Shown here: positions 1 through 64,000 of the stretch, piece after piece
How the letters are laid out: each line of letters opens with the position of its first letter
Position numbering within the stretch: the stretch's first letter is position 1
Assembly: GCA_026705445.1 (NCBI GenBank)
Contig: JAPPAR010000019.1
Coordinates: forward strand, 124,001 to 188,000
DNA: 64,000 nucleotides
Origin: Candidatus Dadabacteria bacterium
GTDB lineage: Bacteria > Desulfobacterota_D > UBA1144 > Nemesobacterales > Nemesobacteraceae
Reading direction: 5' to 3'
The notes under the pieces: generated by a model
Databases searched by the model: none
Told to the model about the DNA's origin: nothing
The model's input: the letters and a program-made list of their open reading frames with translations, nothing else
Program-made: the position numbers and the translations under genes

Positions 1-370
1 GAATAAGTGCCGCGTTTACGTAATTGAAATAAGAAAGCGAGATGAAGAGAGCCACGGCCATCATGAGTATCGAGATTATCCAAGCATTCCGGTCTCCGAG
101 AACTCTCAGGGCCTCAACCCTTTTGTTAAGGCGGGTCATCTGCTTATCGATTTTCTTATCAAGCAGGTTATTCAGAATTGCCGCTCCGCCGGCGCTTAGA
201 AGAAGAGAGACGACGCATAGAAAAACCGTCTGTGCCGAGGGAAATGCCCGGTTTGCCACCACCATTCCCGCAAGGCCCGTAAACGCCACGCTCATTATTA
301 TTCCGGGCTTGGAGAGAATAACGGCGGAAACCGCCATGGTACCCACGGATTTTTTCTGCGTTTCGCTCAT
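1..370 (-). CDS. ctaB: Protohaem IX farnesyltransferase (haem O synthase), 5' part only
   Basis: UbiA-family membrane prenyltransferase that adds a farnesyl group to haem B to make haem O, the precursor of the haem A used by the adjacent oxidase. Only the first 123 residues lie in the window; the gene runs off the left edge. Visible are a basic start followed by hydrophobic segments and the Asp-rich prenyl-diphosphate motif NNLLDKKIDKQMTR, which fits the NxxxDxxxD signature of the family. The start ATG at 370 sits 2 bases after the ctaA stop, so it is the last visible gene of the sco-ctaCDEF-ctaA-ctaB operon. Family assignment is firm. Haem O synthase rather than another UbiA enzyme is inferred from the neighbours. 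Confidence 0.88.
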   Translation of the reverse strand, partial: MSETQKKSVGTMAVSAVILSKPGIIMSVAFTGLAGMVVANRAFPSAQTVFLCVVSLLLSAGGAAILNNLLDKKIDKQMTRLNKRVEALRVLGDRNAWIISILMMAVALFISLSYFNYVNAALI

Positions 371-372
371 TG

Positions 373-1242
373 CTAGGAAGTTTTTTCGGCGACAGTGTCT
401 TTACTTATATACCCGAACCAGGTGAGAAGGCAGAGGGAGAGTATCAGAAGACCTATTGCGAGATGAACGGCGGTGACGTAAAACAGAAGCTTTGAGGTTA
501 CTACCACAATTCCAAGCCCGATCTGAAGAAAAAGCAGGGCGACTGCCCAAGACATGTTTTTCCGCGCTTCCCTTAGCCTTTCGGATTTTCTTGAGAGAAT
601 AAGCACGAAGATAAATACCACCGTGAGCAGGTAAGCGACCCCCCTGTGCGTAAAGTGCGCTAGCACCTTGCCCGAGAGCTCGGGCGGAATCCAGTAGCCT
701 AGACACGTGGGGAAATCAGGGCATGCAAGTCCCGCTCCGAGGTGCCTTACGTAAGCTCCTAGGGAAGCCTGGATGAATACAAGCAGAAAAAGCGCGAAGA
801 AGAGTCCGGCCGGGCCCGAGAAACGGAAATCAGGCTTTTTGATGACGCCGTCGAAATACACCATGTAAAGGGTAATTGAGAAGATTATGATGGCGTTTGT
901 GAAATGAATAGTAGTCAGGTCCACGGGAAGTCTGGTGAGAACCACTATTCCTCCAAGCACAATCTGAAACAGAAGAAGCAGCACTACGAGCAACGGAAGT
1001 GCTCTGTAATTTTTTCTGTACGCGCGGAATCTTCTGTAGCAGAGAATGAAAAGCACTATGGATGTTATTCCGCCTATTACGCGGTGGGAGAACTCAAGAT
1101 AGATGTCCCACCTGAAAGGCGGAATCACTTCCCCGTGGCAAAGCGGCCAGTCGGGACAGGCGAGTCCGGCCTCGAGCCCCGATACCGCATTTCCCCATAT
1201 AAGAAGCACGAACAGAAGACCTAGAGCAGTTTTCGCAAGCAT
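373..1242 (-). CDS. ctaA: Haem A synthase CtaA (Cox15 family)
   Basis: Membrane enzyme that oxidises the C8 methyl of haem O to give haem A for the cytochrome oxidase. The 289-residue protein has about eight hydrophobic segments in two homologous halves. Each half carries a CtaA-type cysteine pair, CPDWPLC (C29/C35) and CPDFPTC (about residues 174 and 180), and conserved His such as EFSHRVIGG and FTHRGVAY. Length is normal for the bacterial family. It lies 16 bases after ctaF and 2 bases before ctaB, clearly co-transcribed with the oxidase genes. Confidence 0.95.
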   Translation of the reverse strand: MLAKTALGLLFVLLIWGNAVSGLEAGLACPDWPLCHGEVIPPFRWDIYLEFSHRVIGGITSIVLFILCYRRFRAYRKNYRALPLLVVLLLLFQIVLGGIVVLTRLPVDLTTIHFTNAIIIFSITLYMVYFDGVIKKPDFRFSGPAGLFFALFLLVFIQASLGAYVRHLGAGLACPDFPTCLGYWIPPELSGKVLAHFTHRGVAYLLTVVFIFVLILSRKSERLREARKNMSWAVALLFLQIGLGIVVVTSKLLFYVTAVHLAIGLLILSLCLLTWFGYISKDTVAEKTS

Positions 1243-1258
1243 GCCTGTTTTCTTACTG

Positions 1259-1567
1259 CTACTTTATTACCGGTACCCTTGTGAAGGTTTCCATTATGGT
1301 GAAACCGATGAGAAGGAAAAGCAGGAAAAGGGGATACAGGGCGTATATCCACGTGAGCTTGTCTTCAAACTTAAGATGCATGAAGTAAAGGGCGACGATC
1401 GCTGCTTTTACAGACGCTACTAGCATTGCTATGACGATATTGAAGTCGCCGAAATCAAACTTCGCTACGTAGACAGTAACTGCCGTCAGGACAAACAGCG
1501 TAAGACATACAGCAGCGTATTCTCGAAGACCCGTGTGATGTTCCTCAGTGTGATCGTGTGTGCTCAT
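1259..1567 (-). CDS. ctaF: Cytochrome c oxidase subunit IV (caa3-type)
   Basis: Small accessory subunit of the haem-copper oxidase, 102 residues with three predicted membrane helices and a His-rich N-terminus (HDHTEEHH). The stretch LYFMHLKFEDK is typical of prokaryotic COX4 family members. It has no cofactor ligands and probably stabilises the complex. It sits between ctaE and ctaA with short gaps. The family is recognised by size, topology and position. Confidence 0.9.
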   Translation of the reverse strand: MSTHDHTEEHHTGLREYAAVCLTLFVLTAVTVYVAKFDFGDFNIVIAMLVASVKAAIVALYFMHLKFEDKLTWIYALYPLFLLFLLIGFTIMETFTRVPVIK

Positions 1568-1580
1568 TTTCTTTCTCCGT

Positions 1581-2198
1581 CTATCCGATTAGATACAGTA
1601 GCGGGAACAGATATATCCAGATAAGGTCAACCAGATGCCAGTAAAGCCCCCCGACTTCAACCGGGGTATATCTGTTTCCTTCCTTGAATCTTCCCTGTCT
1701 GGCCATTATTATCAGGGCGAGAATTATGCCCATTCCCAAAAACACGTGGAGCATGTGAAGTCCGGTCATCATGAAGTAAAGGGCGAAGAATATGTTCGTA
1801 TCGGGAAATATGCCGTGATGGAACTTCGCACCGTACTCAAAGTATTTGTTTACCCCGAAAGCCGCCCCGCATATGAAAGTTACGGAAAGCAGTATTATCA
1901 GCCATTTCCTGTTTCTTTTCTGAGAGGCCGACACCGCAAGAGCCATCGTGAAACTGCTGAAGATTAGCACTATGGTGTTTATGGCGCCCAGAGTGATGTC
2001 CAGCTTCTTGTGCGATTCGTAGAAAAGATCTGGGTACTTGGCCCTGAAAAGCGCGTACGCCGCGAAGAGTCCCCCGAAAAGAAGAATTTCCGTTCCGAGA
2101 AAAAGCCACATCCCGAATTTTGCCGCGTTGTGGGTTACGGTCTCTCCGAGTCCGTGTCCGTGCGCGTGGCCTTCGGCGTGTTCTGCTGTGCTGCTCAT
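1581..2198 (-). CDS. ctaE: Cytochrome c oxidase subunit III
   Basis: Membrane subunit III of the terminal oxidase (205 residues, five predicted helices), without redox centres. Characteristic pieces are FGMWLFLGTEILLFGG near residue 28, HMLHVFLGMG, and the C-terminal WHLVDLIWIYLFPLLYL. The short five-helix form is usual for caa3 oxidases. The N-terminus is His-rich (HAEGHAHGHG). It follows ctaD by 21 bases and precedes ctaF by 13, in operon with both. Confidence 0.95.
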   Translation of the reverse strand: MSSTAEHAEGHAHGHGLGETVTHNAAKFGMWLFLGTEILLFGGLFAAYALFRAKYPDLFYESHKKLDITLGAINTIVLIFSSFTMALAVSASQKRNRKWLIILLSVTFICGAAFGVNKYFEYGAKFHHGIFPDTNIFFALYFMMTGLHMLHVFLGMGIILALIIMARQGRFKEGNRYTPVEVGGLYWHLVDLIWIYLFPLLYLIG

Positions 2199-2219
2199 TT
2201 TTTTACGTTAGCCTCCGAT

Positions 2220-3824
2220 CTATTTTTTCCCGTAAGCGTAAGTCCAGTCAGTTACCGTTGGTATTTCGGCAAAATTCTCATGTGGCGGAGGCGATGGAAC
2301 CTGCCACTCAAGAGAAAGAGAACCGTAGGGATTTGACGATTCTGGCCGACCTTTTTTCCAGAGCGGTACAAGCAGGTTCACGGTCATTATCAGAATGCCG
2401 AGCCCGAGTATCCATGATCCGTAGGTCGAGAGGGCATGATAGGATATGTACTCTTCGGGATAGGTCGCATACCTTCTGGGCATTCCCTGAAAACCCATGA
2501 AAAACTGCGGGAAAAACGTTACGTTAAATCCAACGAAAATAAGAAACCATGCTACTTTTGCGATAAGTTCATTGAACACCTTTCCGAACCATTTCTGATA
2601 CCAGAAGTGAAGGGCCCCGAAAAACCCCATCACGGTTCCTCCTATCATGACGTAGTGCATGTGGGCTACTATGAAATAGGTGTCGTGCAGATGCACGTCA
2701 ACTGCCAGAGCTCCCAGATAAACACCGGTCAGCCCCCCGACCGTAAAAAGCACTATGAAAGACAGCGCATACAGCATGGATGAGTGAAAGTCTATTGATC
2801 CCTTGTACAGAGTTGCGGTCCAGTTAAACACCTTTACGGCCGTCGGTATGGCGACAAGCATGGTCAGAAATGAGAATATTGCCGCTGCCGTTTCCGATAT
2901 ACCGCTTACGAACATGTGGTGCAGCCAGACGAAAAAGCTTATTATTGCAATCGCAAAGCTTGAGTACGCGATTGCCTTGTATCCGAAAATGGGTTTTCTT
3001 GCGAAAACGGGGATTATCTCCGAGATAATCCCGAAGGCGGGAATAACCATTATGTAGACGGCGGGGTGGGAGTAGAACCAGAAGAAGTTCTGGAACAGTA
3101 TTGGGTCCCCTCCCTTGGCCGGATCAAAAAACCCTATGTCAAACGCCCTCTCCGCTATCAGCAGAAGGAGAGTGATTCCCACAACCGGCGTTGCGAGCAG
3201 CTGCAGTATGGCAGTGGCGTAGGACGCCCATATGAAAAGCGGCAGTCTTGACCACGTCATTCCAGGCGCTCGAAGCTTGTGGATGGTCACTATGAAGTTC
3301 ATTCCGGTGAGAATCGATGAGAACCCGAGGACGAAGACTCCCAAAGTTATCATTATTACCTTGGTGCCCGTCTGAATGCTGTAGGGAGTGTAGAATGTCC
3401 AGCCCGTGTCAGCCGGTTGGGCAAGCGCGGAAAGCAGTATTGCCGTTCCGACAAGATATATCCAGAAACTCAGCAGGTTTATTCTGGGAAACGCCACGTC
3501 CCTGGCCCCGATCATTAGCGGTATCAGGAAATTGCCGAAACTCGCCGCGATTCCCGGGACGATGAAGAAGAAAACCATCAGGGAACCGTGAAGCGTGAAC
3601 GCTACATTGTACTCCGTTGCGGTTCTGAAGAAGTCAAGCTCGGGAGTCATAAGCTCGTATCTCATTCCCAGGGCCGCCAGGCCGGCAATCATGAAGAAAA
3701 ACGAGATCGTAACGAGATAAAGGATCCCGATGCGTTTGTGATCCGTTGTCAAAATCCACGACTTTAAACCTTTCTGGGCTAAATACGGTATATGCTGGGT
3801 TTGAGTCATGACTCCGTTTGCCAT
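2220..3824 (-). CDS. ctaD: Cytochrome c oxidase subunit I, A2-type
   Basis: Catalytic subunit: 534 residues, twelve helices, carrying low-spin haem, high-spin haem A3 and CuB, reducing O2 to water with proton pumping. CuB and haem ligands appear in FYSHPAVY, WLHHMFVSG and HDTYFIVAHMHYV. Where A1 oxidases have GHPEVY with a proton-channel Glu, this protein has YSHPAVY, the YS signature of A2 oxidases (known from Rhodothermus and Thermus-like caa3 enzymes). A clean Shine-Dalgarno (ggag) precedes ATG 3824. It lies 19 bases after ctaC. Confidence 0.97.
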   Translation of the reverse strand: MANGVMTQTQHIPYLAQKGLKSWILTTDHKRIGILYLVTISFFFMIAGLAALGMRYELMTPELDFFRTATEYNVAFTLHGSLMVFFFIVPGIAASFGNFLIPLMIGARDVAFPRINLLSFWIYLVGTAILLSALAQPADTGWTFYTPYSIQTGTKVIMITLGVFVLGFSSILTGMNFIVTIHKLRAPGMTWSRLPLFIWASYATAILQLLATPVVGITLLLLIAERAFDIGFFDPAKGGDPILFQNFFWFYSHPAVYIMVIPAFGIISEIIPVFARKPIFGYKAIAYSSFAIAIISFFVWLHHMFVSGISETAAAIFSFLTMLVAIPTAVKVFNWTATLYKGSIDFHSSMLYALSFIVLFTVGGLTGVYLGALAVDVHLHDTYFIVAHMHYVMIGGTVMGFFGALHFWYQKWFGKVFNELIAKVAWFLIFVGFNVTFFPQFFMGFQGMPRRYATYPEEYISYHALSTYGSWILGLGILIMTVNLLVPLWKKGRPESSNPYGSLSLEWQVPSPPPHENFAEIPTVTDWTYAYGKK

Positions 3825-3843
3825 CTTTTTCTCCTTGATATTG

Positions 3844-4791
3844 CTACTTCAACGTCTTTATATACTCGATAAGGGCGGTTACTTCATCCTCAGACAGTAT
3901 ACCTTTGAACGAAGGCATCGTTGGCGGGTAGCCCTCTACCATTTTTGCCTGGGGTTCATAAATTGATTCTCTGATATAGTTCTCGTCTACAAGAACCGAT
4001 GAACCGTCTGCAAGTTTTTCTGTTTTCCCGTAAAGATTTTTGAAAGTTGGCCCTATGACTTCCTTGCCGTCTACGCTGTGGCACGCAAGGCAGCCCCTCT
4101 GGGAATGCAGTTCTTTTCCTCTCTCCGCCGGGGACACGCTGATTGCCGCCAGGGCGGCTCCGTCTTCAAGTTCGTCTCCTTTTTCCCATCTTGCGAATGC
4201 TTCTGGGCTCAGGACTTTTACTGTCGCAAGCATTTGCGAGTGCCCGGAACCACAGTATTCCGCGCACAGAAGATCAAAGGTGCCGACCTTGGTCGGGGTG
4301 AACCAGAGCTGCTGGTAGCTGCCCGGAAGAATATCCTGTTTTACTCGGAACTGCGGAACGAAGAAGCTGTGAATAACGTCCTCTGATCTCATTATGAGCC
4401 TTACGGGCTTGTTCTGCTGCACGAAGAGTTCATTCAGCGATTTTTTTCCGGTGAAATACTCGAATTCCCAAAGCCACTGCTTTGCCACGACGTTAACTTC
4501 GATCGCTTCTGGAGGCGGATTGCGAAGTTCCTTGAAAGCTATCCATCCCCATGCGAAGATGACCATGAGCAGTATGGTCGGAATTATGGTCCAGATGGTT
4601 TCAATGACCGGGTTGTGAGTTATGTAGGCGGTTTCCTGATCCTCGCTTTTCCGCCTGTACTTGATTGAGAAGGCTACTAGTACGGCCGAAATCAGGACGA
4701 AGAAAAATACTGATACGATTGTTACGAACAGGGTTATGTTATCAACGCTTGCTGCGAGATTTGAAGCTGATTCCGGTATCCAGGTGGACAT
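3844..4791 (-). CDS. ctaC: Cytochrome c oxidase subunit II fused to cytochrome c (caa3)
   Basis: Electron-entry subunit of a caa3 oxidase (315 residues). Two N-terminal helices (about residues 18-45 and 65-88) are followed by a cupredoxin domain with the CuA site CAEYCGSGHSQM (about residues 176-187). A C-terminal cytochrome c domain carries CLACH (about 234-238), with a likely axial Met in PTMPSFKG. The fused haem c makes it a caa3-type enzyme that takes electrons from soluble cytochrome c or directly from a complex III equivalent. It lies between sco and ctaD. Confidence 0.97.
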   Translation of the reverse strand: MSTWIPESASNLAASVDNITLFVTIVSVFFFVLISAVLVAFSIKYRRKSEDQETAYITHNPVIETIWTIIPTILLMVIFAWGWIAFKELRNPPPEAIEVNVVAKQWLWEFEYFTGKKSLNELFVQQNKPVRLIMRSEDVIHSFFVPQFRVKQDILPGSYQQLWFTPTKVGTFDLLCAEYCGSGHSQMLATVKVLSPEAFARWEKGDELEDGAALAAISVSPAERGKELHSQRGCLACHSVDGKEVIGPTFKNLYGKTEKLADGSSVLVDENYIRESIYEPQAKMVEGYPPTMPSFKGILSEDEVTALIEYIKTLK

Positions 4792-4816
4792 TTATGATTT
4801 ACAACCTCCGCAATAA

Positions 4817-5635
4817 TTAATGGGTTTTTCTTTCTCTTCTCCACATCAGGCAGAGAAACGCTACGAGAACCGTAAGGGTTACCATTCCTCCCACCTTGAC
4901 GACGTTAAGAGCGGCAAGCGCATATCTTTTCCCCACAGGGTCAAACTGATAACAGAACATAAGCACTTTATTAAGCAGTTCCGAGGAGCCTATCTTTCCC
5001 TCGGAAGCCTCTATTAGAGATAACTTGAAGTTACGGGGATCATACTGAACTCCGTAGAGGTATCGCGAGATTGTCCCATCCGGCGTGAGTATGACTATTC
5101 CCGAAGGGTGAGCGAACTCCTCGCCGTCTTTTTTGAAACGGAATCCCACTGAATCGGTAAGCCTCAGTATGTTTTCTGCGGTCGCTGTTAGAAAGTGCCA
5201 GTTTTTGGCCTCTTCAGCCCCGCCCGCAAGTGCTTTTTTGTATCTTGCGGATTTCTCGCCGATAACATCAAGGGGTTCTTCCGGGTCAAAGCTTACGGTC
5301 ACCACGGTGTAGTCCTTCCCCGGCCTGAAGGCATCCATCTGGTTTATGGCTTCCAGAACTCCGTCTGTCCCAAGAAGGCAGAGTCTTGGGCATGTGAAGT
5401 AGGCGAGACTCAGAACCACCGGTTTTTTTTGCCCGAAAAAAGAGGAAATATTTACCGCTTCTCCGCTTTCCCCGCGAAATTCAGTGTCAAGATCTATGGA
5501 AGACGCAAGTTTCTCATCAAAACCTATTTCTTCTACGTCGTTTACGTTAGAAAGCGCCTGAACGTCCGATGTGAAGAGAGCCGGAACCGTGCTTGAGAGA
5601 TACATAACACTGAGAAAAATGAAGAACCTCCACAT
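4817..5635 (-). CDS. SCO1/SenC-family copper chaperone with C-terminal membrane anchor
   Basis: Periplasmic thioredoxin-fold protein that delivers copper to the CuA site of subunit II. The copper motif is CPRLC (C82 and C86) and the conserved distal His is in FAHPSG (about H176). A signal-anchor lies at residues 1-19, and an additional hydrophobic helix at about 245-265 ends in RRERK, so the domain is probably tethered at both ends. First gene of the oxidase operon, 25 bases upstream of ctaC. No clear Shine-Dalgarno precedes ATG 5635. Confidence 0.92.
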   Translation of the reverse strand: MWRFFIFLSVMYLSSTVPALFTSDVQALSNVNDVEEIGFDEKLASSIDLDTEFRGESGEAVNISSFFGQKKPVVLSLAYFTCPRLCLLGTDGVLEAINQMDAFRPGKDYTVVTVSFDPEEPLDVIGEKSARYKKALAGGAEEAKNWHFLTATAENILRLTDSVGFRFKKDGEEFAHPSGIVILTPDGTISRYLYGVQYDPRNFKLSLIEASEGKIGSSELLNKVLMFCYQFDPVGKRYALAALNVVKVGGMVTLTVLVAFLCLMWRRERKTH

Positions 5636-5716
5636 GAAAGGAGCCGTTTTTTGGCTGTTTTTTTAAATGAAAATAATTGTTTGGAGGACTCAGGGGAGAG
5701 GAATTTTCCCTTTCCC

Positions 5717-5733
5717 ACGCCTCAAATAGGCGT
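5717..5733. repeat. Perfect inverted repeat at the start of the oxidase operon transcript
   Basis: ACGCCT and AGGCGT form a perfect 6-bp inverted repeat around a 5-base loop. It begins three bases from the -10 box of the predicted sco promoter, at the likely transcription start. It could be an operator overlapping +1 or a 5' hairpin in the mRNA. It lacks a T-run on the gene strand, so it does not look like a terminator for rodA. Confidence 0.45.
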
Positions 5734-5735
5734 AG

Positions 5736-5763
5736 ATTCTATCTGATGTTAATTCTCTGTCAA
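5736..5763 (-). promoter_or_regulatory. Sigma70-type promoter for sco-ctaCDEF-ctaAB
   Basis: On the minus strand TTGACA (5758-5763) is followed after 16 bases by TAGAAT (5736-5741). This is one mismatch from consensus overall, in the gap between the end of rodA and the start of sco. The predicted leader is about 95 bases. It separates the oxidase operon from the upstream cell-shape operon. Confidence 0.6.
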
Positions 5764-5805
5764 GAATTCGTTTTCTTTACGCTTATTTGGGTTTTCGGGC
5801 TCTGT

Positions 5806-6888
5806 TTATTTTTTTCTCAGGCAAAGAACTATACCGATTCCGATGAAGGCAGTGAGGGTTGAAGAACCGCCGTAACTGATAAAGAAAAGAGGAGTGCCGA
5901 TGATCGGCATAAGTCCCGTTACCATAGCGATATTTATCACGGCGTGCCAGAAAAGCATGGCCGCAATTCCAAAGCATGCGATCATTGCAAAGCGGTCTTC
6001 TAGGGATGTTGCGATTCTAAGAATAAAAAGAATTATGGAGAAATACAGAAGAAGTATAAACACTGAACCCCGAAATCCCCATTCCTCGGAAATCACCGAG
6101 AATGCGAAATCCGTATGGTGTGCGGGAAGAAAATTCAAGTTGGACTGCGAACCCAGAGAAAAACCTTTTCCGTAACCCATGCCGGAACCTATGGCAATCT
6201 GGGACTGAATCGAGTTGTAGCTTACACCAAAAGGATCGGTGGAAGTGTCCATGAAGGAATATATTCTCTCCTTCTGGTAGTCCTTGATCAGAAGATGCCA
6301 GGCCGGCACGATGGATATCAGCGCTATGATTATTATTCTAAGCAGCGCTTTTCTGCTGATTCCCATAAGCAAGATGATGCTTGAACCTATAAGAAGAATG
6401 GTCATCGCGGTTCCCATGTCGGGCTGGGCAATTACTGCTGCGGTGGGAACAAGCAGAAGAGCCAGAGGCTTGAGGAGTTCCACCGAATTGTAATTTTCCT
6501 TTGCGGCCACATCATTTGCGTAGTAATTGGCAAGCATCATTATTATGCCGATTTTAATAAATTCGGAGGGTTGAATGGAGACCGGACCTATCTGGAACCA
6601 GCTTCTGGACCCCGATACCGTTTTTCCGAATATGAAAAGTAACCCCAGCAACACGAGGAAGAACAGGTAGAAAGTAACCGAGTGGGTTTCCAGCGTATGG
6701 GGTCTTAAGCGACTAATGACCGCCACAGTCAAAAGCCCCGCAAAAACCCATACGAGTTGTTTCTTGAATGCACCCAAGCCAGCCAACAGCGAGACGCTGT
6801 AGAGATTCATGAGCCCCGCTAAGCAAAGCAAAGCAGTCAGCAGCAACAGCCAGGAGTAGCTACTCAGATATGGCAATTCGAACTTCAT
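5806..6888 (-). CDS. rodA: Rod-shape SEDS peptidoglycan polymerase RodA
   Basis: Polytopic SEDS-family glycosyltransferase (about 360 residues, ten helices) that polymerises lipid II together with PBP2 during cell elongation. Family marks include FQIGPVSIQPSEF, QPDMGTAMT and the C-terminal FISYGGSS. The ATG at 6888 (MKFELPYL) is preferred over the one at 6921 because it gives a modest 29-base overlap with mrdA, as is common for this pair. It is the last gene of mreBCD-mrdA-rodA. Confidence 0.95.
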   Translation of the reverse strand: MKFELPYLSSYSWLLLLTALLCLAGLMNLYSVSLLAGLGAFKKQLVWVFAGLLTVAVISRLRPHTLETHSVTFYLFFLVLLGLLFIFGKTVSGSRSWFQIGPVSIQPSEFIKIGIIMMLANYYANDVAAKENYNSVELLKPLALLLVPTAAVIAQPDMGTAMTILLIGSSIILLMGISRKALLRIIIIALISIVPAWHLLIKDYQKERIYSFMDTSTDPFGVSYNSIQSQIAIGSGMGYGKGFSLGSQSNLNFLPAHHTDFAFSVISEEWGFRGSVFILLLYFSIILFILRIATSLEDRFAMIACFGIAAMLFWHAVINIAMVTGLMPIIGTPLFFISYGGSSTLTAFIGIGIVLCLRKK

Positions 6889-8665
6889 CTCGTTCCTTCT
6901 TGAGTTTGAAATAGGTTTCAATGATTTTTCTTGCTATCGGGGCTGCGGCCACGCTTCCGCTTCCCCCGTTCTCAACGAGGACGGTTACGGATATCTCCGC
7001 CGAATCCGACGGTGCGTAGGATGTGAACCAGGCGTGGTCCTGAAACCGTTTTTCGGTCGACTCGAATTTTGCCGACACAACCTGAGCCGTACCCGTCTTA
7101 CCCGAGACGGACGTGATTTTTGATCTTGCGTAAATCCCGGTGCCCCGGTGTTCGTTTACGGCACCGTAAAGTGCTTTTTTCAGAAAAGATACTGACTTTG
7201 CGTTAAGGCGCTGACCTTCCCCGGTTATCCGCAGTGGTCTTTTCTCATCCGTTTTTCTTATCTTCGGTTTGACTATAATGCCTCCGTTTGCTATTGCTGA
7301 AGTCATAACACTTATCTGAAGAGGGGTTGCGGTAACGTATCCCTGACCTATTGCCAGGATTGCAGTTTCGCCTGGGTACCAAGGTTCTTTCAGATGCTTT
7401 CTTTTCCATGTCTTGGATGGGTTCACTCCCCGTTTCTCGGGCAGTGCTATGCCGGTTCTTTCTCCAAGTCCGAACTTCTTCATGTAGGGGTAAAGGCCGT
7501 CAACACCAAGCTTCTGGGAAAGTTTGTAGAAGTATACGTCGCACGATTCGACAATCGCTTTGTAGAGGTTCATCTCCCCATGGCCTTCTTCGCGCCAGCA
7601 GTTAAAACGTTTCTTGTTTATGAAATAATGGCCCGGGCAGTATACGGACGACTTCGGATCAGCAGTTTTTTCCTCTAGCAACGCAAAAGCCGTGATTATT
7701 TTGAGCACTGACCCGGGCGGATAGGTTCCTTGGGTTGAGCGATTTAGAAGGGAAAAAGATTTTTTCTTTTTTGTTCTTTTTCTTTCCTTAGGAGAAAGCT
7801 CCTTCGAGATGTGCTCGGGACGATAGGATGGACGACTTACCATCGCCAGAATTTCTCCGCTTCTTACGTCCATTGCGACTATGGCCCCTTTCTCTTTACC
7901 CAAAGCGTCATAGGCGAACTGCTGCAGTTGCGCGTCAATGGTGAGGTGGATATCTTTTCCCTGGACCATTTCCCTGTTCTTGCGAGCTGGCAATAATGTG
8001 GCAACAGAGTCTGAGATCACTTTTCCGTGTGCGTTTACCATGACGTATTCAAGACCGTTTGTTCCTCTGAGTTCGCTGTCAAAGACCTTTTCGACACCCA
8101 TTTTTCCGAGTTCGTTTCCCGCCTTGATCCGACCGTAGGTTCTTACCTCTTTTGCGTCGGCGATTCCCGTGTATCCCAGAAGAACGGCGGCTGCCTCTCC
8201 ATGCGGATAGAATCTCTTGTGCCCCACTTCAAGAAATATGCCCTCTAGCGTTTCCTTGTTTTTTTCGACAAGAAGAAGCTCCTCTCTGCTTATGTCCTTG
8301 GCGATTGTAACGGGATAGAAGCTTTGGAGGGTTTCTATTTTTCGAAGTTTTTCCAGAAGTTTTTTCTCTGGAACGTTTATTATCTCCGCAAGTTTTTCCG
8401 CGAGCTCCTCGACATCCGTTATTTCTCTCGGAAATACTCGTATGTTAAAAGACGGTTTGTTATAGAGAATTTTTTCGCCGTTTCTATCGAAAATCCGTCC
8501 TCTGGGCGCAGGAAGTTCAAGTGCCCTCAGGATATTTCTTTCCGAAAAATTCCTGTATTCCTCGCCCTTGTATATCTGGAGGTAGAACAACCTCCCCGAG
8601 AAGACGACAAAAAACAGCACGATTAGGGATGAGGCTATTGTGAATCTATGTTTTAGGAATCCCAT
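6860..8665 (-). CDS. mrdA: Penicillin-binding protein 2, elongation transpeptidase
   Basis: Class B PBP (601 residues) that cross-links peptidoglycan in the elongasome with RodA. One N-terminal membrane helix (about 8-28) anchors it. A PBP dimerisation domain follows, then a transpeptidase domain with the catalytic motifs GSVLK (nucleophile Ser319), SCD (the SxN-equivalent) and SGKTGTAQ (about residue 520). It overlaps the mreD end by 20 bases and the rodA start by 29, so translation is probably coupled. Confidence 0.96.
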   Translation of the reverse strand: MGFLKHRFTIASSLIVLFFVVFSGRLFYLQIYKGEEYRNFSERNILRALELPAPRGRIFDRNGEKILYNKPSFNIRVFPREITDVEELAEKLAEIINVPEKKLLEKLRKIETLQSFYPVTIAKDISREELLLVEKNKETLEGIFLEVGHKRFYPHGEAAAVLLGYTGIADAKEVRTYGRIKAGNELGKMGVEKVFDSELRGTNGLEYVMVNAHGKVISDSVATLLPARKNREMVQGKDIHLTIDAQLQQFAYDALGKEKGAIVAMDVRSGEILAMVSRPSYRPEHISKELSPKERKRTKKKKSFSLLNRSTQGTYPPGSVLKIITAFALLEEKTADPKSSVYCPGHYFINKKRFNCWREEGHGEMNLYKAIVESCDVYFYKLSQKLGVDGLYPYMKKFGLGERTGIALPEKRGVNPSKTWKRKHLKEPWYPGETAILAIGQGYVTATPLQISVMTSAIANGGIIVKPKIRKTDEKRPLRITGEGQRLNAKSVSFLKKALYGAVNEHRGTGIYARSKITSVSGKTGTAQVVSAKFESTEKRFQDHAWFTSYAPSDSAEISVTVLVENGGSGSVAAAPIARKIIETYFKLKKERDEVRIAISE

Positions 8666-9152
8666 CCAATTTCCTCAGAAGCATTATTATCGGAACGCCG
8701 ACCACCGTATTAATGATAGCCTGATAAAAAGCTAGCTCAACACTGAGAAATGCCGCCTGTCCGCTGTCTTGTCTCAACAGAAGCAGTACCAGTAGCAGCA
8801 AGTGCATGAGCAGGGTTCCTATAAAAAGCGCCAGAGGTAGGAAAAAGAGGTTGTTGCGGTCGTAATTAAGATTGTGCATGCCCACTCGCAGAGTAAGAAA
8901 CACGGCGAATCTTGTGATCGTATGGAGCCCCAAAGCTCCGGCCGAAAAGACATCCATTAAAAACCCGTTCAGCATGGCAAGTGTGAACAGATAAGGTATT
9001 TCGGTTCTGATTGCCAAGCATATTATTAAGATCAGATTGAGATCGGGGGTGAACTTGCCCAGAGAAGATGTCGAGATTACCGATGTCTGGATAATGATGA
9101 AAAGAAAAGAGCAGAGTAGATAGAAAAGAAAAGAGAAGTTTATTCTCATCAT
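8646..9152 (-). CDS. mreD: Rod shape-determining membrane protein MreD
   Basis: Small integral membrane protein (168 residues, five predicted helices) of the elongasome that binds MreC and PBP2. Sequence is poorly conserved in the family. Recognition rests on FTPDLNLILIICLAIR near residue 30, size, topology and the invariant position between mreC and mrdA. Two adjacent ATG codons (9152 and 9149) are possible starts. Confidence 0.9.
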   Translation of the reverse strand: MMRINFSFLFYLLCSFLFIIIQTSVISTSSLGKFTPDLNLILIICLAIRTEIPYLFTLAMLNGFLMDVFSAGALGLHTITRFAVFLTLRVGMHNLNYDRNNLFFLPLALFIGTLLMHLLLLVLLLLRQDSGQAAFLSVELAFYQAIINTVVGVPIIMLLRKLDGIPKT

Positions 9153-9179
9153 ATTCCAACTGGGTCCAGTTGGGGAGAG

Positions 9180-9986
9180 CTAATTGAGATGTATGAGCAC
9201 CTCTTCAACCCTGCTCACATCGATTACCGGTTTTATGATGGCCTTTTGAAGTCCTTTGTCCGGCTCAATTCTTATTACGGTTCCTATAACAATATTTTTT
9301 GGGAAAACATTGTCTTTTCCGGATGATATGATCTTGTCTCCGACTATAATATCTTCCTCTTGCTCAATGTACTTCATAACGTAATGGTTTCCCGCTCCGG
9401 CAACTATGCCTCGTGTACGGCTCCTTTGTACAAGTGCATCCGCCACACTTGAGGGATTCGTCATTAGCATTACCAAGGAGGTTTTTTCATTTACCGAGTG
9501 CACGGTTCCTATGGCCCTGACGTTATTAAGCACCGGGGCCCCCTCATTTATCCCGGAAGACGATCCTTTGTCTATTATAAGGAAGCCAGGCCCCACCAGC
9601 GAAGGACTGCTCCCTATGACCCTTGCTCCCACCACTTCTCCCTTAAAGGAACTTCTATAGTTAAGAAGACTTCTTAACCTTTCATTCTCAAGTCTTATTT
9701 CCGTTAGCATCAACTCTTGCGCTTCCATTTCCTGTAGCTTTGCTTTCAGGCGGGAATTTTCAACGCTTGTATCGACGAGGTCGATATAATGGTCCCAGTA
9801 GTATCTCACGCCATCTTTAACGTAGTTTGCGAAAGCGCCGGAGCCGTAGTTAATGCTAAGCATCAACTTTGTTGTGTAATTGTTTTCTTTCTTTGCCAAG
9901 CCAAAAGTGACGGGCAATAGATGAATTAGAACAATTATGAGGATAAAGGACAGAAATAGCTGATTTTTGCTAAAAAACTTCTTCAT
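9180..9986 (-). CDS. mreC: Cell shape-determining protein MreC
   Basis: Periplasmic scaffold of the elongasome (268 residues). An N-terminal membrane helix (about 9-28) is followed by a coiled-coil (about 70-110, rich in Leu/Glu/Lys) and the beta-barrel MreC core. The core has SSSGINEGAPVLN and a later glycine-rich strand pattern (VVGARVIGSSPS). It follows mreB after a 225-base gap and precedes mreD by 27 bases. Confidence 0.93.
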   Translation of the reverse strand: MKKFFSKNQLFLSFILIIVLIHLLPVTFGLAKKENNYTTKLMLSINYGSGAFANYVKDGVRYYWDHYIDLVDTSVENSRLKAKLQEMEAQELMLTEIRLENERLRSLLNYRSSFKGEVVGARVIGSSPSLVGPGFLIIDKGSSSGINEGAPVLNNVRAIGTVHSVNEKTSLVMLMTNPSSVADALVQRSRTRGIVAGAGNHYVMKYIEQEEDIIVGDKIISSGKDNVFPKNIVIGTVIRIEPDKGLQKAIIKPVIDVSRVEEVLIHLN

Positions 9987-10211
9987 TAAGTTTTCCTATT
10001 CGGTCGGAAATACTTAATTTCGATTTTCACAAGTGGCGGGAAGAATCACGTCCACGTTATAATGACAGCCATTGCAAGAGCTTACGGGATATTAAAACAA
10101 AAAACCGTTGTTAAACCACTGTAACACAAAACAATTCAGATTGCAAGGGGCAGTCCGTCTTGAAGCTGATTGTGAGAACGGAATCTAACTGATATCACGG
10201 GTTTTCTATAA

Positions 10212-11252
10212 TTATATAGCGACGGAGGTTAGAAGTTCTATATCTTCGAGAGCTTTTCCGGAACCCATAACGACGCAATCGAGGGGCTGCTCGGCCCTTT
10301 TTATATGTATGCCGGTTTTTTGCTCTATGCGGTTGCGCAGCCCTCTTAGAAGCGAACCGCCTCCGGCTAGCATTATTCCCGACTCAAAGACATCTGCAGA
10401 GAGTTCCGGCGGGGTTTCCTCCAAAGTCTGCATAATTGCATCGACTATCTGGTTTATGGTTTCTTCTACCGCCTCTCCGATTTCTTCCGCGTCAATTGTA
10501 AGCATTGAGGGGACACCGGAAATGTTGTTTCTTCCGGTTACTTTCCATTGCATTTTTCTGCCGCTGTTTATTTCCGGGTGTGCAGAGAACTTTTTCTTAA
10601 GTTCTTCGGCTGTCCTGTGTCCAATTACTATGTTGTGATTTCTTTTCAGCCACAGCTGTATGGCTTCATCCATCTTGTCTCCGCCGGTTTTGATTGATTT
10701 ACTCACAACTATCCCGGACAGTGCGATAACGCCTATTCCCGTGGTACCGCCTCCTATGTCGACCACCATGTTACCCGAGGGTCTATGCACTTCTATCCCA
10801 GACCCTATGGCGGCGCACATTGTTTCCTCAATGAGATATACTCTTCTGGCTCCTGCCGCCTCGGCCGATTCTTTTACGGCTCTTTTCTCTACTTCGGTAA
10901 TCTCAAGGGGAACCGATATTACTACTCTCGGGCGCACGAAGCTTTTTTTATGGCCATTGGATTTTTTTATGAAGTACTCGATCATTTTCTGAGCCGCTTC
11001 GAAATCGGCGATAACACCGTCACGAAGAGGTCTTATGGCCCTGATCGACTCGGGAGTTCTTCCTACCATCTCCCTAGCGTATTTTCCTACAGCGATGAGT
11101 TTTGATTTCTGTCCCGGAATGTTCTGCACCGCTACAACCGATGGTTCGTTAGACACTATCCCTTTGCCTTTGAGGTATACAAGGGTGTTCGCAGTTCCGA
11201 GGTCGATCGCCAGATCGTTTGAAAAATGTTCCAGAAGCTTGTCCAGTATCAT
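10212..11252 (-). CDS. mreB: Bacterial actin homologue MreB
   Basis: Cytoskeletal ATPase (346 residues) that forms membrane-bound filaments orienting the elongation machinery. The actin-fold phosphate loops are plain: DLGTANTLVY near residue 17, the second loop DIGGGTTGIGV around 165, and the adenosine motif AGGGSLLRGL around 300. First gene of the rod operon, with its own promoter upstream. The 225-base space after it (9987-10211) has no gene; I see only a weak TATAAC on the minus strand at 10056-10061. Confidence 0.97.
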   Translation of the reverse strand: MILDKLLEHFSNDLAIDLGTANTLVYLKGKGIVSNEPSVVAVQNIPGQKSKLIAVGKYAREMVGRTPESIRAIRPLRDGVIADFEAAQKMIEYFIKKSNGHKKSFVRPRVVISVPLEITEVEKRAVKESAEAAGARRVYLIEETMCAAIGSGIEVHRPSGNMVVDIGGGTTGIGVIALSGIVVSKSIKTGGDKMDEAIQLWLKRNHNIVIGHRTAEELKKKFSAHPEINSGRKMQWKVTGRNNISGVPSMLTIDAEEIGEAVEETINQIVDAIMQTLEETPPELSADVFESGIMLAGGGSLLRGLRNRIEQKTGIHIKRAEQPLDCVVMGSGKALEDIELLTSVAI

Positions 11253-11359
11253 TATTTACAACTACCTCTTCTTTAAGTTAAACCATAATCAAACCCGAAA
11301 ATACTCGCCTTATGTAATTGTAAACCAGACGAGTCTACGGCTAAATAGTTAACCTCTAA

Positions 11360-11387
11360 ATTATAGCATTTTTTTAAATTATTCAAA
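11360..11387 (-). promoter_or_regulatory. Promoter for the mreB operon
   Basis: On the minus strand a perfect TATAAT (11360-11365) lies 16 bases after TTTGAA (11382-11387), in an AT-rich stretch. The -35 box overlaps the last codons of ygfZ. The predicted leader to the mreB ATG is about 100 bases. Confidence 0.45.
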
Positions 11388-12470
11388 GCGACTATAAAAA
11401 GGCTTTCCTGTTGTTTTTACGGTGTTCGGCGTTTTGTCGGCGAGGTCTTCTCCGCCAACGGATATTTCTCCCTGAAAATCGCGGAATTCCCTCCTTATAT
11501 AGCCGATGGAGATGTTTTTCCCCAGAGTGGGAGAGTATGTTGAAGAGGTTATTTTCCCCACTTTTTTCTCCTTAACCCAAAGCGTGTTTCCTGGTAGTGC
11601 GTTGCCGTCTTGCTGTGCCTCGAAATACGCGAGGTGCCAGTTTACTCTTCCTCTCCACTTTATCCTTGCTATTACTTCCTGTCCCACGTAGCAACCCTTT
11701 TCAAAGTCAAGAGCATCCCATATGCCGGCTTCAATTGGTATGGTGGAGATGTCCATATCCTTTCCGTAAACGGGGATTCCGGCTTCTATTCTCAGGGTTT
11801 CGAGAGCCTCTTGTCCGCAAAGTCCGGGGACCGGTGGATTTTCAAGAAGAAGTTCCCAGATTTTCTTAGCCCCGCGGTTTTCAAAAAGAACGTCAAAACC
11901 GGTTTCTCCCGTTCTGTTGAGCTTCATTAAGGTCGCCTCTCCGCAAGCCCGGTGATCATATTCCTTCATCTGTTTAACGTCGATGCCGAGGCGCTTTTCG
12001 ATTAATTCCCCGCAGCCGGGACCGCAGACGTGAAAAACGCAGTAATCTTCAGTAACGTCGAGCACCTCGGCTTTGTATGAAAGCCTGAATTTGCGGAGAA
12101 GCTCCGCTATGTTCCCGCTCGTGCCGGGTTCTGTATCCATATAGACTGAGTCTTCATTTTTAAAGACCCTCATATCTGAAATCATTTTTCCTTTGGGGGT
12201 AAGTATTGCCGCGTGGGCCCCTGTCCCGGGGGTTTTCTCCTCTACGTCGTTTGTGAGCATTCCCTGCAGGAATTTTATGTGGTCGGCCCCCGACAACATG
12301 AGTTTTCCTCTGCTTGAAATGTCTATAACGCCCACAGATTCTCTTACGGCTTTTGCTTCCCCTTCCGGGTCACCGTAGCTTTTTGGAAGAAAAAATCCGC
12401 CCGTCTCGCCGAATACGGCTCCCTGAGCTGCGTGTCTTTCATAAAGCGGAGTTTTCTTCGCGGATTCCAT
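11379..12470 (-). CDS. ygfZ: YgfZ/GcvT-like folate-binding protein
   Basis: GcvT-fold tetrahydrofolate-dependent protein that helps maintain or repair iron-sulfur enzymes (YgfZ/IBA57 family). The family signature KGCYVGQE is at about residue 260. The N-terminal part resembles aminomethyltransferase (SSRGKLMLSGADHIKFLQG). At about 363 residues it is a little longer than E. coli YgfZ. ATG 12470 is preferred to the in-frame GTG at 12482, though neither has a good Shine-Dalgarno. It stands alone, divergent from trxB. Confidence 0.88.
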   Translation of the reverse strand: MESAKKTPLYERHAAQGAVFGETGGFFLPKSYGDPEGEAKAVRESVGVIDISSRGKLMLSGADHIKFLQGMLTNDVEEKTPGTGAHAAILTPKGKMISDMRVFKNEDSVYMDTEPGTSGNIAELLRKFRLSYKAEVLDVTEDYCVFHVCGPGCGELIEKRLGIDVKQMKEYDHRACGEATLMKLNRTGETGFDVLFENRGAKKIWELLLENPPVPGLCGQEALETLRIEAGIPVYGKDMDISTIPIEAGIWDALDFEKGCYVGQEVIARIKWRGRVNWHLAYFEAQQDGNALPGNTLWVKEKKVGKITSSTYSPTLGKNISIGYIRREFRDFQGEISVGGEDLADKTPNTVKTTGKPFYSRFE

Positions 12471-12592
12471 TAGCGTAAGCACTTGCGGAGCAAGGTTTTG
12501 GCCGCCTCCTTCGTTTGTTTTGTCTCTTGAAAAACCACTGCCTGAATGTAGTATAAAGTCCCTGTTCTAAAAAGAAATTGCAGGAGTGCGAA

Positions 12593-13546
12593 GTGAAAGA
12601 ACTGAAAGAAAGCTACAAGGTGGTCATCATGGGTTCCGGCCCTGCGGGGCTGACCGCGGCTCTCTACACGGCACGAGCGAATCTAGAGCCGCTTGTATTT
12701 GAAGGTCCGGAAGCCGGAGGGCAGCTTACCACGACTACCGATGTTGAGAATTTCCCAGGGTTTCCAAACGGAATCATGGGTCCTGAGCTTATGGATCTTA
12801 TGAGGGAGCAGTCCGAACGTTTCGGGGCACAGTGCGTACAGAAGGTCGTAACTGCCGTCGATTTTTCCAAAAGGCCGTTTCTCGTGTCGACGGAAGACGA
12901 GCAGATACTTGCCTCAACATTCATTATTTCCTCGGGTGCCACGGCAAGGATGCTCGGCCTGCCTTCCGAACGTGAGCTTGTGGGTTACGGGGTTTCCACA
13001 TGCGCCACATGCGACGGATTTTTTTTCAGGGATAAGGAGCTTGTGGTCGTCGGGGGAGGCGACAGCGCCATGGAAGAATCCATCTTCCTTACCAAGTTCG
13101 CAACCCGGGTTACGGTGGTTCACAGACGCGACAAGCTCAGAGCGTCGGTGATAATGCAGCAGCGTGCCAGAGAAAACGAAAAAATAGATTTTATATGGAA
13201 CGGTGTCGTTGAAGATGTTCTGGGTTCAAGGGAGGACGGAGTAACTGGGGTGCGGATAAAGGATGTCGCGACCGGGGAGAGTTACCTTAAGGAGTGTCAG
13301 GGCATGTTCGTAGCGATCGGGCACACTCCCAACAGCGAGATTTTCAAGGGACAGCTTGAAATGGACGATAACGGTTACCTGATTACCAATAACGGTACTT
13401 CCGAAACAAGTGTCGCCGGCGTTTTTGCCGCCGGAGACATACAAGATACAAGATACAAACAGGCTATAACGGCGGCGGGAAGCGGGTGCATGGCGGCTAT
13501 GGACGCGGAAAAGTTCATAGAAGAGCATGGACTTTCCGTGTCTTAG
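12593..13546 (+). CDS. trxB: Thioredoxin reductase
   Basis: FAD-dependent enzyme that reduces thioredoxin with NADPH. FAD-binding GSGPAGLTAAL lies near the N-terminus, the redox-active CATC at residues 137-140, the NADPH-binding GGGDSAMEE follows, and the C-terminal FAD motif is AGDIQD. The GTG at 12593 is chosen because aggag lies 6 bases upstream; a TTG at 12578 would have none. The 317-residue length is standard. Confidence 0.96.
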   Translation: MKELKESYKVVIMGSGPAGLTAALYTARANLEPLVFEGPEAGGQLTTTTDVENFPGFPNGIMGPELMDLMREQSERFGAQCVQKVVTAVDFSKRPFLVSTEDEQILASTFIISSGATARMLGLPSERELVGYGVSTCATCDGFFFRDKELVVVGGGDSAMEESIFLTKFATRVTVVHRRDKLRASVIMQQRARENEKIDFIWNGVVEDVLGSREDGVTGVRIKDVATGESYLKECQGMFVAIGHTPNSEIFKGQLEMDDNGYLITNNGTSETSVAGVFAAGDIQDTRYKQAITAAGSGCMAAMDAEKFIEEHGLSVS

Positions 13547-13548
13547 TC

Positions 13549-13578
13549 TTGGACAAAGAGTTTTTATTCGGTTATACA
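13549..13578 (+). promoter_or_regulatory. Possible promoter for the tRNA-Val/tRNA-Asp pair
   Basis: TTGGAC (13549-13554) and TATACA (13573-13578) are separated by 18 bases, and the -10 ends 26 bases before tRNA-Val. Both boxes are imperfect but well placed. Confidence 0.38.
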
Positions 13579-13604
13579 GATTGCCTGCTTTTTTGGGTTT
13601 TTGC

Positions 13605-13679
13605 GGGCGGTTAGCTCAGCGGGAGAGCACCTGCCTTACAAGCAGGGGGTCACAGGTTCGAATCCTGTACCGCCCACCA
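13605..13679 (+). tRNA. tRNA-Val (anticodon TAC)
   Basis: Complete cloverleaf: acceptor GGGCGGT/ACCGCCC, D-arm GCTC/GAGC, anticodon stem CCTGC/GCAGG around loop CTTACAA (anticodon TAC), T-arm ACAGG TTCGAAT CCTGT. The 3' CCA is encoded. It is paired with tRNA-Asp 12 bases downstream. Confidence 0.97.
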
Positions 13680-13691
13680 TCTGATTTAAAC

Positions 13692-13769
13692 GGGGCCGTA
13701 GTTCAGCCTGGTCAGAACGCTGGCCTGTCAAGCCAGAGGTCGCGGGTTCAAATCCCGTCGGTCCCGCCA
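13692..13769 (+). tRNA. tRNA-Asp (anticodon GTC)
   Basis: Complete cloverleaf: acceptor GGGGCCG/CGGTCCC with one G-U pair, anticodon stem TGGCC-side loop CTGTCAA giving anticodon GTC, T-arm GCGGG TTCAAAT CCCGT. G discriminator and encoded CCA. Probably processed from one transcript with tRNA-Val. Confidence 0.97.
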
Positions 13770-13873
13770 CCCCGATTGAAGAATCGCACGGAATTCCGCT
13801 TAGGGACTAAGGGAGTTTTTAGCTTTTTTATGTATAGTTTTCGTGTCGGAGTCCGCCGCGGGAAATTCGTATC

Positions 13874-15352
13874 TTGGATATTCAAAAACAGATTGAACGC
13901 TTCAAAAAGGGTTACCCCTTCCGCAGGCTCATTCGCCCCGCGACAGTCGGCGACGGCATAAGAAAACTGGAAGAGGATGAGTCCCGGGTGCTTCAGCAGC
14001 AATACGAGGACTTCCTTCCTGAAATTAGTGTGTGCAAATTCGTTCCGGCATCGGGGGCGGCCTCGAGAATGTTTCGGGACCTCAGCATGCTTCGGGAAAC
14101 TTTTTCTTCGGACGAAGCGGCTTTGGATCCCGAAGAGAAAAAGATACTTGAGAAATTCCTCTCAAACGCGGCAAGATTTCCCTTTGCGGACCTTCTTGAG
14201 CAAAGGCTCGGGGAAAAAATAGAAAAGATTGCCTCTTCGGGGAATTTCAGATTTGTTTTCGACACCCTTTTGGGACCCGACGGCCTGGGTTACGGAAATG
14301 TTCCCAAAGGGCTTGTGCCTTTTCATAGCTACGGCGGGGAGCGGAGGACAGCTTTTTGCGAACATTTCAGAGAAGCCATAGGGTATACAAACTCACACGG
14401 TACAGTCTCAATGCATTTTACAATTCCCCCTGCCTTTGCGGAGCGATTCGCTCTGGAGGAGAAGGAGGCGGCTTCTCTTCTGTCCTACGAAGGGGTTTCA
14501 TTTGACGTAACGTACTCGGTTCAGGGTCCCGAAACGGATACAATCGCGGTCGCAATGGACAACACGCCTGTTACTGACGCCGACGGATCTCTGCTCAGAA
14601 GGCCCGCTGGGCACGGAGCGCTGCTGAAGAACCTGAATGAACTTTCCTATGACTGTATTTTCGTAAAGAACATAGATAACGTGGCGAAAGAGGAGCTTCT
14701 CCCCGATACAGTTAAGTGGAAAAAGATCCTGGGGGGAGCTCTCTTCTCTATCCAGAAAAGAGTTTTCCTCTACACAGAAGCTCTTTCTTCCTCCTGGACC
14801 TCTGAGACACTTGAGCGGGAGATAATTTCCTTTTGCCGGGAAAAACTTTTCATGGACCTTTCCCGGGAACTTTCAGGGTTGTCTGGAGCTGGCAGGAGAG
14901 AGTTCTTGTTTCGGACGCTTCACAGGCCCATCAGGGTATGCGGTGTCGTAAAGAACATGGGTGAACCGGGCGGCGGTCCGTTCTGGGTGGAAGGAGAAAG
15001 AGAAAGGGGAGAGTCGCTTCAGATAATTGAAAGTGCCGAGGTTGACCCGGACTCCCCTTCCCAGTGGCATATCTGGGAGAACTCAACCCATTTTAATCCT
15101 GTGGATATTGTCTGCGGAGTAAAGGATTTTAGGGGAGAGAAATTTAATCTGACTGGCTTTGTCGACCCGGAAGCCGGAATTATTACCGAAAAGACCTTAA
15201 GCACAAAAAAGATAAAGGCGCTTGAGCTTCCCGGGCTCTGGAACGGTTCCATGTCCGGGTGGATAACGGTTTTCGTGGAAGTTCCCTCCACAACGTTTAA
15301 TCCCGTGAAAACCGTATGGGACCTTCTGAAGGAGCCCCATCAGGTAGAGTAA
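13874..15352 (+). CDS. DUF4301 family protein
   Basis: A 492-residue cytosolic protein of the DUF4301 family, whose biochemical role is not established. The family mark is FVPASGAASRMF near residue 58, which resembles a nucleotide-sugar or phosphate-binding loop. Other conserved-looking patches are PKGLVPFHSYG and RRPAGHGALLKNLNEL. The start is TTG at 13874, as no ATG fits the conserved N-terminus, and the upstream signal is weak. It ends 36 bases before a mannose-1-phosphate guanylyltransferase. The glycine-rich elements and this neighbour suggest a sugar-nucleotide or sugar-phosphate connection, which is inference only. Confidence 0.8.
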   Translation: MDIQKQIERFKKGYPFRRLIRPATVGDGIRKLEEDESRVLQQQYEDFLPEISVCKFVPASGAASRMFRDLSMLRETFSSDEAALDPEEKKILEKFLSNAARFPFADLLEQRLGEKIEKIASSGNFRFVFDTLLGPDGLGYGNVPKGLVPFHSYGGERRTAFCEHFREAIGYTNSHGTVSMHFTIPPAFAERFALEEKEAASLLSYEGVSFDVTYSVQGPETDTIAVAMDNTPVTDADGSLLRRPAGHGALLKNLNELSYDCIFVKNIDNVAKEELLPDTVKWKKILGGALFSIQKRVFLYTEALSSSWTSETLEREIISFCREKLFMDLSRELSGLSGAGRREFLFRTLHRPIRVCGVVKNMGEPGGGPFWVEGERERGESLQIIESAEVDPDSPSQWHIWENSTHFNPVDIVCGVKDFRGEKFNLTGFVDPEAGIITEKTLSTKKIKALELPGLWNGSMSGWITVFVEVPSTTFNPVKTVWDLLKEPHQVE

Positions 15353-15387
15353 GACTCAGAAGCTGTTCTGTGAACTCGGTTCTCAAA

Positions 15388-16740
15388 ATGCCTAAAGAAA
15401 ATCTTTACTGCCTTATTCTTGCCGGGGGACGGGGAACCAGGCTCTGGCCTCTCTCAAGGCGGTCTTTGCCCAAGCAGTTCCTGACCGTAGACGGGGATGA
15501 ATCACTTCTGCTTGCGACGCTTAAACGTGCCGCCCGTCTTGTCGCTGAAGAAAACATATTTGTTGTGCTTGAGGAAGAACAGCGCCCGCTGATTGAAGAG
15601 AACCTTCGTTCCACGGATTCTCTGGGAAAGATAAAAATTATGACCGAGCCTGTGGGCAGAAACACTGCTCCGGCGATTTTGCTCGGGACTCGAGAGATTG
15701 CCTCAGAAGATGAGAACGCGGTAATAATGGTTTTCCCCTCGGACCATGTGGTCGGGGACGATGAGAATTTCCGTGATCACGTGCGAAGGGCGGTTTCGCT
15801 TGCCGAAGACGACTACATAGTGTGTTTTGGAATCACCCCCTCTGTCCCCGAGACCGGATATGGCTACATCGAGGGAGGGGAGCCGCTTCGCGACGGCGGG
15901 CTTAGAATAAAAAGGTTCGTAGAGAAGCCCAGTGCCGAAGTTGCGAGTGAATACCTGCTTTCAGGAAATTTCTTCTGGAACAGCGGAATGTTCGTTTTCC
16001 GGGCCCGGACCATGATTGGTGAATACGCGGCTTTTTGCCCCGACGTGTATGAGCCGATCCACAAAGCTTCCCGCGGGAAAATCAGCAGGGATGTTTATGA
16101 CGGGCTTCCTTCCGTTCCCGTTGACCGAGCGGTAATGGAGAAGACCTTGCGCGGAGCCGTAATACCGTCTTCTTTTCCGTGGAGCGACGTAGGGTCATGG
16201 CGGCTTTTCTACGAATTTCTCCCGAAAGATTCCGAGGGCAACGTGCTTGAAGGAGACGTAATCCTGAAGGGCACAGAGGATTCCATTGTAAAAAGCGGCT
16301 CGAGGCTTGTCTGCGTATCCGGTCTTCGCAACGTTGCCGTGATTGAAACTAAGGACGCCGTTTTTATCTCTGATCTTGACCGCTCGAATGAGGCGGGCGA
16401 GTTTGCGAAGGAATTAAGAAAGCGGGGAAGGGATGAGGCGGACCGTCCGAAGGTAGTTCACTATCCTTGGGGCAGTAGAGAAGAAATTGAAAAAGGAAAA
16501 CTCTCTAAAGTAACGAAAACAACTGTTTTTCCCGGCAAATCGGTAAGGACGGAGAACACCTCTTCTCAAAACCTACAACTGCTGGTTCTCGAGGGAGAAG
16601 CCCTGATAATCGACGATGAAGGTAGCGATGAACTCTGCCCGGGGCAGACGGTTTTTCTTGAAGACGAGGCAAACTGCGCTGTCGAAAACAAAACAGGGGA
16701 TATTCTGATCATTCTTGAGGTCTTTTCCGTTGTGGGTTGA
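15388..16740 (+). CDS. manC: Mannose-1-phosphate guanylyltransferase with C-terminal cupin remnant
   Basis: Makes GDP-mannose from mannose-1-phosphate and GTP for surface polysaccharides. The N-terminal nucleotidyltransferase domain has the signature LAGGRGTRLWPLSR followed by PKQF. FVEKPSAEVA and FFWNSGMFVF are typical of GMP enzymes. Residues from about 365 form a cupin-like part (HYPWGS, then VLEGEA) resembling the mannose-6-phosphate isomerase domain of bifunctional ManC. It is short and lacks obvious His metal ligands, so isomerase activity is doubtful. ATG 15388 is preferred because the homologous start is MPKENLYC. Confidence 0.92.
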   Translation: MPKENLYCLILAGGRGTRLWPLSRRSLPKQFLTVDGDESLLLATLKRAARLVAEENIFVVLEEEQRPLIEENLRSTDSLGKIKIMTEPVGRNTAPAILLGTREIASEDENAVIMVFPSDHVVGDDENFRDHVRRAVSLAEDDYIVCFGITPSVPETGYGYIEGGEPLRDGGLRIKRFVEKPSAEVASEYLLSGNFFWNSGMFVFRARTMIGEYAAFCPDVYEPIHKASRGKISRDVYDGLPSVPVDRAVMEKTLRGAVIPSSFPWSDVGSWRLFYEFLPKDSEGNVLEGDVILKGTEDSIVKSGSRLVCVSGLRNVAVIETKDAVFISDLDRSNEAGEFAKELRKRGRDEADRPKVVHYPWGSREEIEKGKLSKVTKTTVFPGKSVRTENTSSQNLQLLVLEGEALIIDDEGSDELCPGQTVFLEDEANCAVENKTGDILIILEVFSVVG

Positions 16741-16805
16741 AAAAGACCGGCGGAGCGGAGTTTTGACTCTGTTTTCCGTTGAGTTATGATTTTTTCACCG
16801 AGCGG

Positions 16806-16897
16806 GGAGAGGTGGCCGAGTGGTCGAAGGCGCTCGATTGCTAATCGAGTAAGGGGTGAAAGCCCCTTCGTGGGTTCGAATCCCACTCTCTCCGCCA
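16806..16897 (+). tRNA. tRNA-Ser (anticodon GCT)
   Basis: Long class II tRNA of 92 bases with a variable arm (AAGGGGTGAAAGCCCCTT) and anticodon loop TTGCTAA (GCT) on stem CTCGA/TCGAG. T-arm GTGGG TTCGAAT CCCAC. Acceptor GGAGAGG/TCTCTCC, G discriminator, encoded CCA. The 3' side is followed by a patch with a gene remnant, a common insertion context. Confidence 0.97.
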
Positions 16898-17025
16898 ATC
16901 CAGTCTTGTAGCTTACTAAAAAGAAAAGGTTTGTCTCTGTACAGAAGCCCGCCAAGGGTTAAGCCAGGGCGGACTATCTGCAAGACCGAAGGGTCGTACA
17001 CGCCCTTAAGATTCACAGATTATGT

Positions 17026-17154
17026 TTACGTCCGATGTTTCCGCCAGCATTCCGGTTCCATTCCTAGAATAATGGAACGGGGGTCCGTCAGTGGTTTGCC
17101 ACAGACTGTATACCGGGTTTCATTCCCCCGGTCTGCTTCCTTCCGTTTCCTCAT
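17026..17154 (-). CDS. Small DUF6011-like zinc-ribbon protein
   Basis: A 42-residue reading frame whose C-terminal half, CGKPLTDPRSIILGMEPECW, matches the DUF6011 pattern (CGRPLTDPxS...GxGPxCW) found in small mobile-element and actinobacterial proteins. The usual first Cys of the CxxC pair is missing, so metal binding may be lost. A TATAAT (minus strand, 17162-17167) lies just upstream of ATG 17154 and an agg precedes it. Function unknown. It may be a decaying passenger beside tRNA-Ser. Confidence 0.4.
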   Translation of the reverse strand: MRKRKEADRGNETRYTVCGKPLTDPRSIILGMEPECWRKHRT

Positions 17155-17221
17155 GAAACCTATTATACAAAACCGGGGGCGAGAAAAGAACTGCTTTCTC
17201 CGCCATTGCGTCGTTCGGGAC

Positions 17222-17446
17222 TTATAGGCCAAGCAGCTTTTCCCTGCTTCCGGAAAGACAGGAAACGGGATCGCGCAACTTCAGCAGGTCTTCCGGTGAC
17301 TCCAGGTCTAGATAGATGGAATTGCGCTTCTCGGCGATTTCCCGTGCCAATGTAGTTTTGCCGACTTGGCATGGTCCAAGGAGGGCAGCCGCGGAGACGC
17401 ATTTTACAGCTTCATCAAGTTTGTCCGCAATCCATCTTTCCAGCAT
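17222..17446 (-). pseudogene. Truncated AAA (DUF4143-type) ATPase remnant
   Basis: A 74-residue frame that begins like an AAA_14/DUF4143 ATPase: Walker A GPCQVGKTTLA at about residue 24, then SIYLDLESPEDLLKLRDP. It stops before Walker B. Full members run near 400 residues (compare the complete gene at 58929-60212). No continuation is evident in other frames downstream, so this is a remnant of a deleted gene. It sits between tRNA-Ser and mtaB, with 138 bases of featureless DNA after its start side. Confidence 0.7.
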
Positions 17447-17584
17447 ATGTGCATTTTAGGAGATAGACTCCGAAATTGCAAAGTTTTTTCGTCTGAGGAA
17501 CATAAAACCGATCTTTACTGAATGATGCGGAGATTTTTGTTCAGGGATGGATTGAAGTAGGCAGGATAGCTTCAGGAAGACGGT

Positions 17585-18874
17585 TCAGACGGCCCTCGCG
17601 TAGGCAGTTTCATTCTTTACATTCTCTATTTTCACCCTTATTTCCGCTCCGGTATCGATGCCGCCTTCAATCAACTTCACGTTTATGTAGTTTTCCGTGG
17701 TGCAGTTCGACTTGCTCTCGACAATGGCGTCAAGGGTTTTGCCTATGAACGTCCTGTAAAAGTTTTCTTTCTTCGTTTTTCCAAGCGCGCGAAGCTCCGC
17801 CGCTCTTTGCTTTTTCACCTGCGGGGGAATCTGGTCTTTCATGTTGGCGGCCGGGGTCATTTTCCTTATCGAATACGGAAACACGTGAAAATAGGTGAGT
17901 TCCGAAGCGGCCGCAACGTCACGGGAATTTTCAAACTGCTCCTCTGTTTCACCTGGAAATCCGACCATTATGTCCGTACCGATCGAGGCCTCCGGCAGAA
18001 CGCTACGTATAGTGTCAGTGCACCCAAGGAACTGCTCGGGGCTGTACCTTCTTCTCATTTTTCTGAGGACTTCTCTGTCTCCGCTTTGAAGCGCTACGTG
18101 GAAACTCGGACAGACGATTTCCGATTCCGAGACGAAACTGATCAGCTCTTTTGTGGTATCCGCGGGATCAAGCGAGCTCAGTCTTATTCTGCGTACCGCC
18201 CCGGATTGCTCAATCTTTCCGAGCAGCCCGACTAGGTCAGAACCTATGTCCCTTCCGTAACTTGCCAGGTGAACGCCGGTGAGGACCACTTCCCTGTAAC
18301 CCGCTATAGAGAGAGTTCTGAGCCTCGATATTACTTCCTCAGCCTCAAGGCTGCGGGACCGCCCGCGCGCCCTCGGTATCACGCAGAACGTGCAGGCGTA
18401 GTTGCACCCGTCCTGTACCTTGAGAAACGCCCTTGTCCTGTCGGGAAAGAACCTTATATCCGGGGTGTCGAATTTCCTTTTTTTCTCTTTGAAGATATCG
18501 GATATGAGGACCTTCGGCTCGCTCTGGACCTCTCCCCGGCGTATGACTCCAAGGAGGGATGAGAACTTGTGCGAGTTTCCGATTACGTAGTCGACTTCCT
18601 CCATGGCCGAGAGCTGCTCGGGGGAGACCTGCGCGTAGCAGCCCGTCACTATCACCACGCCGCGGGGATTTGATCGTTTCGCCCTGTATATGTAGTTTCT
18701 CGCTTCCGAATCCGCCTTGTGCGTGACGGTGCAGGTATCTATTACGTACACATCGGCCGGTTCGTCGAATCTTTCGTTCTTTGCGAACTCGTAGGATGGC
18801 AGGTGGTTGAGCAGGGCGGCAGTGTCGTACTGGTTAACCTTGCACCCCAGAGTTACGACGGAGATCCTCTTCAC
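17585..18874 (-). CDS. mtaB: tRNA t6A37 methylthiotransferase MtaB
   Basis: Radical-SAM methylthiotransferase that converts t6A to ms2t6A at position 37 of tRNAs. The N-terminal UPF0004 domain starts with VVTLGCKVNQYD, and has CTVTHKAD and a later Cys in GCYAQ. The radical-SAM cluster CNYACTFC is at about 157-164, followed by PRARGRSRS. The C-terminal TRAM-like part ends the 429-residue protein. The start is a GTG at 18874 that overlaps the mnmA stop by 4 bases, so the two tRNA sulfur-modification enzymes are translationally coupled. Confidence 0.93.
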   Translation of the reverse strand: MKRISVVTLGCKVNQYDTAALLNHLPSYEFAKNERFDEPADVYVIDTCTVTHKADSEARNYIYRAKRSNPRGVVIVTGCYAQVSPEQLSAMEEVDYVIGNSHKFSSLLGVIRRGEVQSEPKVLISDIFKEKKRKFDTPDIRFFPDRTRAFLKVQDGCNYACTFCVIPRARGRSRSLEAEEVISRLRTLSIAGYREVVLTGVHLASYGRDIGSDLVGLLGKIEQSGAVRRIRLSSLDPADTTKELISFVSESEIVCPSFHVALQSGDREVLRKMRRRYSPEQFLGCTDTIRSVLPEASIGTDIMVGFPGETEEQFENSRDVAAASELTYFHVFPYSIRKMTPAANMKDQIPPQVKKQRAAELRALGKTKKENFYRTFIGKTLDAIVESKSNCTTENYINVKLIEGGIDTGAEIRVKIENVKNETAYARAV

Positions 18875-19944
18875 TGGACGCGCGCCCCTTTTATCCAGCC
18901 CCCGCCCACCACGGTCTCGTCCTTGTAGAAAACGATTGCCTGGCCGGGCGTCACGGCCTTCTGCGGTTCTGAGAAGCTGACCGTTGCCTCGCCGTCATCC
19001 GTTACGGTCACCTTGGAAGGAACCGCACCGTGGCGGTACCTTATTTTCGAGCGCACCTTGATCTCTCCTTCGGGAGGCCCGCTTACCCAGGAGAGATTTC
19101 CCGCGGCAAGGGAGCTGCTGTACAGGTCCTTTTCCTCTCCGACCCTTACCTCGTTTCTCTCCGCGTCGATACCGACAACGTACATAGGCTTTCCCTTCGC
19201 GAAACCGAGTCCGCGTCTCTGCCCGATGGTAAAAGAGGCGATTCCCCTGTGCTTGGCGACGGGGCGTCCCTCCATGTCCACTATGTCTCCCTCTATCTTC
19301 CCCCTCTTGAGGTAGGGCTCAAGGAATTCCCTGTAGCCGTCTCCCGTGATGAAGCAGACACCCATACTCTCGGCCTTTGTGGCGACCCTGAGTCCCATAC
19401 TTTCGGCAATTTTTCTCACCTCGGTTTTTGTCTTGTCTCCCAAGGGGAAAATGAGCCTCTTGAGTTCCCTCTGGCCTAGGGTGAAAAGAAAGTAAGACTG
19501 GTCCTTGGCGGGATCAACGGCCCGCTCAAGGGAGTACTCGCCGGTTTCGGCGCTTCGGGATATCCTCGCGTAGTGGCCCGTGGCAAGAAAATCCGCGTCA
19601 AGCTCAAGGGCCCGCTTCAGGAGGAAGTCGAACTTCATGAACTGGTTGCATAGCACGCACGGTATCGGGGTTTCTCCCGAGTCGTACTTGCTTACGAAAT
19701 CAGAGACCACGAGCTCCCTGAAGGAGTCCATGTAATTTACCACGTAGTGAGGTATGCCTATTTCGTACGCAACCCTTCTCGCGTCGCAGACCTCATCCGC
19801 TGAGCAGCACCCTCCCTCGCTCTCTCCGTAGTCCCAAAGCTGCATGGTCATTCCTATGACTTCATGCCCCTGGGACTTGAGAAGGGCGGCAGTTGTGGCG
19901 CTGTCGACCCCTCCGCTCATGGCTACTACGATTCTCTTTCCCAT
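18871..19944 (-). CDS. mnmA: tRNA-specific 2-thiouridylase MnmA
   Basis: ATP-dependent enzyme that places sulfur on U34 of tRNA-Lys, Glu and Gln. PP-loop SGGVDS is at residues 10-15. The catalytic cysteine pair sits in PCVLCNQFMKF (about residue 97) and GVCFITGDGYREF (about residue 197). GHYARI and FTIGQRRGLGF are also diagnostic. The 357-residue length is normal. It forms a two-gene operon with mtaB. The predicted promoter lies so close that the mRNA may be nearly leaderless. Confidence 0.96.
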   Translation of the reverse strand: MGKRIVVAMSGGVDSATTAALLKSQGHEVIGMTMQLWDYGESEGGCCSADEVCDARRVAYEIGIPHYVVNYMDSFRELVVSDFVSKYDSGETPIPCVLCNQFMKFDFLLKRALELDADFLATGHYARISRSAETGEYSLERAVDPAKDQSYFLFTLGQRELKRLIFPLGDKTKTEVRKIAESMGLRVATKAESMGVCFITGDGYREFLEPYLKRGKIEGDIVDMEGRPVAKHRGIASFTIGQRRGLGFAKGKPMYVVGIDAERNEVRVGEEKDLYSSSLAAGNLSWVSGPPEGEIKVRSKIRYRHGAVPSKVTVTDDGEATVSFSEPQKAVTPGQAIVFYKDETVVGGGWIKGARVQ

Positions 19945-19953
19945 AACGCAAGG

Positions 19954-19981
19954 ATTCTACCTTAGAAACAAAGGCGGACAA
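19954..19981 (-). promoter_or_regulatory. Promoter for mnmA-mtaB
   Basis: On the minus strand TTGTCC (19976-19981), 16 bases, then TAGAAT (19954-19959). The -10 box ends 9 bases before the mnmA ATG, which predicts a transcript beginning within a few bases of the start codon. Confidence 0.42.
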
Positions 19982-20084
19982 ACGGAAAATTCGAATGACA
20001 GAAAACCGGCGGAAACCTGAACGGAGTTCAGCCCCTTCGTTTCAGACACCACCCCGGAGTCCCGTCCTGATTGCCGTGCAAATC

Positions 20085-20714
20085 TCAGGTTAATCTGCGC
20101 GGCAGACTGTAGCAGTATCCTAATCTGGTCGGATTGTCTGCGTTATCGGCAAGATATTTTCTAAGCCCCGGAGCCATCTGTGTCACTTCCGCCCCGCAAC
20201 TGTCTCCATCCAGCGCTTCTCTCGGCACAAGTACGTACGGGCACATCACAATGGGGTTCTCCTCGAGACGGATGGCTTTGCCTCTCCAGTGGCCGGCAAA
20301 TATGGTCGCCCCGTTGCCGATTTCATCATCGGTTCTTGAAACGATATAAAGGGTTCCCACGCTGTGATTTTCGCCGCCGCTTTCAAATAAGTAGGAGGCT
20401 GCAATGGTCTCTTCAGCCTCGTTACCCTTACTTTTAATGATTTTCGTTCCCTTGTAGGTGAATTTTGAGTCAGGGAAAGTTGGGCTTGTGGAGATGATCT
20501 TAACATCAAGCCTTCCGGTGGATTCATCCCCTTCTAAATACACATCGGCGTCCTCGTAACCGCAATCTACTGTGGCTGTCTCATCAATGCTGAGAAAAAA
20601 CCCTCTCATTTCCACCGGTTCTGCTTCATCATCATCGCAGGATGAAAGCAGGAACAGTCCTGCGATGCAGAATGCCGCTGACAAAAACAAAACACCGAAA
20701 TTTCCTGGTTGCAT
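20085..20714 (-). CDS. Exported lipoprotein of unknown function
   Basis: A 209-residue protein with a signal sequence and lipobox LLSSC followed by an acidic stretch DDDEAEP, so it should be a lipid-anchored outer- or inner-membrane lipoprotein. The mature part is rich in beta-strand-like residues and has several cysteines (near DCGYEDA, MCPYV, SCGAEV, YCYSL) that could form disulfides. I do not recognise a family. It has its own promoter and a ggagg Shine-Dalgarno, and diverges from the permease gene. The 140 bases after its 3' end hold only the mnmA promoter. Confidence 0.72.
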   Translation of the reverse strand: MQPGNFGVLFLSAAFCIAGLFLLSSCDDDEAEPVEMRGFFLSIDETATVDCGYEDADVYLEGDESTGRLDVKIISTSPTFPDSKFTYKGTKIIKSKGNEAEETIAASYLFESGGENHSVGTLYIVSRTDDEIGNGATIFAGHWRGKAIRLEENPIVMCPYVLVPREALDGDSCGAEVTQMAPGLRKYLADNADNPTRLGYCYSLPRRLT

Positions 20715-20737
20715 CTATGAATAACCTCCTTAGAACG

Positions 20738-20765
20738 TATATAATCTCGTAATATTACATTGTAA
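20738..20765 (-). promoter_or_regulatory. Promoter for the exported lipoprotein gene
   Basis: On the minus strand TTACAA (20760-20765), 16 bases, then TATATA (20738-20743), followed by a strong aaggagg before the start codon. Confidence 0.42.
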
Positions 20766-20800
20766 CGGCGTAAGGATGTGAATTTAGGAATTACCTAGCG

Positions 20801-21829
20801 ATGCATACGGTCTCTAACACGGATACTGATCAGGTTTCATGCTGCCATGTTCCTTCTCCCGGCGACCCGCTTAGAGTCAGCCGAAACCTGAAAATCTCCC
20901 TCGCGCTGCTTCTCTTCCTGGTCGCCGTTTCCTTCCTGCCTCCTCTTTCGGCCCTTAATGCCTCCCTTCTGGGATATCTCCGGCTGCTCGCCATTCCGCT
21001 TGCCGCGGGTTTTCTTCTGGGCGGGGCCGTAGACTATTTCGTTCCCGAGGGGTTTATATACAGGTATCTCGGCAAAACGGGCAAGTCATCGCTTCTCTAC
21101 GCGCTTGCGGGAGGTTTTCTTATGTCTTCCTGTTCCCACGGAATACTCGCCATAGCGATCCAGATCTACAGAAAAGGGGCAAGCACCCCTGCCGTGATAA
21201 CATTCCTGCTCGCTTCTCCCTGGGCGAATTTCCCCGTAACCATTCTTCTCATAAGCTTTTTCGGGTGGAAGGGTGTTCTGTTCATAGTCACGGCGGGATT
21301 TATCGCCGTTGTTACCGGTCTTGTCTTCGAGGCGCTTGAGCGGGGAGGCCACGTGGAGAAAAATGACGTCACGGGTCTTGAAGAAGGGTACGAGTGGGAG
21401 AAGATAAGGAATTTTTCCCTGAGGGGAAGCATTGCGGGAGTTCTCAGGGGCAGTCTCAATCTTTCCAACATGGTTCTCTGGTGGCTTATAGCGGGCCTTA
21501 TGGCGGCGGTCCTGATAGACGTATACGTGCCCGGGGAATTTTTCATGCGCTACTTGGGTCCTGACACGGGCGGCCTTCTGCTCACGCTTGCGGGAGCCAC
21601 GGTGATTGAGGTTTGCAGCGAGGGAAGTTCGGTTATTGCGTTTGAGATCTATGACAAGGTCCAGGCGTTCGGGAATCCATTTGTTTTCCTGATGGCGGGA
21701 GTTGTGACCGACTATACAGAGATCGGTCTTCTCTGGACCAGCATAGGAAGAAAGACGGCGCTTATGCTTCCCGCGGTTGCCGTTCCCCAGGTGCTTTTCT
21801 TCGGATTTCTTTACAACGCCATTCTCTAA
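20801..21829 (+). CDS. YraQ/UPF0718 family permease
   Basis: Integral membrane permease of the DUF318/YraQ family (342 residues, about eight helices in two repeats), related to ArsP. Repeat signatures are GGFLMSSCSHGILAIAIQIY with LASPWANFPVTI in the first half and VIEVCSEGSSVIAFEIYD with MAGVVTDYTEIGLL in the second. The Cys in SSCSHG and EVCSEG occupy equivalent places. The substrate is not known; relatives export organoarsenicals or move metal or thiol species. It ends 18 bases before tag, so they are probably co-transcribed. Confidence 0.85.
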   Translation: MHTVSNTDTDQVSCCHVPSPGDPLRVSRNLKISLALLLFLVAVSFLPPLSALNASLLGYLRLLAIPLAAGFLLGGAVDYFVPEGFIYRYLGKTGKSSLLYALAGGFLMSSCSHGILAIAIQIYRKGASTPAVITFLLASPWANFPVTILLISFFGWKGVLFIVTAGFIAVVTGLVFEALERGGHVEKNDVTGLEEGYEWEKIRNFSLRGSIAGVLRGSLNLSNMVLWWLIAGLMAAVLIDVYVPGEFFMRYLGPDTGGLLLTLAGATVIEVCSEGSSVIAFEIYDKVQAFGNPFVFLMAGVVTDYTEIGLLWTSIGRKTALMLPAVAVPQVLFFGFLYNAIL

Positions 21830-21847
21830 ACGGGAGACGGAGACGGA

Positions 21848-22429
21848 ATGCGCAGATGTCCATGGTGCGAGAAAACAGATATTGAGAGGGATTACCACGA
21901 CAGGGAATGGGGAGTGCCGGTCTTCTCCGATGCGAAGCAGTTTGAGTTTCTGGTTCTCGAATCCGCCCAGGCAGGCCTCAGCTGGCTTACCGTTCTTCGC
22001 AAGAGGGAGAACTACAGGCGTCTTTACGACGGGTTCGATCCGGAAAAAGTTGCCCGCTACGGGGAGGGAAAGATACGGGAACTCATGTCTGATGACGGAA
22101 TAATACGCAACCGAAGGAAAATAGATGCGTCGATAAACAACGCCGCGCGCTTTCTCGAGATACGGGATGAATTCGGGAGCTTCTCAGATTACCTGTGGGG
22201 GTTTGCCGGCGGAGTTCCGGTTACGAACAGCTGGGAGAAGATGTCGGAAGTGCCCGCCTCGACGGAACTTTCAGTGACGGTGAGCAGCGACCTTAAAAAA
22301 AGGGGCTTCCGCTTCATGGGGCCCACTATCGTCTATGCGCATCTTCAGGCTACAGGGGTGATTAACGACCATCTTGTCTCGTGTTTTCGCTACGAAGAGA
22401 TTCTGGGCTTAAGCAAGGGAATCAAATAG
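21848..22429 (+). CDS. tag: DNA-3-methyladenine glycosylase I
   Basis: Base-excision repair enzyme that removes 3-methyladenine from alkylated DNA. The N-terminus RCPWC, the segment YHDREWGVPV and LSWLTVLRKRENY are diagnostic. The zinc ligands (early Cys, His in YHDREWG, and C-terminal His/Cys in HLVSCFRY) are present. 193 residues, full length. Its last 21 bases overlap the end of the convergent gene at 22409-23029. Confidence 0.95.
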   Translation: MRRCPWCEKTDIERDYHDREWGVPVFSDAKQFEFLVLESAQAGLSWLTVLRKRENYRRLYDGFDPEKVARYGEGKIRELMSDDGIIRNRRKIDASINNAARFLEIRDEFGSFSDYLWGFAGGVPVTNSWEKMSEVPASTELSVTVSSDLKKRGFRFMGPTIVYAHLQATGVINDHLVSCFRYEEILGLSKGIK

Positions 22430-23029
22430 CCGCATCAGGTAATCTCCGCTTTCCCTGCTGAAGCGAATTATTTCTTCAATGTCTTCTTCGCCAAGATCCT
22501 TTTCAATTCTTCTCACGGTTTTTTTTATGGCCACGGAATGCGCCGGGTCCTCCTTGGCGTGAATCTCTATGAAGGTTGAGGGACCTGCGGGTGTTTTCAC
22601 TTCGGGAAAAAGAAGCCCCGACACGTTCTCAAAAAGGTAGGAATGACCGAGTATCGCCAGAGGGAACCGCTCGGCGGCGTTCTGGAGAAATCCGTCGTAT
22701 TCCCTTACGATATCAAAACAGAACGGGTTTGTTTCCTTTTCTCCGAGGTCCTTCAGGTCGCGAAGGGCGATCTCTGCGTGCCCGAGTTCTCCCTGCGCGC
22801 AGGAATGAAACCTTTTGCTGAGATAAGGGTCTGAGTCTTTCGTGCTTATGCTTGCCATATTGACGGCTCTCTGGCTTAAAAATTCGATGATATAGAAAGT
22901 AAGCAGGAATCTTGCGTAGGTTCCTCTGTCCAGGTTCCCGGAAACAAGTTTTTTTGTTTCTTCCCTGTCTTTTACCCTCTGCAGATAGGCGTCGACTTCA
23001 ATGTCAAGAAGAGATTCGAGTTTCTCCAT
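22409..23029 (-). CDS. Haem-oxygenase-fold iron-containing redox enzyme
   Basis: A 206-residue all-helical protein of the iron-containing redox enzyme/haem-oxygenase-like diiron oxidase group. Probable metal ligands are in QGELGHAEIALRDL (about residue 80) and EIHAKEDPAHSVAI (about residue 154), an E..H and H..ED..H arrangement typical of these enzymes. The substrate is unknown; relatives cleave or oxidise fatty acids and amino acids. The gene overlaps the 3' end of tag tail to tail and has a good promoter, so it is a single-gene unit. Confidence 0.78.
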   Translation of the reverse strand: MEKLESLLDIEVDAYLQRVKDREETKKLVSGNLDRGTYARFLLTFYIIEFLSQRAVNMASISTKDSDPYLSKRFHSCAQGELGHAEIALRDLKDLGEKETNPFCFDIVREYDGFLQNAAERFPLAILGHSYLFENVSGLLFPEVKTPAGPSTFIEIHAKEDPAHSVAIKKTVRRIEKDLGEEDIEEIIRFSRESGDYLMRLFDSLA

Positions 23030-23062
23030 TTTGTTCTTCCCGAAATCAGATTCAGAGCGACT

Positions 23063-23090
23063 ATTATAATATAGAAATCCGTATTGTTAA
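23063..23090 (-). promoter_or_regulatory. Promoter for the haem-oxygenase-fold gene
   Basis: On the minus strand TTAACA (23085-23090), 16 bases, then a perfect TATAAT (23063-23068), 34 bases before the start codon. Confidence 0.52.
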
Positions 23091-23160
23091 TTCTTCCTGC
23101 TCGTTTTCAGGTTGACTGCGTCACTTGGCTCAGGAACCATTAGGGAGCGTTTCTTTCTCC

Positions 23161-23237
23161 GCGCCCGTAGCCCAACTGGACAGAGCGCTTGACTACGGAT
23201 CAAGAGGTTGGGGGTTCGAATCCCTCCGGGCGCGCCA
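23161..23237 (+). tRNA. tRNA-Arg (anticodon ACG)
   Basis: Cloverleaf with acceptor GCGCCCG/CGGGCGC, anticodon stem CTTGA/TCAAG around loop CTACGGA (anticodon ACG, presumably edited to ICG), T-arm GGGGG TTCGAAT CCCTC, encoded CCA. The DNA just beyond it is AT-richer and carries a flavoprotein that looks acquired. Confidence 0.97.
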
Positions 23238-23317
23238 TCCTTGAATATTAGACGCATTTACGAACCTATCAAACAGTTTCTTCAAAGGGCTAAGGTATAA
23301 CAAAGAGTTTGGTCCCT

Positions 23318-23515
23318 TCAGCTCGGCAATTCCCAATAATTTATAATATTAGATACGGTCCAAGCGGATGCAGCTAACAATTGCAGACAATCACCCAGTT
23401 CAAATGATCCGTAGGCAATAACGGAAAGGAACCAGGACGAACTGGCAATCAGTTGGCATAACCACGGTATTTTTATGTTGGCCTTAAATTTTTTCTGAGC
23501 TAATTCTTCTTGCAT
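23318..23515 (-). CDS. Small two-helix membrane protein
   Basis: 65 residues with two hydrophobic segments (about 15-32 and 38-60) and a polar N-terminus. No family recognised. Its ATG overlaps the TGA of the upstream flavoprotein gene (ATGA), so it is translationally coupled and probably acts with it as a membrane partner or anchor. Base composition is AT-richer than the surroundings, like the flavoprotein. Confidence 0.55.
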   Translation of the reverse strand: MQEELAQKKFKANIKIPWLCQLIASSSWFLSVIAYGSFELGDCLQLLAASAWTVSNIINYWELPS

Positions 23516-24633
23516 CAGCAAACACACTCCTCTCCGCAACAGCTCAAATCATCTAGGTAGAGACCTTCATTACGATACGACTCAATCAGCGTTGTATCCA
23601 TACCCAATCGTTTTCCAATTGCATTAGCGACAACACCAAACCTCTGCCGATACTTATAGATAAAACAAAAAATAAGATCATCATGGCGAACTTGTGGACC
23701 AACGAGAAACAATCCAGGAGTTTTAGTTGATTCATCCTGCTCATTCAGCAAGCAATAAGCTTTATCTTTCTCCCAATCAAACAAGTTTTTAATGACGACT
23801 AAACTGCTTTTAAACCCTGTTGCCAAAATGGGTGGTGTGGCACTTTGATAAGGTGATGATTTGCCTCTGACATAAATCAAATACTTGTCCTGCTTCAGCT
23901 TTATCTCCCTAACCATGGATTTACCAACAAGCTCAATCCTGTTATAAATTATTTCCTGCTTCAACCTCTCCAACGTAAAAGGCGATAAGTTTTCACTTGG
24001 GTCAGTTGTTTCTTTACTCCAACGCGCATCGCGGTCTAATACACGAACCTTTTTGCCCAATCGACTTAAGTGGACGGCCGCATCAATTCCACTCTCATAA
24101 CCGCCAATAATGTAAATTTCATCGCCTTTAACGTCTTCCCAGCTTTCCACTTGGCTGTTGTGCAGACACAATTCAGCACCTGGAATAGAATTTGTATTCG
24201 GGTATTGAAATTCTCCGCCCGCCCAGATCAAAAAGCGGGATTCTATCGGCTTTTGTTCAGTAATGTGAACCTTAAAAGAGCCTTCAGAATAAAGTACCTT
24301 CTCCACATTTGTATGTTCCATAACCGGCAAATCAAAATATTCTGATACAGTTTTTAAATACAGAGCATACTCCTTGCCGGTAGGGTGTTCTTTTCGAAGC
24401 ATGTATGCAGGCGAGGTTCCGGATATAACAGCATTAAGGTCAAGATGACCATAAAAATTAGTTGTAAATGAAGGGGTTATGAGCTGCATTTCCTTCGGCC
24501 ATTTCTCGAAAGTCGCACCGACTTCTTCTCTTTCAAGAACAATCATTTGCTTTATACCCAAATCCTTAAGCATGGCAGCAACCCCTATCCCTGCCGGACC
24601 GGCTCCAACAACCACAACATCAAATTTTCTCAT
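23515..24633 (-). CDS. FAD/NAD(P)-dependent oxidoreductase with Cys-rich tail
   Basis: 372-residue two-Rossmann flavoprotein resembling YpdA/CzcO-type reductases. FAD-binding VVGAGPAGIG is at residues 8-17. ATFEKWP and the second nucleotide loop IIGGYESGIDAAVH (about 181) match that group. The end is unusual: CCGEECVC (365-372), four cysteines in eight residues, suggesting a thiol-exchange or metal-binding tail. AT-rich composition relative to neighbours and position next to tRNA-Arg suggest transfer. The substrate is unknown. It lies 160 bases from the metal permease gene on the same strand, and a functional link to that locus is possible but unproven. Confidence 0.75.
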   Translation of the reverse strand: MRKFDVVVVGAGPAGIGVAAMLKDLGIKQMIVLEREEVGATFEKWPKEMQLITPSFTTNFYGHLDLNAVISGTSPAYMLRKEHPTGKEYALYLKTVSEYFDLPVMEHTNVEKVLYSEGSFKVHITEQKPIESRFLIWAGGEFQYPNTNSIPGAELCLHNSQVESWEDVKGDEIYIIGGYESGIDAAVHLSRLGKKVRVLDRDARWSKETTDPSENLSPFTLERLKQEIIYNRIELVGKSMVREIKLKQDKYLIYVRGKSSPYQSATPPILATGFKSSLVVIKNLFDWEKDKAYCLLNEQDESTKTPGLFLVGPQVRHDDLIFCFIYKYRQRFGVVANAIGKRLGMDTTLIESYRNEGLYLDDLSCCGEECVC

Positions 24634-24792
24634 CTCTTTAACCCCCTAACGTTTCATATCGAAAGGATTTACTTAACGGCATCTGTTCTATTAAAACACT
24701 CCTGATATATAGCATTATCGATACCCAGCTTTTAACGGTAGCATTGTGTTGGTTTGCAAATTCATTACCAGGGGACGCATACCAAACTCTTC

Positions 24793-25557
24793 TTAAGTTT
24801 TCTGGTCCCAGCTTGCTATCCTGACTCCTCGTATAATCAGGGCCGTTGCGGTATATGACAGGATGATGATCGGTCCGGCGGGCATATCAAACGCTATGGC
24901 CAAGGCAATACCGGAGAGAACCGCCGCCACTCCGCAGAGCCATGCAATAAGGTATGGCCGTTTGACTTTTACCGCGGCCAAAGCCGGGAGTATAAGGCTT
25001 GCGAAGACTACGTAAACGCCGACCAGTTGAACCGATGAAGTGATGGCGAGAGCGAAGATCAGATAAAATCCTATATTGTTTCGCACCTCTGGCTTGGAAA
25101 ACCAAGCCAGCAGTATCAACGCGTAAATGGGCGCGTGTTTCGCTACATCTGTCCATGTCACAAACAGCATCTGTCCTGAAAGCAGATGCTTTACCTCCTC
25201 TCCGCCGTGGGGATGATCGGCCAGCAGCAGCAGCGCCAGCGATGCGGCAAGTACGAAAGTGCACCCTATGATCGCCTCCTGTCGCTCTGGCATGGCAGTT
25301 TCCACCTTGCGGAAAAACAGCCCTGCTACGACCGCGCAGCCAAGCGCTATCAGCTGGATCAGCCAAATAGAAGGATCATGGATAAACATATTGCCGACCA
25401 CAAGCCCGAGACCCGCAATCTGCGCCACGGCAAGATCAATAAAGATGATCCCGCGGCGGAGCACTTCAATGCCCAGGGGAGCGTGGGTGAGCGCAATCAT
25501 GAGGCCGGCAGCCATTGCCGGCCCGATGATTTCCAGAAGTTCACCGCTTAACATCAT
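24793..25557 (-). CDS. ABC-3 family metal permease (ZnuB-like)
   Basis: Membrane subunit of a zinc/manganese-type ABC importer (254 residues, about eight helices). Family features are APLGIEVLRRGIIFIDLAVAQ near residue 27, the central LLSGQMLFVTW and LVGVYVVFASLILPALAA. It overlaps the end of the binding-protein gene by 17 bases, so the two are coupled. No ATPase gene is adjacent; the importer must borrow one from elsewhere, or it has been lost. Confidence 0.9.
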   Translation of the reverse strand: MMLSGELLEIIGPAMAAGLMIALTHAPLGIEVLRRGIIFIDLAVAQIAGLGLVVGNMFIHDPSIWLIQLIALGCAVVAGLFFRKVETAMPERQEAIIGCTFVLAASLALLLLADHPHGGEEVKHLLSGQMLFVTWTDVAKHAPIYALILLAWFSKPEVRNNIGFYLIFALAITSSVQLVGVYVVFASLILPALAAVKVKRPYLIAWLCGVAAVLSGIALAIAFDMPAGPIIILSYTATALIIRGVRIASWDQKT

Positions 25558-26476
25558 GTGTTTCTTTCAGCAAAGCTATAGTATTTTCAAACAGCGCGAA
25601 CAGATCGCCGCTCTGCTCATTGCCGCCAATGGTGTAAGGAAGCACGATTGCCCTTGTCCCGGTTTTCTCCGACAGCCACTTACTCGCGCCATCCGGATCG
25701 TAAGGAGTACGGATAATCACGTCCGCCGGGCTTTTCCTTAGTTGCAGCAGCAGATTCTTCAGGTGAGAAGTTGTCGGCGGAATGCCGGGTTTCGGTTCAA
25801 GTGTTCCAACTTGTTTCATTTCTAGCCAGTCAATCAGATAAGTAAACGATTTGTGATGAAACACGACCGGTTTTCCTTTAAGCGCGGCAGCCTCGGATTC
25901 CCATCGGGAAATCGCAGCACTGAAACGCGACGAAAAATCCCGGTAATTATACTTATAGAAAGAGGCGTTTTCAGGGTCTATCTCCGAAAGCCGCTCAGCG
26001 AGAGTCTCACCCACTATGATCAGGTTGTAAGGATTCAGGTGCACGTGGGGATTGCCTTCCGGATGTATGTCTCCCATACTGCGGTCGACCACGACCGGGA
26101 CCTCAAGCATTGTAACGAGCTGTGACGCCATGATGTAGCCGACAGAACCGGGCTGGAGGTCGGAGCTTGTTTTCTTAAGCAGAATCGGAAGCCAGCCTAT
26201 CTCAAGGCTTGCGCCCGAGCAGAGCAGCAGATCGGCTTTGCGCACTTTTGATATCAGGCTTGGGCGCGCCCGTATGTAGTGCGGATTCTGCATGGCCGAG
26301 GTAGCCGAAAATGCTTCCACCTTGTCACCGCCTACTTCCTGGGCCAGAGCCGCCCATTCCGGTTCGCAGGTAAATACTTTTAATTTCTCCTGGTCAGAAG
26401 CGGCGAAAGCCGGGATGTGAGAAAACGCCAAGACAGTAAAAAACGCGGTTATGACCGCGAAACGTAATGTATTCAT
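25541..26476 (-). CDS. Metal ABC transporter substrate-binding protein (ZnuA-like)
   Basis: Periplasmic cluster A-I binding protein for Zn2+ or Mn2+. A signal peptide is cleaved after AFA (about residue 25). Likely metal ligands are in GNPHVHLNP (about 170), VVFHHKSFTYL (about 235) and EPKPGIPPTTSHL (about 257). It lacks the His-rich loop usual in ZnuA. ATG 26476 is chosen over an upstream codon because ggagg lies 6-10 bases before it. The first 30 residues are nearly identical (two differences) to those of the porin-like protein at 27015-28484. Confidence 0.9.
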   Translation of the reverse strand: MNTLRFAVITAFFTVLAFSHIPAFAASDQEKLKVFTCEPEWAALAQEVGGDKVEAFSATSAMQNPHYIRARPSLISKVRKADLLLCSGASLEIGWLPILLKKTSSDLQPGSVGYIMASQLVTMLEVPVVVDRSMGDIHPEGNPHVHLNPYNLIIVGETLAERLSEIDPENASFYKYNYRDFSSRFSAAISRWESEAAALKGKPVVFHHKSFTYLIDWLEMKQVGTLEPKPGIPPTTSHLKNLLLQLRKSPADVIIRTPYDPDGASKWLSEKTGTRAIVLPYTIGGNEQSGDLFALFENTIALLKETHDVKR

Positions 26477-26552
26477 TTTTTCCTCCTTAAGTTTGAAAGT
26501 AAAACTCAACTGCCCGCACGTATGTACGGGAAATAAAAAGTCTGTTTACAAC

Positions 26553-26837
26553 TCAGGATGGGGTGGGAGGTCCGCGGGTAATTCCCGCTTCGCGAGAATC
26601 CCGGACGACGATAATGTCAGCGGATGGCTGCTGTACGCACTGTGCGCGGTAGGCAATACGGATTTCACCAGCGGCGACGGGATCTGTATAGTCCTGATAC
26701 TTGGCGTTTATGCATATCTCGCATTGATCTCCCTCATGCTTGTGCTCCCGGGAACTGCACTCGGCCGCATGGGCAAAGGAGAGGATCTGCGCCCCCAGAA
26801 AGGCAATTGTAAGCAATAGGGAATGTGTTCTGCGCAT
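26553..26837 (-). CDS. Small exported His/Cys protein, copy 1
   Basis: 94 residues with a signal peptide ending near AHA. The short mature protein has EHKHEGDQCEICINA, giving a HxHx4CxxC metal-site candidate (H32, H34, C39, C42), with an extra Cys at 27. Reminiscent of DUF2946-type exported metal-related proteins, but I cannot assign it firmly. It starts 8 bases below the operator, without a Shine-Dalgarno. It is followed after 76 bases by the binding-protein gene. Compared with copy 2 it stops earlier (TGA where copy 2 has CGA). Confidence 0.68.
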   Translation of the reverse strand: MRRTHSLLLTIAFLGAQILSFAHAAECSSREHKHEGDQCEICINAKYQDYTDPVAAGEIRIAYRAQCVQQPSADIIVVRDSREAGITRGPPTPS

Positions 26838-26844
26838 CTGCATT

Positions 26845-26871
26845 ATTAAATGAGAAACATTATCATTTAGC
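26845..26871 (-). promoter_or_regulatory. Fur/Zur-type operator, copy 1
   Basis: A 27-bp near-palindrome aligned with the better-matched copy at 28853-28879. Core on the minus strand: TGATAATGTTTCTCA, close to the 7-1-7 Fur-family pattern (TGATAAT-N-ATTATCA). It covers the region from the -10 box to about +17 of the predicted promoter, the classical place for a metal-dependent repressor. Zur is the likeliest regulator given the genes controlled; Fur or Mur cannot be excluded. Confidence 0.65.
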
Positions 26872-26898
26872 CTATCATACGAAAAAGTACAGTGTCAA
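26869..26898 (-). promoter_or_regulatory. Promoter of the metal-uptake operon, copy 1
   Basis: On the minus strand TTGACA (26893-26898), 18 bases, then TAGGCT (26869-26874). The -35 is perfect and conserved at the identical place in copy 2. The weak -10 merges into the operator. Confidence 0.5.
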
Positions 26899-27014
26899 TA
26901 TGCTGCAACTGGGGCCGTCAGTTTCCCTCAAAGAAACCTGCCGGGGCCACGAAAAGCAGCCCCGGCAGGAGGAAGGAGAGAAAAGTCAGCCAATGTTTCC
27001 TGTCACAGTTGCCC

Positions 27015-28484
27015 TCAATATTTATGCGCGGCGTGTGCACCTATGGCCATTATGTACTGGAGCAGGAACTGATTGTCGCTCAGATCCTCTCCCAGTTTTT
27101 CGTGGTTGTACTGAAGGCGAATACGCGAGAACTCGCTGTTTGACCAGTCGCCCATGACAGCCACGGTGTAGGGATCGTGGTCTATCCCCGAATCCTCGGG
27201 AGAGTACAGCTGGGAATAGCGGGCGCCGATTCTCCATTTCGGCGAAAACTTGAAAACACCCTGTGCGTACCATCCGCTGCTTCCCCCGTCGAGGTGCTCT
27301 GTTTCTTCCTCAAGGGTGTATTCACCCTCTTCGTCGCGCCAGAAATACTCACCCTGGAGGAGAACCTCTTTCTGGCGGTTGTTTCCGGTGGGTGCCCAGA
27401 CGTAGCGAAAATCAACCACGTAAAGCCTTGTGTCGCCCGTGAACATGCCGGCACTGAAGAACTCCCCGTGCTCGTCTTCGTGTCCGTGCTCATCTTCGTG
27501 TCCATGCTCGTCTTCGTCTCCGTGTTCGTCGTGTTCTTCCTCATGATCATCATGGCCGTTTTCAGCATGTTCGTCTCCATGCTCATCTCCATGTCCGTGT
27601 CCGTGACCACCGCCGCGACCGCTTGCCTCTCCGTCAAGCAGGTAGCCCCCGATTCTCCAGGATGAATTTCCTCCTATATCACCGCCTATCCGCATAAAGG
27701 CGCTGAACGAGTTTATGTCGTTGCCATCAGCTCCCCCAAACGGGAAATCGTCTCCGCGAAAAACACCGCCTCCCGCCTCGACATAGAAGTCGGTCGGAAG
27801 CACGTATGAAATCTCCGCTCCGGTATCATTAAAGGACTTGTCGAGAAACACCCTGTAAGGCAGGGGGCGGTCGGCAAAGTCATCTCCGTGGGCGTGATGC
27901 TCGTTCATGTATCCCAGAGTCCAGAACGCACGGCCTATCCTTATGGTTGCCCCGGTCGGAAGCCCGGAACCCGGAAGGGTCTCCACGTATGCCTCCTCAA
28001 GCTCAATCTCGACCCCGTCTCCATGGTCTGCAAGGGCGGTGGTTATGTGGCCGTAGAATTTATCGTCGACGCTTGTCGAAACATTAAGTTCGGTTTCTCC
28101 AAGAGAGATTCCTTCCGCCCCGCGTTCTCCCTCGTGTCCCAGGACGAATCCGGGAATTTCTCCTTCATCAGAAGAGAACGCGGCGAAGCGTCCGCCCAGT
28201 ATTGCTCCTATTGAGGGGTTAAGGTTGCTGTTGTAGATGGCTCTGCCCGGATAGGCCTTGTCCTTGCTCTTTGAGTAGGTCGTTTTCGCCTGAGATGCTT
28301 CAGTTCTCATCTCGACGAGTTTTTCTTCCATCTTTAAAATCCGGTTCTCGTATTCCGATTTCATGGCCTTTATCTCCTCTCTTAGGGCCTCTATCTCCTG
28401 ATCGGAAGCGGCAAAAGCCGGGACGTGAGAAAACGCCAAGACGGCAAAAAACGCGGTTATGACCGCGAAACGTAATGTATTCAT
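27015..28484 (-). CDS. Porin-like outer-membrane protein with histidine-rich loop
   Basis: 489 residues: a signal peptide (1-25) shared with the metal-binding protein, then a short coiled coil (about 28-58, EIEALREEIKAMKSEYENR), then a long beta-rich region with alternating polar/aromatic strands and a terminal strand ending in HKY. Residues about 291-340 are a dense His/Asp/Glu tract (repeats of DEHGHE) that would form an extracellular or periplasmic loop able to collect metal ions. No Cys in the mature part. I infer an outer-membrane channel for zinc or a similar metal, controlled by the same operator as the ABC importer. The exact porin family is not recognised. Confidence 0.7.
   Translation of the reverse strand: MNTLRFAVITAFFAVLAFSHVPAFAASDQEIEALREEIKAMKSEYENRILKMEEKLVEMRTEASQAKTTYSKSKDKAYPGRAIYNSNLNPSIGAILGGRFAAFSSDEGEIPGFVLGHEGERGAEGISLGETELNVSTSVDDKFYGHITTALADHGDGVEIELEEAYVETLPGSGLPTGATIRIGRAFWTLGYMNEHHAHGDDFADRPLPYRVFLDKSFNDTGAEISYVLPTDFYVEAGGGVFRGDDFPFGGADGNDINSFSAFMRIGGDIGGNSSWRIGGYLLDGEASGRGGGHGHGHGDEHGDEHAENGHDDHEEEHDEHGDEDEHGHEDEHGHEDEHGEFFSAGMFTGDTRLYVVDFRYVWAPTGNNRQKEVLLQGEYFWRDEEGEYTLEEETEHLDGGSSGWYAQGVFKFSPKWRIGARYSQLYSPEDSGIDHDPYTVAVMGDWSNSEFSRIRLQYNHEKLGEDLSDNQFLLQYIMAIGAHAAHKY
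27465..27612 (-). repeat. His/Glu/Asp codon repeat within the porin-like gene
   Basis: Imperfect tandem repeats with an 18-base unit encoding DEHGHE, plus diverged flanking units (GHGHGHGDEHGDEH). About 150 bases and 50 residues. The repeat structure makes the loop length prone to change by slippage. Confidence 0.82.
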
Positions 28485-28494
28485 TTTTTCCTCC

Positions 28495-28845
28495 TTAAGT
28501 TTGAAAAGAAAATTCTGCTGCCCGCATGTATGTGCGGGGAATGAAAAGTCTGTTTGCAGCTCGGGAGGAGGTGGGAGGTCCGCGGGTAATTCCCGCTTCA
28601 CAGGTGTCCAGAACGACTATAAAGTCAGCGGGTGGCTGCGGGATGTGCTGTGTGCGGTGGGTAACACGGAGTTCTCTGGTGGCGCCGGGGTCTGTGTAGT
28701 CCTGGTACTTGGCGTTTATGCATATTTCGCATTCAGTTCCCTCATGCTTGTGCTCCTGCGAACCGTATTCGGCCGCGTGGGCAGTGGAGAGTATCTGCAC
28801 TCCAAAAAAGGCTGTTGTCAGCAGTAAGAAAAGTGTTTTGCGCAT
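28495..28845 (-). CDS. Small exported His/Cys protein, copy 2
   Basis: 116 residues. A signal peptide, then EHKHEGTECEICINA with the same HxHx4CxxC arrangement (H32, H34, C39, C42) and the shared KYQDYTDP. Roughly two thirds of the first 94 residues match copy 1 by eye. It then reads on for 22 residues because the copy 1 stop is a sense codon here. It ends 10 bases before the porin-like gene start, so its stop overlaps that gene's Shine-Dalgarno region. A role as a periplasmic metal carrier or sensor is inference. Confidence 0.68.
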   Translation of the reverse strand: MRKTLFLLLTTAFFGVQILSTAHAAEYGSQEHKHEGTECEICINAKYQDYTDPGATRELRVTHRTQHIPQPPADFIVVLDTCEAGITRGPPTSSRAANRLFIPRTYMRAAEFSFQT

Positions 28846-28852
28846 TCGATAA

Positions 28853-28879
28853 GTTAAATGAGAAATATTTTCATTTAAC
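28853..28879 (-). promoter_or_regulatory. Fur/Zur-type operator, copy 2
   Basis: 27-bp palindrome with 11 of 13 base pairs matching around a single central base. The outer arms are GTTAAATGA and TCATTTAAC. It spans the -10 box and the first transcribed bases of the small-gene/porin operon. The length and arms are in line with Zur/Fur operators. Confidence 0.7.
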
Positions 28880-28906
28880 TTACCACGCATCAAAGCTCCG
28901 TGTCAA
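28877..28906 (-). promoter_or_regulatory. Promoter of the porin-like operon, copy 2
   Basis: On the minus strand TTGACA (28901-28906), 18 bases, then TAAGTT (28877-28882), overlapping the operator. It has the same geometry as copy 1. Confidence 0.5.
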
Positions 28907-28911
28907 CATAT

Positions 28912-29213
28912 GCGGGATGGTTTTTAAGTCCTGAACCCCTTTGTTTTAAGGAGTTTTAGGACTTAGTGGGAATTGCTGGTCAATTTCCCAGGCAGGCCAT
29001 CCTGCGACAATCCCGCTCTTAATCTATACATGTTGTGTGAAAAAACTCTTCTGTTATGATCCCCACAAGGTTCACTCGCAAGCACAGGGTCAACGTGATG
29101 TAAAACGGTATTTGCTGACACCGACTGCGTCTGTCCTGAGAGTTCTTCAGAGCCCTCTTTCCTGTTGAGTATCCTGACTGTTTAAGTAACCTTACCGCCA
29201 CGCATCGATTTTC
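28912..29213. other. Intergenic region between the metal locus and trpS
   Basis: No convincing gene. It holds an inverted repeat with arms 28925-28935 and 28955-28965 (core AAGTCCT/AGGACTT, loop 19 bases, no T-run) and a weak plus-strand promoter for trpS. A 60-residue minus-strand frame at 29019-29201 has no coding character and no Shine-Dalgarno. Confidence 0.5.
29033..29060 (+). promoter_or_regulatory. Possible promoter for trpS
   Basis: TTGTGT (29033-29038), 16 bases, TATGAT (29055-29060). It would give a leader of about 155 bases, in which I recognise no known riboregulator. Confidence 0.33.
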
Positions 29214-29224
29214 GGAGGCTGACA

Positions 29225-30226
29225 GTGAGCGAAAAACCGATTCTGGTTACGGGGGACAGGCCCACGGGGAAGCTTCATCTGGGGCACCTTGTGGGTTCGC
29301 TTCGAAATCGCATCAGGTTCCAAGGCGAATACGACTGCTTTTTCCTGGTCGCGAATCTCCACATGCTGACCACGCATTACGACAGGGCGGTTGAGGTTGA
29401 GGAAAACACGATCGAGATGGTATGCGACTGGCTTTCCGTGGGAATGGACCCGGAGCGCTCGGTTTTCTACGTGCAGTCCCAGGTGCCGCAGATAACGGAA
29501 CTCTCAACCATACTCTCGATGCTCTGCCCAGTGCCGAGACTCCAGAGAATCCCCACACTCAAGGAGAAGATTCAGGACATGGGAGTCGGGGACAACTACT
29601 CGGCGGGACTTCTCGGATACCCCGTGCTCATGGCCGCCGACATACTGATGTTCCGTGCGACCAAGGTTCCCGTGGGCGAGGACCAGCTGAGCCACGTTGA
29701 GCTCACGAGAGAGCTTGCCAGGAGATTTAATTTTCTCTACGGGGATTACTTCGGGGAGCCTGAACCGCTCATAAGCGAAGCGTCGCGTCTTGTGGGCACC
29801 GACGGAAACAGGAAGATGAGCAAGAGCCTTAACAACTGCATATATCTCGCCGACAGCGAGAAGGAAGTTGAGCGCAAGGTAAGGAGCATGTATACAGACC
29901 CCAAGAGAATAAGGGCCGACATACCGGGCACCGTGGAAGGAAACCCGGTTTTTATCTATCACGATCTTTTCAATGACGACACAGAGGAGGTCGAAGACCT
30001 CAAGGACCGCTACAGGACCGGGAATGTCGGTGATGTCGAGGTAAAGAAGAAACTTGCGCGCGCGATAAATCTTCTCCTTGAGCCCATAAGAGAGAAAAGG
30101 GCGCGGTACGAGAAAAGTACGGACGAGGTAAGGGACATACTGCGCGAGGGAACTCTCAGGGCGAAACAGACGGCCGAAGAGAACATGGAGCAGATAAAGG
30201 AAAAAGTGGGTCTTTTCCGCACGTGA
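29225..30226 (+). CDS. trpS: Tryptophanyl-tRNA synthetase
   Basis: Class I aminoacyl-tRNA synthetase charging tRNA-Trp. The HIGH-type motif is in [11 protein letters not shown] (about residue 16). The KMSKS motif is intact in [11 protein letters not shown] (about residue 197). [19 protein letters not shown] is typical. The start is GTG at 29225 with ggagg 7 bases upstream. 333 residues, normal length. Confidence 0.96.
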
Positions 30227-30241
30227 AGCTCCGCGTGTTTA

Positions 30242-30269
30242 TTGACAGAGACGCCGTCTATTCTATATT
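30242..30269 (+). promoter_or_regulatory. Promoter for ribBA-ribH-nusB-trpDC
   Basis: Perfect TTGACA (30242-30247), 16 bases, TATATT (30264-30269). It lies just after trpS and 61 bases ahead of ribBA. No FMN riboswitch is recognisable in the short leader. Confidence 0.55.
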
Positions 30270-30329
30270 CTGCTTAAAGAAACTGTTTGTATTTGTGACA
30301 TTTTTTGCGGCGGAAGGACATACAGGAAG

Positions 30330-31529
30330 ATGAATTCCATTGAAGAAATTATTGATGACGTAAAACAGGGCAAACTTGTAATACTGGTGGATGACGAAGA
30401 CAGGGAAAACGAGGGAGATTTTGTCATACCTGCGGAGAACGCTACCGCGGAAGCGATCAATTTCATGGCCACTCACGGCCGCGGTCTTATCTGTCTCTCC
30501 CTTACCCAGGAAGACGCTGAGCGCTTGGCTCTCCAACCCATAAAGCCCGAGTACAATGAAGCTCTGGAACACACGGCTTTCACCGTTCCCATAGATGCGA
30601 AAAAAGGGGTTACGACCGGCATATCAACCCATGACAGGGCTTCAACGATAAGACAGGCGATATCCCCGGATTCAAGGCCTGAGGATTTCGTACGTCCCGG
30701 ACATATCTTCCCGCTTATAGCTAAAAAGGGCGGAGTGCTTGTCCGCGCCGGCCACACCGAAGGCTCAGTCGACATATCAAGGCTGGCGGGTTTCCACCCG
30801 GCGTCGGTTATCTGCGAGATAATGAAGGAGGACGGAGACATGGCGCGTCTTGAGGACCTGATGGGTTTCTCGAAACGCCACGGCATAAAGATCGCCACTA
30901 TAGCCGATCTGATAAGGTACAGGATAGGTAAGGAGAGCTTCGTGCGCAGGGTTGCTGAGGCGGAGGTGCCTACCGAGTACGGGGTTTTCCGTGCCATCGC
31001 TTTTGAAAATGAAATAGACGGTCTTCAGCACATGGCCTTTGTGAAGGGGGAACTGAGCCCCGAAGAAGATACGCTTGTCAGGGTGCACTCCGACTGCGCC
31101 ATAAGCGACATTTTCGGTTCGCTTTACTGCCACAGCAGGGCGAAGCTTACACAGTCCCTCAAAATGATAGAGGCAAACGGCTCCGGAGTTCTTGTCTACA
31201 TAAACCAGGAGTCAAGCAACGGGGGATTTGCGAAAAAGATAGGGCGCTATTCAAACGGGAAGATAAAGGAGATGCCCGCCCTTGTTCCGGAGAGACAGGA
31301 ACTCAAGGCTGAACTCAGGCATTATGGAGTGGGAGCCCAGATACTCAGGGGTCTTGGAGTGCGCGACATAAGACTTCTCACTAACAACCCGATAAAGGTA
31401 AAGGGACTTGAGGGCTTCGGACTCAGGCTGGTCGGGAGCGTTCCCATAGACATCTCGGATTACATGGAAAAGGAAATTGCAATGGGAAAAAGTGCTGATT
31501 TCAGTAATATTCTTTCAATATCAAAGTAA
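30330..31529 (+). CDS. ribBA: RibBA-type protein: DHBP synthase with degenerate GTP cyclohydrolase II domain
   Basis: Riboflavin biosynthesis, 399 residues. The N-terminal 3,4-dihydroxy-2-butanone-4-phosphate synthase half is intact (DDEDRENEGDFV, THGRGLICL, RAGHTEGSVD). The C-terminal half has the GTP cyclohydrolase II fold (YGVGAQILRGLGV, LLTNNPIKVKGLEG) but key residues differ. The zinc site, usually three Cys ending CDC, reads HSDC then YCHS, losing one Cys. The catalytic EGRxIG is ESSNGG, losing the Arg. The second activity is therefore doubtful. First gene of an operon with ribH. Confidence 0.93.
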   Translation: MNSIEEIIDDVKQGKLVILVDDEDRENEGDFVIPAENATAEAINFMATHGRGLICLSLTQEDAERLALQPIKPEYNEALEHTAFTVPIDAKKGVTTGISTHDRASTIRQAISPDSRPEDFVRPGHIFPLIAKKGGVLVRAGHTEGSVDISRLAGFHPASVICEIMKEDGDMARLEDLMGFSKRHGIKIATIADLIRYRIGKESFVRRVAEAEVPTEYGVFRAIAFENEIDGLQHMAFVKGELSPEEDTLVRVHSDCAISDIFGSLYCHSRAKLTQSLKMIEANGSGVLVYINQESSNGGFAKKIGRYSNGKIKEMPALVPERQELKAELRHYGVGAQILRGLGVRDIRLLTNNPIKVKGLEGFGLRLVGSVPIDISDYMEKEIAMGKSADFSNILSISK

Positions 31530-31540
31530 GAGGGGAGCAG

Positions 31541-32008
31541 ATGCCTGAAACGATAGAAGGAAAACTGAGCGCCGGGAAATTCCGTTTCGCCATAGTGTCA
31601 AGCAGGGTAAACAGTTTCGTAACAAACCCCATGACGGAGGGGGCGATTGATACCCTCGTTCGCCACGGCGCCGCCGAGAGGTCTATAGACGTGATAAAGG
31701 TTCCGGGTTCTTTCGAGGTGCCGTTGGCGGTGAAAAAGGCGGCGCTGTCGGGAAAATACGATGCCGTCGTGGCGATCGGAGCCATAATAAGGGGGCAGAC
31801 TTCCCATTTTGATTTTCTCGCTTCGCAGGTGACAAAGGATTTATCCGCGGTGGCTCTTGAGACCGGGGTGCCCGTCTGCTCCGGCATAATAACCACGGAA
31901 ACGACCGAGCAGGCTATTGAGAGGGCAGGGGTCAAGGCCGGGAACAGAGGAAGCGAAGCCGCGCTCGGCGCGCTTGAGATGGTCAATCTCGTAAAAGTGC
32001 TTTCCTAG
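31541..32008 (+). CDS. ribH: 6,7-dimethyl-8-ribityllumazine synthase
   Basis: Penultimate riboflavin enzyme, condensing the DHBP product of the upstream gene with a ribityl-pyrimidine. Diagnostic segments: VPGSFEVPLAVKKAA (about residue 57), AIGAIIRGQTSHFDF with the catalytic His region, and GNRGSEAALGALEM near the end. 155 residues. It lies 11 bases after ribBA and 9 before nusB. Confidence 0.96.
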   Translation: MPETIEGKLSAGKFRFAIVSSRVNSFVTNPMTEGAIDTLVRHGAAERSIDVIKVPGSFEVPLAVKKAALSGKYDAVVAIGAIIRGQTSHFDFLASQVTKDLSAVALETGVPVCSGIITTETTEQAIERAGVKAGNRGSEAALGALEMVNLVKVLS

Positions 32009-32017
32009 ACTTGCCAG

Positions 32018-32473
32018 ATGGGGAAAAGAAGGCTATCAAGAGAGACCGCCCTTCAGTTCCTCTATCAGGTTGATTCAGCCTCTGGGGGCAGTTCTCCGCA
32101 GACATCCGGTCTGCGTTCCGACTTCAGATCATTCTGTTCATTTCATCAGGGGACGGCGGACGGCGAAACACTTGAATTTGCGTTTACGCTCTGCCGGGGG
32201 GTTCTTGAGAATATAGACACAATAGACGGCATCTTGAACAGATCTTCTGAGCACTGGAGGGTGTCGAGAATGTCCATGATAGACAGGAACATTCTGCGCC
32301 TCTCGGTTTACGAAATCGCTTTCTTGAGCGATATACCTCTGCCTGTTACTATAGACGAGGCGATCGAAGTGGCCAAGGAGTTCGGGTCTGAGACCTCCGC
32401 CGCGTTTATAAACGGCATTCTCGACAAGATAGGAAAAGAGATGGAAGAAGGCGGGTCGGGCGATGATAAATGA
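32018..32473 (+). CDS. nusB: Transcription antitermination factor NusB
   Basis: All-helical RNA-binding protein that works with NusE (S10) in rRNA antitermination. The family N-terminus RRLSRETALQFLYQVD, the central MSMIDRNILRLSVYEI and the C-terminal TIDEAIEVAKEFGSETSAAFINGILDK region are unmistakable. 151 residues. ribH-nusB adjacency is widespread. The last 11 bases overlap trpD. Confidence 0.95.
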   Translation: MGKRRLSRETALQFLYQVDSASGGSSPQTSGLRSDFRSFCSFHQGTADGETLEFAFTLCRGVLENIDTIDGILNRSSEHWRVSRMSMIDRNILRLSVYEIAFLSDIPLPVTIDEAIEVAKEFGSETSAAFINGILDKIGKEMEEGGSGDDK

Positions 32474-33497
32474 AGTGATCTCAAAACTTGTGGAAGGCGG
32501 GGATCTCTCTGAGAGAGAGGTGACTGCGGTCTTTGACCTTATGATGGAGGGGAAACTTCCCGAGACTCAGATGGCCGCCTTTCTTACGGCTCTTCGCATT
32601 AAGGGGGAAACCGTTTCCGAGATAACCGGCGTGGCGAAGGCCCTTCTGGGCAAGGCGGAAAAGATAGACTGCGACAGGGAAACCGCAGTGGACCTCTGCG
32701 GGACCGGCGGCGACGGAAGCGGGACGTTTAACATATCCACAACCGCCGCCTTCATAGTCTCGGGAGCAGGAGTCACGGTCGCAAAACACGGAAACAGGTC
32801 GGTTTCAAGCCCGGTCGGAAGCGCGGACGTTCTGGAAGCGCTTGGAGTAAAAATAGATATCTCCCCGTCTCTCGCGCAGAAATGTCTTCTGGAAGCGGGC
32901 ATAGCTTTTCTTTTCGCTCCCGTATATCACCCCGCCATGAGGAATGTCGCCAAGTGCAGAAAGGATCTCGGAATAAGGACTGTTTTTAATCTGATAGGTC
33001 CCGTGGTAAATCCCGCGGGAGTGAGAAATCAGGTTATGGGAGTCTACTCACCGCAGCTTCTCGTTTCTGTTGCCGAAGTGCTTAAAAATCTGGGTTCGCA
33101 GAAGGTGATGGTGATTCACGGAGAAGGGTGCATGGACGAGATAACCGTTACGGGGAGCACGAAAGTGGCCGAACTTCGCGACGGCGAAATCGCCGAGTAC
33201 GATCTGCACCCCGAAGATTTCGGCGTGAAAATACACTCCCGCGAGGAGCTCACAGGCGGCACAAGCGCGGCCGAAAATGCGGAGATAACCCTCTCTGTGC
33301 TCGAAGGAGGGGATGGCGGCGCGAAAACAGACGCAAGCCTGCTTAACGCCATGGCTGCCATATACGTTTCAGGCAACGCGGCGAGCCTTTCGGAAGCACT
33401 AGTTCTGGCCAGAGATTCTCTTTTGAGCGGTGCCGCGCGCAGGAAGCTTGAGATGCTCGTTGAAATTACCAACCGTAACCAGCCGAATGATTCTTGA
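32463..33497 (+). CDS. trpD: Anthranilate phosphoribosyltransferase
   Basis: Second step of tryptophan synthesis, transferring phosphoribosyl from PRPP to anthranilate. The glycine-rich CGTGGDGSGTFNIST (about residue 78), KHGNRSVSSPVGSADVLEALG and GVRNQVMGVYSP are all conserved. 344 residues. It overlaps nusB by 11 bases and trpC by 11 bases, so three consecutive genes are translationally linked. The other trp genes are not in the window. Confidence 0.96.
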   Translation: MINEVISKLVEGGDLSEREVTAVFDLMMEGKLPETQMAAFLTALRIKGETVSEITGVAKALLGKAEKIDCDRETAVDLCGTGGDGSGTFNISTTAAFIVSGAGVTVAKHGNRSVSSPVGSADVLEALGVKIDISPSLAQKCLLEAGIAFLFAPVYHPAMRNVAKCRKDLGIRTVFNLIGPVVNPAGVRNQVMGVYSPQLLVSVAEVLKNLGSQKVMVIHGEGCMDEITVTGSTKVAELRDGEIAEYDLHPEDFGVKIHSREELTGGTSAAENAEITLSVLEGGDGGAKTDASLLNAMAAIYVSGNAASLSEALVLARDSLLSGAARRKLEMLVEITNRNQPNDS

Positions 33498-34260
33498 CGA
33501 CATAGTTGCGTATAAAAGGCAGGAACTGGATGAGGCGAAAAAAAAGCTTCCTCTCGGGGAACTCGTGTCTGCCTCCGCGGACCGTTCACCGGCCATTGAT
33601 TTCGCCGCTCTTCACGCAGAGACACGCGGGGTGAAAATAATATCGGAAATAAAGCGGGCTTCTCCCTCCAAGGGTGTCATAAGGGATGATTTCGACCATC
33701 TCTCCATTGCCCGGGAGTATGAAGCCTCGGGGGCCTTCGCGCTTTCGGTTCTTACCGACCGCAGGTTCTTCGGAGGCGATATTTCCTATCTCTCCGATAT
33801 AAGAACTCACTCGGCGCTTCCGATTCTGAGAAAGGATTTCACCATAGACCCCTACCAGATCTATGAGGCAAGGTGCCACGGGGCCGACCTCGTGCTGCTT
33901 ATAGTCGCCGTATTGGACCGCGGGCAGATAGAGGAATATCTTTCCCTCGCGCGCTCCCTCGGGATGAACTGCATCGTTGAGGTGCACGGCGAGGAGGAAC
34001 TGGAGACCGCCCTGCTGGCGGGGGGCCAAATAATCGGCATAAATAACAGGGATCTTCGGACATTCGACGTTTCGCTTGATGTCTCAAAGAGGCTCTCCGC
34101 CATGGTGCCCGAAGGGAAAATCGTAATAAGTGAAAGCGGCATATCGTCAGTTGCTGACATGGAGGGACTTATGGCCTGCGGTATAGACACTTTTCTTATA
34201 GGAGAAACGTTCATGAGAGCAAAAAGCCCCGGAGAGGCCCTTCGCGCTCTTCTTTGCTGA
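33487..34260 (+). CDS. trpC: Indole-3-glycerol-phosphate synthase
   Basis: TIM-barrel enzyme closing the indole ring in tryptophan synthesis. IISEIKRASPSKG holds the catalytic Glu/Lys pair, LPILRKDFTIDPYQIYEA and GINNRDLRTFDVSLD are typical, and SESGISSVADM forms the phosphate site. The ATG at 33487 (MILDDIVAYK) matches the family start and gives 257 residues. Monofunctional, with no PRAI domain. Confidence 0.96.
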   Translation: MILDDIVAYKRQELDEAKKKLPLGELVSASADRSPAIDFAALHAETRGVKIISEIKRASPSKGVIRDDFDHLSIAREYEASGAFALSVLTDRRFFGGDISYLSDIRTHSALPILRKDFTIDPYQIYEARCHGADLVLLIVAVLDRGQIEEYLSLARSLGMNCIVEVHGEEELETALLAGGQIIGINNRDLRTFDVSLDVSKRLSAMVPEGKIVISESGISSVADMEGLMACGIDTFLIGETFMRAKSPGEALRALLC

Positions 34261-34598
34261 TGGAGTGTTTGTGGAGCATGCGTGGAAGAAAAAAACCCTG
34301 GCTGGCGGTACTGCTCTCCCTTTTTTTCCCGGGACTGGGACAGCTCTACAACGGGCAGTTCTCTAAGGCCGTCTCGATATTCGCTCTTATAATAATAGTG
34401 AACGTTCTCTCCCGTGAGCCGCTTGAGGTTTTCCTTGAATTTGCGGACACCCGGACGCTTGAAGATGTTCCCCGCTCTACGCTTACTCTCGTTGCCGGGT
34501 ATTCTCTTGCGACGCTTTTCATTGCGGGGATATCCATTTATGACGCTAGCGTGACGGCCAGGAAAATAAATCTTGATATCGAAGAAAAACAGCCTTGA
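34260..34598 (+). CDS. Small membrane protein with PGLGQLYNGQ motif
   Basis: About 112 residues with two or three membrane segments. The first contains LFFPGLGQLYNGQFSKA, a motif seen in TM2-like and DUF5683-type small membrane proteins of unknown function. The C-terminus is charged and cytosolic. ATG 34260 overlaps the trpC stop (TGATG); an in-frame ATG at 34278 is also possible. Role unknown. Confidence 0.6.
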   Translation: MECLWSMRGRKKPWLAVLLSLFFPGLGQLYNGQFSKAVSIFALIIIVNVLSREPLEVFLEFADTRTLEDVPRSTLTLVAGYSLATLFIAGISIYDASVTARKINLDIEEKQP

Positions 34599-34613
34599 GG
34601 AGGAAAAAGACAG

Positions 34614-35126
34614 ATGGAAAGAGAAAATGCTGTAAAGCTGAAGGGGGCTCCGCTTACCCTTATCGGTCCTGAACTGAAAAGAGGTGATCAGGCTCCCGAT
34701 TTCAGGTGCGTGGAGAACTTGGGAAGCGAGGTAAGCCTTGAGAATTTCGGCAATGATGTGAAGGTGTTCAACGTGGTGGTTTCGGTGGATACGCCGGTCT
34801 GCGATGTTCAGATCAGGAGGTTCAACGAGGAAGCGGCGACGCTTTCTGATTCGGTCCGGATAGTAACGGTGAGCATGGATCTTCCGTTCGCCCAGAGCCG
34901 CTACTGCGGGGCCGCGGAGGTGGATAGGGTAGGGACGGCGTCAGATTACCAGTACGCCTCTTTCGGAGAGGCATATGGCGTGCTTATAAAGGAGAACAGG
35001 CTTCTTGCCCGCGCGATTTTCGTTGTGGGTCGCGATAACGTGATTGAGCACGTTGAGTACGTTGAAGACATAGTGAATGAACCGGATTATGACGCGGCGC
35101 TTGAGGCCATAAAATCAATAGGGTAG
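34614..35126 (+). CDS. tpx: Thiol peroxidase (Tpx, atypical 2-Cys peroxiredoxin)
   Basis: Reduces hydroperoxides with thioredoxin. The peroxidatic Cys63 lies in VDTPVCDVQIRRFN and the resolving Cys98 in SRYCGAAEVD, at the usual spacing for Tpx. The N-terminal GAPLTLIGPELKRGDQAPDF is typical. 170 residues. First of three peroxiredoxin genes in 2.2 kb, with trxB elsewhere in the window as probable electron source. Confidence 0.95.
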   Translation: MERENAVKLKGAPLTLIGPELKRGDQAPDFRCVENLGSEVSLENFGNDVKVFNVVVSVDTPVCDVQIRRFNEEAATLSDSVRIVTVSMDLPFAQSRYCGAAEVDRVGTASDYQYASFGEAYGVLIKENRLLARAIFVVGRDNVIEHVEYVEDIVNEPDYDAALEAIKSIG

Positions 35127-35136
35127 AGGGGAAGTT

Positions 35137-35601
35137 ATGGGAAGAAGTCTTGAGATAGGGAGCCAGGCTCCTGATTTTGAAGCCGAAACCTACGGGGCGG
35201 AGAAGGTAAGGCTGAGCGATTTTTACTCTAAAGGGACGGTTGTGCTTTACTTTTATCCCAAGGACAGCACTACAGGCTGCATCATGGAAGCCTGTTCGCT
35301 TCGCGATGCTGAGGGGGAACTTGCGTCTCTCGGGGTAAAGGTTCTGGGGGTAAGCACAGACGGGGTAAAGTCCCATGAGAAGTTCAGAGACAGGTTTTCA
35401 CTCAACTTCCCGCTGCTCAGCGACAAAAAAAGGAAGATAGTGGATCTTTACGGGGCAAGGTGGAAGCTTATCCCCATTGTTGCCCGCAGGACCACATTTC
35501 TTATAGAGAAAGGTGGCAGGATAGCGTATATTTGGGACAAGGTTAAACCCTCTTCCCACGCCGAAGAGGTGCTGGGCAAGGTAAAAGAACTGGGTCTCTG
35601 A
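35137..35601 (+). CDS. bcp: Bcp-type peroxiredoxin with altered active-site motif
   Basis: Thioredoxin-fold peroxiredoxin of the BCP/PrxQ group (154 residues). Cys48 and Cys53 lie in STTGCIMEACSLRD. The family consensus around the peroxidatic Cys is NTPGCTKEAC, so Pro and Thr beside it have changed here. The essential PxxxTxxC spacing is kept. Very similar to the gene at 36294-36752, from which it differs mainly at this motif and at KLIPIVARRTTF. A specialised or weakened peroxidase is possible. Confidence 0.9.
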   Translation: MGRSLEIGSQAPDFEAETYGAEKVRLSDFYSKGTVVLYFYPKDSTTGCIMEACSLRDAEGELASLGVKVLGVSTDGVKSHEKFRDRFSLNFPLLSDKKRKIVDLYGARWKLIPIVARRTTFLIEKGGRIAYIWDKVKPSSHAEEVLGKVKELGL

Positions 35602-35646
35602 GTGGTGAACAGGGCGTATAATTTCCGATAGGAGAGAAGTTTTACC

Positions 35647-35904
35647 ATGGAACTTGTTGGACTGGCGATCGCGTTTATAGTTGCTTTCTGGGTTTACACG
35701 GATGCAAAAAGCAGGGGCAAAACCACGGGGAAGGCGTTTTTGTGGTTCCTCGGCGTGTTTTTCGTCCTCATACTGTTTCTGCCGCTTTGGCTTATAACGA
35801 GGCCCAAGGTGAAGCTTTGCCCTTACTGTGGCGAATACTACGAATACGGAGAATCTGATGGCTTGTGCCCCGAATGCGGTGTTGAGTCGCAGGCGGGGGA
35901 ATGA
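35647..35904 (+). CDS. Small membrane protein with C-terminal zinc ribbon
   Basis: 85 residues: two membrane helices (about 3-18 and 29-50) and a cytosolic tail with CPYCGEYY...CPECG, a four-Cys zinc ribbon. No named family that I recognise. A Shine-Dalgarno (ggaga) precedes ATG 35647. It lies between the two bcp paralogues with the SufT-like gene. Confidence 0.65.
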   Translation: MELVGLAIAFIVAFWVYTDAKSRGKTTGKAFLWFLGVFFVLILFLPLWLITRPKVKLCPYCGEYYEYGESDGLCPECGVESQAGE

Positions 35905-35931
35905 TATTTTTCAAGGAAAGGTTTTTTTTCG

Positions 35932-36255
35932 ATGAACGGGACGACTGAAAAACCCGGAGTTACCGAAGATGACGTGATGGAGATTCTCGGCGACATATAC
36001 GATCCCGAGATACCCATAGATATAGTCAATCTGGGACTTGTTTACCGGGTTGCCATAGAAGATTCCAGGGTGAATATCGATATGACTATGACGTCTCCCG
36101 GATGTCCCGCCGCAACACAGATAGTTGCCGAGGCCAAGTACCTTGTCGAGGAACTTGACGGGGTCTCCGAAGTGAACATCGAGATCGTGTGGGATCCGCC
36201 CTGGGATCCGGGAAAGATGAGCGAAGCGGCAAAGGAAAGCCTGGGGATGTTCTGA
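35932..36255 (+). CDS. MIP18/SufT-like iron-sulfur assembly factor
   Basis: DUF59-family protein (107 residues) implicated in Fe-S cluster delivery. Family features: MEILGDIYDPEIPIDIVNLG, VYRVAIEDSRVNI and MTMTSPGCPAATQI with the conserved Cys, then VWDPPWDPGKMSEAAKE. It resembles the stand-alone SufT/PaaD-like group. Flanked by the peroxiredoxin paralogues, which fits oxidant protection of cluster assembly, though that is inference. Confidence 0.9.
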   Translation: MNGTTEKPGVTEDDVMEILGDIYDPEIPIDIVNLGLVYRVAIEDSRVNIDMTMTSPGCPAATQIVAEAKYLVEELDGVSEVNIEIVWDPPWDPGKMSEAAKESLGMF

Positions 36256-36293
36256 TCCCCAGTGTTTTGTCGCCGTGACCAAGGAGGTTGGAA

Positions 36294-36752
36294 ATGGGAG
36301 AAAATCTTGAGATAGGGAGCCAGGCTCCTGATTTTGAAACTGAAACCTACGGAGCGGAGAAGATAAGGCTGAGCGACTTCTACTCTAAAGGAACCGTGGC
36401 GCTTTACTTCTATCCCAGAGACAACACTCCGGGCTGTACCAAGGAGGCCTGCTCGCTTCGCGACGCTGAGGGGGAGCTTGTGTCTCTCGGGGTGCAGATC
36501 CTTGGGGTAAGCACAGATGGAGTAAAGTCCCATGAGAACTTCAGAGACAAGTTTTCACTCAACTTCCCGCTGCTTAGCGACAAGAGCAGGGAGATAGTTA
36601 ATCTCTACGGGGTGAGAAGCAAGTTTGACAGCGCCCGCAGGGTCACTTTTCTTATAGAAAAAGGTGGCAGAATAGCCCACATCTGGAACAAGGTAAAGAC
36701 CTCGTCTCACGCTGAAGAGGTAACCGAGAAGGTAAGGGAACTGGGTTTGTAG
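36294..36752 (+). CDS. bcp: Bcp-type peroxiredoxin
   Basis: Canonical BCP/PrxQ peroxiredoxin (152 residues). Peroxidatic Cys48 lies in NTPGCTKEACS and the resolving candidate is Cys53. ATG 36294 is preferred to the TTG at 36288 because aaggagg ends 6 bases upstream. It is a close paralogue of 35137-35601; the duplication encloses the zinc-ribbon and SufT-like genes. Confidence 0.94.
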   Translation: MGENLEIGSQAPDFETETYGAEKIRLSDFYSKGTVALYFYPRDNTPGCTKEACSLRDAEGELVSLGVQILGVSTDGVKSHENFRDKFSLNFPLLSDKSREIVNLYGVRSKFDSARRVTFLIEKGGRIAHIWNKVKTSSHAEEVTEKVRELGL

Positions 36753-36771
36753 CTCTCCTGCCGCGAATTTG

Positions 36772-37527
36772 ATGAAGGATCTTCCCAAAGCCGTTTTCAT
36801 AACCGGCACCGACACGGGAGTGGGGAAAACCGTGGTTACCGCGGCGCTTGCAGCCCTTCTTTCCGAAAAAGGCCTTGCGACCGGAGTAATAAAGCCGTTT
36901 CAGACCGGAACGGATCTCGAAGGTCTGAGCGACGCCGAGTTTATCTACGCATTTCTGGGAAGGGACTGCGTGATGTCGGAGGTTTCTCCCTGCCGCCTGA
37001 AAGTCCCTCTTTCTCCCTATCGCGCAGCCGCGATTGAGGGGACTGATATTCCTCTTGAGAAAATAATAGAACATACGCGGGATTACATATCCCGAAACGA
37101 GGTAACCCTGGTTGAAGGCGCGGGAGGTCTCTGCGTGCCTGTTACCGGGAGTTATATGATGGCTGACCTTGCCGTTTCCCTCGATGCGCCGATGGTTATC
37201 GTCGCGCGCCCGGGGCTCGGCACCCTTAACCATACCGGCCTTTCGCTTGAGTACGCGAGGCAAAGGGGCGCAGATGTGCTCGGGGTGGTGATAAACGGGT
37301 TTCCGGGGACTGCGGACGTGGCTTCAGCGACCAATCCCGCCGTCTTTAGGGATGTTTTCTCGGTGGACATACTCGGGGTGCTGCCCCATTTCCCGGGGCT
37401 TGACGTCGAAGGCGGCTCCTTTTCCGGACTCAGGGGTATTGGGGAGAGCTGTTTTCCCCCTCTTTTCGGAGGCAAATTCTCAGAGGATGTCTTTTTAGAG
37501 GAACTTTCCCGGAAAGCGGATTGGTGA
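36772..37527 (+). CDS. bioD: Dethiobiotin synthetase
   Basis: ATP-dependent carboxylase forming the ureido ring of dethiobiotin in biotin synthesis. The P-loop GTDTGVGKTVVTAAL is near residue 11, KPFQTG follows, and VEGAGGLCVPVT is the conserved acidic/glycine loop. ATG 36772 gives 251 residues. No other bio genes are nearby. Confidence 0.93.
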   Translation: MKDLPKAVFITGTDTGVGKTVVTAALAALLSEKGLATGVIKPFQTGTDLEGLSDAEFIYAFLGRDCVMSEVSPCRLKVPLSPYRAAAIEGTDIPLEKIIEHTRDYISRNEVTLVEGAGGLCVPVTGSYMMADLAVSLDAPMVIVARPGLGTLNHTGLSLEYARQRGADVLGVVINGFPGTADVASATNPAVFRDVFSVDILGVLPHFPGLDVEGGSFSGLRGIGESCFPPLFGGKFSEDVFLEELSRKADW

Positions 37528-37536
37528 TTTCTCCCA

Positions 37537-37565
37537 GGCCGTAACTGCTCCGCGTCGGCTTTTTT
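37537..37565 (+). terminator. Weak intrinsic terminator after bioD
   Basis: GGCCG pairs with CGGCT (one G-U) around a 14-base loop, followed by six T. The stem is short and the loop long. It sits between bioD and the promoter of the next operon. Confidence 0.32.
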
Positions 37566-37606
37566 CTTTAAAGTTTTACGGTTTTTCCAAAGCGGTTTCT
37601 GAGTTC

Positions 37607-37634
37607 TTGACAGATTTGAAGAACTTGCTAATAA
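37607..37634 (+). promoter_or_regulatory. Promoter for the alternative complex III operon
   Basis: Perfect TTGACA (37607-37612), 16 bases, TAATAA (37629-37634); alternative -10 registers within TAATAATAC are possible. It lies 57 bases before actA. Confidence 0.52.
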
Positions 37635-37690
37635 TACTAGCCCATTAATCTGCTTCCTGATTAATAAACCCGTTTTTAAGCAAGTTCAAG

Positions 37691-38287
37691 ATGAAGAGAG
37701 AGAGATTTCTGCCTATTGCTATAGCCGTTTTGCTTGTGATGGCGGGTTTTTACCTTTACGCCGAAACTGCCGAGAGCAGCGACAAGGGCCCCGCGCAGCC
37801 GGTTCTTTTCAGCCACAAGATACACGCCGGGGATAACCAGATACAATGTCAGACCTGCCACAGCTACACGGAAGTTTCTCCCCATCCCGGTATTCCCTCG
37901 GTGCAGAAGTGCATGGGATGTCATTCCTATGTTGCCGGAAGGGACGTTGAGTACACAACGCAGGGAGGGCAGACGATCAACATAAGAGAGGAGATAAACA
38001 AGGTAAAGGGTTACTGGCAAAGGCAGGAACCGATACCGTGGGTAAAGGTTACAGGAATGTACGGCACAACCTCCGCGGGAATGCCGGAGTTTGTACGTTT
38101 TAACCACAAAAGGCACATAAAGCGCGGATTTGAGTGCAGCACCTGCCACGGGGAAGTCGAGAAAATGGACGTGGTGCACAAGGCAGAGGACCTGACGATG
38201 GGATTCTGCATATCGTGTCATGAAGAAAACGCCGACAACGAGCAACATAAAACCGAACTTAAGGATTGTCTGACCTGTCATTACTAG
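37691..38287 (+). CDS. actA: Alternative complex III pentahaem cytochrome ActA
   Basis: Membrane-anchored periplasmic multihaem cytochrome c (198 residues) with five CxxCH sites at 53-57, 74-78, 149-153, 173-177 and 193-197, exactly the ActA count. An N-terminal helix (about 7-24) anchors it. In alternative complex III it forms the haem wire from the Fe-S subunit to the monohaem ActE. First gene of actABCDEF. Confidence 0.95.
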   Translation: MKRERFLPIAIAVLLVMAGFYLYAETAESSDKGPAQPVLFSHKIHAGDNQIQCQTCHSYTEVSPHPGIPSVQKCMGCHSYVAGRDVEYTTQGGQTINIREEINKVKGYWQRQEPIPWVKVTGMYGTTSAGMPEFVRFNHKRHIKRGFECSTCHGEVEKMDVVHKAEDLTMGFCISCHEENADNEQHKTELKDCLTCHY

Positions 38288-38301
38288 GCCGGAGGGGATA
38301 T

Positions 38302-41241
38302 ATGTCTCGGAAAGAAGATAAAACAAAAAACGGCATGAAGAGAAGAGATTTCCTGAAAGTGATCGGGGTAGCTGGTGGTACGGCAGCCGTTGCCGGAAGC
38401 TGCTCGGAGCCGGTGGAACAGATAATTCCTTACGTTATTCCTCCTGAAAACGTTATTCCCGGAGTACCCAAGTTCTACGCGACGACTTGCAGGGAGTGCT
38501 CGTCGGGATGCGGTCTCGTGGTGAAAAACCGCGAGGGACGTGCCATCAAGGTTGAAGGCAACCCCGAGAGTCCTATAAACAAGGGAAAGACATGCGCCAT
38601 GGGCCAGGCATCCCTACAGGGGCTCTACAATCCCGACAGGGTCCGTTCCCCGCTTGTACTCAACACTGAGATCCAGAGACTTCAGGCCATAGGCTGGGAG
38701 CGGGGAGAAGCAATCCTCGCGGAAAAACTGAATTCCCTCGGCTCGGGCAAGATTGTCTATCTGAGCAATAACGTTTCGGGAACTTACTCGAAGTTCGTTT
38801 CGGAATTCCTGAGACCTCTTCGAGGAAAGCACTACGTTTACGAGGCTTTCTCACACGAACCCATCAGAAAGGCTAATTCAATTGTTTTCGGAAGAGACGA
38901 GATCCCTTCCTACAGGATAGACAAGGCGGACTACCTTCTTTCATTCGGAGCTGATTATCTTGAAACGTGGCTTTCTGCGGTTTCAAACTCCATAGGATAT
39001 TCAAAGCTAAGAGACATAGATCACGGAAAAACCGGCAAGGTCGTTCATATAGAGCCGCGCTCCGGGATGACCGCTTCAAACGCCGATACGTGGATTGCGG
39101 CGAAACCGGGCACAGAGCAGTACCTCGCTCTCGCGATTGCCAACGTTATGATTTCAAGGGGGCTTAACAAGGTTGCCCCCGGGCTGATAGCCAGGATGGT
39201 TTCAGGATACACGCCCGAGAAAGTCGCGGCGCTCACCGAAGTGTCCTCGGACACAATAGAGAAAATCGCCCGGGACTTTGCTACCTCAAAAAGCCTGGCG
39301 ATAGGGGGCGGGGCGGCCAACACGGGATCAAACGCCACCGAGACCATTGTTGCCGTGAACATGCTTAACTACCTTGCCGGAAACATCGGCAAGACGGTTG
39401 ATTTCTCGGACCCTCTTTCAATCTCGGATGCAAGCAGCTTCAGCGACATGAAGAAGCTGGTGGAGGAAATGAGGTCAGGTGAGGTGGAAATTCTCATCGT
39501 TCATAACACAAACCCGGTTTTCACGCTTCCCGGGGAACTGAAAGTCGCCGAAGCACTTGAAAAAGTTCCGTTTGTCGTAAGCCTCTCTCCATTTCTTGAC
39601 GAGACTTCCGAGAAGGCGCATCTCGTACTTCCCGAAAGCACTTCCTTTGAGAGCTGGGGAGACTACAGCCCGAAAAAGAGCACAACCGGCATCACTCAGC
39701 CCGTCATGAGACCGGTTTTCAATACTAAATCCGCGGGCGACGCGCTGATCTCCGTTTCAAAGAATGTTGAGGCGCTTAAAAACACGTTTGCCGAGAAAAA
39801 ATACTACGACTACCTGAGAAGCGCCTGGAAGAAGAGGGCTGCGGCTCTCTCTCCCGGAACAGGCTTCGAGAGATTCTGGGAAAAACTTCTTGTAAAAGGT
39901 TCTGTGACGACCACTCCCGCACCCGTCAATGTAGCTCTTTCATCCAGGATAAGTTCCGTTTCTTTCCGCGATCCGCAGTTCCGCGGAGAAGGGGATTTTC
40001 ACCTGATTGCCTATCCGTCCCACAGGTTTCTTGACGGAAGGGGGGCGAACAAGCCATGGCTTCAGGAACTTCCCGATGCTCTTACCACTTCGGTATGGGA
40101 CTCTTGGCTTGAGATAAATCCCACCGTCGCGGCGAAAATGGGTCTTGAGGACGGTTCTTACGTCAAGGTCGATACCCCCGGGGGAAGTTTCGAGGTGCAG
40201 GTTTTCGTCTACGAGGGAATAAGGCCGGATACGATTGCCGTTCCGATCGGGCAGGGACACACTTCCTACGGAAGGTACGCGAAGGGAAGAGGCGTGAACC
40301 CCTTTGCTCTGCTGTCTGCGGCTACCGACGCGCTTTCAGGCGGGCCCTCGCTGCTTTCAACCAAGGCGAACGTTTCATCCCTCAGAAAAAGAGACCTGCT
40401 TGTAAGGACACAGTACACGAAAAGCCAGGGAGACCGCCACGTCGCCAAGACTGTCGCCCTTGACCAGATTGGCCATCATAACGGCGCCCATGGAGAGCAC
40501 CACTCGGAGCACCCTGACTTCTACCCGGAAAAAGAATATTCCAAGTACAGATGGGGAATGGCCATAGACCTTAATAAGTGCACCGGTTGCGGAGCCTGCG
40601 TGACCGCGTGTTCCGCGGAGAACAACATTCCCTTCGTAGGGAAGAAGCAGATTGCCAAGCGCCGCGAGATGAACTGGATTCGAATAGAGAGATTCTTTGA
40701 AAAAAACAGTGACGGAAGCCTTGACGTGAGGTTCCTGCCCATGCTCTGCCAGCAGTGCGGAAACGCACCTTGTGAGCCCGTATGTCCGGTTTTCGCGACT
40801 TACCACAACCACGAGGGCCTAAACGGCATGATATACAACCGCTGCGTGGGCACCAGATACTGCGCGAACAACTGCACCTACAAGGTAAGAAGGTTCAACT
40901 GGTATACCTACAAGTTTCCCGAGCCTCTTAACTGGCAGCTTAATCCCGACGTGACTGTAAGATCGAAGGGAATCATGGAAAAATGCACCTTCTGCGTTCA
41001 GAGGATAAGTTACGGGAAGGATCTCGCCAAGGATGAAGGAAGGCTTCTTCGCGACAGAGAGGTTCTTACTGCCTGCGAGCAGGCGTGTCCGAGCGACGCT
41101 ATAGTGTTCGGCAACCTGCTTGACGACAAAAGCAGGGCGTCTGTGCTGTCCGAGGACGAAAGGGGTTACAAGGTTCTCGAGGTGGTGAACACCAAGCCCG
41201 CGATTACCTATCTTAAGAAAGTGAAACAGGAAAGAGTTTGA
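38302..41241 (+). CDS. actB: Alternative complex III Fe-S/molybdopterin-like subunit ActB
   Basis: 979 residues, a fusion of a molybdopterin-oxidoreductase-like domain (without functional cofactor in characterised ACIII) and a ferredoxin domain. The twin-arginine signal RRDFLKVIG is at about residue 14. The N-terminal CRECSSGCG is followed far downstream by cluster motifs CTGCGACVTAC (about 760), CQQCGNAPCEPVCPV, CVGTRYCANNC and CTFCVQR/CEQACP. It is periplasm-facing and relays electrons from the quinol site toward the haems. ATG 38302 follows ggagg. Confidence 0.96.
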   Translation: MSRKEDKTKNGMKRRDFLKVIGVAGGTAAVAGSCSEPVEQIIPYVIPPENVIPGVPKFYATTCRECSSGCGLVVKNREGRAIKVEGNPESPINKGKTCAMGQASLQGLYNPDRVRSPLVLNTEIQRLQAIGWERGEAILAEKLNSLGSGKIVYLSNNVSGTYSKFVSEFLRPLRGKHYVYEAFSHEPIRKANSIVFGRDEIPSYRIDKADYLLSFGADYLETWLSAVSNSIGYSKLRDIDHGKTGKVVHIEPRSGMTASNADTWIAAKPGTEQYLALAIANVMISRGLNKVAPGLIARMVSGYTPEKVAALTEVSSDTIEKIARDFATSKSLAIGGGAANTGSNATETIVAVNMLNYLAGNIGKTVDFSDPLSISDASSFSDMKKLVEEMRSGEVEILIVHNTNPVFTLPGELKVAEALEKVPFVVSLSPFLDETSEKAHLVLPESTSFESWGDYSPKKSTTGITQPVMRPVFNTKSAGDALISVSKNVEALKNTFAEKKYYDYLRSAWKKRAAALSPGTGFERFWEKLLVKGSVTTTPAPVNVALSSRISSVSFRDPQFRGEGDFHLIAYPSHRFLDGRGANKPWLQELPDALTTSVWDSWLEINPTVAAKMGLEDGSYVKVDTPGGSFEVQVFVYEGIRPDTIAVPIGQGHTSYGRYAKGRGVNPFALLSAATDALSGGPSLLSTKANVSSLRKRDLLVRTQYTKSQGDRHVAKTVALDQIGHHNGAHGEHHSEHPDFYPEKEYSKYRWGMAIDLNKCTGCGACVTACSAENNIPFVGKKQIAKRREMNWIRIERFFEKNSDGSLDVRFLPMLCQQCGNAPCEPVCPVFATYHNHEGLNGMIYNRCVGTRYCANNCTYKVRRFNWYTYKFPEPLNWQLNPDVTVRSKGIMEKCTFCVQRISYGKDLAKDEGRLLRDREVLTACEQACPSDAIVFGNLLDDKSRASVLSEDERGYKVLEVVNTKPAITYLKKVKQERV

Positions 41242-42572
41242 TGAGCCAGACGCAGCAGACACCTTTAACTTACGCGAGAATAACTGAAGATGTAGTCAGG
41301 ATGGTCGACAAGCCGTCTGGGAAGTGGTGGGCTCTTTTTCTTCCCACAGTAGCACTTGTGGGACTCGGCGCCATGTGCTTTTTCTATCAGGTGGCGGAGG
41401 GACTTGGAGTCGCCGGCTACCGACACCCGGTTTTCTGGGGAGTTTACATAACCGATTTCGTTTTCTGGGTTGGAATAGCGCACTCCGGAACGCTTATCTC
41501 GGCCATACTTTATCTGTTCCGCGCAAGGTTCAGGATGTCCATATACAGAATTGCGGAGGCCATGACGGTTTTCGCCGTTCTCACCGCAGGACTCTTCCCG
41601 ATAATCCACCTCGGAAGACCATGGAATTTCCTTTGGCTTATACCCTATCCGAATTCAAGGGAGCTCTGGATAAACTTCAAGTCGCCGCTTGTGTGGGACG
41701 TATTCGCCGTAAGCACCTATCTTACGGTAAGCTCGGTGTTCTTCATAGTCGGAATGATTCCCGATATCGCCGCGATAAGGGACAAGGTCAAAGAAGTTCC
41801 GAGAAAGATCATATACTCGATTCTTTCCTTCGGATGGAAGGGATCAAACAAGGAATGGCTTCACTATACGAGGGCCTATCTTTATTTCGCGGCTCTCGCC
41901 ACTCCTCTTGTTCTCTCGGTTCACAGCGTCGTGTCCTGGGACTTCGCGATGGGCAACGTTCCCGGATGGCACACCACCATATTCCCGCCGTACTTCGTTG
42001 CCGGAGCTATTTTCTCCGGACTTGCGATGGTTATCACGCTTACCATACCGATAAGGAAGATTTTCCATCTTGAGGACTACATAACGCTTGATAACTATGA
42101 CGGCATGGCGAAGCTCATAATTCTGACTTCCTGCATAGTCGGCTACGCATATGCTGCGGAATTCTTCATGGCGTGGTACAGCGGAAGTCCTTATGAGTGG
42201 GGACAGTTTGTTTACAGGGCGACCGGAGAGTACGCGTTTTTCTACTGGACGATGGTGATATGCAACTGCGTTGTCCCGATAGCGTTCTGGTGGGAGAAAG
42301 TTAGAAAGAACATAAAGGCGCTTTTCGTCATCTCCATACTGATAAACATAGGAATGTGGTTTGAGCGGTTCAACATCATCGTGATATCGCTTTCAAGAGA
42401 TTTTGAGCCCGGTGCGTGGGGCATATACAAAATATCATTTGTTGAGGCCGGCATAACAATCGGGAGTTTCGCGTGGTTCTTCATGTTCTTCTTACTGTTT
42501 GTGAAAACTCTTCCGGCAGTTTCCATAGCGGAGATGAAGGAAATACTTCCGGTGCCGAAGAAGGGAGGTTAG
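41241..42572 (+). CDS. actC: Alternative complex III quinol-site subunit ActC (NrfD-like)
   Basis: Polytopic NrfD/PsrC-type membrane protein (443 residues, about ten helices) that binds quinol. Typical are WGVYITDFVFWVGIAHSGTL, PLVWDVFAVSTY and HTTIFPPYFVAGAIFSG. Its ATG overlaps the actB stop (ATGA). Paralogous to ActF in the same operon. Confidence 0.95.
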   Translation: MSQTQQTPLTYARITEDVVRMVDKPSGKWWALFLPTVALVGLGAMCFFYQVAEGLGVAGYRHPVFWGVYITDFVFWVGIAHSGTLISAILYLFRARFRMSIYRIAEAMTVFAVLTAGLFPIIHLGRPWNFLWLIPYPNSRELWINFKSPLVWDVFAVSTYLTVSSVFFIVGMIPDIAAIRDKVKEVPRKIIYSILSFGWKGSNKEWLHYTRAYLYFAALATPLVLSVHSVVSWDFAMGNVPGWHTTIFPPYFVAGAIFSGLAMVITLTIPIRKIFHLEDYITLDNYDGMAKLIILTSCIVGYAYAAEFFMAWYSGSPYEWGQFVYRATGEYAFFYWTMVICNCVVPIAFWWEKVRKNIKALFVISILINIGMWFERFNIIVISLSRDFEPGAWGIYKISFVEAGITIGSFAWFFMFFLLFVKTLPAVSIAEMKEILPVPKKGG

Positions 42573-42578
42573 CAGGAG

Positions 42579-43085
42579 ATGAGTCAGGGCGTAGTCGGAA
42601 TTTACTCGTATCAGGATTCGGTTCTTGAAGCCATTGGCAAGCTCAAGGAAGCGGGTTACCGCAACATGAGAGTGTTCTCCCCGTTTCCGGACCACGAAAT
42701 TGAGGCGGCGGTTGATCTGCCTGAGAGTCCTGTGCGGTTTTTTACTCTCTTCGGAGGTCTGCTGGGGGCGACCTGCGGGATCGGTTTTACGGTTCTTACT
42801 TCAAGCGCCTGGCCGATAGCGGTGAGCGCCAAGCCTATAGTCTCAATACTTCCCTACATGGTTATCGTTTTTGAGCTTACGGTGCTTTTCGGCGCCCTTT
42901 CAACCTTTCTGGGGCTGATAGTGAATTCCCTTATAAGACAGAGAACCCCGGTCAGGCTCTATGACGAGCGTTTTTCGGATGACAAGTTCGGTGTTGCCGT
43001 TGTGTGCGAGAAGGAAAATATAGACGCGGTTGAAGCGATATTAAATTCTACGGGAGCTGAAGAAATCAAGTTTGATGAAGCATAA
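42579..43085 (+). CDS. actD: Alternative complex III subunit ActD (DUF3341)
   Basis: 168 residues with the DUF3341 fold: a cytosolic N-terminal domain (VVGIYSYQDSVLEAIGKLKEAG), two membrane helices (about 48-68 and 88-112) and a short cytosolic tail ending FDEA. A structural subunit without cofactors. Its last 11 bases overlap actE. Confidence 0.93.
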   Translation: MSQGVVGIYSYQDSVLEAIGKLKEAGYRNMRVFSPFPDHEIEAAVDLPESPVRFFTLFGGLLGATCGIGFTVLTSSAWPIAVSAKPIVSILPYMVIVFELTVLFGALSTFLGLIVNSLIRQRTPVRLYDERFSDDKFGVAVVCEKENIDAVEAILNSTGAEEIKFDEA

Positions 43086-43656
43086 AAAGTTTTTTCGGAC
43101 AGTTCCGGGGCGAGCTTGGGGATTTAATTCTCTCAGGGGATTGAAAGTATGTGTCGCCGTCGCTTTTGCGGTTGCGCTTTCCATTTCCTCTGCCCACTCG
43201 CTTCCGTGGTCGTGGGACATGTGGTCTCAGGACTCGATTCAGCCCTACGAAGAGCCCGTGCTTTTTCCGCGCAACTCGATTTCCACCGACGGCAGCAAAA
43301 TGAGGCCTGAAGACAGAAACAAAGTCGAGCAGATAAAAAAAGGACCGATTCCCGGAGATGACGAGTCGGTTGCCAGAGGAGCCAAGGTTTACAAAGAGCA
43401 GTGCGCCGTGTGCCACGGCCCCGGGGGTTTGGGAGACGGAATTATAATAAAAAAAGGACTCGGTTTTTACCCGGTTAACCTTACCACGCCTGCTGTGGCG
43501 CAGAGAACCGACGGTTATATCTACGCCTATATACGCTACGGAGGCAAGGTTATGATGCCCTCTTACGGCGAGAACATATCGAAGCAGGACGCATGGCACG
43601 TGGTCAATTACGTGAGAAAGCTTCAGAACCCGGGTTCTGTCAAGGAGAGTCAGTGA
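43075..43656 (+). CDS. actE: Alternative complex III monohaem cytochrome ActE
   Basis: Exported cytochrome c (193 residues). A signal or anchor helix lies at about 20-40 and one haem site, CAVCH, at residues 110-114. A likely axial Met is in GGKVMMPSYG. It presumably hands electrons to the cytochrome c domain of the caa3 oxidase encoded at 3844-4791. The start at 43075 lies within the end of actD. Confidence 0.94.
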   Translation: MKHKKFFRTVPGRAWGFNSLRGLKVCVAVAFAVALSISSAHSLPWSWDMWSQDSIQPYEEPVLFPRNSISTDGSKMRPEDRNKVEQIKKGPIPGDDESVARGAKVYKEQCAVCHGPGGLGDGIIIKKGLGFYPVNLTTPAVAQRTDGYIYAYIRYGGKVMMPSYGENISKQDAWHVVNYVRKLQNPGSVKESQ

Positions 43657-43660
43657 AACG

Positions 43661-44839
43661 ATGGATCAGTCCGTAAACCAGGAGATACTCGCTAAAAGAA
43701 ACCAGATACCCGGCTGGGTGTTCAAGGTTTTCCTCGCTCTGGCGGCTGTGGGTGTAGTGGCTTTTGTAGTTAACGCCAGGGGAGAGAGGGCCGAGGAGGT
43801 CTGGCAGCTTTTCCTAGTGAATTTTCTTTTCTGGACGGGAGTGGCCCAGGGCGGGCTCGTGTTCTCCTGCATACTGAGGATAACCAACGCAAGGTGGGGC
43901 AGGGGACTTCTTCGCATAAGCGAAGGTTTTGCGAGCTTTACCATAGTTTCTTTCGTGCTTCTGCTTGTTCTTTTTATCGGCAAGGAGGTGGTCCTTCCCT
44001 ACGCTCATCATCACTACCACAGTCCCAAGGACATATGGCTCAACATAAATTTCGTGATGGCGAGGAACGTCATTGGTTTCGCCGGACTTTTAGTACTTAA
44101 TTATTTCTATCTGAAAACATCTATTCAGCAGGACCTTGAGGGCAAGGAAAACATCGTGAAATTAAAGAAACTGGCTCCTGCGGTAATCGGGGTCTACGCT
44201 ATTGTTTTCTCCCTTTTCGCCTGGGATTTCATGATGTCGCTTGATCCTCACTGGTTCAGCACGCTTTTCGGTCCCTACTACTTTATGGGAAGCCTGATAG
44301 CGGCCATAGGGGCGACCATAATACTTTCGGTTCCCCTCAAGCGTTACCTGGGGCTTGATGACTATCTCTCCCTTCATCATTACTGGGATATGGGAAAGAT
44401 ACTCCAGGGTTTTTCGCTTTTCTGGGTTTACCTCATGTTCTCACAGCTCCTTACGATTTGGTACGCGAACATGCCCGAAGAGACGGGGTTTGTGATAAAA
44501 AGGGTTGTGGATGAGCCTTTCCGCTCGTTTGCCTGGGCTGTTCTCACCTGCTGCTTTATATTTCCTTTTGTTTCCTTTCTGCCGCGCACGCACAAGATAG
44601 TTACCCCGATAGCTGTCTTTATCGCCACGGTTTCTTTCTCGGGACTCTGGATGGACAAGTTCCTGCTGGTCATCCCCTCGCTTACAAGCGAGCTTGTTTT
44701 CAGTATCAACCATTTCCTGATTACCTTGGGTTTTCTCGCGGGGTTTGTGGCGACTTTCCTTCTGTTTATAAACCGCTTCCCGGTAATACCTTTCGGTGAT
44801 CCCTATTTTGACGGCAAAACGAAGGGCGGAGGACATTAA
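43661..44839 (+). CDS. actF: Alternative complex III subunit ActF (NrfD-like)
   Basis: Second polytopic quinol-oxidoreductase-like subunit (392 residues, about ten helices), paralogous to ActC. LFLVNFLFWTGVAQGGLVFSC and KEVVLPYAHHHYH are characteristic, with WDFMMSLDPHWFSTLFGPYYF in the middle, as in COG5557-type proteins. aaggag precedes ATG 43661. It ends one base before the next ATG. Confidence 0.94.
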   Translation: MDQSVNQEILAKRNQIPGWVFKVFLALAAVGVVAFVVNARGERAEEVWQLFLVNFLFWTGVAQGGLVFSCILRITNARWGRGLLRISEGFASFTIVSFVLLLVLFIGKEVVLPYAHHHYHSPKDIWLNINFVMARNVIGFAGLLVLNYFYLKTSIQQDLEGKENIVKLKKLAPAVIGVYAIVFSLFAWDFMMSLDPHWFSTLFGPYYFMGSLIAAIGATIILSVPLKRYLGLDDYLSLHHYWDMGKILQGFSLFWVYLMFSQLLTIWYANMPEETGFVIKRVVDEPFRSFAWAVLTCCFIFPFVSFLPRTHKIVTPIAVFIATVSFSGLWMDKFLLVIPSLTSELVFSINHFLITLGFLAGFVATFLLFINRFPVIPFGDPYFDGKTKGGGH

Positions 44840-44840
44840 G

Positions 44841-44990
44841 ATGAAACTTACACCCGAACAGCTTGATAAAATAGTTCTGCTTTTCACTGTGAAAGTTGCT
44901 ATCGGTATTGCGGCTTTTATTGGCATAGTGGCCACCGTAGCGCTCTTCGGCACCAAGATAGCACCGCTGATGGGCAAACTCCCCTGGTAA
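44841..44990 (+). CDS. 49-residue single-helix peptide ending the ACIII operon
   Basis: Short protein with one membrane helix (about 17-38, KVAIGIAAFIGIVATVALFG) and a polar N-terminus MKLTPEQLDK. A good ggagg Shine-Dalgarno lies 7 bases upstream and the actF stop ends one base before the ATG. Too small for standard annotation. The context strongly suggests a small structural subunit of the complex, like the unassigned single helices seen in ACIII preparations. Confidence 0.72.
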   Translation: MKLTPEQLDKIVLLFTVKVAIGIAAFIGIVATVALFGTKIAPLMGKLPW

Positions 44991-45094
44991 TTCCGGCCTT
45001 CCTGCGGTTTCAGGCGATGCTGTACTAATTTCAGACTGCTGAGTTAAAGATTACTACAGGGTTGACTCACGAACAGGGCCGTTTTTACAAAATA

Positions 45095-45122
45095 TTGACT
45101 TGTATCTCGAATGTGGTACATT
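45095..45122 (+). promoter_or_regulatory. Promoter of the toxin-antitoxin pair
   Basis: TTGACT (45095-45100), 16 bases, TACATT (45117-45122). The first transcribed bases lead directly into a strong aaaggagg. A TGTA/TACA pair flanks the spacer and may be part of an autoregulatory operator. Confidence 0.5.
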
Positions 45123-45144
45123 GATTCTAAAAGGAGGTGTTTTG

Positions 45145-45408
45145 ATGGCTAAAACCGAAATGATACGTGCGCGGATGGAACCTGAACTCAAGCGGGAAGC
45201 TGAAGAAATATTCTCCACTCTTGGTTTGTCTACTACTGAAGCGATCACCATGTTCTACAGACAGGTTACTTTTTATCAAGGTTTGCCTTTTATTGTAAGA
45301 ATACCCAGACAAGAGACCTTGGAAGCTATCCGTCAGGCGCGCTCCGGGGAAGGTCTTATCGAATATGCAGATGTTGATGAGCTGATGGCTGAGTTTGATA
45401 ATGCGTAA
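45145..45408 (+). CDS. RelB/DinJ-family antitoxin
   Basis: 87-residue ribbon-helix-helix antitoxin. MIRARMEPELKREAEEIFSTLGLSTTEAI matches the DinJ DNA-binding part (residues 5-34), followed by MFYRQVTFYQGLPF. The C-terminal region, which wraps the toxin, ends in DELMAEFDNA. It should bind and repress its own promoter. ATG 45145 is chosen for the strong Shine-Dalgarno. It overlaps the toxin gene by 8 bases. Confidence 0.92.
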   Translation: MAKTEMIRARMEPELKREAEEIFSTLGLSTTEAITMFYRQVTFYQGLPFIVRIPRQETLEAIRQARSGEGLIEYADVDELMAEFDNA

Positions 45409-45670
45409 GTTGCGCACAACTGCGCAGTTCAGAAGAGATCTTAAGAGGCTTGGCAGAAGGGGGAAAGATTCCGAAAAGCTCCACAGCGTAATTGCCAGAC
45501 TGGTTGCCGGGGAACCACTTGACCTGATTAACAGGCCGCACCGCTTATCAGGTGAGTGGGCTCCCTGCTGGGAGTGCCATATAGAACCTGACTGGCTCCT
45601 TGTTTGGGATGAAGATAAGGAGTCGATAACTCTGATCCGAACTGGAACCCATTCAGACTTATTCAGATAA
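45401..45670 (+). CDS. YafQ-family mRNA interferase toxin
   Basis: RelE/ParE-superfamily endoribonuclease (89 residues) that cleaves ribosome-bound mRNA. The family C-terminus WECHIEPDWLLVW, then LIRTGTHSDLF, carries the catalytic His/Asp/Phe set. RDLKRLGRRGKD binds rRNA/mRNA. ATG 45401 lies inside the end of the antitoxin gene. The pair looks intact. Confidence 0.92.
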   Translation: MRKLRTTAQFRRDLKRLGRRGKDSEKLHSVIARLVAGEPLDLINRPHRLSGEWAPCWECHIEPDWLLVWDEDKESITLIRTGTHSDLFR

Positions 45671-45789
45671 TCTTCGGTAGAGATTTCCCTGCAATAAAAG
45701 GCGTCGGTTGCTCAATTATCCTAAGTTGCTGGAATGCATGGACCCCTTTTTTTGCCGTGTAGGAATTTGAAGCAGTTCAGTATGCCATC

Positions 45790-45819
45790 TTAAAATCGTC
45801 TTATAAAACCGGATATAAT
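45790..45819 (+). promoter_or_regulatory. Possible promoter for the GldC-like gene
   Basis: A perfect TATAAT at 45814-45819 with TTAAAA 18 bases upstream (45790-45795), 44 bases before the gene. Confidence 0.38.
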
Positions 45820-45863
45820 TTCCGTGCTGGTTTTTCAAAAAAATTTTTCCCAAGGAGTTTTGC

Positions 45864-46214
45864 ATGTCCAAAGATGCCGAAATCAAGCTTAAGGTAATGC
45901 TAGGGGATGACAATGTTCCCGAGGGTCTTTTCTGGGAGGCTTCCCAGTCCGAAGAACCTGGAGAGAAGCGCTGCGAGGCAGCTTTTATCTCCATGTGGGA
46001 TGCCGAGAAAAAAGAATCTCTTGTAATAGATCTCTGGACCAAGAAAATGGAAGTAGGAGAAATGAACTACCATTTTTATTACACCATGATGAAAATGGCT
46101 GACACTTACGAAAGGGCTACCTCCGAGAAACAGATATCAAACAGAATGAGAGAATTCGCGGGCGAGTTCGCCGAAATGGTCCTTGAGTCTTTCGGAGGCC
46201 AGAAAAACCCCTGA
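45864..46214 (+). CDS. GldC-like protein
   Basis: 116-residue protein matching the gliding-motility-associated GldC family: EIKLKVMLGDDNVPEGLFWEA at the start, LVIDLWTKKMEVGEMNYHFY in the middle, MADTYERATSEKQISNRMREF near the end. GldC was named in Flavobacteria but is not strictly tied to gliding. No other gld genes are present here. Single-gene unit with an aaggag Shine-Dalgarno. Confidence 0.82.
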   Translation: MSKDAEIKLKVMLGDDNVPEGLFWEASQSEEPGEKRCEAAFISMWDAEKKESLVIDLWTKKMEVGEMNYHFYYTMMKMADTYERATSEKQISNRMREFAGEFAEMVLESFGGQKNP

Positions 46215-46293
46215 CCAGCATCCTCTGTTGCCCTGCAGATCAGGGAAACGCCGGTTTTCCCGACATTCCCCTGATCTTGTTACCCGAAAGATA

Positions 46294-46689
46294 TCAGTAA
46301 AAAACTCTCGCGGCGATAAAAGCGAAGAAAAATCCCACGCACCAAAGAAGCACTGATAACAGGTATATCCAGTTGCTTGTCTTTCGTAATCTGGCACACG
46401 CCATTGCCTGCCCAGGGTCAACAGGGCAGGGTGCGTTTCTTGAACTCCAGAGCGCGAATCCGGCAATGAGAAGCATCGCGCCCGAGATTCCAAACGTCCA
46501 GATTTTGTATTCTGACAACGCAATCAGCCAAGGAGCGGTTCCCACGATTCCCGCCAAGGTTGCGCCGGCACCGATCGTCACTAATAATGCGGGAAGGGCG
46601 CAGCACACAAGCGTTCCAGCGGACGTAAGCAGGCTGAGCGAAGTGAGAAGCGTTTGCTTCACTCCGTAGCCGGAATCTGTGTTATCCAT
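46294..46689 (-). CDS. MerT-like heavy-metal membrane protein
   Basis: 131 residues, four predicted helices. The first helix holds an adjacent Cys pair, SAGTLVCCALPALL (C29/C30), like mercuric transport proteins. A second pair (C88, C98) lies in the loop APCPVDPGQAMACARL, also a MerT-like layout. It overlaps the HMA-domain gene by 8 bases, paralleling merT-merP. The metal is unknown, and no mercuric reductase or MerR is adjacent. Confidence 0.7.
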   Translation of the reverse strand: MDNTDSGYGVKQTLLTSLSLLTSAGTLVCCALPALLVTIGAGATLAGIVGTAPWLIALSEYKIWTFGISGAMLLIAGFALWSSRNAPCPVDPGQAMACARLRKTSNWIYLLSVLLWCVGFFFAFIAARVFY

Positions 46690-47065
46690 GCTCGCATCCC
46701 CTCTTAATGGCGCTCACGTTGTATCCCGAATCCGTGATAAGCTTCGCAAGCGTCGCATCGTCAACGGTCAATCCGGGTTTCATGGCGACCATTATGGAGC
46801 TTTTGCCGAGATCAACATTGATTCCCGCGATGTCCCCGCGTTTCAGGAACACCTTTTCCAGGGAACGGGCGCAGAAATCGCATACAAGTCCGCTTACCTT
46901 GATATTGATGGTATCTTCGCAGGCGGCGTTTTCCATGTTGTTTGAAGTGGTGGGGGTCTCTACCACCTCACCTTCATGGTTATGTTCGTGTTCTCCATGC
47001 TGCGCATGGCTTTGGAACACAAAAAGAAGTGTCATAAAAATAATTGCGGTGATTGATGTTTTCAT
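46682..47065 (-). CDS. Exported HMA-domain metallochaperone (MerP-like)
   Basis: 127 residues: a signal peptide ending near SHA, a His-rich linker (HGEHEHNHEGE), then a ferredoxin-like heavy-metal-associated domain with the metal site GLVCDFCARS (C62, C65). It probably binds a soft metal in the periplasm and passes it to the MerT-like partner. Third gene of the small metal cluster. Confidence 0.82.
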   Translation of the reverse strand: MKTSITAIIFMTLLFVFQSHAQHGEHEHNHEGEVVETPTTSNNMENAACEDTINIKVSGLVCDFCARSLEKVFLKRGDIAGINVDLGKSSIMVAMKPGLTVDDATLAKLITDSGYNVSAIKRGCEHG

Positions 47066-47075
47066 AGTTTTCTCC

Positions 47076-47723
47076 TTAAAATCTTATTATTAAATTGAAC
47101 AAAACCCCACCTTTGTCGCTCACTCCGACCTCGGCGAGATACTCGTTCTTGAAAAACCGTACAAAAGGCGTAAACGAAATGTTGTCTCTTTGCCCCGTGA
47201 TGTGGTCAACCTGAAGCATGAGCCAGGTGTGGAGATCGCCGTAGTCTCCGATATAAGGGGCGATTCCCAACCGCGCTTTCTGCCTGAAGAATTTCGTTAT
47301 GTCTTCTGCGTAGTAGACGCGGTTCTCATAACTTGTAAAGTACCGTCGGGTTTCCCAGTCAAGGGCGATATCGGCAAAGGCGGCGGGCTTGGGTTCACTG
47401 TTGGGCACCCCAAGATCACCGTAGGCTGTGCCAAGGCCGCCTTTAAGATAGAAGTTTGCCTGCGAGGTCGGCGCATTATGGCGCTTTACCAGATAGTTAA
47501 GCTGTACGCCGTGGGTCTGCCAGGCCTCCTCGCGCCAGTATTCGGTTCTGTATCCTATTGAATACCTGGCTGTTGGCGAATAATGAACGTGAAGAGAATT
47601 CGCGTTCTTGTCGTTTTTCTGCATGACCGTCCAGCTGCCCGGATATGAGACCGGACGGGACAGGGACTGAGGGGCATATGCCACCAGGATCACGCAGCAT
47701 AAAGTGAAAACTGCTGATTTCAT
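47076..47723 (-). CDS. Exported beta-barrel-like protein of the metal cluster
   Basis: 215 residues with a signal peptide (about 1-21) and a mature part of alternating aromatic and polar strands (YSIGYRTEYWREEAW, VQLNYLVKRH, NFYLKGGLGTAYG), ending FNLIIRF with a terminal Phe, the usual outer-membrane barrel signal. Probably an eight- to ten-strand outer-membrane protein. No family name recognised. It lies 10 bases before the HMA gene, in operon. Confidence 0.65.
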   Translation of the reverse strand: MKSAVFTLCCVILVAYAPQSLSRPVSYPGSWTVMQKNDKNANSLHVHYSPTARYSIGYRTEYWREEAWQTHGVQLNYLVKRHNAPTSQANFYLKGGLGTAYGDLGVPNSEPKPAAFADIALDWETRRYFTSYENRVYYAEDITKFFRQKARLGIAPYIGDYGDLHTWLMLQVDHITGQRDNISFTPFVRFFKNEYLAEVGVSDKGGVLFNLIIRF

Positions 47724-47802
47724 GTTTCCTCCTGAGTATCAATTATGGATTGGCGACGCCGAAGCGAAGCCGCTTGTAGTGCGCGTCCGCGCGCAGGTTT
47801 GC

Positions 47803-48141
47803 TCAGGAGATGTGTTTTGGAGGTCGGAAATGGGTTTCGATCTGGCGGGAGGATCGGAGCTGACCGGCAAGAATCCCGACAGCAGCTCCCTCATGATGAT
47901 CTTTTAGTTCTTCAACAGGCAGTGCGTTTATCTGGACGCAATGCTGGCAATCGCAACCATCGCATTGCTCGGAGCTTCGATTTTCTGAATCTTCTGTTTC
48001 ATGACACGGCATGTCGGCGTCCATCTGCATTTCTGCGGAGGACTTGTCCATGTTCATTGGACATGTGGAGAAAAAAGCATTCGCCATGCCGCCGGTAAAG
48101 AACAATGCGATGCATATTGCCAGTAGCAGTGTTGTCTTCAT
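47803..48141 (-). CDS. Small exported Cys/Met/His-rich protein
   Basis: 112 residues: signal peptide, then a compact metal-binding segment with CPMNM, MQMDADMPCH and CDGCDCQHC, and later DHH. The Met/Cys/His content recalls CopL/DUF2946-type proteins near copper and zinc resistance genes. First gene of the four-gene cluster. ATG 48141 is preferred, with an in-frame GTG at 48150 possible. A role as a periplasmic copper buffer is inference. Confidence 0.65.
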   Translation of the reverse strand: MKTTLLLAICIALFFTGGMANAFFSTCPMNMDKSSAEMQMDADMPCHETEDSENRSSEQCDGCDCQHCVQINALPVEELKDHHEGAAVGILAGQLRSSRQIETHFRPPKHIS

Positions 48142-48163
48142 AGCTCCCACATCCTGATTTATA

Positions 48164-48196
48164 GGCTATTCATTTTTAGTTCAAACTTCAATAGCC
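48164..48196. repeat. Inverted repeat upstream of the metal cluster
   Basis: GGCTATT (48164-48170) and AATAGCC (48190-48196), 19-base spacer. On the minus strand it sits just ahead of a TATAAA and about 23 bases before the first gene, so it may be the operator for a metal-responsive regulator encoded elsewhere. Confidence 0.45.
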
Positions 48197-48265
48197 CAGG
48201 TTCGGAATGTAGAGAGTAAATTATATGACCGGTTTTTAAACACGTGAGTTGACCGGAACTTGTCT

Positions 48266-49198
48266 TTATCTAAATTCGGGTATTACTTCCTTTGCGAAAA
48301 GCTCTATGGTCCCGGGGTTCATCACGTCTGAGAAGAAAATCGTGTATTTGGATATTCCCTTTTCCATGTCGGCGCTGATCTTTTCTACGCAGTCTTCCGG
48401 GGTTCCCACGATCCCGAGTTTTTCTATATCTCCGAAGAATCCATAGCGTCTCTGGGCCTTCTCGAGTTTTTCGGGAAGATCTTTTCTGTTCTCAACCAGA
48501 ACGCAGACGGTCTGCTGAGATATCGTTATATCTTCTATGTCTCTCCCGGCTTCCTCGCAGTGCTTACGGAGTATCGAGTGCTTGCGGTCAAATTCAATCG
48601 CGCTTGTCGCGGGACAGTTCCATTCATCGGCGAGTTCCGCCACTGCTCTTAAGAGGAATCTTTCTCCGGAACCTCCGATGCATACTGGAATGTGGGGACG
48701 CTGAACGGGCTTGGGGTTGCAGAGCGCGTTCTCCACCTTGTAATGCCTGCCGGCAAAAGAGGCGGTTTCATCAGTCCACATCAGTTTGAGTATCGTGATC
48801 GCTTCTCTCAGCATCTCTATTCTTTCTTTCGTTGAAGGAAATGGATATCCGTAAGCGCGGAACTCATCTTCAAACCATCCGGCTCCTATTGCGAACTCAA
48901 CCCGCCCGTTGCTTATCACGTCAAGCGTTGAAGCCATCTTGGCGAGAAGGGGAGGGTGTCTGAAGGGATTGCAGAGAACCATGGTTCCAAGCTTAACGTT
49001 CTCGGTTACTGTCGAGAGCGCGGACATCAGGGTCCAGGGTTCATAGATATCGATACCTATTATTCCCTGACCCAGGACATGATCGTAGAACCAGACGGAA
49101 TCATATCCAGTCGAGTCGCATAACTGCGCCGTGGCCTTTATATCCTCAAAGTCTATTTTCTGCTGTCTCAGCATTACTCCGAATTCGGGTCTGCTCAT
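48266..49198 (-). CDS. LLM-class (luciferase-like) flavin-dependent oxidoreductase
   Basis: TIM-barrel oxidoreductase (310 residues) using FMN or F420. Features: DSVWFYDHVLG, LGTMVLCNPFRHPPLLAKMASTLD region, GRVEFAIGAGWFEDEF, and RPHIPVCIGGSGERFLLRAVAELADEWN. Closest in look to the F420-type subgroup, but no F420 biosynthesis genes are in the window, so the cofactor is open. Substrate unknown. Confidence 0.88.
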   Translation of the reverse strand: MSRPEFGVMLRQQKIDFEDIKATAQLCDSTGYDSVWFYDHVLGQGIIGIDIYEPWTLMSALSTVTENVKLGTMVLCNPFRHPPLLAKMASTLDVISNGRVEFAIGAGWFEDEFRAYGYPFPSTKERIEMLREAITILKLMWTDETASFAGRHYKVENALCNPKPVQRPHIPVCIGGSGERFLLRAVAELADEWNCPATSAIEFDRKHSILRKHCEEAGRDIEDITISQQTVCVLVENRKDLPEKLEKAQRRYGFFGDIEKLGIVGTPEDCVEKISADMEKGISKYTIFFSDVMNPGTIELFAKEVIPEFR

Positions 49199-49435
49199 TT
49201 CCTGTCTCCGTTTTTTGGCATTCGCGAAAGTTAATTATCCCTTCAGCTGGAGATACTGTAAACACGGGAGCGTCTTTTTATCCACGGGAGTTCGGCACAT
49301 AGGAATTCACTGTTTTGTTTCTTTATGCTATTATTACGGGCGACGGAAAAAAGAAAACCGCCGGAGCTTCCAGCCGACTGCTTTAAATGAAGAGATTCCG
49401 TTTCTTCTTAAAAATCTACGCACCTGAGGTTTCCA

Positions 49436-50050
49436 ATGAAAAACGCAGCTGTTTTCACTCTATGCTTTATTTTCGCTTTGATTGCTTTTCCCGGTGACGG
49501 GCACTCTCATTCCGATTCCAGTCATAACAAAAATACGTCCGCTGAATCCGGCGGCAAAAAAGAAAGGAGAAAACCGATGGTTCTTATTTCGACTTCGCTT
49601 GGCGACATAAAACTTGAACTCTATGAAGACAAGGCGCCGATTACCGTGGCGAATTTTTTTTCCTACGTGGAAGAAGGCTTTTTCGACGGCACCATATTTC
49701 ACAGGGTGATAAATAATTTCATGATACAGGGTGGCGGCATGACTGCGGACATGAAGCAGAAGCCGACCAAGGACCCCATAAAAAACGAGGCCGACAACGG
49801 CCTTAAAAACGAACGCGGCACCATAGCGATGGCCAGGACTGCCGTTGTGGATTCCGCGACGTCGCAGTTTTTTATAAACCACGCGGACAACTCCTTTCTT
49901 GATCACGGCGCGCGCGATTTCGGTTACGCGGTATTCGGAAAAGTTGTTGAGGGAATCGAGGTTGTCGACAAAATTGCCGCTGTTCAGACCAGAGCGGGAG
50001 ATGTTCCCGTCGAGACGGTGTCTATTTTGTCGATTAAGGTCGTCAATTAA
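49436..50050 (+). CDS. Exported cyclophilin-type peptidyl-prolyl isomerase
   Basis: Periplasmic PPIase (204 residues). A signal peptide ending near GHS is followed by a short His/Ser linker. The catalytic core has [29 protein letters not shown] and [10 protein letters not shown], all active-site positions of bacterial cyclophilins. It probably assists folding of exported proteins. It lies 18 bases before purM. The 236 bases upstream contain no gene. Confidence 0.94.
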
Positions 50051-50068
50051 CGGACGGCCTCTTTTTTC

Positions 50069-51115
50069 GTGTCAGAAGAAGTTACTTACAAAAGCGCCGG
50101 TGTTGACGTGGAGGAAGGCGAGAGGTTCGTGCGCCTTATAAAACCTCTGGTCGAGTCGACCTACGGCGAAAGCAAAGTAAGCCCGCTCGGGGGTTTTGCG
50201 GGCGCTTTTCCGCTTGATACAGACACTTTCCGCAAGCCCCTGCTTGTATCGGCCACAGACGGCGTCGGCACAAAACTCAAAACAGCTTTTTCCGCGCGCA
50301 AGTTTGATACGATAGGGATAGACCTGGTCGCCATGAGCGTTAACGACGTGATTACCTGCGGCGCAAAACCCCTATTTTTCCTTGACTACCTTGCTACCTC
50401 GAAGCTTGACTCCGAGCAGGCAACCGAGGTGGTAAAGGGAATCAGCGAGGGATGTATCCGGGCGGGATGCGTGCTTATCGGGGGAGAGACGGCGGAAATG
50501 CCCGGATTTTACGCCGAGGGGGAGTTTGATCTCGCGGGTTTCTGTGTCGGAGTGGTGGAGAAGGATCTTTATATTGACGGCGCCGGGGTAGGGCCGGGCG
50601 ACGCGATAGTCGGGCTTGCTTCAAGCGGTCTTCATTCAAACGGCTACTCTCTTGCGAGAAAAGTACTTTTTGACATCGGGGGCTACTCGATTGACTCAAG
50701 ACCCCGGAGTCTTTCAAAAACCATTGGAGAGGAACTTCTCACTCCCACGGTCATATACTCAAAGACTGTTCTCGGGCTCTGCGCGGAATTCGACGTGAAA
50801 GCCCTTGCCCACGTGACTGGCGGCGGGATACCGGGGAACCTCTCAAGAGTAATTCCTGGGGGACTTTTTGCGGCGATTGACAGCAGCAGCTGGGAGGCTA
50901 CTCCCATTTTCGACCTGATAATGAAAACAGGGAATATAAGCCGCGATGAGATGCACTCGACGTTTAACTGCGGGGTGGGAATGATAGTGGTACTGCCGCG
51001 GGAGCAGGCCGAAGAAGCTCTGGCCTTCGCGCGGGACCTGCCCGAAGCGGCCTACCTTATCGGCGAGATAAAAAAACTTGACGCCGCTGCGGATCCCAAG
51101 GTCCGTATTCTCTGA
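50069..51115 (+). CDS. purM: Phosphoribosylformylglycinamidine cyclo-ligase (AIR synthetase)
   Basis: Fifth step of purine synthesis, ATP-dependent closure of the imidazole ring. YKSAGVDVEEGE at the start, ATDGVGTKLK, GIDLVAMSVNDV, GGETAEMPGFY and HVTGGGIPGNL are all signature segments. 348 residues. The start is GTG at 50069. It converges with the tonB-like gene at a 10-base gap. Confidence 0.96.
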   Translation: MSEEVTYKSAGVDVEEGERFVRLIKPLVESTYGESKVSPLGGFAGAFPLDTDTFRKPLLVSATDGVGTKLKTAFSARKFDTIGIDLVAMSVNDVITCGAKPLFFLDYLATSKLDSEQATEVVKGISEGCIRAGCVLIGGETAEMPGFYAEGEFDLAGFCVGVVEKDLYIDGAGVGPGDAIVGLASSGLHSNGYSLARKVLFDIGGYSIDSRPRSLSKTIGEELLTPTVIYSKTVLGLCAEFDVKALAHVTGGGIPGNLSRVIPGGLFAAIDSSSWEATPIFDLIMKTGNISRDEMHSTFNCGVGMIVVLPREQAEEALAFARDLPEAAYLIGEIKKLDAAADPKVRIL

Positions 51116-51125
51116 GAGTGCAGTT

Positions 51126-52019
51126 TCAGTTGTAATATCTTACCCATTTTGGAAGTTTGTAATCAAAAGTAGCTGGTATCTTTAACTTTTCTTCCTCCCA
51201 GCTTTTCGGGAACGGGTTATAGGGAGAAGCCACCCTTATTGTCCGAAGCACTTCCCTGTCCAGATCCTCGAAACCCGAAGGCTGAATTATCCTCACATTT
51301 TCAAGGTATCCGTCTTTTCTGAGCGTGAAAACGATCCGCACGTTTCCCTGTTCCCTTCTTACCTGCGATTCTCTGGGATATTTCCAGACCTGGTAAATTC
51401 TCTCTTTCAGTTTCGTGAAATAGGAAATGTACTTGTATTCCGTAGTGTTAAGATCAACGGTAATTTCCTTCTCGACGTTTTCGGTTCCAAGAAGCTGCTC
51501 TTCTGTATTGTAATCAAATGGAACATCCGCTACCCTGGGGTTGACCATCTGCGAAGCGGAATCACTCGGGCTGCTTCTTGGCAGTTGATCTGGACTGGTT
51601 TTTCTTTTTTCAGGTTTGTTTTTTTCTCCTTCGGGTATCATGGCAACTCGATCTTTTTCGGGAGAGAATCTCTCCGTGCTCTTTTTCTGTTCTCCGGGCT
51701 GAATTGCTCCCGCGGGTGTTCTTTTCGGTATGTTTTTCTTTTCAGTTTTAGGAATTGATCTTGAGAGTTTTGTCGTGTCGTCTCTCGTAGTTTCTTTCTC
51801 CGCCCTGTGGGACTTGTCAGCGAGTCTTGACGGCTTGTCGGGGGGTTCAGTCTCTTTAACCGGCATCTCGATAAGTTCTATGTATGTTCTCTCAAGCGGA
51901 TCCTCAAGGCTTTCGGGATCGGGCAGTATCTCTGAGAAAAGAAGGTGAATCAGCAGCAGGTTCAGCACAGCTGAGATCAGAAGAAAAACCGGGAAAGGGA
52001 CTTTTCTATTACTATTCAT
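51126..52019 (-). CDS. TonB-family energy transducer
   Basis: 297 residues. An N-terminal membrane helix (about 9-29) is followed by a long Lys/Pro/Glu/Ser-rich periplasmic spacer (about 45-170) and a C-terminal TonB domain with YPRESQVRREQGNVRIVFTL and VRIIQPSGFEDLDREVLR. It couples the inner-membrane proton motive force to outer-membrane transport. ExbB/ExbD are not adjacent. Confidence 0.9.
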   Translation of the reverse strand: MNSNRKVPFPVFLLISAVLNLLLIHLLFSEILPDPESLEDPLERTYIELIEMPVKETEPPDKPSRLADKSHRAEKETTRDDTTKLSRSIPKTEKKNIPKRTPAGAIQPGEQKKSTERFSPEKDRVAMIPEGEKNKPEKRKTSPDQLPRSSPSDSASQMVNPRVADVPFDYNTEEQLLGTENVEKEITVDLNTTEYKYISYFTKLKERIYQVWKYPRESQVRREQGNVRIVFTLRKDGYLENVRIIQPSGFEDLDREVLRTIRVASPYNPFPKSWEEEKLKIPATFDYKLPKWVRYYN

Positions 52020-52062
52020 GATGGCTTAGCGGTGTTTCGGCACGCGCCGAGGCGGGGCCTGT

Positions 52063-53091
52063 CTATGTCTTCAGTATATTCTGTATAAGAACCCTGGCAA
52101 AGTCAGCCGTATTGAGACTGCCTCCCAGGTCCCGGGTCTTATTGCCATCTGAAAGGGCCATGTTGTAAGCTGTTTTTATCTTGTCGGCTGCCTCTCTCAT
52201 GTCCTCTCTTCCTTCCGAATCGGCCAGATACCTGAGCATCATTACGGCCGACATTATCAGAGCGAGCGGATTCGCTATCTCGAGTCCCGCTATGTCCGGC
52301 GCGGACCCGTGCACTGCTTCAAAGACCGAGTATTCATCCCCTATGTTGGCGCCGGGAACAACGCCGAGTCCTCCGACAAAGCCGGCGCAGAGATCGCTCA
52401 TCACGTCGCCGTAGAGATTTTCAAGCAGCAGTGTGTCAAACATGCCCGGGTCCTGAACCAGCCTCATGCATCCCGCGTCTATTATGTACTCTTCATACTC
52501 GATGTCCGGGTACTGCTCGCTCACCTCCCTTGCCTTTCTGATAAAAAGACCGTCGGTGATTTTCATTATGTTGGCCTTGTGAAACACGGTAATCTTTTTT
52601 CTGCCTCTTTTTCTCGCGTATTCAAAACCCCATCTGGCGATTCGCTCGCACGCTCTCTCGGTCGCGACTTTCATGCTCATCACAACCCCTGGGGAAACCG
52701 TGTTCTCAACGCCGCTGTAAAGACCTTCTGTGTTCTCTCGCACGATGACTATGTTAATGTCGGAGAACCTGGTCCTCACGCCCTCAATGCTTCGTACCGG
52801 CCTTACGGCCGCGTAGAGGTCAAGCTTTTTCCTCAGTTCCACGTTCACCGAAGAAAACCCCTCTCCTATGGGGGTTGTGCACGGCCCCTTAAGCGCGACT
52901 TTATGCTCCCTTATGGCGTCAAGAGTGACTTCCGGCAGGACTTCCCGGTACTTTTCTATAGACGATACTCCGGCCTTTCTTATCACCCATTCGATTTTGG
53001 CTCCGGAAGCCGCGATAACGTCCTTTGTCGCTTCGGCGATTTCCGGGCCGATACCGTCTCCCGGGATTAAAACGACTTTTCTAGCGCTCAT
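52063..53091 (-). CDS. Isocitrate/isopropylmalate dehydrogenase family (NAD-type isocitrate dehydrogenase)
   Basis: 342-residue beta-decarboxylating dehydrogenase. [13 protein letters not shown] is at the start. [19 protein letters not shown] has the Ser/Arg set typical of isocitrate rather than isopropylmalate enzymes. [14 protein letters not shown], the lysine in HKANIMK, and [13 protein letters not shown] also match. Best read as the short NAD-dependent isocitrate dehydrogenase of the TCA cycle. Homoisocitrate or isopropylmalate activity cannot be excluded by eye. Confidence 0.88.
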
Positions 53092-53174
53092 GATTCTTAC
53101 GTATTATACGGCAGGTTGCGTGCCGACAATCACTTTCCGTGCCCACATTATCCGCGAAGTTTTTGTCGGGCACC

Positions 53175-53756
53175 TCAGCCCAGTTTCTTTAGAAGCAGCA
53201 CCCCAACCAGAAGCAGTGCGAAAAATATAACCGTAAATATGTTGAAGTATTTGTCGATAAGCAATTTTACTCTTTCTCCGAAAACTGAAAGAAGGAAGGC
53301 TATTATGGCAAATCTTGCCGTTCTTCCCACGGCGCAGGCGGCGATAAAGGCGAGAAAGTCGACCTTAAAGACTCCCGCCGTCACGGTAAACGCCTTAAAC
53401 GGTATGGGGGTAAAGGCCGCGGCCAAAACGGCTTCAAAGACGTTTTCTGAATATTTGTCGCCTACAATCGCAAATGTCTCCGGGGTTATTATGTGGGATG
53501 TGAAAAAGTTCCCGACAAGCTCCCACACCCAGCAACCTATCAGATATCCGGCTGCCGCTCCCAGTATTGAAAAAACGGAGCAGTAAAGAGCGAATCGGTA
53601 TGACTTTCTTGGATTTCCGAGACAAAGCGCCACGAGAAGGGGGTCCGGGGGTATGGGAAAAAAAGAGGCTTCCGTGAAGGAAACCAGGGAAAGCGCGAAG
53701 GGGCCGTGCTTTCTGTCCGCCCACCCGAGAACCCATTCGTAGAGCCTTTTAAGCAT
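53175..53756 (-). CDS. YqaA-family DedA-like membrane protein
   Basis: 193 residues, four to five helices, SNARE-associated/VTT superfamily. FTEASFFPIPPDPLLVALCLG is the conserved re-entrant motif. TPIPFKAFTVTAGVF is the second, with the Pro/Lys pattern of DedA relatives. Probably lipid or membrane homeostasis. It overlaps surE by 8 bases, hence coupled. Confidence 0.88.
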   Translation of the reverse strand: MLKRLYEWVLGWADRKHGPFALSLVSFTEASFFPIPPDPLLVALCLGNPRKSYRFALYCSVFSILGAAAGYLIGCWVWELVGNFFTSHIITPETFAIVGDKYSENVFEAVLAAAFTPIPFKAFTVTAGVFKVDFLAFIAACAVGRTARFAIIAFLLSVFGERVKLLIDKYFNIFTVIFFALLLVGVLLLKKLG

Positions 53757-54507
53757 GGTTCTCCAGTTTCTCTCTGAGTTCTTCCAGGTACCCGTAATCC
53801 GTCAAGTCAAGCTTTATCGGGGTTATGGAGACATAGCCTTCAAGAACGGACACTATGTCTGAGTTCTCGATTCTAAGGGAATCAAGTTCGTTTCCGCCTA
53901 TCCAGTAATACTTTTTACCCCGGGGGTCCGTATTCTCCACTATTGGAGCCTCGTAAACCCTTTTGCCCTGGCGCGTAACCCGTATTCCCTTTACTTCTTC
54001 TAGGGGGAGGTTGGGCACGTTCACGTTTAGCAGGGTGTTCTCGGGGAGACCGGTTTTAAGGACGAATTCCGCGGTTACCCTTGAATAGTGGGCGGCGGTT
54101 TGGAACAGGAAGTCTTTTTTCGCCGCGAGCGATACCGCTATCGCGGGGATTTTCATAAGAGTCGCCTCTATCGCGGCGCTTACGGTCCCCGAATACGTTA
54201 TGTCATCTCCCAGGTTGGCGGCCATATTTATTCCGGAGACTAAGAGATCGGGCTTCCTCTCTTTCAGAATTCCGTTCACGGCGAGATTCACGCAGTCCGT
54301 TGGAGTTCCGTCCACGGAAAAGACCCTCTCTGAGATTTCCTCGATTCTAAGAGGTCTCATGAGGTTGAGCGAGTGGCTTGAGGCGCTCTGGTCGCGGTCA
54401 GGGGCCACGGTGTAGACTTCTCCCAGGTGGGAAAGGGCTTCTCCAAGGGCTCTTAGGCCTTCTGAATTTACCCCGTCATCGTTTGAGAGCAGTATCTTGA
54501 CTTTCAT
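53749..54507 (-). CDS. surE: 5'/3'-nucleotidase SurE
   Basis: Metal-dependent nucleoside monophosphate phosphatase of stationary-phase survival. The N-terminal ILLSNDDGVNSEGLRAL holds the Asp-Asp metal site. APDRDQSASSHSLNL, SGINMAANLGDDITYSGTV and VNVPNLP are invariant. 252 residues. First gene of surE-yqaA, with tRNA-Pro immediately upstream. Confidence 0.96.
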   Translation of the reverse strand: MKVKILLSNDDGVNSEGLRALGEALSHLGEVYTVAPDRDQSASSHSLNLMRPLRIEEISERVFSVDGTPTDCVNLAVNGILKERKPDLLVSGINMAANLGDDITYSGTVSAAIEATLMKIPAIAVSLAAKKDFLFQTAAHYSRVTAEFVLKTGLPENTLLNVNVPNLPLEEVKGIRVTRQGKRVYEAPIVENTDPRGKKYYWIGGNELDSLRIENSDIVSVLEGYVSITPIKLDLTDYGYLEELREKLENHA

Positions 54508-54516
54508 GTCTGGGAA

Positions 54517-54593
54517 TGGTCGGGGTGACCGGATTTGAACCGGTGACCCCCGGCTCCCGAAGCCGGTGCGCTACCAAGCTGCGCTACACCCCG
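54517..54593 (-). tRNA. tRNA-Pro (anticodon CGG)
   Basis: Minus-strand cloverleaf: acceptor CGGGGTG/CACCCCG, anticodon stem CCGGC/GCCGG around loop TTCGGGA (CGG), T-arm ACCGG TTCAAAT CCGGT, encoded ACCA end. Very similar to the tRNA-Pro(GGG) 121 bases upstream. Confidence 0.96.
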
Positions 54594-54611
54594 AATAAAA
54601 AGTTCCGGCTA

Positions 54612-54643
54612 GATTTTAACCCATCAGGGATTTCACGCAACAG
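54612..54643 (-). repeat. Degenerate copy of the merR 3' end between the two tRNA-Pro genes
   Basis: 32 bases matching 54859-54890, inside the end of the merR gene, at 26 of 32 positions. Read on the minus strand it encodes LLREIPDGLKSS against LLREILNELKSL in the MerR protein. It looks like a scar of a tandem duplication of [merR end + tRNA-Pro]. Confidence 0.6.
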
Positions 54644-54714
54644 CCCTACCGGTATGCGGAGAAAGTCGCATGGACAGTGGAACTTGCTTTGGAATCTGGC
54701 TTGCGGATTCAAAA

Positions 54715-54790
54715 TGGTCGGGGTGACCGGACTTGAACCGGTGACCCCCGGTCCCCCAGACCGGTGCGCTACCAACTGCGCCACACCCCG
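54715..54790 (-). tRNA. tRNA-Pro (anticodon GGG)
   Basis: Minus-strand cloverleaf: acceptor CGGGGTG/CACCCCG, anticodon stem CCGGT/ACCGG around loop CTGGGGG (GGG), T-arm ACCGG TTCAAGT CCGGT, encoded CCA. Isoacceptor partner of the CGG gene. Confidence 0.96.
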
Positions 54791-54839
54791 TGTTGAACAG
54801 AAAGCGGATCAGAGGCGAACAGGACGCGAAGTGGCCCGT

Positions 54840-55190
54840 TCAGAGATCCTTCCTCAGGGATTTTAACTCATTTAGAATTTCCCGCAACAGCATTTTGTCC
54901 GAATAGAGGGTGGATATGCTTCCGCTTCCGCTCTTCTCGTCCCTGAGCCTTTTCTGAACCCCCGCTATGGTGAACTTCTGGTCGTGAAGCAGGTGCTTTA
55001 TCTTGTGGAAGAGGTGGATTGTATCCTTGTCATAAAGTCTCTGGGACTTCCTTCTGATAGGCTTTACCTCTTTGAACTCGGTTTCCCAGTATCTGAGAAC
55101 ATAGGGTTTTACTCCTATGATCTCGCTTACTTCCCCTATCTTGAAATAAAGCTTGTCCGGCAGAGACAACTCTGAAAGCATCCCAGTCAT
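54840..55190 (-). CDS. MerR-family transcriptional regulator
   Basis: 116 residues: the N-terminal winged helix-turn-helix YFKIGEVSEIIGVKPYVLRYWE (about 14-36) with RRKSQRLYDKDTI, then a dimerisation helix. It lacks the Cys metal site of metal-sensing MerR proteins, so the signal is unknown. Short form typical of HspR/MlrA-like or stand-alone regulators. Situated between tRNA-Pro and rnhB. Confidence 0.9.
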   Translation of the reverse strand: MTGMLSELSLPDKLYFKIGEVSEIIGVKPYVLRYWETEFKEVKPIRRKSQRLYDKDTIHLFHKIKHLLHDQKFTIAGVQKRLRDEKSGSGSISTLYSDKMLLREILNELKSLRKDL

Positions 55191-55246
55191 ATCTATATTA
55201 TCGTTTCAATGCCGGGAAAAAGTCAAGATATAATTATGTCAATCAG

Positions 55247-55849
55247 TTATAAGACACCTTTAAAGGATTTTCTATGTATCGGGCAGGGTCCCAGGTTCCT
55301 CAGCGCGCCGAAGTGCTCTTTTGTTGGATAACCCTTGTGGCGGGAGAATCCGTATCCGGGATACTCCCTTTCAATCTCGGTCATGATGCGGTCCCTTGTA
55401 ACTTTCGCGACGATTGAAGCGGCCGCTATAGAGGCGCACTTTGAGTCACCCTTTATTATCGCTTTTTGCCGGATAGGGAGAGAAGTCTTCGAGTTGCCAT
55501 CTATGAGAAGGAAGTCCGGTTTTCTCCCCAGGGACAGAACGGCTTTTTCCATTGCCAAAAGCGCCGCCCGCAGGATGTTTATGCGGTCGATCTCCGCAGC
55601 CTCGGTTATCCCGACCGAGTACGCGATGGCCTTTTCCCGGATCTGTTCGAAAAGTTCATTACGCCTTTTTTCAGAAAGTGTCTTGGAATCCCTGAGTCCG
55701 TGAACAGGGCGGTTCTCATCAAGTATTACGGCACCTGCAACGACCGGCCCCGCCAGACACCCTCTCCCGGCTTCGTCGACTCCCGCCACGATTCTCCCGG
55801 ATTCCTGGATTCCATCTTCAGTGTGTAAAAGGCAGTCAGATTCAGACAA
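55247..55849 (-). CDS. rnhB: Ribonuclease HII
   Basis: Removes ribonucleotides from DNA and RNA-DNA hybrids. The active-site motif GVDEAGRGCLAGPVVA (about residue 22) has the DEDD Asp/Glu pair. LLIDGN and GDSKCASIAAASIVAKVTRD give the remaining acidic residues. SRHKGYPTKEH is characteristic. 200 residues. Last gene of rpiB-asd-(zinc ribbon)-dapA-rnhB, 8 bases after dapA. Confidence 0.95.
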   Translation of the reverse strand: MSESDCLLHTEDGIQESGRIVAGVDEAGRGCLAGPVVAGAVILDENRPVHGLRDSKTLSEKRRNELFEQIREKAIAYSVGITEAAEIDRINILRAALLAMEKAVLSLGRKPDFLLIDGNSKTSLPIRQKAIIKGDSKCASIAAASIVAKVTRDRIMTEIEREYPGYGFSRHKGYPTKEHFGALRNLGPCPIHRKSFKGVL

Positions 55850-55857
55850 TTTCCGTT

Positions 55858-56733
55858 TTACGTGAGTCCGTAGCTCTCAAGTTCCCTTTTCAGTCTCTCG
55901 AGATTTCCCCCCGAAAGCTCGTAAAGAGGTGCCCTTATCTCGGGGCTTATTTTGCCCATCACGGCAAGAGCGGCCTTTACGGGTATCGGGTTTGATTCGA
56001 CGAACAGAACCCTGCTGAGCGGCAGAAGGCGGTAGTGAAGCTCTTTAGCCCTATCAATTTCTCCTCTTGCAAAGCAGTTGTACATTTCCGATACGTCCAC
56101 GGGAGCTATGTTTGCCGTCACGCTTATGAAACCCCTGCCCCCGACCGTTAAAAGCGGGTAGTTAACCGCGTCATCTCCCGAGAGAAGGATCAGGTCCTCT
56201 CCGCAGAGAAAAATGATTCTGCTTGCGTGCTCAAGCGATCCAGAGGCTTCCTTGATGCCGATTATGTTTTCGCAGTCGCAAAAGAGCCGCTCCACAGTTT
56301 CCGGTTCTATGTTTACGACCGTGCGTCCGGGCACATTGTAAAGTATAAGGGGAACAGACGTTTTGTCGGCAATGGTGCGAAAATGCCGATAGATGCCTTC
56401 CTGGGTTGGCTTGTTGTAGTAGGGGGTTACCACCAGCGCCGCATCCGCACCGGCTTTCTCCGCGAACTTAGTGAGGCGCAGGGCTTCCTCTGTACTGTTT
56501 GATCCGGTGCCAGCGACCACGGGGACCCTTCCCCTTGCTGTCTCCACCGTGAATTTTATTACCTCTTCGTGTTCCGCGTGAGACAGGGTAGGGGATTCTC
56601 CTGTGGTTCCGACCGGAACTATACCGTGAGTTCCGCTCTCTATGTGGAACTCTATTAACTCTTCGAGCCGTCCGTAGTCAACTGCGCCGTCATCAAACGG
56701 CGTTACTATCGCTACTATAGAACCGTGTACCAC
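55858..56733 (-). CDS. dapA: 4-hydroxy-tetrahydrodipicolinate synthase
   Basis: Lysine/diaminopimelate pathway entry, condensing pyruvate with aspartate semialdehyde (made by the asd gene in the same operon). VPVGTTGESPTLSHAEH is near residue 40. VTPYYNKPTQEG follows, then YNVPGRTVVN with the catalytic Tyr, and GIKEASG with the Schiff-base Lys. 291 residues. It feeds peptidoglycan synthesis. Confidence 0.96.
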   Translation of the reverse strand: MVHGSIVAIVTPFDDGAVDYGRLEELIEFHIESGTHGIVPVGTTGESPTLSHAEHEEVIKFTVETARGRVPVVAGTGSNSTEEALRLTKFAEKAGADAALVVTPYYNKPTQEGIYRHFRTIADKTSVPLILYNVPGRTVVNIEPETVERLFCDCENIIGIKEASGSLEHASRIIFLCGEDLILLSGDDAVNYPLLTVGGRGFISVTANIAPVDVSEMYNCFARGEIDRAKELHYRLLPLSRVLFVESNPIPVKAALAVMGKISPEIRAPLYELSGGNLERLKRELESYGLT

Positions 56734-56755
56734 AATTTTTCTCCGTTCCGAAAAG

Positions 56756-57283
56756 CTATAACTTAACTTTTTTGCCGCAGGAAGAACAGAAGACGCTCGC
56801 GGCAGGAATCCTTACTCCGCAGTGCATGCAGAAAAAAGTCTCTCCGGTTCCGGTGGAGAGTGAAATGGCTTCGGTTATCACCTCTTCAAATTTCTCCGAA
56901 AGTTCCTCAAACTCCTTTCTGTACTGCTGGTGAAACATTATTACGTCTTCGGCGTCGACTGTCTTTATTTCAAGCTTAAGCCCCTTGCTCCTTGTGGAAC
57001 CGAACTTGTGATGCGTTATGGTATCAAGCTCTATTTCCCTTAGAACGTTTACTCTGGAACTGTTTTTAAGTATCAGAATCCTTTTTTTCGTAAGCACAAG
57101 TATGCTTCTGAAAAAAGCGTTTCTGTCTATCCATGTCTTGGGCTTGTAAGTACAGCTCAGGGTCTGGACCGTGATAAGCACGGAATCGTCTTCCCCGAGC
57201 AGCTCCCTGAGTTCATCGGAGTCGATCCTCGGCGGCGCGAGGAAAAAATCCGAAAGCTTTTTTAAAATACCTCTCTCAGGCAT
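56756..57283 (-). CDS. Hypothetical protein with PH-like domain and zinc ribbon
   Basis: 175 residues. The central segment (about 40-125: RSILVLTKKRILILKN, then REIELDTITHHKFGSTRSKGLKLEI) has the pattern of a bacterial PH-like (YokE/DUF) domain. A C-terminal zinc ribbon is FCMHCGVRIPAASVFCSSCG. No established function. It overlaps asd by 8 bases and precedes dapA by 22, so it is firmly within the lysine operon. Confidence 0.68.
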   Translation of the reverse strand: MPERGILKKLSDFFLAPPRIDSDELRELLGEDDSVLITVQTLSCTYKPKTWIDRNAFFRSILVLTKKRILILKNSSRVNVLREIELDTITHHKFGSTRSKGLKLEIKTVDAEDVIMFHQQYRKEFEELSEKFEEVITEAISLSTGTGETFFCMHCGVRIPAASVFCSSCGKKVKL

Positions 57284-58307
57284 GGTTTCTGACCAGAAGC
57301 TCCGCTATCTGCACCGCGTTAAGAGCTGCACCTTTCCTTAACTGGTCTCCGCTCACCCACAGGGAAAGGCCGTTTCTGACCGTGTAGTCCTCCCTGATTC
57401 TTCCGACGAAGCAGTCATCTTTCCCGGAACTTTCAACCGGCATCGGGTAGTCGGAATTCTCCGGGTCGTCAGCGAGCGAGACCCCTGGAAAATTCCTGAC
57501 GGCCTCCCTTGCATCCTCCGCGGTCACCTTTCTTTCTGTTTCAAGGTTAAGTGAAACCGAGTGGGACCGGAAGACGGGAACCCGCACCGTCGTCGCCGTG
57601 AGCACTATTGAGTCATCCTCAAGTATCTTGCGCGTTTCATTGTGAAGCTTCATTTCTTCCTTTGTGTAGCCGCTTTCCGTAAAGGAGTCTATGTGCGGGA
57701 TCACGTTAAAGGCTATCTGGTGGGGAAACGTGTTTGTTTCCTTCGGGAGCTCTCCGCTTTCGGACCAGTTTCGCATCTGGCTTTCAAGCTCCGCTATCCC
57801 ACCGGCTCCCGCTCCTGAGACTGCCTGAAAACTCGTCGCCACCACCCTCTTTATTCTTGATACGTTGTAAATGGGTGCAAGAGCCATAAGGGCTACCGCA
57901 GTCGTGCAGTTGGGGTTGGCAACTATTCCCTTTTTTTCGTGAAGCGCGGCGGCTTGGGGATTTATCTCGGGTATTACCAGGGGAATCTCGGGGTCCATAC
58001 GAAACGCCGAACTGTTGTCGATAACCACCGCTCCGCTTGAGACGGCGCAGTCCGCGTAATTTCTGCTTCTTTCTGAGCCCGCGGAAAAAAGGGCTATGTC
58101 CATGCCACGAAAGGAGTCCTCGCCCAGTACAGAAACGGTTATCTCCCTTCCACAGAAACTGTATTTTCTCCCTCGGGAACGCTCGGAAGCGATAAGGCGC
58201 AGTTCTCCCACGGGGAAACTTCTTTCCTCGAGTATTCGCATCATCTCCTGTCCCACGGCACCAGTGGCTCCCGCTATCGCCACATTGTATTTTTGCTTTC
58301 TTTCCAT
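57276..58307 (-). CDS. asd: Aspartate-semialdehyde dehydrogenase
   Basis: NADPH-dependent reduction of aspartyl phosphate. AIAGATGAVGQEMMRIL at the start binds NADP. The catalytic Cys is in NPNCTTAVALMAL (about residue 131). FQAVSGAGAGGIAEL and RVPVFRSHSVSLN are typical. 343 residues. Its ATG overlaps the rpiB stop (ATGA). Confidence 0.96.
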   Translation of the reverse strand: MERKQKYNVAIAGATGAVGQEMMRILEERSFPVGELRLIASERSRGRKYSFCGREITVSVLGEDSFRGMDIALFSAGSERSRNYADCAVSSGAVVIDNSSAFRMDPEIPLVIPEINPQAAALHEKKGIVANPNCTTAVALMALAPIYNVSRIKRVVATSFQAVSGAGAGGIAELESQMRNWSESGELPKETNTFPHQIAFNVIPHIDSFTESGYTKEEMKLHNETRKILEDDSIVLTATTVRVPVFRSHSVSLNLETERKVTAEDAREAVRNFPGVSLADDPENSDYPMPVESSGKDDCFVGRIREDYTVRNGLSLWVSGDQLRKGAALNAVQIAELLVRNHA

Positions 58308-58759
58308 CAGTCCGTCCGGTTGTGGTACTTCGATTCGATCCCGGCCACTTTTTCTATGTTTTCCTTCTCCGAGGGGTCGGGTTTGCTGCTGAACCAGGCG
58401 TCGAGGATTTCCCTGGCTACGTCAGGGGATACCAGACGCAGGCTCATGGCAAGTACATTCGCGTCATTCCACATGCGTGCCCCGGCGGCTGTCTTTGAGT
58501 CCGTGCACAGAGCCGCCCTTATTCCCGGGACCTTGTTCGCGGCAATGCTTACCCCCGTTCCCGTCGAGCAGAACAGTATTCCCTGGTCGCACTCTTCCCC
58601 GGAGACAGCCTCGGCTACCTGCTCTGCAACTTCCGTCCATTCCACGTTCTTATCCGCAAGCGGTCCGAAGAGTTCAACTTGCATGTCTCTTTTGCGAAGC
58701 TCCTCTATTACCTCGTCGGTCAGAGCATTCTTTTCATCACTTCCAACGGCGATTTTCAT
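58307..58759 (-). CDS. rpiB: Ribose-5-phosphate isomerase B
   Basis: LacA/RpiB-type sugar-phosphate isomerase (150 residues) of the pentose phosphate pathway. IAVGSDEKNALTDEVI at the N-terminus, the catalytic Cys region FCSTGTGVSIAANKVPGIRAALC, and NVLAMSLRLVSPDVAREI. First gene of the operon, with an aaggag Shine-Dalgarno. The 169-base gap upstream is AT-rich and holds no gene. Confidence 0.93.
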   Translation of the reverse strand: MKIAVGSDEKNALTDEVIEELRKRDMQVELFGPLADKNVEWTEVAEQVAEAVSGEECDQGILFCSTGTGVSIAANKVPGIRAALCTDSKTAAGARMWNDANVLAMSLRLVSPDVAREILDAWFSSKPDPSEKENIEKVAGIESKYHNRTD

Positions 58760-58928
58760 CTTCGAAATCTCCTTTCTTTCGAAATCATTTAAAAAACAAA
58801 AAGCCGGAAATTAAATGATCCGAAAAGCCACAGAAAAAGCAATGCCTAAAATATATGCAATTCCCAATATATTGTACGCAAAACAAGCAGAAGAAGAAAA
58901 AATCCGCAGAGAGAATAATCCGTAAACT

Positions 58929-60212
58929 TTAAAGCCAGTCCCTTGCGGGGACCGACAAAAATTCTTCAACAGGAATTCCTCCCTCGCCGATCAATAGACA
59001 GCTTTTGGGTTTAAACCGCTTCTCAAACTCCTTCAGTCCGCTTATATTTGCCTTTCGCACCCCGCTTTTGACTTCAAAAGCGACGATCTTAGGACCGCGT
59101 TTAAGAACAAAATCCACCTCATAGTTTTTGTCTCTCCAGTAATAAACGCTGATATTGTCCTGTATTCCGGTGTTAAAGAGGTGGGCGCCTACGGCACTCT
59201 CGACAAGCCGTCCCCAGAAACTTCGGTCCGCCCTTGCTTCCTCAAATGTGTATTCGGAACAAGCGGACATAAGCGCCGTATTCAGCACGTTAAGTTTTGG
59301 ACTTGACGCTCTGCTGCGCAAGCTGGCGCCTGAGTACTTCTCAAGACCGGTAATAAGACCGGCTTTTGAAAGTAGGTCCAGATAATGGGCCAAGGTAGTT
59401 GTATTTCCGGCATCTTTCAGCTGACCGAGCATCTTGTTGTATGAGAGTATCTGTCCTGAATACTGGGCACTCAGTTCAAACAGTCTTTTCAGTAATGCCG
59501 GTTTGTCTACACGGCGCAACGAAAGAATGTCTCGCTCGATATTAGGTTCAACCAAGGCGCCGGAAACATACCGCTGCCAGTCTTCTTGCCTGTGAACCAG
59601 CGGCGCGACGCCGGGGTAGCCTCCGAAATAGATGTAACTCTGAAGATCGAAGTCAAACCCGGAGGACATTTCCGTAAACGACCAGTGAGTTAGGCGGATG
59701 GGGAAAAAACGTCCGGCAAGGCTTTCTGTCAGACCAGTCTGCATAATAAGTGGCGCAGAACCCAGGAGAACAACACGCAGAGGGCAATCATTGCGCCTGT
59801 CCGCGTCCCATAAACCCTTAACCGTTTCGGACCAGTTTGGTATTTTCTGAATTTCATCAAGCACTAAAATAAATCCTTGCCCCGAACGCCAGGTTTCTCT
59901 CCTGGCCTGTTCCCATTTCCTTATAAGCCACGTTGAGTCTTTTTCCTCGCTGATAATACTGTCTTTGTCAGATATAGTGGTAGACTCTCGGTTCGTATCG
60001 GGTGACAGATGGGATGGGGGCAAGTTCGGCTCGCCTACAAGCAGATACAGACTGCGTATCTCTACTTGATCCAGTGCTTGCAGGATAAGGGTGGTTTTAC
60101 CTGACTGGCGAGGTCCGGTGATAATTGTGATGAATTTTGGCTCTTGGTTGAGATGTCTGATAACATCTGATATTATTGGGCGTATATAGACTTTCATGGG
60201 CATTTGCTTCAT
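58929..60212 (-). CDS. AAA ATPase with DUF4143 domain
   Basis: 427-residue ATPase of the AAA_14/DUF4143 group, common in mobile or defence-associated contexts with no defined role. Walker A is IITGPRQSGKTTLI (about residue 32), Walker B is ILVLDEIQKIPNW, and arginine-rich sensor-like LLGSAPLIM follows. The C-terminal DUF4143 part ends with a restriction-fold-like segment YYWRDKNYEVDFVLKRG and FEVKSG, a nuclease-like Asp/Glu-Lys arrangement. Stand-alone, with an AT-rich flank. Compare the truncated relative at 17222-17446. Confidence 0.88.
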   Translation of the reverse strand: MKQMPMKVYIRPIISDVIRHLNQEPKFITIITGPRQSGKTTLILQALDQVEIRSLYLLVGEPNLPPSHLSPDTNRESTTISDKDSIISEEKDSTWLIRKWEQARRETWRSGQGFILVLDEIQKIPNWSETVKGLWDADRRNDCPLRVVLLGSAPLIMQTGLTESLAGRFFPIRLTHWSFTEMSSGFDFDLQSYIYFGGYPGVAPLVHRQEDWQRYVSGALVEPNIERDILSLRRVDKPALLKRLFELSAQYSGQILSYNKMLGQLKDAGNTTTLAHYLDLLSKAGLITGLEKYSGASLRSRASSPKLNVLNTALMSACSEYTFEEARADRSFWGRLVESAVGAHLFNTGIQDNISVYYWRDKNYEVDFVLKRGPKIVAFEVKSGVRKANISGLKEFEKRFKPKSCLLIGEGGIPVEEFLSVPARDWL

Positions 60213-60274
60213 TGAGAATTTTTACTCAATAGAGTAGTCATCTTTAAAAAAAGATCAAATTTTTAAACAAGCAG

Positions 60275-62182
60275 ATGACAGAAATGTCGTACCGGCAAAA
60301 TTCACAGCGTTATACTGGCACTGACAGTTTTTCATGTCGTGAACCCGGAAAGGGATGTGAGTCCTGCTCACAAAGGCAATGGCGGCAGGCATTCAGCCGG
60401 TTTGGTGTTCTTGTTGTCCTTGCGGCTTTTGCCTTACTGTCGCTACTTGCCTGTCTTGATGACAGCGATAGTCCGAGCATCACCGACCAGCTCAGAAAAA
60501 ATGCCGAGGCGTTTGAGTACTCAATCGGGAAAATCGGCGAAACCCTTACCCTTGCCACTGTATCAGAGCCTAGTACGCTGAACCCGGCCCTTGCAAAGGA
60601 TGCAGCTTCATCTGACGTTCTGGGATATCTTTTTGAGGGTCTCACCGAAGTTTCCTGGCTGACCGATCAGGTAGAACCGGCACTGGCAGAGTCCTGGACG
60701 CGTTCGCAGGACGGTCTTGTGTGGGTATTCTCTTTGCGAAATGATGTCGTGTGGCACGACGGTACGCCTTTTACCGCCCACGACGTGGAATTCACATTCA
60801 ACCGCATTATCTATAACGACGAGATAGACTCAGCTGACCAGGAGGAGTTTAATTTCCGGTTTCTGGATGAAGATACGGGAACCTGGGCGGAGGAACCCAT
60901 GACCGTTACTGCTCTTAATGACTATACGGTTCTTTGCGTTCTGCCTGTGCCCTTTGCGACGTTCCTTCGCTCAATGGAAACCAACATCTATCCGAAGCAC
61001 ATACTTGAATCTCATGTCGAAGCCGGCACTTTCGCGACGGTGTGGAATATAGACACAGACCCTGCCGAGGTCATCGGCACCGGTCCCTTTACAATAGAGC
61101 GCTATGTCCCCAAGCAACGAGTGGTACTGCGCCGCAACCCTAACTACTGGCTCAGGGACGGGGAGGGCAGCCGCCTGCCGTACCTGGAGAGAGTTGTTCA
61201 CATTATTGTCCCCGATTTTGATACAGAGCTTGCAAGATTCAAGGCAGGGGATGCGGATATTCACACCGTCAAGGGCGGGGAATTTGCGGAACTCGAATCT
61301 CTGCAGACGCAGGGCAATTTCAAGATTCACAGGCGAGGCCCTGGTTTCGGTTCGACCTTTCTTACCTTTAACATGAATCCCGGCAGAAACCCGGATACTA
61401 TGGCCCCCTATGTGGCGGGGGAGAAACTTGCCTGGTTTCAGAACGTGGAGTTCCGCCGGGCTGTTGTCCACAGTGTGGACAAAGACAGGATTATCCGGGA
61501 TGTGCAGCACGGGCTTGGCTACCCCCAGTGGTCTTCGATAAGTCCCGCGGCTGGGGATTTTCATAATCCCGAAGTCCGACGGTATGAGTACGACATCGCG
61601 GAAGCCAACCGTATTCTCGATGGTCTCGGCTGGATGGATACAGACGGGGACGGGGTCAGGGAAGACTCGATGGGTAACTCGATTATTTTCTCGCTTGTGA
61701 CTAACAAGAACAACAGCGTACGTGTAGAGATCGGCATGATAATTCAGGAAGGTTTGAGAGATATAGGAGTCAAGGCTGATTACAGGCTGCTTGAGTTCGG
61801 GGATGTTGTTTCCCGACTGACAAGCTCCTATGATTGGGAAGCTGTGATTATCGGTCTTACCGGGGAACCTGACCCGCATGACGGCATTTCCTCATGGCAC
61901 AGCAGCGGAGGCTTTCACCTGTGGTATCCTGAACAGCCTGAGCCTGCAACGCAGTGGGAGGCTGAAATAGATGATATTTACGTAAGGGCAAGCCAGGAAC
62001 TTGATCACAGCAGGCGCGTTGAGCTTTACCACCGCGCCCAGCAAATAGCGGCCGAGAACGTGCCTTTTATATATACGACCTACTCGGAACGGATAAGTGC
62101 GGTCCGAAATGTCTTCGGCAACACAACACCCACTTTGTACGGACTCTGGGACATCCGCTATCTCTACCGGACCGATCTGTAG
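60275..62182 (+). CDS. Oligopeptide-type ABC substrate-binding lipoprotein
   Basis: 635-residue solute-binding protein of family 5 (DppA/OppA type). LAKDAASSDVLGYLFEGLTEV, WTRSQDGLVWVFSLRNDVVWHDGTPFTAHDVEF region and VEFRRAVVHSVDKDRII are characteristic. Lipobox LLAC at about Cys60, preceded by an unusually long, Cys-containing N-terminal extension, so the true start could be misplaced although no better in-frame codon is visible. No permease or ATPase genes adjoin it. Ligand unknown. Confidence 0.9.
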   Translation: MTEMSYRQNSQRYTGTDSFSCREPGKGCESCSQRQWRQAFSRFGVLVVLAAFALLSLLACLDDSDSPSITDQLRKNAEAFEYSIGKIGETLTLATVSEPSTLNPALAKDAASSDVLGYLFEGLTEVSWLTDQVEPALAESWTRSQDGLVWVFSLRNDVVWHDGTPFTAHDVEFTFNRIIYNDEIDSADQEEFNFRFLDEDTGTWAEEPMTVTALNDYTVLCVLPVPFATFLRSMETNIYPKHILESHVEAGTFATVWNIDTDPAEVIGTGPFTIERYVPKQRVVLRRNPNYWLRDGEGSRLPYLERVVHIIVPDFDTELARFKAGDADIHTVKGGEFAELESLQTQGNFKIHRRGPGFGSTFLTFNMNPGRNPDTMAPYVAGEKLAWFQNVEFRRAVVHSVDKDRIIRDVQHGLGYPQWSSISPAAGDFHNPEVRRYEYDIAEANRILDGLGWMDTDGDGVREDSMGNSIIFSLVTNKNNSVRVEIGMIIQEGLRDIGVKADYRLLEFGDVVSRLTSSYDWEAVIIGLTGEPDPHDGISSWHSSGGFHLWYPEQPEPATQWEAEIDDIYVRASQELDHSRRVELYHRAQQIAAENVPFIYTTYSERISAVRNVFGNTTPTLYGLWDIRYLYRTDL

Positions 62183-62219
62183 CGGGGACTCCGGGTTTGC
62201 GGATGAGCGTTCTCTATTC

Positions 62220-62247
62220 TTGACACCAACTCCCTAGTATTTATAAT
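62220..62247 (+). promoter_or_regulatory. Consensus sigma70 promoter upstream of etfBA
   Basis: Perfect TTGACA (62220-62225), 16 bases, perfect TATAAT (62242-62247). Predicted start near 62254, only a few bases before a strong terminator hairpin. Confidence 0.68.
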
Positions 62248-62260
62248 GATACGCCTAGCG

Positions 62261-62290
62261 AGGAGTGAGCTTTTCCGCTCCTTTTTTTTT
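62261..62290 (+). terminator. Intrinsic terminator between the promoter and etfB
   Basis: AGGAGTG pairs with CGCTCCT (7 bp with one G-U) around an 8-base loop, followed directly by nine T. It may end the upstream lipoprotein transcript, but it also lies inside the leader made from the consensus promoter, so it could attenuate etfBA or release a tiny RNA. Confidence 0.68.
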
Positions 62291-62337
62291 AGATTTTCAT
62301 CTCTATTTAAATCAGTCCAGCATGGAGGTAGTATCAG

Positions 62338-63180
62338 GTGAAGATAGTGGTTTTTATAACACAGACGCAGGACACCGAAGCGAGAATAAAAGTCGGTTCC
62401 TCTGGCGATTCCATAGACACAGAAGGCATGAAATGGATCATGAATCCTTACGATGAATTCGCCGTTGAGGAAGCCATCAGGACCAAAGAGACATACGGGG
62501 GCGAAGTTGTTCTGATCACGGCGGGCCCGCAGCGCGCCTCGCAGGCGTTGCTCCAAGGGCTTGCAATGGGTTCTGATTCCGCGGTGCATATTTTAGATGA
62601 AGCTCTCGGGGAGACCGTTGATTCCCTTGTCCTCTCAAAACTGGTCGCGTCGGAACTTGGAAAGATCGAGGGAGTGGACCTGATTTTCACGGGGATGAAG
62701 ATCATTGACGAGGAGTCAGTTCAGGTGGGCATACAGGTAGCCGAGGAACTGGGAATTGCGCACCTTGCGCTTGTAAGCAAAGTGATTGACGTGAAGCCGG
62801 ATGAGAAAAAGCTTGTCTGCCAGAAGGAGATTGATGGCGGAAGCGTTTCCGTCGAGGTTTCTCTCCCGGCCCTTATAACCTGTCCAGACGCTATGAACGA
62901 GCCTCGTTACGCTTCCGTTCCCAATATAATGAAGGCGAAGAGAAAACCGATGAAAACAGTTTCCCTGGACGATGTGGATTTCGGTTCCCTCGGCATCAGC
63001 AGGGATGCCGTGGGCAAATCCGGGGCGAAGATAAAAACAGTGAATCTTGAGGTTCCCGAAGTGGAGAGAAAGCTTAGAGTCATAAAGGGAAGTGACGAGA
63101 CCACTGTCAAGGGAGACGAGATTGCCGAGTCCGCGAGGGAGCTTGTTAAGCTTTTGAGAGATGACGCGAAGGTCATATGA
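62338..63180 (+). CDS. etfB: Electron transfer flavoprotein beta subunit
   Basis: EtfB (280 residues) binds AMP and forms a heterodimer with EtfA that shuttles electrons from acyl-CoA and other dehydrogenases to the quinone pool. MKWIMNPYDEFAVEEAIRTKE, then GMKIIDEESVQVGIQVAEELG, and VSLPALITCPDAMNEPRYAS are typical. The start is GTG at 62338 with ggagg 9 bases upstream. The last third (after residue 215) is somewhat extended, as in group II Etf. Confidence 0.95.
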   Translation: MKIVVFITQTQDTEARIKVGSSGDSIDTEGMKWIMNPYDEFAVEEAIRTKETYGGEVVLITAGPQRASQALLQGLAMGSDSAVHILDEALGETVDSLVLSKLVASELGKIEGVDLIFTGMKIIDEESVQVGIQVAEELGIAHLALVSKVIDVKPDEKKLVCQKEIDGGSVSVEVSLPALITCPDAMNEPRYASVPNIMKAKRKPMKTVSLDDVDFGSLGISRDAVGKSGAKIKTVNLEVPEVERKLRVIKGSDETTVKGDEIAESARELVKLLRDDAKVI

Positions 63181-63238
63181 TCCGGGATATCCGGTATTGC
63201 TTTATCACAAGAAAGTATCGCTAGGAGGCTTGAGTTAA

Positions 63239-64000
63239 ATGAGCAGTGAAATCTGGGTTGTTGCTGATATAAAGGCTGACGGACAGATAAGAAAGGTGAC
63301 GTTTGAGGTTCTCTCCGAGGCCAGAAGAAAACTTGGAGGTTCTGTCTGCGCGGTGTTGCTTGGAAGCGGCGTTGCGGACAAGGCTTCTGAGCTTGCAGGC
63401 TACGGAGCGGAGAAAATCTACGTGGTAGACAATCCAAACCTCAGGGATTTTAATCCCGACGGTTACGTGAAAGCCCTTTGCGAACTTATAAGGAAGCACT
63501 CTCCCGCGGTTGTGCTCTCAGGCAACACGGCTTTTGCAGAGGATTACATGCCCGCGGTAGCTTCAGGCGTGAGTTCGGGGCTTGCCATGGACTGCGTGGA
63601 TATAGGAATGACCGACGACGGAAGGCTCAGGATAAAAAGGTATTCACACTCAAGCAGAGCGATATCCACCCAGGAGTTTGCTGGCGACGGAAGCGCCATG
63701 ATCGCCACAATAAGGCCCAATTCCTTTAAGGAGGAAGAGTCGGCCGGCGCGGGTCAGGTAGTTAACGAGGATGCGGGGATTACGGATGCCGACATAAGGA
63801 TTAAGGTGATTGAAATGAAAACCAAGGAATCCGACCGGCCTGAGCTTACCGAGGCGGAAAGAGTGGTCTCCGGCGGCAGAGGCCTTGGGAGTGAGGAGAA
63901 TTTCAATCACATATACGATCTCGCGGATCTGCTTGGCGCGGCCGCCGGGGCGACAAGAGCCGCGGTCGACGCGGGATACTGTCCATATGACATGCAGGTC
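63239..64000 (+). CDS. etfA: Electron transfer flavoprotein alpha subunit, 5' part only
   Basis: First 254 residues of EtfA; the gene runs off the right edge. ATG 63239 follows aggagg. The N-terminal domain has LSEARRKLGGSVCAVLLG and PAVVLSGNTAFAEDYMPAVA. The FAD-binding domain begins with RVVSGGRGLGSEENF and LLGAAAGATRAAVDAGY, the EtfA signature. It partners the EtfB encoded 58 bases upstream; together they link dehydrogenases to the respiratory chain seen elsewhere in the window. Confidence 0.95.
   Translation, partial: MSSEIWVVADIKADGQIRKVTFEVLSEARRKLGGSVCAVLLGSGVADKASELAGYGAEKIYVVDNPNLRDFNPDGYVKALCELIRKHSPAVVLSGNTAFAEDYMPAVASGVSSGLAMDCVDIGMTDDGRLRIKRYSHSSRAISTQEFAGDGSAMIATIRPNSFKEEESAGAGQVVNEDAGITDADIRIKVIEMKTKESDRPELTEAERVVSGGRGLGSEENFNHIYDLADLLGAAAGATRAAVDAGYCPYDMQV

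Follow-up and report, generated by a model that had tools for sequence, protein, structure and literature searches.

Probable duplication of an operon head, with a signal-peptide swap onto znuA, in a predicted zinc-uptake locus of Candidatus Dadabacteria

Zur-regulated importers of the ZnuABC type are the closest described systems to the locus analysed here. Listed members of the Zur regulon include rpmB and the porin gene oprD (PMC6103462), and in a Caulobacter Zur study DUF2946 proteins were among the genes lowered in a zur mutant (PMC4176598). Gene conversion between duplicated genes is described, in the available parts of the two reports, for the PE_PGRS pair of tubercle bacilli (PMC1762029) and for the HMA4 metal-pump cluster of Arabidopsis halleri (PMC3749932). 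Our locus lies in a 64-kb stretch of DNA (the window) from a 1.78-Mb Candidatus Dadabacteria MAG of 48 contigs. The window's genome is called G000, all genomes compared with it are MAGs, and isolate names suggest that they come from sponge-type samples. All window features are given on the minus strand.

The first-pass annotation of the window had proposed that a promoter-operator-small gene-signal peptide cassette is present twice, before an ABC binding protein and a porin-like protein. This duplication is real: segments 28394-28911 and 26386-26903 are 82% identical over 516 bp (E=1.4e-145, whole-genome DNA search), and the same search finds these two copies only, with no third copy. In the minus-strand pairwise alignment the homology runs from just upstream of the -35 box (28906 and 26898) to 28394 and 26386, and comprises, in this order, the -35 box, the operator, the small gene, the Shine-Dalgarno sequence and the signal peptide. 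It ends five residues past the predicted signal peptide, inside the mature regions as claimed, and does not continue through the full genes: identity in 50-bp windows is 0.72-0.96 within the repeat and falls to the background level of 0.42-0.50 outside it. The two leaders indeed differ at two residues only (A/T and V/I), and convergence between signal peptides is excluded because identity extends beyond their codons, the small genes being about 80% identical. The order of the landmarks is the same in both copies, as had been stated, but their offsets are nearly equal rather than identical (start-to-start spacing 2008), with 1-2 bp indels near the promoter and near the small-gene start. The promoter regions of the two G000 cassettes are only 60% alike.

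Promoter 1, on the porin side, consists of a TTGACA -35 hexamer (28901..28906) and a candidate -10 box TAAGTT (28877-28882, spacing 18); promoter 2, placed by alignment of cassette copies, consists of TTGACA (26893..26898) and a candidate TAGGCT (26869-26874, spacing 18). The alignment comprises 22 copies from 14 genomes; the hexamer is present in most of them and varies in few (e.g. G009_2, G005_1). Operator 1, the near-palindrome AAATGAAAATATTTCTCATTT, a predicted Zur box, lies at 28856..28876, and operator 2, AAATGATAATGTTTCTCATTT, at 26848..26868. The porin-side small gene (28495..28845, 116 aa) encodes a signal peptide, H-x-H, CEIC and GITRGPP; its znuA-side counterpart encodes 96 aa (26553..26843). 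The former has lost the usual stop, which the first-pass annotation missed, and ends at a TAA overlapping the Shine-Dalgarno region, which makes it about 20 C-terminal residues longer than its relatives; copy 2 of G011 has a similar extension. Members of this family are exported, have about 95 residues and, in 14 aligned members from the genus and the outgroups, share an invariant H, CxxC and RxPP. Profile comparison between the Dadabacteria proteins and those of the outgroups is weak, and their presumed homology rests on position and on this invariant pattern. The same pattern of His, CxxC and C-terminal RxPP is found in DUF2946 (PF11162), which some proteobacterial relatives match weakly (E 0.0012-0.17), below the curated cut-off of 23.7 (best score 20.0 bits, in L196); none of the small genes of Dadabacteria, including those of the window, has a Pfam match to DUF2946. 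The cassette signal peptide contains a candidate for another attenuator (CGCGGTCATAACCGCG-TTTTTT), which was rejected because its folding does not exceed that of synonymous recodings (p 0.1-0.5).

The two genes fronted by the cassettes are those that had been proposed, an outer-membrane barrel protein with a predicted porin fold and a ZnuA-type binding protein. The first (27015..28484, 489 aa) begins with the signal peptide and first residues MNTLRFAVITAFFAVLAFSHVPAFA-ASDQE (28394..28484), where the pairwise homology ends. It has no family match in Pfam or NCBIfam, and is called a porin from its predicted beta barrel and its matches to PDB folds: the structure prediction (mean pLDDT 77) is a beta barrel with an N-terminal coiled coil, and Foldseek matches it to OmpT, OprP, OprO, VhChiP and DcaP with E values of 1e-12 to 1e-9. 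A sequence search against solved structures gave chiefly chance matches to coiled coils. A loop rich in His, Asp and Glu (27480-27620) consists of short repeats, varies in length among congeners and is modelled with low confidence. The second protein (25541..26476, 311 aa) matches PF01297 above the cut-off (E=9.2e-39). In the alignment its first codons (26386..26476) read as a porin-derived signal peptide joined to mature ZnuA, MNTLRFAVITAFFTVLAFSHIPAFA-ASDQE followed by KLKVFTCEPEW. The end of znuA is overlapped by the gene of an ABC-3 family, ZnuB-like permease (24793..25557; PF00950, E=1.6e-17, 64.3 bits for a cut-off of 20.1).

The porin is carried by 13 other genomes of the genus. Five of these (G001, G004, G005, G007 and G008) have a single cassette, before the porin, with znuA 30-90 bp after the porin and bearing its own signal peptide. 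The order small gene-porin-znuA is also that of the outgroup families of the same order, with gaps of 20-27 bp where both ends are readable. A search with the porin alignment yielded 70 further loci, mostly proteobacterial (L143-L212); the small gene is usually upstream of the porin, and znuA is matched in 69 of them, the contig of the remaining one (L212) stopping soon after the porin. The partnership of porin and znuA therefore predates the duplication. The second cassette, between porin and znuA, is found in G000, G002, G003, G006, G009, G010, G011 and G012, and in the contig L141 (JAAXHL010000045.1). This contig is labelled Candidatus Poribacteria and is probably misbinned, because its two-cassette operon is 87% identical to that of the Dadabacteria genus.

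Between the porin stop and promoter 2 lies a second feature missed by the first-pass annotation, a relic of znuA (about 26921-27001) that corresponds to its original start, now AGG in G000, and its original signal peptide, KHWLTFLSFLLPGLLFVAPA. It was recognized by alignment with the live znuA starts of G001, G005, G007 and G008 and with eight other relics; it follows the porin stop in all eight two-cassette genomes, as well as in G013, where the contig stops after it. The relic has a stop at codon 4 in G006, G009 and G013 and is frameshifted in G003 and G011, while in G002, G010 and G012 a frame remains open from ATG or GTG and may encode a short peptide. In G006 and G009 it extends about 19 codons (about 57 bp) into mature ZnuA (AKVKVFACKPKW..AQE) before giving way to the DNA that leads to promoter 2, and the live znuA after the cassette repeats this same stretch. 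The presence of mature-znuA sequence on both sides of the insert matches the prediction of a tandem duplication followed by a deletion. At the fusion point, AASDQE of the porin is joined to K(V/L)KVF of ZnuA.

These features are very probably explained by a duplication of the operon head, with loss of the second porin, a swap of signal peptides and later conversion between the copies. The ancestor would have been a zinc operon with one promoter, in which promoter and operator precede the small exported CxxC protein, the porin, znuA and znuB. A tandem duplication would have spanned from upstream of the promoter to about codon 40 of znuA; deletion of the second porin would then have fused porin codons 1 to about 30 in frame with mature ZnuA, the order of these two steps being the one we infer. 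Two units with matching operators would result, one made of the cassette and the porin, the other of the cassette, znuA with the porin signal peptide, and znuB. The second unit is presumably transcribed independently, and the old 5' end of znuA would persist after the porin as the relic, with its hairpin kept, probably because the porin transcript ends there. Gene conversion would hold the cassettes alike.

The idea that the cassette was copied separately before two unrelated genes, which thereby came under shared control, accounts for the sharp end of the homology just past the signal peptide in genes that otherwise have nothing in common. It is nevertheless highly improbable: porin and znuA were already operon neighbours, as seen in the single-cassette congeners, the outgroups and the 70 loci, both the relic and the overlap at the junction indicate that the event took place locally, within the operon, and the genome has no third copy. 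For the same reasons independent capture of the cassette by the two genes was ruled out. A single-step insertion of the 0.5-kb head into the junction between znuA signal peptide and mature region, for example by template switching during replication, would give the same final structure in one event and would swap the signal peptide at a functional boundary; we consider it improbable too, as the 57 bp or so of mature znuA that flank the insert on both sides in G006 and G009 require an added target duplication. An ancestral two-cassette state conflicts with the relic and with every outgroup. We thus retain duplication of the operon head followed by deletion, and this changes the meaning given at first to the repeat. 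The two genes are not export proteins newly placed under shared control, since they already formed one operon behind one cassette; the duplication therefore split a co-regulated operon into two units and built no new uptake route. Nor is the shuffling in progress: the event is old, common to at least eight congeners, and what continues is conversion between the copies.

Several observations argue for such exchange. In the part comprising the Shine-Dalgarno sequence and the signal peptide, mean identity among the 22 copies is 93.5% within genomes and about 91% between them. Patchy similarity is stronger evidence: the longest identical runs exceed those of permutations (p<0.01) in G000, G002, G009, G010 and G012, that is, five of eight genomes. 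At 28 diagnostic sites, the copies are pure in G006 and G009 and block mosaics in G000, G002, G003, G010 and G012. Copy 1 of G000 falls within the copy-2 clade (98/96); monophyly of copy 2 is not, however, rejected by the AU test (p=0.062), so that the run test and the mosaics carry the case for conversion. From these alignments we conclude that the cassettes have exchanged patches by gene conversion and still do.

In the porin and znuB trees one branch (99/98 and 100/100) sets the two-cassette operons apart from the others, consistent with a single origin of the two-cassette state; in the znuA tree the same group lies on one side of a branch with 92/96 only, and rooting on the long-branched G004 is unsure. 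The species tree, built from rpoB, a fused Mo/Fe-S oxidoreductase (best NCBIfam matches: menaquinone reductase QrcB/QrcC) and trpS, nests the single-cassette G001 among two-cassette species, whereas the porin and znuB trees separate the operon types. In G001, G007 and G008, about 5.3 kb separates the single-cassette operon from a second operator, which is of the Fur-gene type. At the trpS site of G005 and G008, broken pieces of a znu operon are found (L071, G005:C50; L072, G008:C1), the whole single-cassette operon being elsewhere. Exchange of the operon between lineages best explains the tree conflict, the proximity to the operator and the remnants at trpS. The operon was probably acquired from outside the order: identity of the window porin reaches 49% with relatives outside it but is 26-28% with members of the order, and the window ZnuA is 42-55% identical to relatives outside, the porin-linked ZnuA proteins within the order giving 36-43%.

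The relic contains a GC-rich, terminator-like hairpin, CCTGCCGGGGC-TGCTTTTCGTG-GCCCCGGCAGG followed by TTTCTTT (26937..26969), with 14 pairs of which 11 are GC. A perfect-stem scan ranks it as the strongest hairpin of the 64 kb; its folding z is -4.1 in the window and ranges from -3.9 to -7.4 across relics. It does not behave as a dispersed repeat: the window has a single match, and no retrieved locus has more than one. Four genomes with a live znuA signal peptide (G001, G005, G007 and G008) have the same hairpin in the corresponding codons, and its stability there far exceeds that of synonymous recodings (p=0.0002-0.0014); in G004 the live codons do not exceed recoding (p=0.07). In the ancestral one-promoter operon it perhaps damped znuA relative to the porin. 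In its present position it is best read as a putative terminator between two separately promoted units, and tentatively we see in it discarded signal-peptide codons exapted to this role, the hairpin now separating two Zur units. A literature search on terminator exaptation found nothing relevant. Rather unlikely, in our estimate, is that the hairpin was not selected as a terminator, and that it consists of GC-rich signal-peptide codons that persist by chance or that encode a short secreted peptide. The open frames of G002, G010 and G012 would fit with this, as would the imperfect T tract of several genomes. The tract is TATTTTTT in G002, G003 and G012 and TATTCCTT in G006 and G009, and it is interrupted in G000 (TTTCTTT), where termination may therefore be weak. 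Yet the frame is lost in the other relics by a stop, a frameshift or a missing start, the stem is 97% conserved compared with 70% and 67% for its flanks and 77% for the loop, and the G011 relic has an inverted loop with an intact stem, a change that spoils a peptide but not a hairpin.

The 21-bp operator, with at most two mismatches, is nearly confined to znu sites and, in 13 of the 14 genomes, one further site each, controls being near 0. In G000, where the gene content of this further site was read (L126:3960-5331), it lies at G000:C11:142459-142479, before a FUR-family gene (E=9.6e-29), a MerC-like gene (merC) and the L28 gene rpmB, which encodes a single cysteine; this locus is likely to be a zur operon. 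The znu operon of the sister genus (G014) has a FUR-family ORF of similar type directly upstream. The operator is most likely a Zur box, because it is also present upstream of a FUR-family gene linked to rpmB, an arrangement that recalls the described Zur regulon. Zur control fits with this, and is likely for both znu units; with Zur probably at both operators, zinc shortage should therefore turn on both. Zinc is the presumed substrate, from the protein family and the predicted Zur operator.

No ATPase gene (znuC) adjoins znuAB in the window or in 66 related loci, these being the members of L143-L212, mostly from Proteobacteria, with both znuA and znuB. In the 47 loci of that set with wide flanks there is no ABC ATPase nearby, and remote matches are few. 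A znuC hidden elsewhere in the genome was also sought, and the best matches belong to other ABC clusters, the best of all to a separate metal ABC cluster (L127, G000:C25) in which genes for an ATPase, a binding protein and two ABC-3-like permeases are followed by a regulator-like ORF. It is possible that this cluster lends the missing ATPase.

The locus would show legibly how a local rearrangement can supply a gene inside an operon with a separate promoter and a different export signal; living relatives still preserve the ancestral arrangement, the scar and the subsequent gene conversion. The swap suggests that porin and binding-protein signal peptides are interchangeable in this lineage, and the relic hairpin offers a way to test if codons for a signal peptide can also serve as a transcription terminator and, in time, turn into one.

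Like the Zur-regulated ZnuABC importers, the window locus has a PF01297 binding protein, an ABC-3 permease and a predicted Zur operator. It differs from them in that the operon has no adjoining ATPase and opens with a small CxxC protein and a porin-fold protein, in that the His-rich loop is absent from ZnuA and present in the porin, and in that the operon head is duplicated. The porin resembles OprP/OprO, OmpT, VhChiP and DcaP by its predicted barrel and significant Foldseek matches, but is only 10-14% identical to them, shares no sequence family with them and has in addition the N-terminal coiled coil and the His/Asp/Glu-rich loop. In PE_PGRS and HMA4, as far as the parts of those reports drawn on here describe them, neighbouring duplicates are likewise homogenized or exchanging, and HMA4 is also a metal-transport locus; the converted unit here, in contrast, is a regulatory head and signal peptide common to two different genes.
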